From Cyclobacteriaceae bacterium (GTDB lineage Bacteria > Bacteroidota > Bacteroidia > Cytophagales > Cyclobacteriaceae), in NCBI GenBank assembly GCA_016787725.1, contig JAEUTZ010000008.1, positions 1 to 48,926 of the forward strand: DNA of 48,926 nt, read 5' to 3'. Under the pieces are notes generated by a model that was given only the letters and a program-made list of their open reading frames with translations, had not been told where the DNA came from and did no database searches. The stretch's first letter is position 1. The number at the start of each line of letters is the position of its first letter. This document shows, piece after piece, positions 1 to 48,926 of this stretch. Position numbers and translations under genes: made by a program.

Positions 1-1
1 A

Positions 2-136
2 ACACAAAATCGTTCGCTCTGTACCAGCCTTGACTCGGCTGATTCAGACACCTACCTTAGCTTGGAAGTTGAACTGGAAAACCGGCAAGTACTACACATT
101 TTAAACAACGATTCTGTCCAACTTATAGGGGGTTAG
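2..136 (+). CDS. C-terminal fragment of an unknown protein, cut by the window edge
   Basis: The frame is open from the first bases of the window to a TAG at 134-136 (44 codons) with no start codon that has to be used, so the gene would begin to the left. The tail reads like a real protein end (motifs LSLEVELENRQVLH and NNDSVQLIGG), but the family is not recognised. It ends about 40 bp before the attC-like element at 178, as a cassette gene would. The piece is short, so a chance open frame cannot be excluded. Confidence 0.35.
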   Translation, partial: TQNRSLCTSLDSADSDTYLSLEVELENRQVLHILNNDSVQLIGG

Positions 137-177
137 TACAATCTCTTTTTGTCATCCGTCACTTGTTTTAAAAATTA

Positions 178-310
178 CCGCCAACGTTTGTGTTTGCGAT
201 GTGGCCGGCTTCCGAAGCCGCGGGTTGTCCCGCGAAACCAAACGTTGGTTTCATAAAAATACTAAAATTTAACTGGTCGCCCGGCCATAGCGCAAACATG
301 CTGTTGGCGG
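178..310. repeat. attC-like imperfect palindrome (cassette-boundary-like element)
   Basis: The outer arms are CCGCCAAC (178-185) and GTTGGCGG (303-310). A second matching pair lies inside: TTTGCG (193-198) with CGCAAA (291-296) and TGGCCGG (202-208) with CCGGCCA (281-287). The central part holds two further hairpins: CGCGGG/CCCGCG (219-224/229-234, loop TTGT) and AACCAA/TTGGTT (236-241/245-250). The left 16 bp (178-193) recur exactly at 736-751. This nested layout, two outer and two inner arms with a structured centre, is the layout of integron attC sites, but the arms do not fit the canonical RYYYAAC/GTTRRRY cores. It is therefore called attC-like only. Confidence 0.6.
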
Positions 311-320
311 CTGGTGCATT

Positions 321-713
321 CTACTGTACTCTTAATGTGTCAATAATGAATTCTTGTCCGTTGAAATTGTCCTCATAAAATTTAAAGTAATAGTCCCCCT
401 TTTCCTTTGCTTCAAACTGATAGATTGTCTCAAGAGTCGGAATATTGTCAGGGCACATTTTACAATTCGGATACTTACCGTAAATTTTAACTGTTATTGT
501 CCGTCCGTCCCTTGTTGTCTCTTGTCTAGAATATTCTCCACAACCATTGAATACAACGTGATAAATTTTAAATGAAACCGTTGTCCCAATAGTTGTTGTC
601 GTTGGGAGTTCCGTGTCAATAATTGGTGATATAGATTCGTCAGTCGATAAACACTCACAAGAAAAGAGCACTATCGTTGTCATTGAGAATATTTTTCCAA
701 AAATTGTCCTCAT
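321..713 (-). CDS. small lipoprotein of unknown function
   Basis: This encodes 130 aa with an N-terminal hydrophobic stretch and a lipobox-like LFSC (Cys about residue 19), so it is probably an exported lipoprotein. The rest is beta-rich, with an FNGCGE motif and a CKMC pair, and ends in DTLRVQ. The start is the ATG at 713; the inner Met 11 would give a tighter signal peptide (MTTIVLFSC). Function is not recognised. The gene lies alone between the attC-like palindrome (178-310) and the half-copy at 736-751, with no neighbour in an operon. That is the arrangement of a single-gene cassette; this is inference. Confidence 0.7.
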   Translation of the reverse strand: MRTIFGKIFSMTTIVLFSCECLSTDESISPIIDTELPTTTTIGTTVSFKIYHVVFNGCGEYSRQETTRDGRTITVKIYGKYPNCKMCPDNIPTLETIYQFEAKEKGDYYFKFYEDNFNGQEFIIDTLRVQ

Positions 714-735
714 ACTCGAATTTCAATTGCACTTG

Positions 736-770
736 CCGCCAACGTTTGTGTATAGGTATTTCCTATATAC
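736..770. repeat. second, incomplete copy of the attC-like left end
   Basis: Bases 736-751 repeat 178-193 exactly (CCGCCAACGTTTGTGT). They are followed by a small inverted repeat TATAGG (751-756) and CCTATA (762-767). No matching GTTGGCGG right arm follows before the 42-bp tandem array, so the element seems truncated or degraded. TTTCCTATA recurs at about 814-822. Confidence 0.55.
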
Positions 771-872
771 CCCTATTCCAACCTCAATTTACCCAGTTTT
801 CTTAAATTATTTATTTCCTATATCCCCAAAACTACGCCACCCCTATAAATGAAAAGTCTGCCGGGGTGTTGA

Positions 873-1345
873 GTTCGGGGCACTGGTACTCCACCAATGC
901 GTACCGGTCAACTTTCCAACGGAACCGGTGCATTTCGCCCCCTTCCAATGCGTTCCTGTAATGGACCGGTGCAGACAAGCTCCCGACTGATGCGTTCCTG
1001 TAATGGACCGGTGCAGGCAAGCTCCCGACCGATGCGCACCTGTAATGGACCGGTGCAGACAAGCTCCCAACCGATGCGTTCGTGTAATGGACCGGTGCAG
1101 GTAAGTTCCCGACCGATGCGTCCTTGTAATGGTACCGGTGCAGACAAGCTCCCAACCGATGCGTTCGTGTAATGGAACGGTGCAAGTACGTTCCCGACCG
1201 ATGCGTACGTGTAATGGACCGGTGCAGGTAAGTTCCTAACCGATGCGTTCGTGTAATGGACCGGTGCAGGTAAGTTCCTAACCGATGCGTTCGTGTAATG
1301 GACCGGTGCAGGTAAGTTCCCAACCGATGCGCATCGGAAATGGTT
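873..1345. repeat. 42-bp tandem repeat array (about 9 clear copies plus degenerate ends)
   Basis: The word TGTAATGG recurs at 957, 999, 1041, 1083, 1125, 1168, 1210, 1252 and 1294, a 42-bp period broken once by a single inserted base (43 bp, 1125 to 1168). Each unit carries ACCGGTGCAG, a TAAGTTCC or CAAGCTCC block, and CCGATGCG. The copies at 1210-1336 are nearly identical, while those left of about 950 are strongly decayed. Because 42 is a multiple of three, several frames stay open on both strands. The inserted base switches the frame without stopping the reading, so these open frames are not taken as genes. The function of the array is unknown. Confidence 0.85.
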
Positions 1346-1378
1346 TGAAATGGTGTCTAGTCCTGAAATAGATTACCA

Positions 1379-1564
1379 GTTCCCGGTTGCCAGTTGCCCG
1401 TTTCAAGTTTCGAGTTGAAGGTTGCTGGTTGCTAGTTTCGGGTCCAAAGTTTCAAGCTGAAGGTTTCAAGTTCCGGGTTGTCAGTTGTCAGTCGCCAGTA
1501 ACCTGTCGTAAATCTGAAATCAGCTTGAAGTTTCGGGTTTCAGATTGTTGTTTACCCGTTGCCA
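1379..1564. repeat. degenerate GTTNNNN heptamer tract
   Basis: From 1379 the sequence divides into consecutive 7-mers, nearly all beginning GTT or GT: GTTCCCG, GTTGCCA, GTTGCCC, GTTTCAA, GTTTCGA, GTTGAAG, GTTGCTG and so on. There are 19 in phase to 1511. A short out-of-phase stretch follows, then more at 1523-1564 (GTTTCGG, GTTTCAG, GTTGCCA) shifted by 4 bp. The tract overlaps the last codons of the minus-strand acetyltransferase gene, which ends at 1520. Confidence 0.75.
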
Positions 1565-2047
1565 CTGCGCCCGTTCCAACCGGTACACGAAGCAGTCATC
1601 CTCGCCAAAGGTGCGGGCCTCCACAAATACAAACCCCAGTCGCTCGTAAAACCTGTGGGCCCGCACATTGTTGGCCAACGGGTCCAGCAGCACGGCCTTC
1701 ACCTGCGGATCGCTAAAACATCGCGCCAGCGCCTGCTGCATCATGATGGTACCATACCCTTTCCCCAAATTATCAGCTTCACCAATCCAGATGTCAATGG
1801 CCCGTAGGTTCTCCTCTACTTCCCCCCAGTAATGAGTCTCCTCTTCATAAGGATCGATGATCTGCACAAAACCGAGGGGCCGGCCGTCCAGCTCCGCTAT
1901 TAGCTGTTCACGCCACGGCATGTTGCGCAGCAATTCCACTTCCCAGTTCCAGTCATCGTGCGGGTCGCTGTGAATGGTGTGGGGTTGTTCGTCCCAATGC
2001 CGCAGGGTAGCCAGGTCGTAAATCGTGGCGGACCGCAACCGGATCAT
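1520..2047 (-). CDS. GNAT acetyltransferase, AAC(6')-like
   Basis: This encodes 175 aa with the GNAT fold: the acetyl-CoA loop LGKGYGT, followed by LLDPLANNVRAHRFYERLGF and FGEDDCFVYRL. That pattern resembles aminoglycoside 6'-N-acetyltransferases of the AAC(6')-Ib type, where LGKGLGT, DP...N.RAIRCYEKAGF and a late Tyr occur. The substrate cannot be fixed from sequence; other small amines are possible. The start is taken at the ATG at 2045-2047 (MIRLRSAT), which overlaps the VOC stop codon as ATGA, giving translational coupling. The upstream frame extension lacks domain support. The last dozen residues (RVNNNLKPETSS) are encoded by the heptamer tract, so the tail is probably repeat-derived. 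Confidence 0.85.
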   Translation of the reverse strand: MIRLRSATIYDLATLRHWDEQPHTIHSDPHDDWNWEVELLRNMPWREQLIAELDGRPLGFVQIIDPYEEETHYWGEVEENLRAIDIWIGEADNLGKGYGTIMMQQALARCFSDPQVKAVLLDPLANNVRAHRFYERLGFVFVEARTFGEDDCFVYRLERAQWQRVNNNLKPETSS

Positions 2048-2406
2048 CGTCTTTGAATAAAGCGCAACGTGTTGCCATCGGGGTCGGTCACATAAAACTC
2101 GCGCGTACCCCACGTCTGGTCCACCGGCCCCAGATGCACGGGCGAATCGGACTTATTAGTATCAAGCCCGCGGCTTTTGAATTTCTTGAAGAGTGTATCC
2201 ACATCGGCCACATACACACAGGCGTTGATGGCCGGCCGCTGGTCGCCTTCCACGCGGGTGAGCATGAGTTCAGCGTCTCCGTGCGTTAAAATCACTACCC
2301 AATCCTCGGGTGTATCTCCTGCCCGTAGCCTGAAATCAAGAACGCCCGTGTAAAACGCCAGCGACCGTTTCATTTCCTGACATTTAAATAAGGGTACCAT
2401 CTTCAT
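2044..2406 (-). CDS. VOC-family (glyoxalase / bleomycin-resistance-like) protein
   Basis: This encodes 120 aa with the beta-alpha-beta-beta-beta VOC pattern: MVPLFKCQEMKRSLAFYTGVLDF at the N-terminus, VYVADVDTLFKKFKSRG in the middle, and the typical end EFYVTDPDGNTLRFIQ. Members bind a metal or a small ligand, and those of this size that lie beside acetyltransferases are often bleomycin-resistance-like or of unknown substrate. The start is the ATG at 2406; an ATG two codons later is equally possible. The longer upstream frame has no domain support. The gene overlaps the GNAT gene by 4 bp and follows the PIG-L gene at a gap of about 130 bp. Confidence 0.85.
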   Translation of the reverse strand: MKMVPLFKCQEMKRSLAFYTGVLDFRLRAGDTPEDWVVILTHGDAELMLTRVEGDQRPAINACVYVADVDTLFKKFKSRGLDTNKSDSPVHLGPVDQTWGTREFYVTDPDGNTLRFIQRR

Positions 2407-2466
2407 GCTGCGCGGATCCGATAACCGAAGATAGTAAACTACAGAAACGATATCCAATAGGCCCCG

Positions 2467-2550
2467 CTACTGATTGGCATCCTGCCCGGCCTCCAGTTTA
2501 TTAATCATGCTTTCCACCTGTGCCTTGCTGGTAGTTTTTAATCGAAAAAG
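2467..2550 (-). other. open -1/+2 frame extending the PIG-L gene past its stop
   Basis: Immediately before its TAA the PIG-L gene has a T5 run (GACTTTTTCGATTAA). A shift of one base there would read through for about 26 more codons, ending KAQVESMINKLEAGQDANQ at a TAG (2467-2469). The extension has a helix-like composition. It may be the original C-terminus separated by a one-base indel or sequencing error, a small independent gene (an internal Met exists), or chance. Confidence 0.3.
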
Positions 2551-3344
2551 TCGGAATGCAGTCCTTCCGCCACCTGAAATCTCCGAAAGTACAATTCATT
2601 CTTGCGGGTGCGTTCAAACTCAATCATTTCGTTCATTTCAGCGGGAGAAAATCCACTGGTATAACACCGGATGGATTCCATGGCGCGCGCTTCGTCCTCG
2701 TCAGTGTAATTCACTACTACATTGAAATACCCATCTTCGGCATAGCGCACCCACCCATCGCCATTCGCTTCCTGCGATCGGGTCCACCCGAAATAATACA
2801 GGGGATATTTCGATACCCAGCCTTCCCGCAACAGTAACTCTGTTACTAAACTGCCGACAATAATATGTTCCGGATGTCCATATTCACCATCGGGTCCAAA
2901 CGTGATGATCAGGTCGGGTTGAACTTCGAGAAGGGTTTGCTTTAGCTTTTCGCGGAAGCTGACCCCGGTTTCAACGGCATCGCGCACACCATCGCGGGCC
3001 CCATGCTTGCGGTCCAGGCTGAGGAACTCATAGAAGAGTGGTTCAACGCCCAACTTCCCGCACGAACATTCCACATCGCGTCTTTTTGCTTTCGCTACCG
3101 AATCGGGTGCAGCTGAAATGAACTGGGTATGATTGCGGGCATCGACTGCCACCACCACCGTCACTTTGTTTCCAAGCCGGCTTTGTTTAGCGAGGGCGGC
3201 ACCAAAACCGGTTTCATCATCGGGATGGGCCACGACAACCAAAATTTTCTTTTGACTTGCTTCTTCGTGTGAACAAGAAAGGGGTCCTAAAATAAACAGT
3301 ACCAGAAATAACCGAACTGCTTTAATGAACCTAGGTGTCCGCAT
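2538..3344 (-). CDS. PIG-L (LmbE-like) deacetylase lipoprotein
   Basis: This encodes 268 aa. The N-terminus is a lipoprotein signal (lipobox LGPLSC, Cys about residue 24). The PIG-L/LmbE zinc-deacetylase motifs are all present: AHPDDE (His, Asp, Asp of the metal/catalytic site), a DL-ITFGPDGEYGHPEH block giving the third zinc ligand and a catalytic His, and the beta-alpha fold. The family removes N-acetyl groups from sugars such as N-acetylglucosaminyl conjugates; the substrate here is unknown. The protein is probably periplasmic or surface-anchored. The gene lies 33 bp after GH97, so the two are probably co-transcribed. The reading frame may continue if the T5 run near the stop hides a frameshift. 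Confidence 0.88.
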   Translation of the reverse strand: MRTPRFIKAVRLFLVLFILGPLSCSHEEASQKKILVVVAHPDDETGFGAALAKQSRLGNKVTVVVAVDARNHTQFISAAPDSVAKAKRRDVECSCGKLGVEPLFYEFLSLDRKHGARDGVRDAVETGVSFREKLKQTLLEVQPDLIITFGPDGEYGHPEHIIVGSLVTELLLREGWVSKYPLYYFGWTRSQEANGDGWVRYAEDGYFNVVVNYTDEDEARAMESIRCYTSGFSPAEMNEMIEFERTRKNELYFRRFQVAEGLHSDFFD

Positions 3345-3377
3345 CAGGCAATCCGGTTTCCGATCCAGTTTGATTCC

Positions 3378-5579
<2,202 letters not shown>

Positions 5580-5618
5580 CTAGTTTCTTACAACCGATCA
5601 AAAACATATCTTCGGATT

Positions 5619-8012
5619 ATGAAACTACCACTTCTTGTAATTTTCGGAGGTCTGCTTTTCGGATGTTCCTCAGGCCCCGTGTACGAACCGTTCTATCCCC
5701 AACTTGCCACCCTTCCTTCTATTGAGGGAAAAGCATCGTACCTGGCTTCGCCCTTTGTAACAGCCGGAGACCGGGTGTATCTGATCGGCCATCAGGACGG
5801 AAGCTTTCCGGAATTGGGCTGGCACATCGATGGCGAGATGGGTGGGGTGTGGGACCATCCGATTAAACTGCTGGATGGATTTGCCGCTCAACTCAGTTTG
5901 GAAAACAGCAAGGTCTCTATTTGCCTTGATACAAGTGACCAGTTCATCAACTATCCCATGGCCAACCAACATCACTTTGCCTGGGTCGAACAGCAATTGG
6001 AAATAGACCGGTTTCAGTTTGTTCCGGATGGGCTGGAAGGAATGGTGGTGGAATTCAGAATCAAAAACACCGGACCGGATGAGCAAGCATTGACTTTTAC
6101 ATTCACCGGTATGACCGACCTGCGCCCCACCTGGTTGGGTGAACGCACCAACCTGGTGGATGCCGAAGATGAAGTCAGGGTTGATACCGGTTCATCGGCC
6201 ATTATTGCCAAAGACAAAAACAATCCCTGGTATGTGATGGTGGGGTCAACCCGCAAGGGCCAGCCTGTTGAAGGAGAAACTTCCTGCACAACCCCGCGAA
6301 AGGGCCTGGGTAAGAATGCCACACTTTCTTATTCATTGGCCGTTGAGCCCAATGGCGAAGTGACGCTCCCGATCTTTATTGCAGGATCCTATCAATCGGA
6401 AGAGGCGTTACGCAGGACGTACGAAACGCTGCAGAAAATGAGTACCGAAAAGCTAGCTCAAAAAATTGAGCGTTACGATGCCATCACCCGCAGCGCACAA
6501 CTCACTATCCCCGAGAAGGACATTGAGAAAATGTATACCTGGCTCAAGTACAACACCGACTGGCTGGTGCGTACGGTACCCGAAATTGGGTCCGGACTGA
6601 GTGCGGGACTCCCCGACTATCCGTGGTGGTTTGGTACCGATGCTACTTATGCGCTGCAAGGTGTGCTGGCTACCGGAAATCATGCGGTCGCAAAAAATAC
6701 GATCTTATTATTGCACCAACTTTCGCAGGCCAATGCCAACGGCCGCATTGTTCATGAGGTCTCCACCAACGGAGCTGTGTTCAATCCGGGCAATGTGAAT
6801 GAAACCGCGCAGTTCATCACGCTGGTGAACACCTATTACGAATGGACAGGCGACAAAGAATTGATCAATCAACTTTATCCGGACATCAAGAAAGGAATTC
6901 AGTGGTTGTTGGAAGACCGCGACCCGGATGGCAATCATTACCCGAATGGCAGCGGCATGATGGAAATACCCGGGCTGGAATCGGAATTGGAAATGATTGA
7001 TGTGGCCGTATATACGCAACAGGCGCTGGCGAGTGCAGCCGCGTTGGCAAGGGCCATGAGTGCACCGGAAGCTACCGGCTATCAAGCCCTGGCCGATGAA
7101 CTGAAAACGAGAATCAATGCCGAATGGTGGAATGCGCATGAAAGTTCATTCGGGGATTTCCGGGGAACCATGGAGGAAGCACTCCCCATTCTGAAAGCAG
7201 CGTTGGTACGATCGGATACGTTGGAAAAATCCTGGGCGGTAGCCGAGTTAAAAGCCACCCGGAAGCAGATGCAAAAAGATCATAGTTCTGCAATTTCTCC
7301 GCATGTCATCTATCACAATTGGGTAGTCAATACCCCGATGGAAACGGGTGTAGCGGATGCGGATAAAGCCCGGGCAGCTTTGCAAAAAGCGAAGACTTAT
7401 GAAAATCCGTTTGGTGTATTTGTTACCGGGATTGATCGCACCAACGAGCCAGACAGTGTGGTGTTGAAGTCGCGAAAGAAAACCTTTTCCTATACCGGAG
7501 CGGTGATGACGTTGCCTACGGGTGTGCAGGCGGTAGCGGCCGCGCGGTATGGCAATGCAGACGAGGCGTTGGCCTACATTCACAAACTACACCAATCGTT
7601 CAGCTATGCCCTGCCCGGCTCCATGTACGAAGTCTCGCCCGACTTCGGTATGATTACCCAGGCATGGAACATTTATGGCGTGGCCGTTCCGATTGTCAAC
7701 TATTTCTTTGGCATCCATCCAAAGGCCGCTGAGAAACGTATCCTGATTGCACCCAACTTGCCAACAGCGTGGACCGATGTGGCTATCAAGAATGTAAAGG
7801 TCGGTGATAATGCAATCAGTCTGAGCATTTCGAAGCCGGCAGACCATCAGGAATACCGCATGCACCAAACACAAGCTGATTGGCAGCTTCAACTGGATGT
7901 AAAGAGGGCGAAGCAGGTGGTGGTAAACGGAAAGGAAATGGCGTTGACGGACCTGGCTGACGGTTTGTTAACGCTGACCGGAGAAGAACTTGTTGTGCTG
8001 GTGTACAGATAA
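5619..8012 (+). CDS. six-hairpin glycosidase-like lipoprotein (glycogen-debranching-like)
   Basis: This encodes 797 aa. The start is ATG 5619, giving MKLPLLVIFGGLLFGC with a lipobox Cys at 16; the upstream frame adds a non-signal-like extension. The N-terminal third is beta-rich. The C-terminal part has the helical pattern of (alpha/alpha)6 glycosidases: MYTWLKYNTDWLVRTVPEIG, DYPWWFGTDATYAL, then NETAQFITLVNTYYEWTGD, with acidic candidates in WFGTD, DRDPDGNHYPNG and MYEVSPDFG. Debranching (amylo-alpha-1,6-glucosidase-like) and GH78-like enzymes share this layout; the specificity is not resolved. It probably works with the divergent GH97 enzyme on alpha-glucans. Confidence 0.75.
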   Translation: MKLPLLVIFGGLLFGCSSGPVYEPFYPQLATLPSIEGKASYLASPFVTAGDRVYLIGHQDGSFPELGWHIDGEMGGVWDHPIKLLDGFAAQLSLENSKVSICLDTSDQFINYPMANQHHFAWVEQQLEIDRFQFVPDGLEGMVVEFRIKNTGPDEQALTFTFTGMTDLRPTWLGERTNLVDAEDEVRVDTGSSAIIAKDKNNPWYVMVGSTRKGQPVEGETSCTTPRKGLGKNATLSYSLAVEPNGEVTLPIFIAGSYQSEEALRRTYETLQKMSTEKLAQKIERYDAITRSAQLTIPEKDIEKMYTWLKYNTDWLVRTVPEIGSGLSAGLPDYPWWFGTDATYALQGVLATGNHAVAKNTILLLHQLSQANANGRIVHEVSTNGAVFNPGNVNETAQFITLVNTYYEWTGDKELINQLYPDIKKGIQWLLEDRDPDGNHYPNGSGMMEIPGLESELEMIDVAVYTQQALASAAALARAMSAPEATGYQALADELKTRINAEWWNAHESSFGDFRGTMEEALPILKAALVRSDTLEKSWAVAELKATRKQMQKDHSSAISPHVIYHNWVVNTPMETGVADADKARAALQKAKTYENPFGVFVTGIDRTNEPDSVVLKSRKKTFSYTGAVMTLPTGVQAVAAARYGNADEALAYIHKLHQSFSYALPGSMYEVSPDFGMITQAWNIYGVAVPIVNYFFGIHPKAAEKRILIAPNLPTAWTDVAIKNVKVGDNAISLSISKPADHQEYRMHQTQADWQLQLDVKRAKQVVVNGKEMALTDLADGLLTLTGEELVVLVYR

Positions 8013-8046
8013 GCAGGAAGATTTTACCCTTGCCAAAAGACTCAGT

Positions 8047-8838
8047 CTAGTCACGGAATTGATAGGTGCTGCCGTACGATGCCGTTACTCCATTATATAA
8101 GGTCACTTGCGTGGTCTTAGCCGTAACATAGCCCTTATCATTATACTGATAAAGATACGCTTCCGTGCTGGAAATGATCCCCGCTCCATTTCGAACAACT
8201 TGTTTACCCGGATTGTTCGTGCTCAACGTCTGATACGGATTGAAGACATTCAACTCAAATAAATTATCGGTGTTGATCTTATCATCATAGTCACTGTATG
8301 TCATCACCGTCAATAATTTTGCTTCGGCTCCAAAAGAGGTATAGTAATACATTCTCCATTCGATCAGATTGTCATTTACGCCATACTGATATTCATCTTT
8401 TGACGTTGGAATAATACCGCCCTCTTCCGGAATGTTCTGATAGGTGATGGCTTCCATCACCCGGCCTTTGGAATCGTATGCGAACCGGTGTTCTTTTGAC
8501 CAGCTGCCATTGACGTACTCCTCGGTGCGCACAAGCCGATCGCCCGAATAAGAATACACAAACCGGAAGCCGGTATCGGAAGTGGCCTCGGCAATCTTTC
8601 CGTCCGGCCGGTAGCTAAAGTCTTGAACACTGGTAAATGTATTGCCATGCGGGAAGGTCGATATCATCTTAATTTGAACCAGTTGATTGGCGTTGTTATA
8701 GGAATATTCGCGCCTGTAATCGGTTTCCTCATAGACGGAAGGTTGCAAAACCGCTGGTGTTACCGGCCCGGGTGCCTCCTCCAACTCGCAGGCCACCAAG
8801 GTGAATCCGATCAGGAGGGTCAATAGACGCTGCTTCAT
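8047..8838 (-). CDS. lipoprotein with YD-repeat-like beta strands
   Basis: This encodes 263 aa with a clear lipobox (FTLVAC, Cys 17). After that come repeated short beta-hairpin units such as YSYNNANQLVQI, FSYRPDGKIAEAT, YSYSGDRLVRTEEY, FAYDSKGRVMEA and YQYNDKGYVTAKT. These resemble Rhs/YD repeats and DUF4595-type Bacteroidota lipoproteins. Probably surface or outer-membrane anchored; function unknown. It converges on the six-hairpin gene with a 34-bp gap and lies about 120 bp downstream of the STAS-like gene on the same strand. Confidence 0.8.
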   Translation of the reverse strand: MKQRLLTLLIGFTLVACELEEAPGPVTPAVLQPSVYEETDYRREYSYNNANQLVQIKMISTFPHGNTFTSVQDFSYRPDGKIAEATSDTGFRFVYSYSGDRLVRTEEYVNGSWSKEHRFAYDSKGRVMEAITYQNIPEEGGIIPTSKDEYQYGVNDNLIEWRMYYYTSFGAEAKLLTVMTYSDYDDKINTDNLFELNVFNPYQTLSTNNPGKQVVRNGAGIISSTEAYLYQYNDKGYVTAKTTQVTLYNGVTASYGSTYQFRD

Positions 8839-8958
8839 TTTGCTTTCTTGTCTTTCAACAGACTCGCAAACGAAGAACGAAGTGGGAAGGTTACAGAAAT
8901 TTCAAATCACGGATGAGGGATCAATTGCGTTTATCATCGAGGCTTGTACAGGGGAAAT

Positions 8959-9375
8959 TTACTTTCCTGCAAGTTTGTTCGCAAGCCATTGCTCGGCCTC
9001 GGCCGGATCGGTGAAATATTCCACCTGGGTTTCTTCTTCCACGTCATCGAGATCCGGAGTATTTTCATATAAGGAGGGTCGCTTCTTCTCGACAATTAAG
9101 GCATAGAAAAGCACTCCGCTTTCCACGATGCGGGGCATGTAGGTAAAGTTAATCCACGACTGGATGCGCTCATTGTTCTGAAAGGGATAATTACGAACAT
9201 CCACCAGGATCCCCTTCACACCTTGTTGCGCTACCGCTTCCAACACCTGACTGATTTCATGAATCACTGCTTGTTCTTCCATCTGTGCCGCTGCCGGTAA
9301 CCAAACCGCCCGCAAAAGTCTTTTGTCGGGTGATAATGTAATGATGGTGTACGGAGAGTGATGCAGGGTGGTCAT
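8959..9375 (-). CDS. STAS/SpoIIAA-like protein
   Basis: This encodes 138 aa from the ATG at 9375; the longer frame needs a TTG start and adds only six residues. The pattern is that of small cytosolic STAS-like proteins: a beta strand with LRAVWLPAAAQM, helix VIHEISQVLEAVAQQGVKG, ILVDVRNYPF, then a helix and LFYALIVEKKRPS. The C-terminus has the SpoIIAA-like helix TDPAEAEQWLANKLA. There is no membrane segment. Role unknown; such proteins often sit in regulation. The gene is divergent from the KAS III gene. Confidence 0.7.
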   Translation of the reverse strand: MTTLHHSPYTIITLSPDKRLLRAVWLPAAAQMEEQAVIHEISQVLEAVAQQGVKGILVDVRNYPFQNNERIQSWINFTYMPRIVESGVLFYALIVEKKRPSLYENTPDLDDVEEETQVEYFTDPAEAEQWLANKLAGK

Positions 9376-9502
9376 ACGAACATTTGGTCGCAAGTTAAAA
9401 AGGATTCGGAATTAACCATTTGCTCCGATCAAAGTTTCCGCGCCCGTGTTGAAATGCAATTAATGTTAATTTCCATTGCAGGAAATGAACCACCCCCCTA
9501 CC

Positions 9503-9534
9503 TTGTACGCAGTACAACAGTTGATTGCTGTACT
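9503..9534. promoter_or_regulatory. three-arm GTAC operator-like dyad before the KAS III gene
   Basis: TTGTAC (9503-9508), spacer GCA, GTACAA (9512-9517) forms a perfect 15-bp dyad. A further arm TGTACT (9529-9534) pairs with AGTACA (9511-9516). The set ends 6 bp before the ATG at 9541, in the divergent intergenic region. The arrangement suggests a repressor site that would also block translation initiation. No regulator gene is adjacent, so the binding protein is unknown. Confidence 0.4.
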
Positions 9535-9540
9535 CATAGT

Positions 9541-10614
9541 ATGGCCGCACCGATCCGTTCCGTCATAACTGCCACCGGCAGTTATATTCCCGAGGTTAAA
9601 GTGAGTAACACCGACTTTCTGAAACACTTCTTTTATGAAAAGGATGGCGTACAAATTCCAAAGACCACAGCCAGCATCATCGATAAGTTTAAAGAAGTAA
9701 CCGGCATCGAAGACCGTTGCTATGCACGCCCTGATCAAAAAGCATCCGACCTGGGCACCCTGGCGGCCAAAAACTCGTTGCACCGTGCGGGCATTGATCC
9801 CGAAAGTCTGGATTACCTGATTGTGGCGCACAACTTCGGAGATGTTGCCTATGACAGCAACCGTGTTGATCTCGTGCCTACGCTGGCCGCGCGGATCAAG
9901 AACAATCTCCAGATCAAAAATCCGGATTGCATTGCCTACGATTTACCATTCGGATGCCCGGGTTGGCTGGAAGGGGTTATTCAAGCTAATTATTTCATTC
10001 GCTCGGGCGATGCGAAACGGTGCCTGGTCATTGGCACAGAAACTCTCTCCCGCGTAATTGATCCGTTTGATCGCGACTCGATGATCTATGCCGATGGTGC
10101 TGGAGCGGTGATCCTGGAAGGCAGGACCGGAACAGAAGGTGTACTCTCGCATAAAACACAATCTTATGCGTATCCCTATGCCCAGTTGCTCACCATGGAT
10201 CACACCTATCACGATGTTTTGCCGAAGGATGATCTGTTCATTAAAATGAATGGGCGTAAGCTGTATGAATTTGCACTGAGCTATGTGCCCCAGGCAGTCA
10301 AGCAAGCACTGGACAAAGCCAACACCCACTTGTCGGAAATTAAAAAAGTCCTGATTCACCAGGCCAATGAGAAGATGGACGAAGCCATTCTGAGCCGGCT
10401 GTTTAAATTGTATGGGCTTGAATTCTCCAACAAGATGATCATGCCCATGACGATTTCCTGGTTGGGCAATAGCTCCGTGGCCACGATTCCCACCCTGCTC
10501 GATCTGATGCTGACTCACAAAATCGAACAACAGACCATTGCCCCCGGAGACAAAGTGGTTTTCGCTTCGGTGGGTGCCGGGATGAACATCAACGCGGTGG
10601 TCTATCAGTTTTAA
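9541..10614 (+). CDS. 3-oxoacyl-ACP synthase III family (FabH-like)
   Basis: This encodes 357 aa from the ATG at 9541 (MAAPIRSVITATGSYIPE); the upstream extension to 9358 crosses the dyad and has no family similarity. The KAS III catalytic triad is visible: Cys in DLPFGCPGW, His in LIHQANEKM and Asn in WLGNSSVATIP. The C-terminal GDKVVFASVGAGMNINAVVY motif is also typical. Such enzymes condense acyl-CoA with malonyl-ACP to start fatty acid chains, or make special acyl products. The long insert around residues 65-120 makes a paralogue distinct from housekeeping FabH possible. It is followed by korA on the same strand (92-bp gap), perhaps supplying or using acyl-CoA. Confidence 0.85.
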   Translation: MAAPIRSVITATGSYIPEVKVSNTDFLKHFFYEKDGVQIPKTTASIIDKFKEVTGIEDRCYARPDQKASDLGTLAAKNSLHRAGIDPESLDYLIVAHNFGDVAYDSNRVDLVPTLAARIKNNLQIKNPDCIAYDLPFGCPGWLEGVIQANYFIRSGDAKRCLVIGTETLSRVIDPFDRDSMIYADGAGAVILEGRTGTEGVLSHKTQSYAYPYAQLLTMDHTYHDVLPKDDLFIKMNGRKLYEFALSYVPQAVKQALDKANTHLSEIKKVLIHQANEKMDEAILSRLFKLYGLEFSNKMIMPMTISWLGNSSVATIPTLLDLMLTHKIEQQTIAPGDKVVFASVGAGMNINAVVYQF

Positions 10615-10706
10615 GACCAGGCCGTATATCATCACCAAACCTGATCATTGTCATATTTTGAGGGGCTGAATTTTCGGAAAATTATACTACCGAAAACATT
10701 AGCGCC

Positions 10707-12593
10707 ATGGATAAAATCATTGAACACCTGGAGGAAGTAACCGTTCGCTTTGCTGGCGACAGCGGAGACGGCATGCAACTGATTGGCACGCAGTTTAGCG
10801 ACACCGCAGGTTTTGCCGGCAATGAAGTCAACACGTTTCCCGACTATCCTTCCGAGATCCGGGCACCCGAGGGAACACTCTATGGGGTAAGCGCCTTTCA
10901 GGTGCACTTCGGTACCAAAAACATTCATACTTCGGGTGACTTCGTAGACGTATTGGTGGCCATGAATGCGGCCAGTCTGAAAGTGAATCTGCCGCATGTA
11001 CGCGAGCAAGGGTTACTGATTCTAAACACCGAAGGTTTTGATGACCGCAACCTGAAGTTAGCCGGGTATGCAGGTAATCCCTTAACCGACAACACGCTGA
11101 GTAAGTACACGGTCGTGCCGGTGGAGATGAACAAAGAATTAAAGAAAGCCTTCATTGAAGTGGATGTACCTTCCAAACTGGTGCAGAAGACACGCAATAT
11201 CTTTGCCCTTGGCATCACCTACTGGCTTTTCAACCGGCCCCTGGAAGCTACGGTCAGCTGGATCAATAAGAAGTTCAAAGGCAAAGAAGACGTAATTCTT
11301 GCCAATGTACATGCGCTGCAAGGTGGCTGGAACTTTGCGGATAAGAATCCGGATTTTCGCAAACAATTCATCATTGATAAATCGCAACTGCCACCCGGGA
11401 AGTACCGCAGCATTACGGGCAACCAGGCCGTGGCGCTTGGCTTGGTTGTGGCCGCTACCAAGGCGAAGCTTCCCTTGTTCCTCGGGTCGTACCCGATAAC
11501 ACCGGCTACGGACATCTTGCATGCAATCTCAGGATATAAAAAATATGGTGTCAAACATTTACAAGCCGAAGATGAAATTGCCGGCATAGCCAGCGCCATT
11601 GGTGCCGCCTTTGGCGGAAGTCTGGCGGTAACTACCACGAGTGGACCCGGACTCTCTTTAAAGAGTGAAGCCATCGGTCTTGCTATCATGACCGAACTCC
11701 CATTAATTATTGTGGATGTGCAACGGGCAGGTCCTTCCACCGGCTTACCGACCAAAACTGAACAAAGTGATTTGATGCAGGCCATGTATGGCCGGCATGG
11801 TGAAGCCCCGATGCCGGTGTTGGCAGCCGCCAGTGCGGCAGATTGTTTTGAAATGACTCTGGAAGCAGCCCGGATTGCATTGAAGTATATGACACCGGTA
11901 ATGTTGTTAAGCGATGGTTACATCGGCCAGGCTTCGGAACCGTGGCGCATCCCGGAACTTGACAAGCTGCCGGAAATAGCCCCGCGCTTTGCCGAAGACG
12001 CAGCAACGTTTAAACCCTACCTCCGCAATCCGGACACCTTGAGCCGGCTGTGGGCCATTCCGGGTATGCAAGGCATGGAGCACCGGATTGGCGGATTAGA
12101 AAAAGAAGATGGTAGTGGTGTAGTGAGTCATGACCCGATGAATCACCAGAAAATGGTCGAGCTGCGTCAAAAGAAAGTGGATGGCATTGCCAACGACATT
12201 CCCGAATTGGAAATTATTGGTGAACAACAGGGAGATCTGCTCTTATTGAGTTGGGGCAGTACATTTGGAGCCGCAAAAACTGCGTTTGAACATCTTACCG
12301 CGCAAGGCCACACCTTGTCATTTGCGCACCTGCGGTACCTGAATCCCTTCCCTAAAAACCTGGGCGATGTATTGAATCATTTCGACCGGGTGGTGATCCC
12401 GGAGTTAAATCTGGGGCAATTAAAGAATCTGATCCAGGCCAGGTACATGAAACGGATTATGGGCATCAACAAAGTGCAGGGCAAACCATTCAAATCCATC
12501 GAGCTGGAAGAAAAACTGCGGGTGCTCATTAACATGCGCGACATCAAGAAGTGGCCCGCCAATAAAAAAGTTGATTTACCTGTTGACCTGTAA
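10707..12593 (+). CDS. korA: 2-oxoglutarate:ferredoxin oxidoreductase, alpha subunit (gamma-alpha fusion)
   Basis: This encodes 628 aa. The N-terminal gamma domain (1-190) has VRFAGDSGDGMQLIGTQFS, NTFPDYPSEIRAPEGT and the FGTKNIHT region. The alpha domain (about 215-590) begins GNQAVALGLVVAATKAKLP with SYPITPATDILH and the TTTSGPGLSLKSEA motif. With KorB it decarboxylates 2-oxoglutarate to succinyl-CoA using ferredoxin or flavodoxin, or runs in reverse for carbon fixation. It is cytosolic. Substrate could also be another 2-oxoacid; KorAB is favoured by the fused gamma-alpha form. korB follows after 6 bp, so the two are co-transcribed. Confidence 0.93.
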   Translation: MDKIIEHLEEVTVRFAGDSGDGMQLIGTQFSDTAGFAGNEVNTFPDYPSEIRAPEGTLYGVSAFQVHFGTKNIHTSGDFVDVLVAMNAASLKVNLPHVREQGLLILNTEGFDDRNLKLAGYAGNPLTDNTLSKYTVVPVEMNKELKKAFIEVDVPSKLVQKTRNIFALGITYWLFNRPLEATVSWINKKFKGKEDVILANVHALQGGWNFADKNPDFRKQFIIDKSQLPPGKYRSITGNQAVALGLVVAATKAKLPLFLGSYPITPATDILHAISGYKKYGVKHLQAEDEIAGIASAIGAAFGGSLAVTTTSGPGLSLKSEAIGLAIMTELPLIIVDVQRAGPSTGLPTKTEQSDLMQAMYGRHGEAPMPVLAAASAADCFEMTLEAARIALKYMTPVMLLSDGYIGQASEPWRIPELDKLPEIAPRFAEDAATFKPYLRNPDTLSRLWAIPGMQGMEHRIGGLEKEDGSGVVSHDPMNHQKMVELRQKKVDGIANDIPELEIIGEQQGDLLLLSWGSTFGAAKTAFEHLTAQGHTLSFAHLRYLNPFPKNLGDVLNHFDRVVIPELNLGQLKNLIQARYMKRIMGINKVQGKPFKSIELEEKLRVLINMRDIKKWPANKKVDLPVDL

Positions 12594-12599
12594 CGTCCT

Positions 12600-13649
12600 A
12601 TGAAAACAATCATCGATCAAATCCTGGAGAAGCCGCACGTTGGTGCTTCTTCACTTACTTCCAAAGATTTCAAACCGGATGTGGACGTGCGGTGGTGTGC
12701 CGGTTGTGGTGCTATTTCCGTGTTGTCTCCGGCCCAGCGCCTGATGCCCGATCTGGGTATTCCTAAAGAGAAAATAGTTTTTGTCTCCGGCATTGGCTGC
12801 TCTGGCAGGTTTCCTTATTACATGGACACCTATGGCTTTCACGGAATTCACGGCCGGGCCCTCCCCATTGCCAGTGGACTAAAAATTGCCCGCCCCGACT
12901 TAAGTGTCTGGGTGGTAACCGGGGATGGCGATAACATGAGTATTGGCGGAAATCATTTCATTCATGCGTGCCGGAGAAATGTGGATATGAATGTATTAAT
13001 GTTTAATAACGAAGTGTACTCCCTTACCAAAGGTCAGTACTCTCCTACTTCACACCGCGGACAGATCACCAAATCATCACCCCTGGGGGCATTGGATGAT
13101 CCCTTCAATCCGGTTGCGCTGGCCTTGGGTGCCAGTGCTACGTTTGTAGCGCGGGGGCACGATAAAGACCGTACGCAATTGCAACAATTATTATTGAAAG
13201 CCCATCAACACAAGGGATTTTCCTTTGTTGAAATCTATACCAACTGCCGGATCTTCAACGATGGGGCCTTTGATCTTTACACCAACGGAGAAACCCGTGA
13301 GGATCACACCGTGTGGCTGGAACATGGTAAGCCCCTGGTGTTTGGCAAGAAAAAAGATAAGGGTATTAAGTTGGATGGCTTTACTCCTATCATCATAGAA
13401 TTAAGGGAAGGCGGTCAGAGCATCAACGATGTGTTGGTGCACAATGAAAAAGACTCTACACTGGCCTTTATCCTGGCAAACATGACGTATTCCGAAACTT
13501 TGCCCCGACCGATGGGTGTTTTACAAAACCTCGAACGCAGTTCGTATGAGGAACGGGTGGTTGAGCAGATACAGCACGAAGTGGAAACCAAGGGCATCGG
13601 CAACCTGGAAAGCTTATTGTTGGGCGGCAGTTATTGGGAAGTGAGGTAA
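12600..13649 (+). CDS. korB: 2-oxoglutarate:ferredoxin oxidoreductase, beta subunit
   Basis: This encodes 349 aa. It carries the TPP-binding motif VVTGDGDNMSIGGNHF and the cysteines for the single [4Fe-4S] cluster: WCAGCG near the start, GIGCSGRFP and the late TNCRIF. There is no separate ferredoxin (delta) subunit or domain, so electrons leave from this one cluster. It is the partner of KorA, with the ATG 7 bp after the korA stop. The C-terminal tail (about 300-349) is a KorB-type extension. Confidence 0.93.
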   Translation: MKTIIDQILEKPHVGASSLTSKDFKPDVDVRWCAGCGAISVLSPAQRLMPDLGIPKEKIVFVSGIGCSGRFPYYMDTYGFHGIHGRALPIASGLKIARPDLSVWVVTGDGDNMSIGGNHFIHACRRNVDMNVLMFNNEVYSLTKGQYSPTSHRGQITKSSPLGALDDPFNPVALALGASATFVARGHDKDRTQLQQLLLKAHQHKGFSFVEIYTNCRIFNDGAFDLYTNGETREDHTVWLEHGKPLVFGKKKDKGIKLDGFTPIIIELREGGQSINDVLVHNEKDSTLAFILANMTYSETLPRPMGVLQNLERSSYEERVVEQIQHEVETKGIGNLESLLLGGSYWEVR

Positions 13650-13667
13650 GCGCTTACGGATTTTTTA
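13646..13667 (+). terminator. weak terminator-like palindrome after korB
   Basis: GTAAGCGCTTAC (13646-13657) is a perfect 12-bp palindrome that includes the korB stop codon. It is followed closely by T6 (13661-13666). Only a short stem can form, so termination would be inefficient. Confidence 0.3.
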
Positions 13668-13760
13668 TTTGCTTACCAAAATGTGACCAAAATCATAGTA
13701 TGTCGGGAAGGAAGTAATGATACTTGATGCATCATTCACTTTTTAAACTGATCAACCACT

Positions 13761-15611
13761 ATGGAACTCAACCAACAAATCCTCAGCGATATTATTGTTT
13801 ACATGAAGTATGCACGCTACCTGCCCGAGCTGAAGCGCAGGGAAACGTGGGATGAAATCTGTACGCGCTATCAGCACATGATGACGGAAAAATATCCGCA
13901 TCAAAGTGGGGAGATTGAAGAAGCGATGCAATGGGTACGGCAGAAGAAAGTATTGCCCTCCATGCGCGCGATGCAGTTTGCCGGGCCCGCCATTGCGCGC
14001 AACAACTCCCGGATCTACAATTGTGCCTATTTACCGGTAGATGACATTCGCGCCTTTTCTGAAACGATGTTCCTGTTGTTGGGCGGAACGGGGGTCGGCT
14101 ATTCGGTGCAGTATCATCACATTGACAAACTACCGCCCATTCAAAAAGCACAGAAACACAGACGGTTTTTGGTGGGCGATAGTCTCGAAGGGTGGGCCGA
14201 TGCCGTGAAAGTGTTGTTGAAAGGATATTTTGGCATCAGTGAATACATTCCTGATTTTGATTACTCCGATATCCGGCCGAAAGGCGCCCGGCTGGTAACG
14301 GCCGGAGGAAAAGCTCCCGGACCTGAGCCGCTCAAGATTTGTATCGCACACGTGCAGGCGTTGCTGGATCGCAAGCAGCATGGAGAAAAGCTCACCCCAC
14401 TAGAATGTCATGACCTGATGTGTCACCTGGCTAATGCCGTGCTGGCAGGCGGTATCCGCAGGTCGGCCATGATTTCGCTATTCTCTTTTGGGGATGAAGA
14501 GATGCTTACCTGCAAGTATGGCAATTGGTGGGAATTGAATGAACAACGCGGTAGAGCGAACAACTCCGTAGTGTTGCAGCGCGATGGCATCTCCCGACAG
14601 GAGTTTTTCGATTTATGGAAGAAGATTGAACTGTCCGGCTCGGGCGAGCCAGGATTTTACTTTACCAATGATCTGGATTGGGGTACCAATCCGTGCTGTG
14701 AAATTGCCTTGCGTCCTTTTCAGTTCTGCAACCTATGTGAAGTGAATGTTTCGGATGTAGAAACGCAGGAAGAACTGAATGCCCGTGCGCGGATGGCCGC
14801 CTACCTGGGTACGTTGCAGGCCGGGTTTACGAATTTTCATTATCTGCGGGAAGTGTGGAAGACCACAACCGAACAAGATGCACTCATCGGTGTGGGCATG
14901 ACCGGCATTGCCAGCGGCCGGGTTTTAAAATTAGATTTGAATGAAACCGCCCAGGAAGTGAAACGGGTGAATTTGGAAACTTCTTCCATTATCGGAATTC
15001 AATTTGCCGCGCGGTGTACGACCATAAAACCCTCGGGCACCTCTTCGCTGGTATTGGGAACTTCATCGGGTATTCATGCCTGGCACCATGACTATTACAT
15101 CAGGCGGGTACGCATCGGAAAAAACGAAGCCTTGTATGAATACTTAAGGATCACCCATCCCGAATTGCTGGAAGACGATTTACTCAACAGCAAGCAGGCG
15201 ATCATTTGTGTTCCGCAAAAAGCTCCGGCCGGCAGCATCCTGCGCAACGAAAGCACGCTGGCGTTATTGGAGCGCATTAAAAAGTTCAACTCAGAATGGG
15301 TGCGCAACGGTTTCCGCAGGGGCAGCAATGCCAATAATGTATCGGCCACCGTTTCCATTCCAGATGAGGATTGGCCGCAAGTGGGAGAATGGATGTGGCT
15401 CAATAAGGCATCGTACAATGGACTGAGTGTTTTGCCTTTCGATACCGGCAACTACAAGCAAGCGCCATTTGAGGATATCAGCGAAGAACATTTTAAAGAA
15501 TTGGAAAAGAGTCTCAAGTCCATTGACCTAACGCAGGTGTATGAACACGATGATGAAACGGACCACAAGGCCGAAGCAGCGTGTGCCGGTGGAGCGTGTC
15601 AGTTAGTATGA
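13761..15611 (+). CDS. rtpR: adenosylcobalamin-dependent class II ribonucleotide reductase (monomeric RTPR type)
   Basis: This encodes 616 aa. Landmarks match Lactobacillus leichmannii RTPR: IYNCAYLP (redox Cys), NPCCEIAL (thiyl Cys and catalytic Glu), FCNLCEVN (second redox Cys), CTTIKPSGTSSLVLGTSSG (phosphate loop) and the C-terminal shuttle CAGGACQLV. It reduces ribonucleoside triphosphates and needs B12 but not oxygen, so it works under any oxygen level. It is about 120 residues shorter than the 739-aa L. leichmannii enzyme, mostly through a smaller region between the first redox Cys and SDIRPKGA, where that enzyme has its allosteric insertion. Loss or change of effector control is possible. 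No cobalamin riboswitch was seen upstream. Confidence 0.9.
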   Translation: MELNQQILSDIIVYMKYARYLPELKRRETWDEICTRYQHMMTEKYPHQSGEIEEAMQWVRQKKVLPSMRAMQFAGPAIARNNSRIYNCAYLPVDDIRAFSETMFLLLGGTGVGYSVQYHHIDKLPPIQKAQKHRRFLVGDSLEGWADAVKVLLKGYFGISEYIPDFDYSDIRPKGARLVTAGGKAPGPEPLKICIAHVQALLDRKQHGEKLTPLECHDLMCHLANAVLAGGIRRSAMISLFSFGDEEMLTCKYGNWWELNEQRGRANNSVVLQRDGISRQEFFDLWKKIELSGSGEPGFYFTNDLDWGTNPCCEIALRPFQFCNLCEVNVSDVETQEELNARARMAAYLGTLQAGFTNFHYLREVWKTTTEQDALIGVGMTGIASGRVLKLDLNETAQEVKRVNLETSSIIGIQFAARCTTIKPSGTSSLVLGTSSGIHAWHHDYYIRRVRIGKNEALYEYLRITHPELLEDDLLNSKQAIICVPQKAPAGSILRNESTLALLERIKKFNSEWVRNGFRRGSNANNVSATVSIPDEDWPQVGEWMWLNKASYNGLSVLPFDTGNYKQAPFEDISEEHFKELEKSLKSIDLTQVYEHDDETDHKAEAACAGGACQLV

Positions 15612-15812
15612 GTCAATAATAACCGGACGTTAAAAGGGCCATAAGCAGTCACCGGATGCCAAAGAATGCTTCGTTAAGGCAACGGATAGAACGGATAGAA
15701 TGGCACCGGAAGCATGCAAAACACTGCTCCTGCCGCACGATGTCAAAAAATCTCCTGAAGAAACCAGGCCGCTGAGTGCTGCAAATGGCATAATTACCTG
15801 TAAAATTTGCTG

Positions 15813-15841
15813 TTGGTAAAGTTGCTTTTTGAGTAATTTTA
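15813..15841 (+). promoter_or_regulatory. Bacteroidota-type promoter for the secreted protein gene
   Basis: TTG (15813-15815), 18 bp, then TAATTTTA (15834-15841). This fits the TTG-N17-23-TAnnTTTG consensus apart from the last base. It would give a leader of about 15 bases before the ATG at 15863. Confidence 0.45.
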
Positions 15842-15862
15842 ATGGTCTAATCACCGTTGGCC

Positions 15863-16450
15863 ATGACTACCAAAATCCTTCTTGTTTTCTGCCTGTGCTT
15901 TTCGCTAACGCTATTGCAGGCACAACCCAAGCCGACAACCTTTTTAAAAAAGACACCCTATGAGGTCGTTGATTTTGAAGATTTAATGCACCGCTATCTG
16001 GGCAAGGAAGTCGGCAGTTTCAACCAGTTAGAAGGAATCTATTCGGTATCCTGCGTGATCACGAAATCCAGCAAAGCATTTTTTACCGGCCAGTTAAGAG
16101 TAAAGGTGGTGGAACGAAAAGATAACTATGCGCGCGTGGCGATATTAAAAGACTGGCCCGGCAGTCAGCGCGACTTTATCGAAGTATCGCTGAGTTACCA
16201 TGTCAGCAATGTATATCCTATTATGGGTGAATTGAGTGCCTTTGCCTCCGGAGGCCAGGCTTTCATCTATAAACACATCGAACCGGATGGAAAATACCGG
16301 GATTTTTCCATGGCCCCATCCGGGCCCGATCTAATTGAAGGTGAATTCTCGGAGATGCATAAACGCAAGACGATCACCTATAAGTTATCCTACGTGAAGC
16401 TTTACCCGAAAGAACATCCGCAGGATCTGGTAGCGGGTGCAAAAGAATAA
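15863..16450 (+). CDS. secreted protein of unknown function
   Basis: This encodes 195 aa from the ATG at 15863; a TTG two codons earlier is less likely. A signal peptide is clear (MTTKILLVFCLCFSLTLLQAQ), with no lipobox, so the protein is periplasmic or secreted. The mature part is beta-rich with GSFNQLEGIYSVSCVITK, FYTGQLRVKVVERKDNYARVAI-like strands, and ends with basic residues. No family was recognised. The upstream gap 15612-15862 (about 250 bp) holds the promoter above but no other feature; a 74-codon minus-strand frame there was rejected. It converges with rnfA across 29 bp. Confidence 0.7.
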   Translation: MTTKILLVFCLCFSLTLLQAQPKPTTFLKKTPYEVVDFEDLMHRYLGKEVGSFNQLEGIYSVSCVITKSSKAFFTGQLRVKVVERKDNYARVAILKDWPGSQRDFIEVSLSYHVSNVYPIMGELSAFASGGQAFIYKHIEPDGKYRDFSMAPSGPDLIEGEFSEMHKRKTITYKLSYVKLYPKEHPQDLVAGAKE

Positions 16451-16479
16451 GGAGCTGAAGCCGAGCGCAGCATTGAATC

Positions 16480-17052
16480 CTATACCAGCCCGGCAAAGCC
16501 CATGAAAGCCATGGACAGAATGCTGGCGGTGATCAGGGCGGCCGGAATTCCTTGCATGGCTTCGGGTAAGTCAGCCGTATCCAATTGTTCACGCAAACTT
16601 GAGAACATCGAAATAGCCAGGGTGAACCCTATCGAATTGCCAATGGCAAAAATCACACTCTCAAACAGGTTGTAGTTATTCTGAATCACCAGGATGGCAA
16701 CCCCTAAAATGGTGCAGTTAGTAGTGATTAACGGTAAATACACACCCAGGGCCTGGTACAAATCCGGACTGACTTTTTTCAAAACGATTTCCACCACTTG
16801 CACCAGAAATGCAATCACCAGGATGTAGGTTACCGTTTGCATGTAAGCGATGTCCAGCGGAATAAGAATATAGTGTTGCACCAGGTACGTCATGATGGTG
16901 GAGATCGTCATCACAAAAACGACCGCACCGCCCATACCCACTGCTGTGGAGGTATTTTTCGAAACACCAAGAAACGGACAAATGCCTAAAAACTTGGCCA
17001 ATACAATGTTGTTGATGAAGATGGTGGAAATGATGATAACCAGGTATTCCAT
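16480..17052 (-). CDS. rnfA: Rnf complex subunit RnfA
   Basis: This encodes 190 aa with six membrane helices. The family signature is clear: NNIVLAKFLGICPFLGVSK near the start and VYLPLITTNCTILG in the middle, each giving a conserved Cys that holds the membrane-embedded iron-sulfur centre shared with RnfE. It forms part of the sodium- or proton-pumping ferredoxin:NAD+ oxidoreductase. It is the last gene of the operon, 1 bp after rnfE. Confidence 0.96.
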   Translation of the reverse strand: MEYLVIIISTIFINNIVLAKFLGICPFLGVSKNTSTAVGMGGAVVFVMTISTIMTYLVQHYILIPLDIAYMQTVTYILVIAFLVQVVEIVLKKVSPDLYQALGVYLPLITTNCTILGVAILVIQNNYNLFESVIFAIGNSIGFTLAISMFSSLREQLDTADLPEAMQGIPAALITASILSMAFMGFAGLV

Positions 17053-17053
17053 A

Positions 17054-17653
17054 CTAAACAGGGTTACGGTTCTTTAACCACGACATGATGGCGATGATAA
17101 AACCCAGGGTAATAAATGCACCCGGTGCCAGCACAAACACGAGCATTCCATCGGCTTCGGCAAACTTCCATCCGAAGATGGAAAGGCTTCCCAGCAATTC
17201 GCGGATACTGCCCAACAAGGTGAGTGCAAGTGTAAATCCTACGCCCATCCCCAGGCCATCGAGAATGCTGGAAACTACCGTATTGCGGGAAGCAAAAGCT
17301 TCCGCCCGTCCCAGTACGATACAATTCACTACAATCAATGGAATAAATAAGCCCAACTGATCATTCAAAGCCGGAGTATAGGCAGCCATTAATAATTGTA
17401 CTACCGTTACGAAAGCCGCAATGATGACAATGAAAGCCGGAATGCGCACTTTATCCGGAATTAAACTTTTTACACTGGATATAACTACGTTTGACATGAC
17501 TAGCACAAATAATGTCGCAATACCCATTCCCAACCCATTGATGGCGGTTGAAGTCACACCCAGCGTTGGGCAGAGGCCTAATAAAATCACAAAGACCGGG
17601 TTCTCCCGAATGATCCCCTTAAGAAATACCTCTTTATTGCTGATCGTTGCCAT
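17054..17653 (-). CDS. rnfE: Rnf complex subunit RnfE
   Basis: This encodes 199 aa with six membrane helices. The family marks are NPVFVILLGLCPTLGVTS and FIPLIVVNCIVLGRAEAF, the pseudo-symmetric partners of the RnfA Cys motifs. The ATG at 17653 lies inside rnfG, overlapping its end by 20 bp, and the stop is 1 bp from rnfA. Such overlaps argue for coupled translation of the complex. Confidence 0.96.
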   Translation of the reverse strand: MATISNKEVFLKGIIRENPVFVILLGLCPTLGVTSTAINGLGMGIATLFVLVMSNVVISSVKSLIPDKVRIPAFIVIIAAFVTVVQLLMAAYTPALNDQLGLFIPLIVVNCIVLGRAEAFASRNTVVSSILDGLGMGVGFTLALTLLGSIRELLGSLSIFGWKFAEADGMLVFVLAPGAFITLGFIIAIMSWLKNRNPV

Positions 17654-18221
17654 AACTCATTGAATGAAAGGTATCATATGCTTTTTGAACAGCTTCTGAA
17701 AAAGCCCGTGAACTGATCGTTGCACCCGTGATTGCATCCACAGAACCACCATCTTTCTTTACGTTCAGATTTTCTGATCCTGGATTTCTACCCATGTATT
17801 GTTTCAGAAATTTTGGATCGGTCATTTTAGAACCAAGACCCGGAGTCTCTTTGTGCTCAATTACTACCGCATTCTGAATCGTGCCATCCATGGAAAAACC
17901 CACCATCAACCAGATGTCGCCACTGTATCCTTTTGAAGATTTTGTTTTGACTGCCATACCAATCAATTCGCCCTTTTCTTTCGCAGGGAAAAATTCCAAA
18001 CTATCACCCGCGGCCGTAGCCACTTTAAATTTTTCAACTACCGGGTTATTGTCATATCCTTTTACGACCGCCTCAATGGCCTGCAATTGCTTTTGCATTT
18101 GGGCTTTTGCGATAGGTTCTTTGGTCCATTGAAATACATACCCTAACGACAACCCGGCTACCAGCGTTATTACCGTTAGGGTAACCAGCAAATTGACAAA
18201 GGATGATTTGATGGTGGCCAT
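17634..18221 (-). CDS. rnfG: Rnf complex FMN-binding subunit RnfG
   Basis: This encodes 195 aa. An N-terminal membrane anchor (VNLLVTLTVITLVAGLSLGYVF) is followed by a periplasmic FMN-binding domain with the covalent-flavin motif DAITGATISS, where FMN is attached to the Thr. The HKETPGLGSKMTDPKF motif is also typical. It passes electrons from RnfD/RnfB side to RnfC and NAD+. It starts 2 bp after rnfD and overlaps rnfE by 20 bp. Confidence 0.95.
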   Translation of the reverse strand: MATIKSSFVNLLVTLTVITLVAGLSLGYVFQWTKEPIAKAQMQKQLQAIEAVVKGYDNNPVVEKFKVATAAGDSLEFFPAKEKGELIGMAVKTKSSKGYSGDIWLMVGFSMDGTIQNAVVIEHKETPGLGSKMTDPKFLKQYMGRNPGSENLNVKKDGGSVDAITGATISSRAFSEAVQKAYDTFHSMSYGNDQQ

Positions 18222-18223
18222 AC

Positions 18224-19219
18224 TTATCTCTTTTGCTTTACTTCGCCATACCGGGGTTCCTTCGCATACCGGTTGATCATCGGCACAAAGGCATTCATGA
18301 TCAGAATGGCAAACGAAACTCCTTCAGGATAATTTCCAAACAACCGGATCAACACAGTGAGCACACCAATCCCTACTCCGAAGATCAGCATCCCGCGATG
18401 GGTAAAGGGCGAAGTCACATAATCAGTCGCCATAAAAACGGCTCCCAACATGACGCCCCCGGTAAGCACATGGAACAACGGATTGGCAAACTTAGCCGGA
18501 TCAATCAACCAAAAGATGCCAGTCATGATCACCACCGTTAATAACATGGACACGGGAATATGCCAGGTGATAATTTTTCGGTACAGCATATAGATTAATC
18601 CCAACAGCAAGGCAAAAGCCGACATCTCCCCCAGACTGCCGCCCTGAAACCCGAAGAAAATATCCACATAGGATGGCATTTGATTCAACAAGCTATCCAT
18701 TGACTCGCCTGCCCGCATGCCATCCTTTAAAATACCAAGGGGTGTAGCACCTGTAACAGCATCCAACGACCAGGAACCTGCCTGGGGCCAATGGGTCATG
18801 GGCACCGGAAACGATAACAATAAAAATACGCGTCCCACCAAAGCAGGATTAAAAGGATTGTTGCCCAGTCCGCCAAAACTCATTTTGCCGATGCCGATGG
18901 CCACCGCACTTCCAATCAAAATAATGTACCACGGGAGATTGCTGGGAACATTAAACGCCAACAACAAACCCGTGATGATGGCGGAACCGTCATGGATGCT
19001 GGCTGGTTTCTTCAATAGGTATTTGACTATGGCGTATTCGATGCCCACACAGAAAATAACTGCCAGGCCCGTAACATACAGCGCTCCTAAACCAAAATTG
19101 TAAATAGAAAAAGCCAGGGCGGGCACCATGGCAATAATAACTCCCCGCATGATCTGCGGTACCGTCAATTCTGAATGAATGTGCGGTGAGGGTGATACGG
19201 TGAGGAGTCCGGTGCTCAT
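18224..19219 (-). CDS. rnfD: Rnf complex membrane subunit RnfD
   Basis: This encodes 331 aa, a polytopic NqrB/RnfD-type protein. The covalent FMN motif SLDAVTGATPLG is present, together with FGGLGNNPFNPALVGRVFL and the late ATDYVTSPFTHRG motif. The start overlaps the rnfC stop as ATGA (4 bp), and rnfG follows after 2 bp. It forms the ion channel region with RnfA and RnfE. Confidence 0.96.
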   Translation of the reverse strand: MSTGLLTVSPSPHIHSELTVPQIMRGVIIAMVPALAFSIYNFGLGALYVTGLAVIFCVGIEYAIVKYLLKKPASIHDGSAIITGLLLAFNVPSNLPWYIILIGSAVAIGIGKMSFGGLGNNPFNPALVGRVFLLLSFPVPMTHWPQAGSWSLDAVTGATPLGILKDGMRAGESMDSLLNQMPSYVDIFFGFQGGSLGEMSAFALLLGLIYMLYRKIITWHIPVSMLLTVVIMTGIFWLIDPAKFANPLFHVLTGGVMLGAVFMATDYVTSPFTHRGMLIFGVGIGVLTVLIRLFGNYPEGVSFAILIMNAFVPMINRYAKEPRYGEVKQKR

Positions 19220-20553
19220 GCTTTCTTTGGTTTACGCAATTGGGTTTTGCCCAACCGAATGTAATCCAGAATGGGTCGGTTGGAAGGACAGACAAAGGAA
19301 CACGAGCCACACTCAATACAATCCAAAATGTGTTCTTCCTTAGCACGGGAATGGTTGCCCTTCTTGGAGAGAATCAGCAGACGATAGGGTTCCAGGCCCA
19401 TGGGGCACGCCTCAATACACTTGCCGCAGTGCAGACAATTATATACTTCAGCCCGGGTTGATTCCTCTTTTGGTATTAACAAGATCCCCGAGGTTCCCTT
19501 GGCAATTGGCACATCCAGATCGGCAATTGCTTTCCCCATCATGGGGCCACCACTTACAATTTTGCCGGTATCCTCAGGTACGCCCCCGGCTGCAATCAAT
19601 AGGTCGATTACGGGTGTTCCAATGCGTACCAGGAAGTTGGACGGCTGCTTGACCGATTTCCCGGTAACGGTAACTACCCGTTCAATCAAGGGCTTATTTT
19701 TCTGAACAGCCTCATAAATCGCATAGGTGGTGCCTACATTATGAACAATCACACCTACATCGGAAGGCAATCCACCCGAAGGAACTTCCCGGTTCAACAA
19801 GGCCTGAATCAATTGCTTCTCTCCGCCTTGCGGATAATGCACCTCCAAAGCCGCTACGGCAATGCCTTGTTCGTGTTGCAACAGTTTTTCAAAAAGCTCA
19901 ACAGCATCGTGTTTATTATCTTCAATACCGATGATGGCTTGCTTAACGCCCAGGGCCGTCATCAGAATTTTAATGCCCACCAGAATCTCCCGCGATTTCT
20001 CCAGCATGATACGATGATCGGCCGTGAGGTAAGGTTCACACTCCACGCCATTGATGATCAGGTAATCAACATGCTTCCCCTCCGGTACACTCAATTTAAC
20101 ATGGGCGGGAAAAGCGGCCCCGCCCATCCCCACTACGCCTGCTTCCATAATGCAGGCAACAATCTCTTTCGAATCCAATTTGATCTCCTCAATTAATGTA
20201 TCGCTGCGATCAACGGTTTCCATCCAATCATCCCCCTTTACCCGGATGTTGACGGCCATGTGCTTGAAGCCGGAACTATCCATGGTTTCTTCAATAACCC
20301 CGATGCGCCCGGACACGGAGGCATGAATATTCGAAGAAACAAATCCTTCATGAACGGCAATCACCTGCCCTACTTTTACACTATCACCCCTTTGCACCAC
20401 AATTTTTGCAGGCGCACCGATGTGTTGCGTGATGGGAATGGTTACGGTTTTTGGTAGTGGTAAGGGTGTAATGGGCGCCTGCGCGGAGAGTTTCTGATCG
20501 TCAGGATGTACCCCGCCAAGGCGGAACGTCTTAAGCTTGTGGTGCAGTGCCAT
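19216..20553 (-). CDS. rnfC: Rnf complex subunit RnfC (NADH/FMN and 2[4Fe-4S])
   Basis: This encodes 445 aa from the ATG at 20553 (MALHHKLKTFRLGG). A longer frame exists only with a TTG start. Domains in order: N-terminal barrel-sandwich region, the NADH/FMN Rossmann-like part (GMGGAAFPAHVKL, INGVECEPYLTADHRIM), the SLBB domain (about 270-345) and two clusters, CLHCGKCIEACP and CIECGSCSFVCP (about 373-425). It takes electrons to NAD+ in the cytosol. It overlaps rnfB by 23 bp and rnfD by 4 bp. Confidence 0.95.
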   Translation of the reverse strand: MALHHKLKTFRLGGVHPDDQKLSAQAPITPLPLPKTVTIPITQHIGAPAKIVVQRGDSVKVGQVIAVHEGFVSSNIHASVSGRIGVIEETMDSSGFKHMAVNIRVKGDDWMETVDRSDTLIEEIKLDSKEIVACIMEAGVVGMGGAAFPAHVKLSVPEGKHVDYLIINGVECEPYLTADHRIMLEKSREILVGIKILMTALGVKQAIIGIEDNKHDAVELFEKLLQHEQGIAVAALEVHYPQGGEKQLIQALLNREVPSGGLPSDVGVIVHNVGTTYAIYEAVQKNKPLIERVVTVTGKSVKQPSNFLVRIGTPVIDLLIAAGGVPEDTGKIVSGGPMMGKAIADLDVPIAKGTSGILLIPKEESTRAEVYNCLHCGKCIEACPMGLEPYRLLILSKKGNHSRAKEEHILDCIECGSCSFVCPSNRPILDYIRLGKTQLRKPKKA

Positions 20554-21478
20554 TGCCTTGTTGTTTAGCAGCTTCCGCTGCAAGTTTCTCTTCTTCTTTT
20601 TTCTTCCGGGCCCGTTCTTCCCGCTTCAACCGTTGTTCATTGGCTGCCTGGATTTTCTCGGGGGTTACGTTGGCCGTAATGATATTATGCACATCGCACG
20701 TGTCGACACACTCCATGCAGAGTTTGCATTTATCCGGATCAATGATCGCCAGGCTATTGCGCATGGTAATGGCATCGTACCGGCAGGCTTCGAAACATTT
20801 GGCACAACCCGAACAGGCTACCGAGCATTCTTTTCGGGCTGAACTTCCTTTCTCTTCGTTCAGGCAGGCTACATAAACGCGCTGGTTTTTCTTCCCCTTC
20901 GGCCAAAGCTCCAGAATTCCTTTAGGACATTCCTTGACACAAGCATTGCAAGCCGTACACTTATCTTCAATCACTACCGGAAGTCCGGTTTTGGGATCCA
21001 TGTACATGGCTTCGAAGTCGCAAACCTCCACACAATCGGCCATGCCAAGGCAACCGTAGGCACAACCTGTGTCTCCGCTGTATAATGCAGCCGCTATCTT
21101 ACAGGATTCTGTACCGTCATAGATATTGGTTTTCTTGCGATGCTCGAAGGAGCCTGAACACCGTACCACCGCAATATAAGGATCGCGCTCAACGGCTTTA
21201 ATACCCAGAATCTCTGCGACTTGTTTCATTACTGCATTGCCACCCACCGGGCAGTGTAACTCAGACAAGTCACCGGCAGCAACCACGGCTGTTGCAAATG
21301 CATGGCAACCTGGTTGACCACAGCCGCCACAATTGGTACTCGGTAGCACTTGCTCCACCTTGCCAATCCGGTCATCTTCCTTTACCTCAAACTTCTTTGA
21401 GACAAAATAGATAACCCCTGCTGCGATGATACCGATCGCGGTTAACGTGAGGATAGTATATAAAACAACGGGGTTCAT
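20531..21478 (-). CDS. rnfB: Rnf complex ferredoxin-like subunit RnfB
   Basis: This encodes 315 aa. One N-terminal membrane helix is followed by the CGGCGQPGCHAFA cluster motif. The body carries further 4Fe-4S motifs: CTACNACVKECP, CSGCAKCFEAC and CKLCMECVDTCD. The Lys/Glu-rich tail ends in a linker (KREERARKKKEEEK). It is the electron entry point from ferredoxin or flavodoxin. The start overlaps the RseC-like gene as ATGA. Confidence 0.95.
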   Translation of the reverse strand: MNPVVLYTILTLTAIGIIAAGVIYFVSKKFEVKEDDRIGKVEQVLPSTNCGGCGQPGCHAFATAVVAAGDLSELHCPVGGNAVMKQVAEILGIKAVERDPYIAVVRCSGSFEHRKKTNIYDGTESCKIAAALYSGDTGCAYGCLGMADCVEVCDFEAMYMDPKTGLPVVIEDKCTACNACVKECPKGILELWPKGKKNQRVYVACLNEEKGSSARKECSVACSGCAKCFEACRYDAITMRNSLAIIDPDKCKLCMECVDTCDVHNIITANVTPEKIQAANEQRLKREERARKKKEEEKLAAEAAKQQGNGTAPQA

Positions 21479-21879
21479 CGACTAACTATTTCCATTTTAC
21501 ATTGATTATGAAACGATTTCCGGATCCCATAGAGAAAAAGAAAATACGGAACCAGAATCAGCAAGGCCCCAAGACCAGCCGAACTCTCCGAATAACCCAA
21601 ACGCAGCACGATTATTAATGTAAGTAACATCAAAAGAAACGGCACCAGGTATAATAAAACAACGGCTGTGTACCCGGAAGCCGGATTGATTCGCACCACT
21701 ACCTCCTCACCCGCCTTGAATTGCGAGGAACCAGAAATCACCACTTCCTTGGCCTTTGACTCACCCAGCATGCACAAACTTTTATGGCAGGCAGAACATC
21801 CTGACCCTACCAGCGAGATTTTCATTCGCCCGTTGTTATTTTCCGTTACCAGGCCAATATGTTCCATCGCTTTTGTCAT
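21475..21879 (-). CDS. rseC: RseC/SoxR-reducing-system-like membrane protein
   Basis: This encodes 134 aa. The N-terminal part has a Cys cluster (GSGCSACHKSLCMLGESK) and the C-terminal part two membrane helices (YTAVVLLYLVPFLLMLLTLIIV and the following ALLILVPYFLFLYG), the RseC layout. In Bacteroidota and others, RseC homologues lie directly before rnfB and probably help assembly or a redox side reaction of the complex. Overlaps both neighbours by 4 bp (ATGA). Confidence 0.85.
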   Translation of the reverse strand: MTKAMEHIGLVTENNNGRMKISLVGSGCSACHKSLCMLGESKAKEVVISGSSQFKAGEEVVVRINPASGYTAVVLLYLVPFLLMLLTLIIVLRLGYSESSAGLGALLILVPYFLFLYGIRKSFHNQCKMEIVSR

Positions 21880-22940
21880 ACTAGTGATTCTTGCGAGCGA
21901 ATGCGCTTGCGAACAGGATGTTTTTCCAACATGTATAAACTCGTCCGCACAATCTCTCCCATCGACCTACACTCCATAAAGGAATTGTCTTGATAGAGTT
22001 CCGCCAGTTCGGTCTTTAGTTGCGTTGTATTTTCCGGAGTAGACAGTGTATCGTTTGACATGGAGGTTAAGAGTGAGTTAAGTTGACCGTAGGAAGTGAG
22101 CACCCGGTTGCGCAGCCGCATGCGTTCCTCGCGTTGGTATTGCAATTCGATGACCGGAGACATGGATTTGAATCCGAGATCAATGATTGGATTGTTTTCC
22201 TTGAAATACTGAGGCATGTAAATCCGGCTACTGCCCTCATACGCTTCCTGATCGAAGTCAATGGAACGGAGCCGGAAATGAAGTTCGTCAAAGTCAGGAA
22301 TAATTTCCACTACAAAATTATCCCTGCGCATATCGCCCAGCAATTGAACCAGGCTGCGTTCATTAAACTTCACAAACTCCTTTGCAATCCGTAAAGGATT
22401 GTAGTCATGTTTTTCCAACAGGTAATGATGAATGAAAGTATCTCCCGGAATGCCTTGAATATGCTCTTCGATAAAAGTATCACCTTTGGTCAGGTAATTG
22501 ATTTTGTTGGGCGACAAGAGGTGTTCCAGTTCCATGCCGTACACACGCGAAGCATCGGCTTGTTTGATGTAGAAATAGTCAAACAGATCATTCAACCTGT
22601 TAACGATCCGGATCCGGAAGGGATGGGTATTGGCATACAGGCAGTAATCTACGCGATCAATAAAAAGGTGGTCGATTACGGATGTATCGCCACCTACTTT
22701 CAGTTGCGCGTAGACTTTTCTCAGCCCTTCATGAATAAAGTCCCGATCTGACTCGGAATAGATAAGCGTTTCCCACAGCGTATCCGAACCCTTCTTATCA
22801 AAGAGGGTCACCGAGCTATTGAAGTGTAAAAGATCCTGATAGGTAATCGGTGCATCAATTTCCCGATTCGTAACCGTAAGGTACGCCCGTAACGAATTAC
22901 TGATGGGAAATATTGGCTTCTTAAACCGAATACCAGCCAT
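21876..22940 (-). CDS. unknown protein with protein-kinase-like catalytic motifs
   Basis: This encodes 354 aa; no family was recognised by name. In order it shows a beta-strand Lys (YFYIK, K126), an acidic helix (VYGMELEHLL, E137/E139), a hinge-like strand FIEEHIQGIPGD (158-167), LGDMRRDNFV (D203 and N208, exactly the D-x4-N spacing of the kinase catalytic loop) and SIDFD (D228, DFG-like) 20 residues later. This is the order and spacing of kinase and aminoglycoside-phosphotransferase folds. The usual catalytic-loop His is Leu here. The C-terminal part (260-354) is helical. No signal peptide or membrane segment is present. The gene overlaps the RseC-like gene as ATGA and follows flavodoxin by 10 bp, so it is co-expressed with the Rnf complex. 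A pseudokinase is also possible. Confidence 0.6.
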   Translation of the reverse strand: MAGIRFKKPIFPISNSLRAYLTVTNREIDAPITYQDLLHFNSSVTLFDKKGSDTLWETLIYSESDRDFIHEGLRKVYAQLKVGGDTSVIDHLFIDRVDYCLYANTHPFRIRIVNRLNDLFDYFYIKQADASRVYGMELEHLLSPNKINYLTKGDTFIEEHIQGIPGDTFIHHYLLEKHDYNPLRIAKEFVKFNERSLVQLLGDMRRDNFVVEIIPDFDELHFRLRSIDFDQEAYEGSSRIYMPQYFKENNPIIDLGFKSMSPVIELQYQREERMRLRNRVLTSYGQLNSLLTSMSNDTLSTPENTTQLKTELAELYQDNSFMECRSMGEIVRTSLYMLEKHPVRKRIRSQESLV

Positions 22941-22950
22941 AATTCACTTC

Positions 22951-23460
22951 TTATTGAAATTCAGGTTTGATCTGGGCAACCCACTTCTCAACGCGGCCCG
23001 CTGTCTGATCCTTCTGGTTGTCTTCATCAATCACTAAACCCAGGAATTTCCCATCGAATACACTCTTCGAAGCTTCGAAGTTGTACCCTTCTGTTGGCCA
23101 TTGGCCTACTACCGTTACGCCTTTGTCTTTAATCCGTTCATGGATAATTCCTGGCGCATCAATAAACGTATCAGGATATCCATCCTGATCACCCAGGCCC
23201 ACGTATGCAATTTTCTTTCCCGTAAAGTCGACATCCGCCAATTCATCAATGAACGTATCCCAATCTTCCTGTAACTGCCCAATTTCCCAGGTAGGGCATG
23301 CGAGAATCAAATAGGAATACGGTTGCATGTCCTCGGCAGTTGCTGAATTCACGTTGTGAAGAGCAGCGACTGCCTCCCCGCCCAACTGGGCCTGTATTTG
23401 GGTTACTACCCGTTCTGTGTTGCCTTCGGTAGAACCGAAGAAGATACCAATCTTTGCCAT
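22951..23460 (-). CDS. fldA: flavodoxin
   Basis: This encodes 169 aa of the long-chain flavodoxin type. The FMN phosphate loop GSTEGNTE is at residues 9-16, the ACPTWEIGQLQEDW loop gives a stacking Trp, and the LGDQDGYPDTF loop gives the Tyr side. The long-chain insert (VVGQWPTEGYNFEASKS) is present. It is the soluble one-electron carrier that could link NifJ and KorAB to RnfB. It sits 34 bp after the DHOD-like gene and 10 bp before the kinase-like gene. Confidence 0.95.
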   Translation of the reverse strand: MAKIGIFFGSTEGNTERVVTQIQAQLGGEAVAALHNVNSATAEDMQPYSYLILACPTWEIGQLQEDWDTFIDELADVDFTGKKIAYVGLGDQDGYPDTFIDAPGIIHERIKDKGVTVVGQWPTEGYNFEASKSVFDGKFLGLVIDEDNQKDQTAGRVEKWVAQIKPEFQ

Positions 23461-23494
23461 AGTTTATTTGTTTTAAATTCCAGTGTTATGTTGT

Positions 23495-24538
23495 TTATAG
23501 TTCTTCCCGTTCATCATGCAACTCGCCCCGCTTGGGATGATATTGCATAAAGATTTCCGAGCGCATCAAAATGTCGACATATTGAGCCCGCTTGTACGCA
23601 AAGGGATCAATCATATTTTCGCGCGACAGTCTTCCTTTAAACTCGTTGATGGAGGGATATCTTTTCTTTTCCATCCACCGTTCGATTTCGTGTAACATGG
23701 TTTCGATAACATGAATGCCGCGTTTATAAATGGCGCTAACCACTTGCACCGCATCGGCCCCCGCCAATAACATCTTGATCACATCGTTACCAGACAGGAT
23801 GCCTGTATTGCTGATAATGGTTCCATCAATCTTTCCATAGAGCAATCCGGCATACCGTAAAGCAAGCCGGTTATCATTTTCACTGCTGAAGTTATAGGGA
23901 TAATGATGAATCTCCTTGTCGATATCAATATCGGGTTGAAATAACCGGTTGAAGAGTACAAAGCCAGATGCCCCGTTCTTATCCATCTTTGATATTACGG
24001 ACAGAGGATTTGTATAGAATGGACTTAACTTAACGATAACAGGAATACGAATACTTTTGCGTACACTCTTTAAAATTTCCAGTTGCTCATTTACGATGTG
24101 GGCCCCGTCCGAATCAAAGTCAATTTCACTCGCATAGAAATTCAACTCCAGGGCATCAATTCCGGTCTCGGCCATCTTCTGTGCATATTCCACCCAGGTA
24201 TCCTGGTACACACAATTTAAACTGCCTATCAAGGGAATGGTGATGGCGTTGCGGGCCTGGCGCAAGCGCAACAGATGCTCAGCGGGACCACCGTGTTTTA
24301 ATGTTGGAAAGAAGGAGTCATGTTCAGCATCCCAATCGCTATACAGCTGATGTGTGCTTTCCATCTCCAGCGATTCCAACTGAATCTGTTCCTCAAAGAG
24401 GGACTTATACACGATGGCGGCCGCACCTGCCTTTTCCAGTTTCACCAGGTTTTCCACATCGGTAACCAGGTTGCTGGCCCCTACCACAATAGGATTCTTC
24501 AGGGTGAGTCCACAGTATCTTGTTTTTAAGTCAGCCAT
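23495..24538 (-). CDS. dihydroorotate dehydrogenase-like flavoprotein
   Basis: This encodes 347 aa of the PyrD-like TIM-barrel family: CGLTLKNPIVVGASNLVTDVENLVKLEKAGAAA-type N-terminus, ALELNFYA, VIVKLSPFYTN and NTGILSGNDVIKMLLAGADAVQV, the phosphate-binding C-terminal strands for FMN. There is no membrane or iron-sulfur partner domain. Such proteins occur beside nifJ in several bacteria and are often called dihydroorotate dehydrogenase-like. The true role is unclear; a redox partner of NifJ or flavodoxin is one possibility. It starts 11 bp after nifJ. Confidence 0.85.
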   Translation of the reverse strand: MADLKTRYCGLTLKNPIVVGASNLVTDVENLVKLEKAGAAAIVYKSLFEEQIQLESLEMESTHQLYSDWDAEHDSFFPTLKHGGPAEHLLRLRQARNAITIPLIGSLNCVYQDTWVEYAQKMAETGIDALELNFYASEIDFDSDGAHIVNEQLEILKSVRKSIRIPVIVKLSPFYTNPLSVISKMDKNGASGFVLFNRLFQPDIDIDKEIHHYPYNFSSENDNRLALRYAGLLYGKIDGTIISNTGILSGNDVIKMLLAGADAVQVVSAIYKRGIHVIETMLHEIERWMEKKRYPSINEFKGRLSRENMIDPFAYKRAQYVDILMRSEIFMQYHPKRGELHDEREEL

Positions 24539-24549
24539 GATGATAGCGT

Positions 24550-27500
24550 TTAGGGTTGAACTTCGGATAAATGCTGGATGTCTTTTGTGCGTTGCTCATT
24601 GTCTTTCTTCGCCAATTCCGTCAGTCGTGCAGCCTCATTCGGATTGGAAAGGTTGAGCGTCTTATAGCGAATTTCTTCTTCGAGATAATCTTTGAATGGA
24701 ACTGCCTCTTCAAGTTGGGGAACATCCCATGTAAATGGATTCTTGCCCTCCGCCCGCAAATCAGGATTGAAGCGATACATCGGCCAATAGCCACTTTTCA
24801 CGGCCTTTTCGGATTGTTTCTTGGCCAACTTCATATCATAGCCATGAGCAATGCACGGTGAATAAGCGATGATGATGGAAGGACCTTGGTGTTTCTCGGC
24901 TTCCACAAAAGCCAGCGCAGTCTTCTCACGATCCATACCCATGTTAACCACGGCCACGTAGGCATTTCCATAGGTGGTCATCATCAACCCCAGGTTTTTC
25001 TTACTTAGCTTCTTGCCATCGGAAGCAAACTTCGCTACCGCACCCCGGGGTGTTGCTTTGGAGGCCTGACCTCCGGTATTCGAATAAACTTCGGTGTCCA
25101 TGACCAGAACATTCACATTTTTATTGGAGGCCATTATATGATCCAGTCCGCCAAAGCCAATATCATAGGCCCAGCCATCACCACCAAAAATCCAAACGCT
25201 CTTATCAACAAAGTAATCCTGCAATTCAATCACCTTATCAAGCAGTACGCGTACGTCTTTGTTGCCCGAACTGCGTTTGTGCTCTTCTTCCAGCAGTTGC
25301 TTGATCACATCGGCATGGTCCTTGGTTTCATTGTTAACCCGATCAAAATTCATCAATCCCTTTTCGAGTGCCTGCTGCAATTGCAGATTGTTCAGCAAGG
25401 GTATCAGGTTTTGAACATTCGTCTTTAATTGCTTGCGGTTTGAATCCACCGCTAAGCGCATCCCGAAACCAAATTCGGCATTGTCTTCGAACAGCGAATT
25501 TGCCCAGGCAGGTCCACGACCTTTTTTGTCTTTTGTATACGGTGTGGTAGGGAATGTTCCTCCATAAATAGAGGTACATCCGGTGGCGTTGGCAATCAAC
25601 ATCCGGTCTCCAAACAACTGGGTGACCAGGTGGATATACGGTACCTCGCCACAGCCTGAACAACTTGGCGGATACTCCAGGTACGGCTCTGCACTGTTGG
25701 GTTCTTGTACAAAGGAAAGTTTTTCAACCCAGGTAGCCGGATTCCCGGGCACACCGCGGTACTCGAGCTTCTTGGTTCCGGTGGGCACTGCGCCATTCAA
25801 CGGCATTCGTGAAACGGGTATTGAGTCTCCTTTCAATCTTAGAATTGGATCTACTACCTGTTTCGCAAAGTCATCGGAATCTGGTGGAACGACATCGGTG
25901 ATTTCAGCGAACTTTTCGGCTTCCGTAGGAATGGGTACCTCCACAATAGCTTGGCAGGTAACATCAATGGCTTTCCAGTTCATTTCAACAATTTCCTTTC
26001 CCTTCCGGGCAAACTGCTTTTCAACGTACTTCTTGATTAAGGCAATGGCTTCTTCGGCTGGAACCACTCCGGATACCTTAAAGAAGGCCGTTTGCATGAC
26101 AGAGTTAATGCGGCCGCCCAGCCCCACGCTCTTCGCGATCTTCGAGGCATCGATGGCATACACTTTTATTTTCTTCTTCCAGATGGTTTCCTGCATGTCG
26201 CGGGTAAACAAGCGGAAAATATTTTCAGGCTTTTGACTGCTGTTGATCAGGAAGGTGCCACCTTCGGTAATTCCCTCCAGAATGTCATACTGCCCTATGT
26301 ATTGCGGCCGGTGTAGTGCTACAAAGTCAACTTTGTTCAATAAATACTCCGATTGAATCGGTTTTTTCCCAAAACGCAGGTGCGAAACAGTATAGCCACC
26401 CGATTTATTGGAATCGTATTGGAAGTACCCTTGAACATACAAGTCGGTACTCTCCCCAATGATCTTAATTGAATTCTTATTTGCGCTCACCGTTCCATCC
26501 GAACCATAGCCCCAGAACTTGCAGCGAACTACGCCCTCCTGCTCCGTGTCAATTTCTTCTTTTACCGGAATTGACTTATGCGTTACGTCATCATTGATAC
26601 CCACCGTAAAGCCATGCCAGCCATTGTTATCCAAATGATCAAAAACAGCTTTTACCATCGAAGGTGTAAACTCCTTGCTGGAAAGTCCGTAGCGGCCGCC
26701 AATGATCTGAATTTCAGGGCGTGACCGAAGCGCAGCTACTACATCCAGAAACAGGGGCTCACCTAATGAACCAGGTTCTTTCGTGCGGTCCAGCACGGCA
26801 ATTTTCTTAACTGTTTTAGGAATCACTTCAAGAAAATCCTCCAAGGCAAACGGTCTGTATAGTCTCACTTTCACTGCGCCTACTTTCTCGCCCTGCTTTT
26901 GCAAGTAATTGATTGTTTCTTCAATCGTGTTGATCGAAGATCCCATGGAGATCAGGAGTCTGGTGGCTTTGGGATCGCCTACATATTCATAGAGTTTATA
27001 ATTACGGCCGGTTTTTTCACCCAACAGTTGCATGTATTTTTTTACAATGGCCGGGCATTCATCATAGTACTTGTTTACCGTCTCTCGCCCCTGGAAGTAA
27101 ACATCGGGATTTTGAGCGCCTACCTTACACACCGGATCTTCCGGGCGCAACGCCAGCTTGCGGAAGGCCTCCACATCTTTCATGTCGAGCATTTCACGCA
27201 ACGTTGTATAGTCAATAGGTTTAATTTTTTGAATAGAATGCGAAGTACGGAAGCCATCGAAGAAGTGAAGAAAAGGAATCCTGGATTCCAGGGTAGCGAG
27301 GTGCGAGACCACCGCCAGGTCCTGTGCCTCCTGAACGTTGCCTGATGCTAACAGTGCAAAACCGGTACCCCGGGTAGCCATTACATCCGAATGATCGCCA
27401 AAAATGGAAAGCGCCTGGCACGCCAGCGACCGAGCGGATACGTGAAAGACAGTTGGGATCATTTCGCCCGCGATCTTGAACATATTCGGCACCATGAGCA

Positions 27501-27777
27501 TCAGGCCTTGTGATGCGGTGAACGTAGTGGACATCGCTCCGCCCGAAAGCGAACCGTGGATGGCGCCTGCCGCACCGCCTTCCGATTGCATCTGAACAAC
27601 ATCCACGCGCTCACCAAAAATATTCTTGCGCCCCTCGGCCGACCAGGCATCGGCTTTCTCGCCCATGTCCGAAGAAGGGGTGATGGGGTAAATCGCAGCG
27701 ACTTCGCTGAAGCCATAGGCGATGTTGGCAACGGCAGAGTTGCCATCGGTATTGATAAAGGCAGGTTGATTTTTCAT
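24550..27777 (-). CDS. nifJ: pyruvate:flavodoxin/ferredoxin oxidoreductase lacking the ferredoxin domain
   Basis: This encodes 1075 aa. Pyruvate plus CoA is oxidised to acetyl-CoA and CO2. The N-terminal domain I (DGNSAVANIAYGFSEVAAIYPITPSS), domains II-IV and the TPP domain VI (GGDGWAYDIGFGGLDHI) are intact, including the proximal cluster cysteines CSGCGE, ANATGC and YSPCIAHGY. The usual family length is near 1170-1190. The missing ~100 residues are domain V, the 2[4Fe-4S] ferredoxin part. In this protein GTKKLEYRGVPGNPATWV, which normally leads into the first CxxCxxC motif, runs straight into the strand before CSGCGE (around residue 680). No CxxCxxCxxxCP motif remains. Start is ATG 27777; it is the first gene of the flavodoxin-Rnf operon. 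Confidence 0.93.
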   Translation of the reverse strand: MKNQPAFINTDGNSAVANIAYGFSEVAAIYPITPSSDMGEKADAWSAEGRKNIFGERVDVVQMQSEGGAAGAIHGSLSGGAMSTTFTASQGLMLMVPNMFKIAGEMIPTVFHVSARSLACQALSIFGDHSDVMATRGTGFALLASGNVQEAQDLAVVSHLATLESRIPFLHFFDGFRTSHSIQKIKPIDYTTLREMLDMKDVEAFRKLALRPEDPVCKVGAQNPDVYFQGRETVNKYYDECPAIVKKYMQLLGEKTGRNYKLYEYVGDPKATRLLISMGSSINTIEETINYLQKQGEKVGAVKVRLYRPFALEDFLEVIPKTVKKIAVLDRTKEPGSLGEPLFLDVVAALRSRPEIQIIGGRYGLSSKEFTPSMVKAVFDHLDNNGWHGFTVGINDDVTHKSIPVKEEIDTEQEGVVRCKFWGYGSDGTVSANKNSIKIIGESTDLYVQGYFQYDSNKSGGYTVSHLRFGKKPIQSEYLLNKVDFVALHRPQYIGQYDILEGITEGGTFLINSSQKPENIFRLFTRDMQETIWKKKIKVYAIDASKIAKSVGLGGRINSVMQTAFFKVSGVVPAEEAIALIKKYVEKQFARKGKEIVEMNWKAIDVTCQAIVEVPIPTEAEKFAEITDVVPPDSDDFAKQVVDPILRLKGDSIPVSRMPLNGAVPTGTKKLEYRGVPGNPATWVEKLSFVQEPNSAEPYLEYPPSCSGCGEVPYIHLVTQLFGDRMLIANATGCTSIYGGTFPTTPYTKDKKGRGPAWANSLFEDNAEFGFGMRLAVDSNRKQLKTNVQNLIPLLNNLQLQQALEKGLMNFDRVNNETKDHADVIKQLLEEEHKRSSGNKDVRVLLDKVIELQDYFVDKSVWIFGGDGWAYDIGFGGLDHIMASNKNVNVLVMDTEVYSNTGGQASKATPRGAVAKFASDGKKLSKKNLGLMMTTYGNAYVAVVNMGMDREKTALAFVEAEKHQGPSIIIAYSPCIAHGYDMKLAKKQSEKAVKSGYWPMYRFNPDLRAEGKNPFTWDVPQLEEAVPFKDYLEEEIRYKTLNLSNPNEAARLTELAKKDNEQRTKDIQHLSEVQP

Positions 27778-27934
27778 GGGCTTGAAATTTTATACTCGAA
27801 AATTAGCCCAACTACCTGCCTTCCGTACTGTCTGCTATCAGCGTCATTTATGATTTATGTCAAGCAAAAGCATGACATCGATCAGGATTTTAGCGGCATC
27901 ATTTGATTACCTTGAATCCTATAAATTTCTGTAT

Positions 27935-28342
27935 ATGAACAAATCTATTCCCACAATTTTACTGGCAGGGGTATCCGTATTGATCGTAAGCCTGGCCTTG
28001 CTTTACGGACTAATTTACCTGGCTCCGGCACTGATGGAGGAATACTATAACCCTGTTTTTCGCTCCAGCGCTTTCAAAACGGATTGGTTATTTTATGTGC
28101 ACCCTTTTGTATTGAGTGCCGCTTTGTATTGGTTTTGGGGAAAAGGAACCTGGCAAGGCTCTTCTCTGTCGAAGGCGATTACTGCCGGTGTCACCTATGG
28201 AGTAGTGGGTATGGTACCGGTATTATTTTTGACCTTTAGCGCCATTGATATCTCCGCCTTGATGGTGATTACCTGGTTTGTGTATGGCGTAGCCCAGGCA
28301 GTGGTAGCCTGCTATGTTTTTGCTGCGCGGGAGAGTAAGTAG
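27935..28342 (+). CDS. small integral membrane protein, unknown
   Basis: This encodes 135 aa from the ATG at 27935 (MNKSIPTILLAGV); the upstream frame has no hydrophobic start. Four membrane helices are predicted: residues 6-28, about 52-66, 80-103 and 108-128. No family was recognised. It is divergent from nifJ and convergent with tonB, with only one base between the two stops. Role unknown. Confidence 0.65.
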   Translation: MNKSIPTILLAGVSVLIVSLALLYGLIYLAPALMEEYYNPVFRSSAFKTDWLFYVHPFVLSAALYWFWGKGTWQGSSLSKAITAGVTYGVVGMVPVLFLTFSAIDISALMVITWFVYGVAQAVVACYVFAARESK

Positions 28343-28343
28343 T

Positions 28344-29207
28344 TTATTTTGTCTTAAGAATAAAGACAACCCTGCCCTTTGAACGTTCAGGTACTTTGCC
28401 AGCGGAGGTCCTCACCAGGGAATTGCGTCTGATTTCATCTTTCAGGAGTTGTTCTGCACGTGGGCTGAGACCTCGTTGCAAGGTGGTGATGCCGGTGATA
28501 TCACCATTTTCATCGCATTCTATTTCAAATTCAATACGGCCGTCCTCGTTATCCGGAAGGTCGGGAACTTTAGGGTCATCCGCCCAGGCCCAACCGGCCA
28601 TGGAAAGACCAAAACCATCACCGCCACCACCCCCGCCTTGCTGGCCGTAGAGCGCTTTGGCATCCAGTTTTCCTTCCGGATCGCCTTTGTCGCCTTCTTT
28701 GCGATCATCGCCCTGACTGGTTGCAGGGTCGCCTTTTTTTGTATCAGTTCCTTTCTCAGTCGTTACTTTGGTCTCCTTTGCTACTTCCTTCTTCACTTCT
28801 TCTTTCGGTGTAACCTTGGGTTTCTCCGGAGTTTTTTCTTTCACTATTTCTTTCTCCGGCTCTTTCTTTTCTTCCTTTACAACCACCGGACTCTCCACTT
28901 TCGAAACGACAGGCTCTTCTGCCTTCTCAGGAATTGCTTCTTCCTTTATTTCTTCGGGTTGCGTTTCTTCTTGCTGCTGCTCCGGTTGTTCATTCTCTTC
29001 TACGTCACCGGGCGAGGTCTCCGGTTGGATCTCACCGCCCCCTTGCTGATCCATACCAAAGTTTAATTCAATGCCATATTCGGGAAGCGGGGGATTGGGT
29101 GCGCGCCATGCCATCATTAATAAAAATGCAAGCAACAACAAGCCATGAAACCCGATGGAAACCACCATGGCAATCTGCTTATTCTTTTGCTCTTGCTTTT
29201 CGCTCAT
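28344..29207 (-). CDS. tonB: TonB-like energy transducer
   Basis: This encodes 287 aa from the ATG at 29207 (MSEKQEQKNKQ); the frame upstream overlaps exbD. The layout is TonB/TolA-like: one N-terminal membrane helix (about 12-34), a very long Glu/Lys/Pro-rich linker, a Gly run (QQGGGGGGDGFG), and a TonB-type C-terminal domain (GRIEFEIECDENGDITGI ... SPRAEQLLKDEIRRN). It carries energy from ExbBD to outer-membrane partners, and a TolA-like role is also possible. It starts one base after the exbD stop. Confidence 0.88.
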   Translation of the reverse strand: MSEKQEQKNKQIAMVVSIGFHGLLLLAFLLMMAWRAPNPPLPEYGIELNFGMDQQGGGEIQPETSPGDVEENEQPEQQQEETQPEEIKEEAIPEKAEEPVVSKVESPVVVKEEKKEPEKEIVKEKTPEKPKVTPKEEVKKEVAKETKVTTEKGTDTKKGDPATSQGDDRKEGDKGDPEGKLDAKALYGQQGGGGGGDGFGLSMAGWAWADDPKVPDLPDNEDGRIEFEIECDENGDITGITTLQRGLSPRAEQLLKDEIRRNSLVRTSAGKVPERSKGRVVFILKTK

Positions 29208-29208
29208 G

Positions 29209-29598
29209 CTATTTTGGTTTGGTTGCGATTGATACCCGGGCCTCCAGTTTGGTGGCAACACCGGCAACAAATACCATCTCGCGCGTAGGAACAGTTTCAT
29301 CAATGTGCAACACCACCACGCCCTTAGGACCACTTAATTTACTTTTTAGTTCCCCCTCTAATGTTGATTTGGTTACCCGCTTGTCATTTACATAGAATTG
29401 AAGGTCTTTGGTAACTGTTACAGATACTTTCTGCACTTCTATGGTACTGGCTACACTGGTTGGTAAATTTACCGGCAAGCCGGATGGGGTAATGAACGAG
29501 GACGTGAGCATGAAGAAAATCAGCAACAAAAAGATCAGGTCTGTCATGGACGCCATGCTGAAGGCCGGATCAACCTTATTTCGCGATTGCAAATTCAT
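29209..29598 (-). CDS. exbD: ExbD/TolR-family biopolymer transport protein
   Basis: This encodes 129 aa. A single N-terminal membrane helix carries the essential Asp in MTDLIFLLLIFFMLTSSF, followed by a periplasmic domain (VQKVSVTVTKDLQFYVNDKRV, VVVLHIDETVPTREMV). It forms the proton channel with ExbB. It starts 2 bp after exbB and is 1 bp from tonB. Confidence 0.93.
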   Translation of the reverse strand: MNLQSRNKVDPAFSMASMTDLIFLLLIFFMLTSSFITPSGLPVNLPTSVASTIEVQKVSVTVTKDLQFYVNDKRVTKSTLEGELKSKLSGPKGVVVLHIDETVPTREMVFVAGVATKLEARVSIATKPK

Positions 29599-29600
29599 GC

Positions 29601-30272
29601 TTAGCGGGGTTCCTGCAACAAATCAATAAATTCAATCGAAGAGTATTCCATGCGGTGAACCACTTTGGATACCCGAGTTACCAGGTAATTATATCCGAGG
29701 TAAGCAATAATGCCAACCACCAGACCGGCTACGGTAGTTATCATGGCCGTGTAAATTCCATCGGCCAATAACTTGGGACTTACTGATCCTTCCTCCTGTG
29801 CAATGGCAATGAAGGCACTGACCATACCAATCACGGTTCCTAAAAATCCGATCATGGGGGCGGCTCCTGCAATGGTTGCTAAAACAGAAAGGTTTTTCTC
29901 CAGTCGGAATACCTCAATCTTACCCACGTTTTCAATCGAGGCCTCAATATTCTTCAGTGGACTACCAATGCGAGCAACTCCTTTTTCAATCATGCGGGCA
30001 ACGGGGGTGTCTTGTTGGGCGCACAAAAGCTTAGCACCATTGATATCCCCTTTCAGCACCGACTCTTTGATCTTTCCCATAAAGACATCGGAACTCACGT
30101 TGGCCTTATTGATAGTCATCAGGCGTTCTACAAAAATATAGATGGCAATGATCGAACAAATAACAAGCGGAATCATTAAGGGGCCACCGGCCAGGGCCAA
30201 CTCCCATAACGAGATGGCTTGATCAGGGGTAGTTGATTCCGGTGTACCGGTTACTATTTGGGCAAGCATCAT
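29601..30272 (-). CDS. exbB: ExbB/TolQ/MotA-family proton channel protein
   Basis: This encodes 223 aa with three membrane helices: ALAGGPLMIPLVICSIIAIYIFVERL, then the conserved pair IAGAAPMIGFLGTVIGMVSAF and ADGIYTAMITTVAGLVVGIIAYLGY. The FVER motif and the cytosolic loop ARIGSPLKNIE match the family. The protein forms the ExbB pentamer around ExbD. It follows the SPOR gene by 45 bp. Confidence 0.94.
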   Translation of the reverse strand: MMLAQIVTGTPESTTPDQAISLWELALAGGPLMIPLVICSIIAIYIFVERLMTINKANVSSDVFMGKIKESVLKGDINGAKLLCAQQDTPVARMIEKGVARIGSPLKNIEASIENVGKIEVFRLEKNLSVLATIAGAAPMIGFLGTVIGMVSAFIAIAQEEGSVSPKLLADGIYTAMITTVAGLVVGIIAYLGYNYLVTRVSKVVHRMEYSSIEFIDLLQEPR

Positions 30273-30317
30273 AGATTAAAAAATATTAGTTCCAACAAAA
30301 AATAGCCCGGCTGTTCG

Positions 30318-31001
30318 TCAGTATTTGATAACCCAGGCACCTTCTCCAAATTCAGGTTTGGCAGCATCTGCACTGGTTTGAGCATTCGCATACGTGTCAA
30401 AATCTCCATTGATCGTTAGCCGATAGAATTTCCACTTACCAAACGGTGGAATAATCTTCGAACTGGTGCCTTTCGCTGTGAGTTTATTGGCATAGTCCAT
30501 GATCAAATCACCATCCACGGCACTGGCGATTACCACATAATAACGACCGGTACGACTGGTTAGTGTTTCCACTGTGCCCACTGCTGGGGTAGCCGCGGCA
30601 GCAGCTTCCTCTTCCAATCTTTTTCGCTCCGCTTCTTCCCTTTCTTTGGCTAACCGGGCATCCTCTTCCCGCTTTTTCTTGGCAGCGGCTGCTTTTTCAG
30701 CTAATTCCTTTTTCTCCTTTTCAGCTTGAGGCTTATAGACGTATTGGTAAATGAGAAAAGCGGCAACGACCAAAACCAACCCGATGATCACGGCAATAAT
30801 TACCGGTGCATTTGATTTAGGTTCTTCCTGAGGAGAATACGAGTACGAAGTCTTTGCAGGTTCTTCCTTCGCAGCCTCTGAAGTAGTCGACTCCGGATTC
30901 TCCAATGGCTTATACTCTATTTCGGGCAGGCCGAAATTATCCTCAGCGCTATTTCCTTCGTTCTCATTGGATTGTCCGTCTTTGTCTTTTCGCTTTGCCA
31001 T
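30318..31001 (-). CDS. SPOR-domain membrane protein
   Basis: This encodes 227 aa. The acidic N-terminus (residues 1-65) is followed by one membrane helix (APVIIAVIIGLVLVVAAFLIYQY), a long Lys/Glu/Ala helix rich in charged residues (about 92-140), and a C-terminal SPOR-like domain (RYYVVIASAVDGDLIMDYANKL ... KFYRLTINGDFDTYANAQ). SPOR domains bind denuded peptidoglycan, so the protein probably tethers the inner membrane to the cell wall. It has no signal peptide cleavage site. A TAnnTTTG promoter word lies just upstream. Gap of 45 bp to exbB. Confidence 0.88.
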   Translation of the reverse strand: MAKRKDKDGQSNENEGNSAEDNFGLPEIEYKPLENPESTTSEAAKEEPAKTSYSYSPQEEPKSNAPVIIAVIIGLVLVVAAFLIYQYVYKPQAEKEKKELAEKAAAAKKKREEDARLAKEREEAERKRLEEEAAAAATPAVGTVETLTSRTGRYYVVIASAVDGDLIMDYANKLTAKGTSSKIIPPFGKWKFYRLTINGDFDTYANAQTSADAAKPEFGEGAWVIKY

Positions 31002-31026
31002 GGTTTAGTCTTTATGGGTGTTATCT

Positions 31027-31034
31027 CAAAATTA
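31027..31034 (-). promoter_or_regulatory. -7 box-like TAnnTTTG before the SPOR gene
   Basis: TAATTTTG on the minus strand is a perfect match to the Bacteroidota -7 word and would give a leader of about 20 bases before the ATG at 31001. A TTG at the right distance upstream was not found, so support is partial. Confidence 0.33.
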
Positions 31035-31062
31035 ACGAAATTTCACTCAAATTAAGCTATTT

Positions 31063-32739
31063 TCAAAACACCCAGGTTATTCCACCCATCACCTGCAACC
31101 CCCGCACCGGGTAGTTCAAATACAGTTGATAATCATTTGATAACAAGTTGCTGCCCTTCACAAAAACAGAAAACTGTTTCGAAATGAAATAACTGGCCTT
31201 CACGTTCAAATCAAATGCTGCATCCAACTCAACAATGGTATCGGAATCAACATCAAGCGCTTTGGCTCCACCCTGAGCAGCTAAATCCACATTGAATAGG
31301 AGTTTGGAATAGAGATTGTATGAAGAGTTAACCGCAACGCGATACCTGGGCCGGTGCCAGGCTTCGGGTTCATTTCCGGTTGAATACATATAATAATCAC
31401 CGCGTACCATCATGCGAACTGCTTCTGCCTGATTTAACCCGACCTCAGCAAACAGGGTGGTTCGACCCGTATTTCCTTCATCGAATACTGTTACAAACCG
31501 GGATCGATCCGTTTGATCATTCTGATAATAATAGAAGTCTTTCAGGTTCGCGAAGGCGAACCCGGTGCCCACGGCAAGCTTTCCTAATTTCCCCTTCAAC
31601 CCTCCGTTAAATTCAATCGTTCGATTGGTATTGAAGATTCCAATATTTGCATTCAACCAGGCATTCTCACGCGCCAACGTATGCAACGAAACTTTGTCGA
31701 TATCCCCTGTTAATCCGGCATACACCTCCACGGACTTTCCAAGAGGATACGTAGCCCTCAAATCTGGAAATATATGAATTGACTTATCCTTTCCAATGGT
31801 ATCATTCTCAAGCACAACGGTGGCTGCGGCTGTCAGGGAAAGATGCTCGATAGGAAAAAACTGATACCCCCCATTTACTTTAAAAATGTGGCGTGGTTTT
31901 GCCTCCACCAATTCATCTTTGCGGGTGATGAGAAAGTAATTTGAGTTCAACAAAAGTTTCGAGTTTTTTGTCACTTTATAGTCGCTGGTAAAACCGAGGG
32001 CTACTTCACTCTCCCGGGCAGCATAATGGTCAATCAGGTAACTGAAAGAACCTCGCAGTTCATAATTGAAATCGCCAGTCGTTACATTCTGAAGTTGAGT
32101 ACCCAAACTTACAATGGAATAGGTTTGTTTAATCAAATCGCGGTTAATGTCTGTACCCGGTGTGTATCCATAGAAGTACGTACCGATGCGGTCATAATTC
32201 ATAAACCCGCCTGTGGACGCACTCTTCCCAAAGGTTTTCCCAAATAGGTGAACCTGCGTATTGCTGCTCCCTGAATTCTTATCATCCACAGGTCCCTCTC
32301 CAAAACTATGGTGAAAGAATTTCATCCCATAGAATTTCTTTTTATCACGCTTGGTGGTGAGGTAAGCATCCAGGTACGGTGAAAGATAATTTCCAACCCC
32401 GGCACTGATGTAGTTTCCATATATTTTTGGGATCTCCTCTTGCTTTAATCGCAACGGCCGGATGGATGGATTAAAGTCGGGTGTGGTGAACCGAAGGTTG
32501 GTGAAGTCATAGGTGATTGCGGGCTTAATGGGTTCAGCAGGGCGGGGTGCCACTTTTTCAAAATTGCGATTCGCTTTGGGCAACACAATTTGCTTCTCCT
32601 TCACGATCTCAATTTCTACCGTTTCAATCTCCCCTTCGCCCCATTTCTCAGGTTGCGCTAAACCCGGCAACGCCCCAACAAGCATTGTCACCAGCAGGGT
32701 GCTTTTTATAAACTTCGCGATGTCAGTTTCCAGTTTCAT
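31063..32739 (-). CDS. outer-membrane beta-barrel protein
   Basis: This encodes 558 aa. A signal peptide (STLLVTMLVGALPGLAQ) is followed by a proline-rich N-terminal region with PRPAEPIKPAITYDF and TTPDFNPSIRPLRL, and then by a long series of alternating hydrophobic beta strands ending in Phe (MGGITWVF), the C-terminal signature of Omp85-inserted barrels. There is no TonB box or plug domain, so it is a porin-like or structural barrel. It starts 3 bp after the TPR gene, which suggests the two act together. Confidence 0.83.
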   Translation of the reverse strand: MKLETDIAKFIKSTLLVTMLVGALPGLAQPEKWGEGEIETVEIEIVKEKQIVLPKANRNFEKVAPRPAEPIKPAITYDFTNLRFTTPDFNPSIRPLRLKQEEIPKIYGNYISAGVGNYLSPYLDAYLTTKRDKKKFYGMKFFHHSFGEGPVDDKNSGSSNTQVHLFGKTFGKSASTGGFMNYDRIGTYFYGYTPGTDINRDLIKQTYSIVSLGTQLQNVTTGDFNYELRGSFSYLIDHYAARESEVALGFTSDYKVTKNSKLLLNSNYFLITRKDELVEAKPRHIFKVNGGYQFFPIEHLSLTAAATVVLENDTIGKDKSIHIFPDLRATYPLGKSVEVYAGLTGDIDKVSLHTLARENAWLNANIGIFNTNRTIEFNGGLKGKLGKLAVGTGFAFANLKDFYYYQNDQTDRSRFVTVFDEGNTGRTTLFAEVGLNQAEAVRMMVRGDYYMYSTGNEPEAWHRPRYRVAVNSSYNLYSKLLFNVDLAAQGGAKALDVDSDTIVELDAAFDLNVKASYFISKQFSVFVKGSNLLSNDYQLYLNYPVRGLQVMGGITWVF

Positions 32740-32742
32740 TGC

Positions 32743-35700
32743 TTAATTCCCTAAGGTATCCGCCTTCACGGCTTCTGTTTTCTTAAGATCTTCTCCTTCC
32801 AGCTTCTTTAGTTTCTCACTCGCCAATACACGAATGCTTTCCAACGGAAAAGTTTGGAGTGACTTCAATGTTCCTTTGGCTTGAAATCGGTCGCCCATGG
32901 CGAGGTAATTGTCAACGAGCAGCAAAAACGACTTCCCTACCCATTCCGGATACGCTGCAAAATCCCTATTCAGGCTCACCAGTGTTTCATAACAAGGCCT
33001 ATGTTGCTTGGTCAGATACTGAATTTCGCCCAACGAATATTTTGCTTCGGCCCCGTATTCATCCTGTGCTGAGTTAAGGGTGTTTAGGAATTCATCCTGC
33101 GCAGTCTCATAATCACCGCGAGCCATGGCAGCTTTTCCTAAATACAACGAAGCTTTATTCTGAGCCCCCGCATTAACACTTCCCTTTTCTAAAATGATTT
33201 TAGCATACGCCTCGGCCGAATCGTATTGGGCTAACAAGTAATACGCTTCCATCAACCCCGACCAGGCAGTGTATTGGTCCTTCTTATTCGTTGCCAGCCG
33301 CGAGAGCTGATGAAACTGAGGTATGGCTCTTTCATACCGGCCTTGCCGGAATTCTAATTCAGCAATGCGCCCCACCACCTTGCTGGCAAATGCAAAACTC
33401 TTGTCTTGTGATAATTCCTGATAGAGGCCAATGGCCTTCGTAAAATCTTTTAAACGATAATAGGATTCGGCTTTGTAGTAATTGGCTTCCGAGAGTCGAG
33501 GACTTTCAGGGTACGAAATTCCATAGTTAGTAATGGCCGTAATGGCTCGTTCATACTCCTGATTGAAATATAAGTTCTTCGCTGACTCAAACTCTACCGA
33601 CTCAATACCCTTCGCATCGGGGTGTGCGGTTTTATACTGTGCCAAATATTGATCGAATTCTGCAGGGCGCCCGGCCAGATTAAGTGCTTCCTGTAAGGGA
33701 ATCAGAATATCGTTGCTTGCCGGATGCCCACCGTAGTTCTGAATTACAGTAATGTAGTCCTGGGCAGTTTTATTGTACTCCTTTAAGTTGTAAAGCGAAG
33801 CAGCCCTGCGGGTATACGCATACGGAATCAGCGGGGAAGTCGAATACGTTTGAATGAGATTACTATACCCTGTTACCGCTACAGCATAATTTCCTTGCTC
33901 AAATTCCAGTTGTGCTTTTTGAAAGATGGCTTCGTCTACATAATTGGACTTTGGGAAATTTTTGATGAGGATGTCCAGTTCACCTTTTGCTTCATCATAC
34001 TTGCTCAAAATGCCCAAAATGGTTCCTGCCTGCAGGCGGGCATAATCTTCATCTGCCGATCGCATCGCTGCCACTTTTCGGTAATTCACCATGGCCTCCG
34101 GGTAGGATTTCGTAACGTAATAACAGTCTGCTAAACGCAAGGTGCCATCGGCCAAGTTGGATTGATTGCGCGGAGCCTTGCTAACATATTCTTTAAAGTT
34201 GAATAAAGCCCGGTCATATTGTTGCAGGTTATAGAAGGCATATCCTAATCCATAGCGGGTCTTAACCTGAATCTCCGGGTTAGTGTTGCCTGTGATTCCA
34301 AGTATGCGATGATATTGTTCCACTGCATTTTCATACATCTTTCCAATCGAGTAGGCTTCGCCACACCAAAAACTGGCTTCGGCAACATAGTCCGGATCGA
34401 TCGGGTATTTCAACGACTTCTCAAAATACTGTACCGCTGTTGGATAGTCATCTTTATTAAATAATTCAATCCCCTTTAACAGGGTGGCCTTTTGATAGGC
34501 GCGATCCACGGCTACACTGCGCCTGGGCATGTCTTCAATGTATTCGATGGCTTTATTGTAGTTGGAGGCATTCACATACGCCTGAGATAACAACTCTCGG
34601 ATTTCGCCTGCGTGGCTGCTGCTCGGAAACACCAACAGCAATTTTTCGAATTCCGCGATTGCTTGATCCGGACGTCCTAACTCGTACGAAACCTTGGCAT
34701 ACTGGTACGTGCTCTCTTCTACCAACTTGGGGTCGGGCCGGAATTTGCGGGCAATATCAAAAGCCGTAAGGGCCATGGGCTTTTGGTTTTGCTTGAGGTA
34801 GAGGGAGCCGAGATAATAGGCAGAATAATATCCGATCGAATCTGCATCGGTAAAGGACGACTTTAAGAACTTCAGGGCAGTGGCATCCTCCCCCAGTGTA
34901 TAGGCTACGTAACCGGCACGCAACAGAACACCCTTATCCGCTTTGTCCTCACGTCCATCCAGGTATTGCTTATATCCGGTAAGGGCCTTTTGTAAGTCAT
35001 TCTTTTTATAATAAGCTTCCGCAGAAAGTAAAGCAATCTCTTCTTTGTTCGTAAGTCCTTCCAGAGTACTGACCTTGGTGCAATAACTTAACAACTCATC
35101 ATAATTCTTTTGGCGATAGTATACGTTGGCAAGCACATAGGGAACAACCTTAGCATACGCTTCATTTTGTTCCGCTCGCTTCAAATCAACCAACGCATTG
35201 GCATACTCCCCCAAGCTGTATTCAATAAAGCCGGCATAGTAACTTGCTGCCGGACCGTACTCGCCACCAATGGCTTTGTTATAATTAAACTGATCGAGCG
35301 CTTCCTTCAGGAATTTTTGATTGAAAAGTGAGTACCCCCACCGAAACCGTCCGATGCGTTGTTGCTCTTGACTCAAGCCCGAAAAATTGACTTTGCCATA
35401 AAAGGAGGCAGCCTTTTTATAGTTTTTTTCACTATAATAAAAATTACCTAAATCGTAATTGGCAGTACCCGTCCGTGGATGAGTGGGGTATTTTTTCAAA
35501 AAATCATCAAACTGTTTTTCTGAATCCGGGTGAAACAGGTTTAGCGAACAAAACGCCTTATAGTATTCGGCATCCGCCCGCTTAGTTTGTGCAGCCGGGT
35601 TGGCGAGATACTCCGTGAAAACCTCCCGGGCAGCGCCATACTGTCGATGTTCCAGCAAATTAAGACCGGATTCGAACAGTCGGTCAACTTCCTGTTGCGA

Positions 35701-35769
35701 CAGAAGGTTTTGAGAAAATGAGAGTGTGAATGAAAATAAAGTACCCAGTAAAATGAGGAAGCTCTTCAT
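32743..35769 (-). CDS. large periplasmic TPR-repeat protein
   Basis: This encodes 1008 aa from the ATG at 35769 (MKSFLILLGTLFSFTLSFSQ, a signal peptide); the longer frame would put 55 extra residues before it and is rejected. The body is tetratricopeptide repeats throughout, for example LFESGLNLLEHRQYGAAREV, ANYDLGNFYYSEKNYKKAA and ARYGLGYAF-type helices. It resembles CpoB/BamD-like scaffolds in use of TPRs but is much longer. Probably a periplasmic scaffold for the barrel and TonB-type module. A TAGCTTTG word (minus strand, 35871-35878) is a possible -7 element about 95 bp upstream. Confidence 0.88.
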   Translation of the reverse strand: MKSFLILLGTLFSFTLSFSQNLLSQQEVDRLFESGLNLLEHRQYGAAREVFTEYLANPAAQTKRADAEYYKAFCSLNLFHPDSEKQFDDFLKKYPTHPRTGTANYDLGNFYYSEKNYKKAASFYGKVNFSGLSQEQQRIGRFRWGYSLFNQKFLKEALDQFNYNKAIGGEYGPAASYYAGFIEYSLGEYANALVDLKRAEQNEAYAKVVPYVLANVYYRQKNYDELLSYCTKVSTLEGLTNKEEIALLSAEAYYKKNDLQKALTGYKQYLDGREDKADKGVLLRAGYVAYTLGEDATALKFLKSSFTDADSIGYYSAYYLGSLYLKQNQKPMALTAFDIARKFRPDPKLVEESTYQYAKVSYELGRPDQAIAEFEKLLLVFPSSSHAGEIRELLSQAYVNASNYNKAIEYIEDMPRRSVAVDRAYQKATLLKGIELFNKDDYPTAVQYFEKSLKYPIDPDYVAEASFWCGEAYSIGKMYENAVEQYHRILGITGNTNPEIQVKTRYGLGYAFYNLQQYDRALFNFKEYVSKAPRNQSNLADGTLRLADCYYVTKSYPEAMVNYRKVAAMRSADEDYARLQAGTILGILSKYDEAKGELDILIKNFPKSNYVDEAIFQKAQLEFEQGNYAVAVTGYSNLIQTYSTSPLIPYAYTRRAASLYNLKEYNKTAQDYITVIQNYGGHPASNDILIPLQEALNLAGRPAEFDQYLAQYKTAHPDAKGIESVEFESAKNLYFNQEYERAITAITNYGISYPESPRLSEANYYKAESYYRLKDFTKAIGLYQELSQDKSFAFASKVVGRIAELEFRQGRYERAIPQFHQLSRLATNKKDQYTAWSGLMEAYYLLAQYDSAEAYAKIILEKGSVNAGAQNKASLYLGKAAMARGDYETAQDEFLNTLNSAQDEYGAEAKYSLGEIQYLTKQHRPCYETLVSLNRDFAAYPEWVGKSFLLLVDNYLAMGDRFQAKGTLKSLQTFPLESIRVLASEKLKKLEGEDLKKTEAVKADTLGN

Positions 35770-35977
35770 CCAAGAATTTTTCGTAAAACAGCCAAAGTCA
35801 AAAAATATTGCAGACCAAAGATTAAAAAATGCTGTCCATGCTCTTAGCCGTAGAATGGATTGCTTGGACTCAAAGCTACAAATTCTGATTGAATACGCCA
35901 TCATCTCACCGAAAGAAACAAGATGTGGGCACAAGAATTATTCCATAAATCAACACCAGAAAAGTTGAATGGAAGGA

Positions 35978-37000
35978 TTACATCATCAAACGAAAGATCA
36001 ACTCTTTCAGGATCTCACCTTCGGTTTGATCTCCCGCATCCACGCCTTTTAATTTCAAATCAGCTTGTTTTAACAGCGAGATGCCGGTCATCACACTAAG
36101 CAACGAATATTGCTGCAAAGCAACACTGTAATCTTTAACTGCAAAGGGGCTGATTTTTAGTGTAGTTACCAATCCCTTTTCACTTCGATCAGTGGTTGAA
36201 TGGGCAATCAATAACTTACTGAAAAAGGAATATAAAAAGGCAACCAAGGGGATAATTGGATTTTTGCGGGTATTGGCCTCAAAATAATTTACAATCTTCG
36301 CAACCTGAAATTTATCCTTGCGAATTAAGGCCTTTTGAAGTTCAAAAATATTGTACTCTTTGCTAATCCCTACCTGAGCCATTATCCGATCTGCGGTAAC
36401 AACTTCTGCGGAGGCTAACCCAATCAACACTTTATCAATTTCATTGGCCAGTCGATTTAGATCATTGCCTACGTATTCGGCCAGCACTCGTACCGCTGCT
36501 TCCTCAACTTTATAACCTCGACCACTGGCATACTCCTGAATAAAATCCCCTAACTGGCTTTCATATGGCTTTTTGAAGGTTGCCGAAACAGTTAACTGAT
36601 CGATCTTTTTACCTAGTTCACGTCTCTTATCTACCGTTTTATGTTTATGGCAGAGCACCAGTACGGTGGATGTGAGTGGACGTGAAATGTAGTCGAGCAA
36701 CAGTTTAGCACCGGTCTCTTTATTTAAATCCTGAATATCCTGAGCCTCCTTTACAAGCACCACCTGTCGCTCGGCCATCATTGGAAACCGCTTTGCATGT
36801 GTTAGCAAAGTAGCCATGGTTGTGTCCTTACCATACACAACAACCTGGTTAAATCCTCTTTCAGATTCACTTAAGGCATTGTTCTCTATATAATTGGAAA
36901 TCAAATCTATATAATAGGTCTCTTCACCTTGTAATACATATACCGGATCATATTTTCCAACTTTCAGTCGATCCAGAATTTTTTTGGCAGCCGCGTCCAT
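35978..37000 (-). CDS. holA: DNA polymerase III delta subunit
   Basis: This encodes 340 aa. The pattern is that of the clamp-loader delta subunit: N-terminal YVLQGEETYYIDLISNYI, LTHAKRFPMMAERQVVLVKEAQ, the LTVSATFKKPYESQLGDFIQEYASGRGYKVE middle, then VGNDLNRLANEIDKVL and a C-terminal helical domain. It opens the beta clamp in replication. Its ATG overlaps the rhomboid stop as TAATG, indicating translational coupling. Confidence 0.9.
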   Translation of the reverse strand: MDAAAKKILDRLKVGKYDPVYVLQGEETYYIDLISNYIENNALSESERGFNQVVVYGKDTTMATLLTHAKRFPMMAERQVVLVKEAQDIQDLNKETGAKLLLDYISRPLTSTVLVLCHKHKTVDKRRELGKKIDQLTVSATFKKPYESQLGDFIQEYASGRGYKVEEAAVRVLAEYVGNDLNRLANEIDKVLIGLASAEVVTADRIMAQVGISKEYNIFELQKALIRKDKFQVAKIVNYFEANTRKNPIIPLVAFLYSFFSKLLIAHSTTDRSEKGLVTTLKISPFAVKDYSVALQQYSLLSVMTGISLLKQADLKLKGVDAGDQTEGEILKELIFRLMM

Positions 37001-37566
37001 TATCTGCTTCTTTTATCGGCCAAATTAAATGCTGTTAGCACACCAACCAATGCTCCTGCCAAATGTGATTCCCAGGAGACCCGTGGATCGGCCGGGATAA
37101 CACCATAAAAAATACCTCCATAAACTAAAAAGATGAGAATAGAAATTAACAGTGAAATGAAATCCTGGCGAATTATTCCGTAGAAAATCAGGAATGCTGC
37201 TAACCCATAGATTATACCGCTTGCCCCAATATGATACGAAGGTCGGGGACTCAGCAGCCAAACCAGCACATTGGTACCAAAATAGCACCGAAAGAATACG
37301 ATCCCTCCTATCCGATCGTAAAAGAAGTAGAGCACCGAACCCAGGAAGAGCAGCGGAAAGGTATTGGAAAGCAGGTGAATATAATCGCCATGGATCATGG
37401 GGGCGGTTACTATGCCGATGAGACCTTCCAGGGTACGCGGCTTAATTCCCAGAAACCCAAAATCAAAGCCATAGAAGAATTCGATGCTAAACGATAGCCA
37501 CATAATAAACACCAACCGAAAGGGTACGATATAACTTCCAAAAAATCTGCTTTCTGCGGTGGGCAT
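37000..37566 (-). CDS. rhomboid-family intramembrane serine protease
   Basis: This encodes 188 aa with six membrane helices. The catalytic Ser lies in HIGASGIIYGL, and the partner His in WESHLAGALVG. The HGDYIHLLSNTFPLLFLG motif also fits the family. It cleaves membrane proteins within the bilayer; the substrate is unknown. It lies between the TerB-like gene (2 bp away) and holA (1 bp overlap). Confidence 0.9.
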   Translation of the reverse strand: MPTAESRFFGSYIVPFRLVFIMWLSFSIEFFYGFDFGFLGIKPRTLEGLIGIVTAPMIHGDYIHLLSNTFPLLFLGSVLYFFYDRIGGIVFFRCYFGTNVLVWLLSPRPSYHIGASGIIYGLAAFLIFYGIIRQDFISLLISILIFLVYGGIFYGVIPADPRVSWESHLAGALVGVLTAFNLADKRSR

Positions 37567-37568
37567 GC

Positions 37569-38036
37569 TTAGTAGGTGGCGGGGTCTTGAATCATGGATA
37601 ACCCTATGTACTTTGTTTCGTCATCACCCACTGCCTTGAGGCCTAACAACCCACCGGAAGACTTGGCGATTTCAGAGGCAATTTCACGCAGGCTTTTATA
37701 AAATTCCTTTGAGAAATTTGAATCAATTTTTCTCAGAATCGGATTTAAGTGGCTTAGGGTTTCTACAATCATGGGGGAACGCTCCTTTTCCTCATGAGGA
37801 TACTCATGTATTATGATCATTAATTTATCCTCAAAGTCCTCCCCCACTTCTTTATAGAAATCCAACAAATGCGACTTGGCTCGCTTTTGCTTTTTCTCTG
37901 TTAATGCAATGGCTTTGCGGATCTCCTTTTTATCAATATGGTCATCGGCACCGGCTATTAATATGCAAACCAGCATGGGAGCTTTGTGCATCAGTTCAAC
38001 TTCGGCCGATGTCAGTTTTTCTATTTCTGGAATCAT
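37569..38036 (-). CDS. TerB-like cytosolic protein
   Basis: This encodes 155 aa, all helical. The segment VCILIAGADDHIDKKEIRKAIALTEK has the acidic loop and helix pattern of TerB-family proteins, which bind metal or membranes in some stress systems. No Ter gene neighbours are present, so the name is a fold-level guess. It is the first gene of the operon with rhomboid and holA. Confidence 0.6.
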   Translation of the reverse strand: MIPEIEKLTSAEVELMHKAPMLVCILIAGADDHIDKKEIRKAIALTEKKQKRAKSHLLDFYKEVGEDFEDKLMIIIHEYPHEEKERSPMIVETLSHLNPILRKIDSNFSKEFYKSLREIASEIAKSSGGLLGLKAVGDDETKYIGLSMIQDPATY

Positions 38037-38060
38037 ATTCTCGAACCTATGGAATTCCCG

Positions 38061-38068
38061 TAAATTTG
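38061..38068 (+). promoter_or_regulatory. -7 box-like TAnnTTTG before the response regulator
   Basis: TAAATTTG matches the Bacteroidota -7 word exactly and lies about 60 bp before the ATG at 38129, in the divergent gap between the TerB-like gene and the regulator. No clear TTG is present at the proper upstream distance. Confidence 0.33.
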
Positions 38069-38128
38069 AAATATTTTAGACGAAGTATTGCTATCAGTTG
38101 CTGAGTATTAACTCCAAAGTACCTACGG

Positions 38129-39490
38129 ATGTACGAAAATGAGCCAGTCAGAATATTTGTTGTGGAGGATGATCCTGCCTATTCAAAGTTTCTGAAATAC
38201 ATACTGAGCTTAAATCCCGACTTTGAACCGGAGTTTTTTTCGACTGGTAAAGATTGTCTTGCCCAACTGCATAAACGGCCGGCCGTTATCACCCTTGACT
38301 ACTCCCTTCCTGATATGGAGGGCGAAAAAGTATTGAAATCCATTCGCGAGTTTGATTCGGATATTAGTGTGATCATTATTTCGGCTCAGGAAAAAATCGG
38401 GACTGCCGTTGAGTTGCTAAAAGCGGGTGCCTTTGATTATGTCAGCAAAGACGAAGAGGCTAAAGACCGGGTTCTGAATTCGATCCGTAACGCATTGAAT
38501 AAAACTTCCCTCATTCGGGAAATTGACCGGCTCAAACACGAGATCACGACCAAATATGATTTTGGGAAAAGCATCCTCGGCACCAGCCCGGCCATTAAAG
38601 GTGTATTTGCATTAATCGAGAAGGCTGTTAAAACCCAAATTAGTGTTTCGATTACGGGTGAAACCGGAACCGGCAAGGAATTAGTGGCCAAAGCCATTCA
38701 TTACTATTCAAGCAGAAAGAACAAATCATTAGTGGCCGTTAATATGGCAGCCATTCCCAAAGACCTGATTGAAAGTGAACTTTTCGGTCATGAGAAAGGG
38801 GCTTTTACAGGAGCCGCCAGTCGCAGGATCGGTAAATTTGAAGAGGCTGAAGGTGGTACCATCTTTCTGGATGAGATTGGCGAGATGGATCTGAATCTGC
38901 AGGCCAAACTTTTACGGGTACTTCAAGAGAAGGAATTAGTAAGGGTGGGTGCCAACCAACCCATCAAATTGGATGTGCGCGTAATTGTTGCCACCCATCG
39001 CAACCTTCAAGACGAGGTGAGAGCGGGTCGATTCCGCGAGGATCTTTATTATCGCTTACTGGGCTTGCCCATTCACCTTCCACCTTTGCGTGAACGAGGC
39101 CAGGATATTCTGCTACTCGCCAAACATTTTGCCGATCAATTTGCCAAGGAGAATATTCTAACCCGGTTTAAATTCAGCAGCGAAGCACAGGAAAAGCTTC
39201 TTGGATATCACTATCCCGGTAATGTACGTGAGTTAAAATCCATCGTTGAATTAGCGGTAGTAATGGCATCGAATCAGGAAATCCAGGGGAATGATATCAC
39301 CTTCAATACGCCTTTGCGGGATGATACCTTATTACTGAAAGAGATGACGCTGCAGGAATATACCTACCGGATCATCCGTAATTATTTATCCAAGTACGAT
39401 CATAATGTACTGGAGGTAGCCCAACGTCTCAATATCGGGAAGTCTTCCATTTACCGGTATTTAAAAGAAATGGAAGAACTCGGAATCTAA
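38129..39490 (+). CDS. sigma-54-dependent response regulator (NtrC family)
   Basis: This encodes 453 aa. An N-terminal receiver domain (about 7-120) carries the phosphorylation site D57 (ITLDYSL) and K107. The AAA+ domain has Walker A GETGTGKE (177-184), GAFTGA (224-229) that contacts sigma-54, and Walker [13 protein letters not shown]. The C-terminus is a Fis-like helix-turn-helix ([19 protein letters not shown]). It activates sigma-54 promoters on phosphorylation. The hybrid kinase starts 7 bp after the stop. Confidence 0.95.
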
Positions 39491-39497
39491 TTTAAGC

Positions 39498-41414
39498 ATG
39501 AAACACTCCATACCCGCTTACGTCCGAAAAGGTCTTTTTTACAAGTCGGTTGTTGAAGACGGATCGGACATTATCTTTCTGGTCGATTATGAAGGTACCA
39601 TCCTTTACCACAATCACTCTGTACGTCATACCCTCGGATACAAAGGGTCGTCCTTAATTGGCAAACGATTCTTTGATTTTGTACCGGATTATCATCTCGA
39701 AAATTTCAAAAAGGAATTTGCCCGAAGCACTAGAAAGGCTTTTAATAAGTCGATTGAGTTTCAATTTAAATGCGCGGATAGAAGTTATAAGTATCTCGAA
39801 TTCAACTCGGTTAACCTGAAGCAAAAAGAGGGTATTAAAGGTTTAATTCTGGATTGTCGCGACATTACACAACGTAAAGAGGATGCCGCAGAACTCTTGC
39901 GTGCGCAAAAGGCGAAAGAGCAATTTCTGGCAAACATCAGCCATGAAATACGAACACCCATTAATGGTATTGCCGGGATGGCCGCACTACTAAGTCAAAA
40001 CCCATCTAAAGAAGAACAAAAGACATATTTAAACGCCATTAAAACTGCCGCAGATAATCTTAAAGTAATCATTAACGATATTCTGGATCTTGCTTCAATT
40101 GAATCCGGAAAGTTAAAGTTTGAAAAAATTGATTTTAGTTTACCCGATTTGCTGCACTCCTTACTTGAGACCTTCGGGATACAAGCCAAAGAAAAAGGAA
40201 TTAAACTAACCTATCATCTTGATAAAGAAGTACATCAGGTATTTGTTGGTGATCCGGTTCGATTAAATCAAGTGTTGATTAATCTTATCAGCAACGCTTT
40301 AAAATTTACCCATTCCGGCTCTATCCACATTGAAGTATTCCCAGCGAAGATAAAAAATTCAATCTATCAAATTCAGTTTAATATCACCGATACCGGTATC
40401 GGTATTCCTGAAGATAAGCTCCAAACAATATTTGAAAGCTTTAGCCAGGCCGATGCCAGCGTAACCAGGAAGTATGGAGGCACGGGACTGGGGCTAACAA
40501 TTGTCAAGCAGTTGGTAGAATTACAGAACGGGTCCATCCAGGTAGTAAGCAAAGAAAATGAAGGTTCGACTTTCACTTTTACGCTCCCGTACCGCCTTAG
40601 CAAATCCAAAGTAGTTAACAAACCCAATATCGCGAAACCTCAAAACAGGGATCAATTCAATCAAGCTTCTATCTTGCTGGTAGAGGACAATGATATCAAT
40701 CGGCTCTATGCGGGCAGCATTTTAAAAATGTGGGGGTGCTATTTTGAAACTGCCGAGAATGGCGTTGTCGCGCTTGAGAAAATCCGAAATCAAGGTTTTG
40801 ACCTGGTGTTAATGGACATTCAAATGCCGGTGATGGATGGTTTTGAAACCACCAAAGCCATCCGCAAGGGTGACGCAAAACATAGTCGGGTTCCCATTAT
40901 CGCTTTGACTGCCAATGCGACTAAAAAAGATTTCGAACGATGCCTGGCTGCCGGAATGAATGACTGCATTCCAAAACCTTTTACCCAGGAAGATTTATTT
41001 AAAGTACTTGCAAAATATCTGGGTAAAAAAATCAATCCGAAAAATATCAGGCAATCCGCTATTCCCGAGTCCGTTCAGTCTTCAGAAGTGGATTTAAGTT
41101 ACTTGTACAAAGTATCCAATGGAGACAAAAATTTCATTCAGGAGATTACCTCTACCTTTCTGGAATCAACTCCAAAGACCTTGCGGGACATTCAGGAACA
41201 ACTTCAGGAAAAAAACTGGAGGCAACTCGCTAAAGTGGTTCACAAAATTAAACCTACCATCACGCTCTTAGGCATCCATGCGTTAAAAGACAAGATTCTT
41301 CAATTGGAGGCTGAAGCTATTCGCGGCCAGGATGAACGATTAATTCTGGCATTAGCGGAGGATGTGCATCTTCAACTTCGCAAAGCCATCAATGCACTGG
41401 CCCTGCGGAATTAA
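39498..41414 (+). CDS. hybrid histidine kinase, PAS-HisKA-HATPase-REC-HPt
   Basis: This encodes 638 aa, with no membrane segment, so it is a soluble sensor. Domains in order: PAS (about 17-125), HisKA with His149 (ANISHEIRTP), HATPase_c with N box NLISNALKF, G1 DTGIGIP and G2 GGTGLGL, receiver with D440 (LVLMDIQMP) and C-terminal HPt with His582 (VVHKIKPTITLLG). Phosphoryl flow His149 to D440 to His582 would then reach the NtrC-type regulator just upstream. The PAS ligand is unknown. Its stop codon overlaps that of the giant gene on the other strand. Confidence 0.93.
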   Translation: MKHSIPAYVRKGLFYKSVVEDGSDIIFLVDYEGTILYHNHSVRHTLGYKGSSLIGKRFFDFVPDYHLENFKKEFARSTRKAFNKSIEFQFKCADRSYKYLEFNSVNLKQKEGIKGLILDCRDITQRKEDAAELLRAQKAKEQFLANISHEIRTPINGIAGMAALLSQNPSKEEQKTYLNAIKTAADNLKVIINDILDLASIESGKLKFEKIDFSLPDLLHSLLETFGIQAKEKGIKLTYHLDKEVHQVFVGDPVRLNQVLINLISNALKFTHSGSIHIEVFPAKIKNSIYQIQFNITDTGIGIPEDKLQTIFESFSQADASVTRKYGGTGLGLTIVKQLVELQNGSIQVVSKENEGSTFTFTLPYRLSKSKVVNKPNIAKPQNRDQFNQASILLVEDNDINRLYAGSILKMWGCYFETAENGVVALEKIRNQGFDLVLMDIQMPVMDGFETTKAIRKGDAKHSRVPIIALTANATKKDFERCLAAGMNDCIPKPFTQEDLFKVLAKYLGKKINPKNIRQSAIPESVQSSEVDLSYLYKVSNGDKNFIQEITSTFLESTPKTLRDIQEQLQEKNWRQLAKVVHKIKPTITLLGIHALKDKILQLEAEAIRGQDERLILALAEDVHLQLRKAINALALRN

Positions 41415-41670
41415 TTTCTATTCATGACCACCAATTTCTTGTAAACGGCAGTTCCATGCTGACCGGTGATGACCACAAAATACACAGCATTTGGCAGGTC
41501 AACAACAGAGATTTCTTTCTTGCCATTGATCGTTTGGGTAAAGTCACCCTCTTGAACCGTAACACCGCGCTGGTCAATTATTTTCCAGGTACTCCCGGGA
41601 TGTACTTCGGCCGGTAATCCAAACGTAAATTGCTGATTGGCAGGGTTGGGGAACATTTGAATACTGTTGA
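41411..41670 (-). other. type IX secretion C-terminal sorting domain of the giant protein
   Basis: The last ~85 residues have the T9SS type A pattern: MFPNPANQQFTFGL, then IIDQRGVTVQEGDF, then LPNAVYFVVITGQHGTAVYKKLVVMN. This domain directs outer-membrane passage and surface attachment. Confidence 0.85.
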
Positions 41671-44600
41671 GTGTAGCCAATACAGGTTCATCATCAACAC
41701 CCACCACCGGATCGCCTGTTTTAACCGGCCCATCAATGGCAATGGATTGATAAATTTCCTTGGTGTTTTTATCCTGCACGTACCCGATCAATAATAGTCC
41801 ATTCGGATTACTGATTGGAACATCCAGCGGAACGTTCATCACAATCTTATTCAAAATTTGACCTTGTACCCAGCTCAGGTTAACAGTTTCACCAGCGCTA
41901 CTAAACAGGTTCTTCCGCAATACATTCTGGAAGGTACCTACGCTCTTCTCCACAAGGGCCACATTAATAATTAAGGGTGAATTGAAATTCTGCTTGGCTG
42001 TAATGACCATCTTGACACTGATCGTTTTGTTATCGATGGATGTAGTGTCCTTCAGCGTAAGCGTAAAGGGTGGTTCAACCAGGGCTCTGCGGTCGATTTC
42101 GACTTTATTCAATTCAGTCGTTACACCTGTGAACTTTCCAGGGATCAGGATGCCATCCATAATAGTATAGGGTGGTTGGGATGCCCCAAAATACAAGGCC
42201 CTTGCTGCCGGATCGGCTGGATTATCCCGGTTCAATGGATCCACCCCAGCAAAATTTACGTGATACTGAATATGCTGAAAATCGGAGGTTCCACGATCCG
42301 TTATCTGTTGCTGGTAAAGTCCGTTTAGATAAGTATCCGCATTCACACTCGCATTTAGTGTGGAAGTGGTGAAGTGTTCTACCAGGACATTCCGGGCCTT
42401 TTCACCCACAAAGAAATTGTCAAAGGCAAAACCATCAAACGTTTCGGCATTTCCGTCATTGCTCGCGAAAGCAATTCGCAACCGAACCTGACTGCGATTA
42501 GCGAACGGAATCATGTCCATATTAAACCGTGCATTTTTCCAGTTGGTTTGCCTATCTGTCCAACCATAATTACCAATGGCTTGCGTACCGGGGTTTGAAA
42601 GAATACCCACTCCATTGAACCAGTTAATCCCTTCGTCCCGATTAGATTGACCTTCCGGAGGTCCCACAATTCTCCAGGTTAATCCACCGTTTATGGAATA
42701 CTGCAACACGGCACCATCAATATTTTTCTCGCTATCGGAGTAGTAGTCCAGCGTAACCATGGGCCGTAACAACGAAGACAAATCAAAACATGGTCCATCG
42801 ACAACGGAGTTCTCGTTCTGGAAGTAGCTGTTACCATTGGCTCCTGTCCACCATACATTCGATCCGCTTACAGTGCTATTTATTGTGGCCCCTGTTGGCG
42901 GGCCCCAAATCCAACTCGTATCACTCTTAATGATATTGGTAAAGGTTGAATTTGTTGCATTAAATGCTTCGGCAATCCATCCGCCATCCGAACTTTCAAA
43001 ATCTTCTAAGTACTCGGCTCCTGCTGTAGGAGTAACCGTGGTATACGGAAGGATAAATACATTTTGTGCTTTTGAATTGGAGCACCCATCATTCGTATCG
43101 ACATTCAAATTCGCAACATAAGTTCCATTGGTAACGTATTTGTGCTGAGGGTCCTTATAGGTGCCAAATGTTCGGCCACCATGGGTACCGGCAGGAATCG
43201 CTCCGATTCCAGGAGGAAGTATATCGCCATCACCAAAATTCCATGAATAAGCGGTAATCACACTAATTCCCGGTGGTGTGGATCCCACCACCTTAGTTGT
43301 TCTGTCCTGGAAGTTCGTATTGTCATTGTTACATATGGCCGACCAACTGAAATCGACTGCCGGTACATCACCTACCCTTAACACAAATGGATCACTTAAA
43401 TCGGCACATCCCTGGCTGGTTGTTACCTTGAGAGAAACATTATAGGTACCTGCCGAAGTGTACCGCTTGGATGGATGCTGGTTTGTACTGAATGTATTGT
43501 CACCAAATGCCCACTCCCAACTTGTAATTATGGCCGGGAAGGGTGATGGATTGATGCCCGAGGTATCGGAGAACACCACATCGCTCACAATACAGTTGTT
43601 GGCTGAAGAGAACATTGATACAGGTGCGGCAAAGAAACGTACGGAACGCTCCCGGAAAGTAATCGCATCAAACTGATTTTTGAAGGTATACCGGATCCGA
43701 TAGGTATCTGAAGGTAATCCAGTAGTTTGAATAAAGTAATCCTGGCCTACCTGAACAATGGTCATGTTCGTAGCATTAGGCCCTTCCGGGGTAAATCGGG
43801 TTTCCGGAGGGAATCCATCGGATGGAACGGGGAATCCTAACAATTTTACTAACCCTTGCTCAGCGCATATTTCAAATTCACCAACTGCATTGAGCACAGC
43901 ACCTTGAATAGCAAAATCTACTGTAGTTACCGGATTAATGAACACTTCCTGTTGATTGAAGTTGGTACATCCGTTGACATTAGTAAAAGTATAACGAATG
44001 AAGTTTGAACCCAACTCTGCTGCACTGGGATCAAACACCGCGCGGTCTACCACATTAACAAAGGTACTACCAATCACAGAAGTAGCCGGTGAGATGGTAA
44101 AGGTACCTCCCGCCAGGTTACCGGTTAATGTAATGGGTGGGCTATTCTCCGCCAACGAGGAAGGCGAGCCAGGAGGAAGCCCTGTAAAGACAACCACAGG
44201 AAGTGGATTAATCGTTAGTACCATCTGATCCGTAAGGTCCGGACAAGCTCCTGATCCCAACACAGAGAATGTTAATGTTCTGTTCGTAGGCACCAACACT
44301 GCCATGTCAGCAGCACTAAGAATGTACCTGGGCTTCTCCAGGGTAGCATTGTCGAATGTCCCTCCCGACCAGGAGTATGTAGAATTCGCAAAAGTGACTG
44401 AACCATCGATTAAAATATCGCTCTCACTTACGCAAACGGCCAGATCGGGACCTGCGGAGAAAATTTGCTTCGGATTAACGCGAACAGAAATCGTAAATGG
44501 ATTACCAATACAGCCGCCTACCTGACTAGTGGGGATAACGGTATAAACTACGATCGCATCAGCGGTAGTGGTGTTTACTAAAACATCATCTATAATCGCT

Positions 44601-47600
44601 CCTGTTTTAATAGATGTACTCTCTCCTGTAACATCCGGGTTTGCTGCTGCTATCCAGGTAAAGGTGGAAGCTAAGACATTTCCACCAGGGCCGTTTACAT
44701 TAGCCTGCAAATCATACGCTACCGTAGTTCCACTGCAAATCTGAGGGGCCAATGCCGTAACCCCAACAGGTTCGGGCTTAACTGTTATTGAGATGCTGAA
44801 GGTATTGCCAATACATCCATTCGTTCCGGTAGGTGTTACCGTGTATTGAACTACCTGATCAACGTTGGTGAGATTGGTTAAGATGTCGGTTATAATTGGT
44901 CCAACTCCATTTTCAGGAGCCGTATTTTCCCCTGTCACATTTGCATTATCCGCTGCAACCCAGGTGAAAGTGCTTCCAACATTATTTCCTAACGTAGCCA
45001 CATTCAACAAGAGGTTATAGCCAATTGTTAAATCACTACAAATCATCTTAGTGTCATTAGCGCCTTCAGGCTTTGGACTTACAGTGACCGTTACAAATTG
45101 CGTGGTAGGATGAATACAAGCGCCACCGAGGCTTCCTTCAAACTCGTATGTTATTGTCTGGGAAACATTGGTAGGGTTATCCAGAACATCAGCCAATGTT
45201 ACCGGGAAGGAAGAATATAGCGTACCTACCGGAACGACTCCGGTTACACCCCCTGTTGCGGTTATGCTCTTTAGTAGAACTTGCTGTCCGACCGTACTGC
45301 TGTTAATTATGATATTGGATGGCGTCAAAGCACCTTCGCAAACTGTGGAAGGTATATTCGTTACACTAAATACGGCATTGGGCCTTACCGTAATAATTAT
45401 ACTTTGAATGTTTCCAGAACAGCCATTTGCGGTAGATTGAAAATCGTACTGTATGGTTTGATTCGTTGTAGTTGTATTCACCAGCAAATCAGTAATGGAT
45501 GAACCGGTTGCAAAAGTGCTGTTGACCGGACTATGCCCGGTAATATTTCCTGGTGCTCCACTGATGGTAATACCGATAATCCGAATCACTGAGCCCACGA
45601 TTAAATCAGAAACAGTAATATTCGTTTGACTATTGTTGCATAATGTGCCTGAGGTATTGTCAACAGCGGTCAGAATAGGTATCGGGTATACCGTCACCGT
45701 GGTATTCGTTACCACTGGTGTGCAGCCGTTGGCCGTAGTCGTAAACGTATACGTTACCACCTGCTGTGTGCTGGTCGTGTTGCTCAACGTCTCATTCAAC
45801 GTGCCCGTAACCGGACTCAGGTTCGTGCTCGCATACCCGATGCTGCCCGTTACACCCGCCGGGTAGCTGCCCGTAACCGTCATCACCGCATTCGCTGTCG
45901 GGGATGTGTAATCAATATCAATCGGTAACCCCTCGCATACCGCCAAAGCATTGTTGGTGATCGTCTGCACAACCGGAGGATTAACCGTTACTGTATAATT
46001 CTGGGTCGTGGCGTTCACACAGTTCAGCGGGCCCGGACCCGTCACCGTGATCGTATACACCATCGTCTCAATCGCATTGCCCGTGTTCACCAGGACATCG
46101 GTGATCGAACCGCTCCCCGAAGCACTCTCCCCGGTGATGTTCGCACCCCCGGAAGAGGTCCAGCTGAACGTAGCCCCACCCACATCCGACAACGGTACAA
46201 AGTTCAGGGCCGTGCCGCTGCAGATCGTGAGCGATGCCGGTACGTTGGTGAACACCGGGGTCGGGTATACCGTAATATTGAATGATCGGACCGGGCCGGT
46301 GCATCCATTGCGGGTAGCCACCACATTAATAGTTTGGGTTATTGGATTCACCGAAGGGTTCGTTGCCGTGAATGCGGGAATCTCATAGGGTACAGTATTG
46401 TCGCTACCATCGGCCAGGCCAATACCTGCCCCTCCGGTCCAGGTAAGGGTTTCTCCACCCGAAGTATTAACGCCTAGTGCAATTAATCCTTGGGTAGCGC
46501 CTTCACAAATTGAAACATTCGCGATCGCGTTGATTACCGGGCTTGGTTTGATGGTTACTATAAAAGTTTCTTCGTCAAGAAGTTCCGTTGTACATCCATT
46601 CTTAGTAGCCCGTACGGTTACAGTTCCGACTATATCATTACCTGTTGAATTAGCGGGCGCTGAATAGGAAATATTGCCGGACCCTGTTAACGGTAATCCA
46701 ATGGCTGCATTCGTATTATCCCAATTGAAAATCTCACCCCCACCCGTATGGGCAGAGAAAATAACCGCGATTGGTTCACCCGGACATACCGTAATGTCAG
46801 CAACTGCTGAGGGTCGCGGATTTGGATAAACACGAACCGTTATAAACTGACTAACGGGAACAAGCGGGCAGATCGGGGTGGTGCCTGGAGTAGTCACATT
46901 GAACTCGTACTCAACATCAATCGGACCCGGTGTTGTGTTTGTTAAAGTTTCAATCAGTGGTGTTGCGCTGTCGAAGGTGGTTGTTCCGGCCACCACGGTT
47001 CCCCCTGTAACTCCATAGTAAGAGACACTTACCACATTGATTTGATGACCTGCTGTTACACTGCTGAAGAAAATACTGGTTTGATCACCAGAACAAATCT
47101 GCGGTGCAAAGTTATTGGCAACAAAGGTTGGGTTCGGATTAACTATTACCTGTTCGGAAAATCCTGCGGTGATACACCCATTGGCTTCAACCTGAAAATT
47201 GTATTGCACGGTGGCTGGAACTATGCCCGAATTAATAAGGGTTTCCGTGATCTTACCGCCCGGAGTAAAGGTAGTTCCGGCTGTTAACGTGCCGGTCACC
47301 GCGCCATAGTTTATGGATGTTAAACGGATTACCGCACCGCTGGTAGGGCTGTTAAGCGTGATGTTCACTGCTGAATTACTGCATATCTCTGTGGTCGTGT
47401 TAACGGTACTCATGGACGGAGTAGGGTTAACAACAACACTGGTCTGTTGTGATGTTGGATTTACACAATCCGGAGTGGCAACCGTAAACTGATAAACGAT
47501 GGTAATAGGGGAATTTGAAGAATTGGTTAATCCGAGTGCTTCAGTTACAAGATCGCCATCATTAAAAGTACCTCCCATTGCATAAGAACCACCGGTTATA

Positions 47601-48926
47601 GATGGGTTGTAGGTAACTGGTTGGAGAGTTATTACCGCTCCGGCTGTTGGACTTGCCAGTGCTATATTGATGGTTGCACCACTGCATATTTGTCCGGATC
47701 CACCGCCCGTATTATTGGTAATGGTAAACGAGGGTACTTCATTAACGGTAACAATAACCTGATCGGTATTTTGACAACCAAATGCATCGGTTACTACAAC
47801 CTGATAGGTCACTGTTCCCAATCCTGGAGTTATTAAAGGATTGGATTGGGTACTGGTAAATCCAATGGGAACACTTGTCCAATTGTAGGTGTATGAGCCT
47901 GATCCCCCAGTGGCAGTCGGGCTACCGCCCAATGTAAAGGATTGTCCCTGGCACAAGTTGGTATCTGTACCCGCATCTATTGTAATCGCTGGATTAACCA
48001 CTACATCTACCTGAGTTGTTGCGCTCTCGCAACCAATAGTTTGTGATACAAATAAGGAGTACGTTCCCGCTGTTGAATTGTCAACTTCCGCAGCGGTTGG
48101 TGTAAATGGACTTCCAGTACCTACCAATACATTAGATGCATTGTACCATTGGAGATTGGTGCCAAGTGCAGTTAATGTCGGGATGGGTTGGCCTTCACAA
48201 ATCGGAGCTGGGTTTGAAGCAACGGGAGGACTTGCAACAGAATTGATCGTTACATTGACACCCACTGAAGTTGCCGAAGTGCATCCAAATTGAGTAACGA
48301 TCACCGTATAGCTTCCACTATTTAAAACTGCCGTGGAGAGGCTTAACGTTTGATTGGTTTCGCCCCCTATAATCACACCGTCTTTATACCATTGATTCCC
48401 AGAAGCTGAGCTACTGGTAAGAATTACAGCCGGATCTCCAACACAAGCATTCACTGGCCCAACAGGTGAAATTGTTGGCGTTGGAATTACAGGGTTAAGG
48501 GTTACAGCAACTGAATTTAATAAAGTAGTGCTGCATCCGGTTGTTGCATTAACAGCGCTGACAGTAACTGTGATGGCCGCTGATATCGGTGAACTTGTCA
48601 GGACAATATTACCTAGACCCGTGCCACTTACTATGGCACTAATGGGAGTCGCTCCATCAAAGAGTTGATAATTGACTCCTGTTTGGCTCGCGCCTACTGT
48701 AACATCAATGGTGGATCCGGAACAAATTGCAACAGCTGCGGGAGTAACGGATAAGTTATTTAAGGGGGTGGGATCAATCGTTACAGTCACCGCGGCAGAG
48801 GCCGGTGACGTACACCCGCTCACCGTCTGCGTTACCGTATAGTTCCCGCTGTTCCCAGGAACGGTCGTTACATTGTAGGTCGAAGCAGTCGCACCCCCGA
48901 TCGGTGCACCATTCAAATACCATTGA
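41411..48926 (-). CDS. giant Ig/PKD-like repeat surface protein with T9SS tail, N-terminus outside window
   Basis: About 2500 codons are visible; the reading frame continues past the right edge (it begins QWYLNGAP, mid-repeat), so the apparent start is not real. About 16 beta-sandwich repeats of 80-130 aa, most opened by a Cys motif (ICSG, VCEG or ICEG type) and closed by VTV-P, fill the N-terminal side. Then come a glycine-rich linker region, two PKD domains (about 43030-43620, WEWAFGDNTFS and YSWNFGDG), a jelly-roll-like domain (DFESSDGGW ... FDNFFVG), an Omp28-like domain and the C-terminal T9SS sorting tail (FPNPANQQF ... VYKKLVVMNRN). Probably an exported surface adhesin or gliding-related protein. 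Part of it has unusually GC-rich codons (see 45660-46280). Confidence 0.9.
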   Translation of the reverse strand, partial: QWYLNGAPIGGATASTYNVTTVPGNSGNYTVTQTVSGCTSPASAAVTVTIDPTPLNNLSVTPAAVAICSGSTIDVTVGASQTGVNYQLFDGATPISAIVSGTGLGNIVLTSSPISAAITVTVSAVNATTGCSTTLLNSVAVTLNPVIPTPTISPVGPVNACVGDPAVILTSSSASGNQWYKDGVIIGGETNQTLSLSTAVLNSGSYTVIVTQFGCTSATSVGVNVTINSVASPPVASNPAPICEGQPIPTLTALGTNLQWYNASNVLVGTGSPFTPTAAEVDNSTAGTYSLFVSQTIGCESATTQVDVVVNPAITIDAGTDTNLCQGQSFTLGGSPTATGGSGSYTYNWTSVPIGFTSTQSNPLITPGLGTVTYQVVVTDAFGCQNTDQVIVTVNEVPSFTITNNTGGGSGQICSGATINIALASPTAGAVITLQPVTYNPSITGGSYAMGGTFNDGDLVTEALGLTNSSNSPITIVYQFTVATPDCVNPTSQQTSVVVNPTPSMSTVNTTTEICSNSAVNITLNSPTSGAVIRLTSINYGAVTGTLTAGTTFTPGGKITETLINSGIVPATVQYNFQVEANGCITAGFSEQVIVNPNPTFVANNFAPQICSGDQTSIFFSSVTAGHQINVVSVSYYGVTGGTVVAGTTTFDSATPLIETLTNTTPGPIDVEYEFNVTTPGTTPICPLVPVSQFITVRVYPNPRPSAVADITVCPGEPIAVIFSAHTGGGEIFNWDNTNAAIGLPLTGSGNISYSAPANSTGNDIVGTVTVRATKNGCTTELLDEETFIVTIKPSPVINAIANVSICEGATQGLIALGVNTSGGETLTWTGGAGIGLADGSDNTVPYEIPAFTATNPSVNPITQTINVVATRNGCTGPVRSFNITVYPTPVFTNVPASLTICSGTALNFVPLSDVGGATFSWTSSGGANITGESASGSGSITDVLVNTGNAIETMVYTITVTGPGPLNCVNATTQNYTVTVNPPVVQTITNNALAVCEGLPIDIDYTSPTANAVMTVTGSYPAGVTGSIGYASTNLSPVTGTLNETLSNTTSTQQVVTYTFTTTANGCTPVVTNTTVTVYPIPILTAVDNTSGTLCNNSQTNITVSDLIVGSVIRIIGITISGAPGNITGHSPVNSTFATGSSITDLLVNTTTTNQTIQYDFQSTANGCSGNIQSIIITVRPNAVFSVTNIPSTVCEGALTPSNIIINSSTVGQQVLLKSITATGGVTGVVPVGTLYSSFPVTLADVLDNPTNVSQTITYEFEGSLGGACIHPTTQFVTVTVSPKPEGANDTKMICSDLTIGYNLLLNVATLGNNVGSTFTWVAADNANVTGENTAPENGVGPIITDILTNLTNVDQVVQYTVTPTGTNGCIGNTFSISITVKPEPVGVTALAPQICSGTTVAYDLQANVNGPGGNVLASTFTWIAAANPDVTGESTSIKTGAIIDDVLVNTTTADAIVVYTVIPTSQVGGCIGNPFTISVRVNPKQIFSAGPDLAVCVSESDILIDGSVTFANSTYSWSGGTFDNATLEKPRYILSAADMAVLVPTNRTLTFSVLGSGACPDLTDQMVLTINPLPVVVFTGLPPGSPSSLAENSPPITLTGNLAGGTFTISPATSVIGSTFVNVVDRAVFDPSAAELGSNFIRYTFTNVNGCTNFNQQEVFINPVTTVDFAIQGAVLNAVGEFEICAEQGLVKLLGFPVPSDGFPPETRFTPEGPNATNMTIVQVGQDYFIQTTGLPSDTYRIRYTFKNQFDAITFRERSVRFFAAPVSMFSSANNCIVSDVVFSDTSGINPSPFPAIITSWEWAFGDNTFSTNQHPSKRYTSAGTYNVSLKVTTSQGCADLSDPFVLRVGDVPAVDFSWSAICNNDNTNFQDRTTKVVGSTPPGISVITAYSWNFGDGDILPPGIGAIPAGTHGGRTFGTYKDPQHKYVTNGTYVANLNVDTNDGCSNSKAQNVFILPYTTVTPTAGAEYLEDFESSDGGWIAEAFNATNSTFTNIIKSDTSWIWGPPTGATINSTVSGSNVWWTGANGNSYFQNENSVVDGPCFDLSSLLRPMVTLDYYSDSEKNIDGAVLQYSINGGLTWRIVGPPEGQSNRDEGINWFNGVGILSNPGTQAIGNYGWTDRQTNWKNARFNMDMIPFANRSQVRLRIAFASNDGNAETFDGFAFDNFFVGEKARNVLVEHFTTSTLNASVNADTYLNGLYQQQITDRGTSDFQHIQYHVNFAGVDPLNRDNPADPAARALYFGASQPPYTIMDGILIPGKFTGVTTELNKVEIDRRALVEPPFTLTLKDTTSIDNKTISVKMVITAKQNFNSPLIINVALVEKSVGTFQNVLRKNLFSSAGETVNLSWVQGQILNKIVMNVPLDVPISNPNGLLLIGYVQDKNTKEIYQSIAIDGPVKTGDPVVGVDDEPVLATLNSIQMFPNPANQQFTFGLPAEVHPGSTWKIIDQRGVTVQEGDFTQTINGKKEISVVDLPNAVYFVVITGQHGTAVYKKLVVMNRN
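42130..42396 (-). other. Omp28-like thioredoxin-fold domain without its cysteines
   Basis: The segment NVLVEHFTTSTLNAS ... HIQYHVNFAGVDPLN ... ARALYFGASQPPYTIMDG follows the pattern of Omp28-type domains (LVE-FTG-C-CP, YH, YG-P-DG). The usual CxxC pair is replaced by TLNAS, so a redox role is unlikely and a structural role is inferred. Confidence 0.45.
45660..46280 (-). other. GC-rich, differently biased repeat block inside the giant gene
   Basis: Codon use in this block is clearly GC-richer than on either side (many GTC, ACC, CCG, CTG triplets on the plus strand), and a similar style returns at about 48780-48926. It covers about two repeat units. Recombination with another giant repeat gene is the simplest reading. 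Confidence 0.45.

Follow-up and report, generated by a model that had tools for sequence, protein, structure and literature searches.

A single-chain NifJ without domain V in Cytophagales, encoded beside a flavodoxin gene that may supply its electron acceptor

Introduction

KorAB of Mycobacterium tuberculosis is an OFOR with a single cluster. It consists of a fused alpha/gamma subunit plus a beta subunit, and was reported to be stable in air (PMC2773412). According to the structural account in PMC5020499, domain V of Desulfovibrio africanus PFOR is a built-in ferredoxin with a medial and a distal cluster. The Sulfolobus tokodaii enzyme StOFOR, as described there, is missing domain V and has the proximal cluster as its sole cluster; it is built of two subunits, one with domains III, I and II fused and the other with domain VI, and has no domain IV. 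In the S. tokodaii StOFORs a large pocket has the sole cluster close to its surface, and an external ferredoxin has been modelled there at the CxGC loop, with contacts named as this loop and the residues at +1 and +6 from its first cysteine (PMC5020499).

What the two extra clusters of PFOR do, and whether a flavodoxin can be served by the proximal cluster on its own, is difficult to deduce by comparing enzymes that are unlike in every respect. Among the matches listed in a search of open-licence PMC papers, none described a NifJ without domain V in its title or the opening of its abstract. Here we analyse such a protein, encoded in a window of 48,926 nucleotides (the whole stretch of DNA examined) from a Cyclobacteriaceae bacterium.

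Results and Discussion

Domain organization of NifJ

The nifJ gene of the window (24550..27777, minus strand) is one uninterrupted ORF with an ATG start, encoding 1075 aa. Both the length and the absence of a frameshift had been stated in an earlier sequence-only reading. The assignment draws on the ORF, Pfam, TIGR02176 and alignment with solved structures. Five Pfam domains were found in the one chain, namely POR_N, PFOR_II, POR, EKR (domain IV) and TPP_enzyme_C, and there was no Fer4 match at E 0.001; the domain-V homologue L065 has the same five domains plus Fer4 models. The NCBIfam model TIGR02176 matched in two stretches with a score of 1505.5 bits versus a cut-off of 911.35. A family model that scores the deleted form so far above its cut-off can hide the loss of a domain.

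Among the PFOR structures, we take 1b0p and 7plm to be from Desulfovibrio and 6cin from Moorella. The window protein aligned with 7plm in two blocks (query residues 8-686 with chain residues 6-687, and 695-1071 with 801-1167), between which lie 113 chain residues versus 8 query residues; this gap is domain V. According to the alignment, its site in relatives is occupied here by a 22-residue linker (residues 684-705; 25663..25728, minus strand) between W683 and C706, and the 24 residues at positions 683-706 include one cysteine, C706. The previously proposed span of the loss, 25640-25830 (approximately residues 650-713), covers this junction; the place of the loss had been given correctly.

The proximal-cluster ligands were located by alignment as C706 and C709 of the C706-x-x-C709 motif (25651..25662), C734 of ATGC (25576..25578) and C975 of SPCIAHG (24853..24855), all on the minus strand, and each aligned with an identical cysteine in 6cin and 7plm. 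Together with the five Pfam domains, this bears out the earlier description of domains I-IV and VI and the proximal-cluster cysteines as intact. From the sequence it is close to certain that domain V has been lost together with its eight cluster cysteines and that domains I, II, III, IV and VI are kept; a single-chain NifJ carrying ligands for the proximal cluster alone is well supported.

The protein thus shares with NifJ/PFOR (TIGR02176; 1b0p, 7plm, 6cin) the single chain, the domain order I-II-III-IV-VI and the proximal-cluster cysteines, but where those enzymes have domain V with two [4Fe-4S] clusters it has the 22-residue linker, and a flavodoxin gene lies close by. With StOFOR it would share, judging by its residues, the missing domain V and the sole proximal cluster (PMC5020499), although StOFOR has two subunits and lacks domain IV, whereas the window protein is a single chain with EKR. 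KorAB of M. tuberculosis is likewise two-subunit, unlike the window protein, which would arrive at the same one-cluster state by loss of domain V. A single chain with domain IV may work like KorAB or StOFOR, but is not one of them.

The AlphaFold model of NifJ was of middling quality (pLDDT 70.4, pTM 0.63), and its pLDDT falls below 50 at residues 697-710, which makes it uninformative on the pocket.

Homologues with and without domain V

The homologues compared were 77 distinct rows of one alignment, each spanning 800 residues or more, after shorter or repeated rows had been dropped. The stretch from residue 683 to 706 inclusive was 24-25 residues long in 32 rows and 120-139 in the other 45, with no intermediate lengths; the 45 domain-V rows have 8-10 cysteines in it. 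All 32 deleted-form rows come from Cytophagales. An assembly deletion in this one genome was considered and is refuted: nothing was found in its favour, and the same junction is present in 32 distinct homologues, most of them from other assemblies. The check in relatives suggested by the sequence-only reading therefore turned out in favour of a genuine loss, and the probability of an assembly artefact is negligible.

C706 is the sole cysteine of the 683-706 stretch in 23 of the 32 deleted-form rows, the window protein among them. The other nine (L078, L082, L051, L014, L011, L013, L079, L080 and L081) have 1-3 extra linker cysteines, for example at positions 693 and 705. They fall in the branches of L011, L013, L014 and L051 and in family f19. 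No CxxCxxC pattern was present among the extra cysteines of these nine rows; a further metal or redox site is possible in these branches, given the residues alone.

Residues at the exit site were compared between the 32 deleted-form and 43 domain-V rows, with L018 and L126 excluded. Over the whole chain, 14 positions were fixed differently at the 90% level, and three of them (699, 716 and 661, the last a change from D to N) are at the exit site or the linker edge. Position 716 is H in 32/32 deleted-form rows and K in 43/43 domain-V rows, and position 699 is Y in all 32 versus L in 42 and M in one. The linker residues K686 and F689 are present in every deleted-form row. In 25 of the 32, T712 is replaced by V; by position, residue 712 corresponds to the +6 contact residue of StOFOR. 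These changes fit a reworked docking site, and they would suit more than one carrier.

The excluded rows are a mirror image of the deleted form: the NifJ-like proteins L018/L125 (G083:C152) and L126 (G076:C5) keep domain V with 8 cysteines, but of the four proximal-cluster cysteines three have disappeared. Their frames are 1154 and 1145 aa long, they sit on long branches, and their TIGR02176 scores are still above the cut-off. Another short protein, the 1144-aa NifJ of a Firmicutes MAG (L076, 4374-7805, plus strand), was considered as a further domain-V loss and rejected, since both Fer4 motifs are kept; it is shorter before approximately query residue 860. Many genomes of the family also encode giant proteins that resemble PFOR, approximately 1550-1690 aa in length and equipped with POR, Fer4 and TPP domains (for example L166, 786-5675, minus strand, and L167, 1413-6059, plus strand). 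They are approximately 27-30% identical to NifJ where they match, and long stretches of them have no Pfam name.

Distribution and origin of the loss

Three overlapping genome samples were searched. Among 98 genomes of the same family, nine carried the deleted form, six the domain-V form (two of them odd, of the L018/L126 kind), while in 83 no high-similarity match to either was found. Of 292 genomes sampled from the order, 13 had a match at E 1e-100; nine of these were deleted-form, in two families. A strong match (E 1e-100) was found in 213 of 395 Bacteroidota genomes, and a hit across the junction in four, all of the same family. Repeated independent loss was not seen in these 395 genomes by a test that losses split over contigs would escape. 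At the cut-offs applied, three of the four other genomes sampled from the genus gave no nifJ match; even close relatives, then, do not all carry the gene. Two records labelled Thalassovita and Thalassobius (L050 and L059) carry the Cytophagales operon, and their names are probably wrong.

A careful tree was built from 33 rows, 16 of them deleted-form, with junction columns excluded and the root drawn at the midpoint. A branch with 100/100 support separated all 16 from the rest, and a single change was required in every one of 200 bootstrap trees (100%). The deleted form was likewise one clade in a quick tree of 51 rows. It is surrounded by domain-V enzymes from Cloacimonadota, from Fidelibacterota and from MAGs labelled as Minisyncoccota or Bacillota, so domain V was lost a single time, and it lies apart from the other Bacteroidota enzymes sampled. 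Perhaps the deleted-form nifJ was acquired from outside the phylum, a reading of the tree that we infer from this placement.

The nearest domain-V enzymes, L065 and L070 (Cloacimonadota), L072 (Fidelibacterota) and L074 (Bacillota MAG), are 64-66% identical to the query over approximately residues 8-686, yet they keep domain V, which the window NifJ does not have. No flavodoxin, DHOD-like or U354 gene was found in their examined flanks. Single-chain enzymes that are this similar over domains I-IV yet differ in having domain V or not offer a way to test what that domain contributes to electron output, choice of carrier and sensitivity to air. In a sample of 199 genomes from the phylum of G751, the genome of L072, 80 genomes had a match, and the same test gave no junction-crossing hit in any of them. 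The hits in G784, G949 and G796 stop well before the junction, and the G784 fragment clusters with the domain-V L072, to which it is 96% identical.

The deleted form could in principle be catalytically impaired or a decaying gene. That NifJ may be dispensable is suggested by the lack of a match, at the cut-offs applied, in three of the four other genomes sampled from the genus and by six matches to PF00676 in its own genome; we take PF00676 to be the E1 dehydrogenase family, to which pyruvate dehydrogenase belongs, and NifJ is therefore probably not the only route from pyruvate. However, pN/pS was 0.087-0.203 for nifJ (five relatives) and 0.063-0.136 for the flavodoxin gene (three relatives), with pS of at least 0.76, and 0.086-0.133 for the DHOD-like gene and 0.136-0.189 for U354 (three comparisons each), pS being at least 0.73 over all four genes. 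Such low ratios indicate purifying selection on genes in use. In addition, the cluster cysteines and T33, E66, R116 and N900, presumably catalytic positions by comparison with the D. africanus enzyme, are retained in all deleted-form rows that span these positions. Impairment or decay is accordingly very improbable.

Gene neighbourhood

All genes of the nifJ operon lie on the minus strand. A DHOD-like (dihydroorotate dehydrogenase-like) protein of 347 aa (NF005741; 23495..24538) is encoded 11 bp downstream of nifJ and is followed by a long-chain flavodoxin of 169 aa (TIGR01752; 22951..23460; Pfam and NCBIfam), two genes downstream of nifJ as the earlier reading had it. Next is U354, a conserved protein of 354 aa (21876..22940) without a Pfam match at E 0.001. 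Spacings among these four genes are 10-34 bp. Beyond U354, with gaps of 1-2 bp or overlaps, are genes for an RseC-like protein (PF04246; 21475..21879), the polyferredoxin RnfB (20531..21478; Pfam and NCBIfam), RnfC (19216..20583), RnfD (TIGR01946; 18224..19219), RnfG (TIGR01947; 17634..18221), RnfE (TIGR01948; 17054..17653) and RnfA (TIGR01943; 16480..17052). The listed TTG start of rnfC overlaps rnfB by 53 bp, and the true start is probably further in. A promoter scan gave 17 sites, compared with 17.8 expected, and was uninformative.

A two-gene 2-oxoacid:acceptor oxidoreductase, KorA-KorB (10707..13649, plus strand), is encoded outside the nifJ operon here; neither KorA nor KorB had a Fer4 or EKR match. 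Elsewhere in the window, an ORF on the minus strand (832-1323) consists of repeats of GTYLHRSITRTHRL or a near variant.

Conservation of this arrangement was followed in 60 loci with profiles built from the deleted-form clade (E 1e-5). Seven loci were dropped: L117, on the same contig as L051; L073 and L075, whose nifJ pieces end short of the junction; and four without downstream flank, the deleted-form L122 and L061, L064 and L123, which are domain-V or cut before it. This left 30 deleted-form loci with at least 2 kb downstream and 23 domain-V loci with at least 1.5 kb. The order nifJ, DHOD-like gene, flavodoxin gene was found in 30/30 deleted-form loci, although these descend from one event and amount to one lineage keeping a pair, not to 30 independent tests. 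U354 comes next in 27 of them and is missing in L118, L119 and L120. Flavodoxin and U354 were each found in 0/23 domain-V loci at E 1e-5, where profiles made from the deleted-form clade could miss a distant flavodoxin.

Further downstream, the deleted-form loci have Rnf (15), KorAB (7) or neither within the flank examined (8). The flavodoxin gene stays near nifJ while the other partners vary, and its presence in the 15 loci without Rnf in the flank examined means that it is not simply travelling with Rnf.

The nearest gene downstream of nifJ encodes another flavoprotein. The DHOD-like protein could itself be the immediate acceptor, complexed with NifJ, with flavodoxin as the second step. In all 30 deleted-form loci its gene is directly downstream of nifJ, nearer than that of flavodoxin. 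However, 6 of the 23 domain-V loci also have a more distant DHOD-like gene (37-40% identical) beside nifJ. The pairing thus exists independently of whether domain V has been lost, and we consider this role for the DHOD-like protein improbable.

Electron carriers and proposed mechanism

In its own genome, the operon flavodoxin is the sole PF00258 match. For the count in the 98 family genomes, a flavodoxin was taken to be a PF00258 match with E <1e-15, in a frame of 150-195 aa, that spans profile positions 1-139 or more. Exactly one such flavodoxin was present in each of the nine deleted-form genomes, close to nifJ in eight; the ninth, G069, has its nifJ on a 3.7-kb contig and its flavodoxin on a different one. 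Four of the six domain-V genomes had a flavodoxin, on a different contig from nifJ, as did seven of the remaining 83 genomes (contig aside).

We consider it probable that this is a one-cluster, single-chain NifJ whose proximal cluster passes electrons directly to flavodoxin in the vacated pocket of domain V. Domain V was lost once, in an ancestor of a Cytophagales lineage, which would leave one [4Fe-4S] cluster per chain. Pyruvate and CoA would be turned over as in other PFORs, and electrons would leave TPP singly through the proximal cluster. Flavodoxin would then dock in the pocket once filled by domain V and take the electrons directly. In the loci with Rnf, flavodoxin could exchange electrons with the complex, forward to NAD+ or backward for pyruvate synthesis; perhaps, then, flavodoxin hands on to Rnf in half of the loci. 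Flavodoxin potentials can be reached from a cluster at -545 mV. This is the value given for the cluster of StOFOR1 (PMC5020499). Direct transfer from the proximal cluster to flavodoxin had already been proposed from the sequence; the conserved neighbourhood now lends it support, but the step itself is still one that we infer, and a free ferredoxin-like protein could accept the electrons.

Such a protein is the main rival to direct transfer. An external 2[4Fe-4S] ferredoxin may dock at the site of domain V, with flavodoxin as a low-iron alternative or serving another partner. A PF12838 search of the same genome, with genes named by eye, found a free two-cluster ferredoxin-like gene of approximately 119 aa on another contig, outside the operon, and a second ferredoxin-like gene that adjoins apparent multi-subunit 2-oxoacid oxidoreductase genes. 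Docking of this kind has been modelled for S. tokodaii (PMC5020499), and in other Bacteroidota an account of iron shortage describes fldA going up and ferredoxin down (PMC10434189). Against this, the deleted-form loci share no neighbouring ferredoxin gene with the CxxCxxCxxxC motif, whereas the flavodoxin gene is found in 30/30. Searches for the exact motif, which other spacings would escape, returned RnfB and RnfC alone in the window, and only RnfB/RnfC and one 582-aa ORF in L040 near 31 deleted-form loci. Transfer of domain V to a separate local gene was therefore set aside for the window and these 31 loci, as far as this exact motif can reveal it. The separate ferredoxin gene that the earlier reading had asked about is thus not found conserved beside nifJ, rnfB and rnfC excepted, but a free one exists elsewhere in the genome. 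Taking these points together, we regard an external ferredoxin acceptor as rather unlikely, though less so than a DHOD-like acceptor.

If direct transfer to flavodoxin is right, a built-in wire has been swapped for a detachable, iron-free carrier. A wider picture is more tentative, and taken as a whole it is somewhat doubtful: a flavodoxin-dependent one-cluster NifJ, with flavodoxin in the socket of the lost domain, that is convergent with the one-cluster OFORs of aerobes, cheaper in iron, perhaps tolerant of air and possibly controlled by U354. A change in oxygen sensitivity had been suggested in the sequence-only reading; by analogy with the KOR of M. tuberculosis, which was reported to be air-stable, air tolerance of the deleted-form NifJ would be a fair hypothesis.

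The conserved protein U354

The conserved stretches of U354 (K126, GDMRxDNF and IDFDQ) recall, to our eye, a kinase active site. A profile of 20 sequences had no PDB sequence match up to E 10, and there was no kinase family among the 14 Pfam families weakly matched up to E 1 by 20 U354 members. The AlphaFold model was weak (pLDDT 64.1, pTM 0.62), with pLDDT below 50 for residues 161-257, which include the putative catalytic loop. In a Foldseek search with this weak model, the best 50 of 1516 hits were nearly all kinases or kinase complexes; the best E-value was 0.019, and none reached 0.001. There are thus weak signs of a kinase-like fold, as far as the model goes, and a role as putative regulator is possible.

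A U354 homologue (61%) was also observed at L019 (G004:C186, positions 2-640), upstream of a nifJ fragment at the contig end. In G004, the end of nifJ on another contig shows the domain-V split, and U354 may thus belong to NifJ systems more widely.
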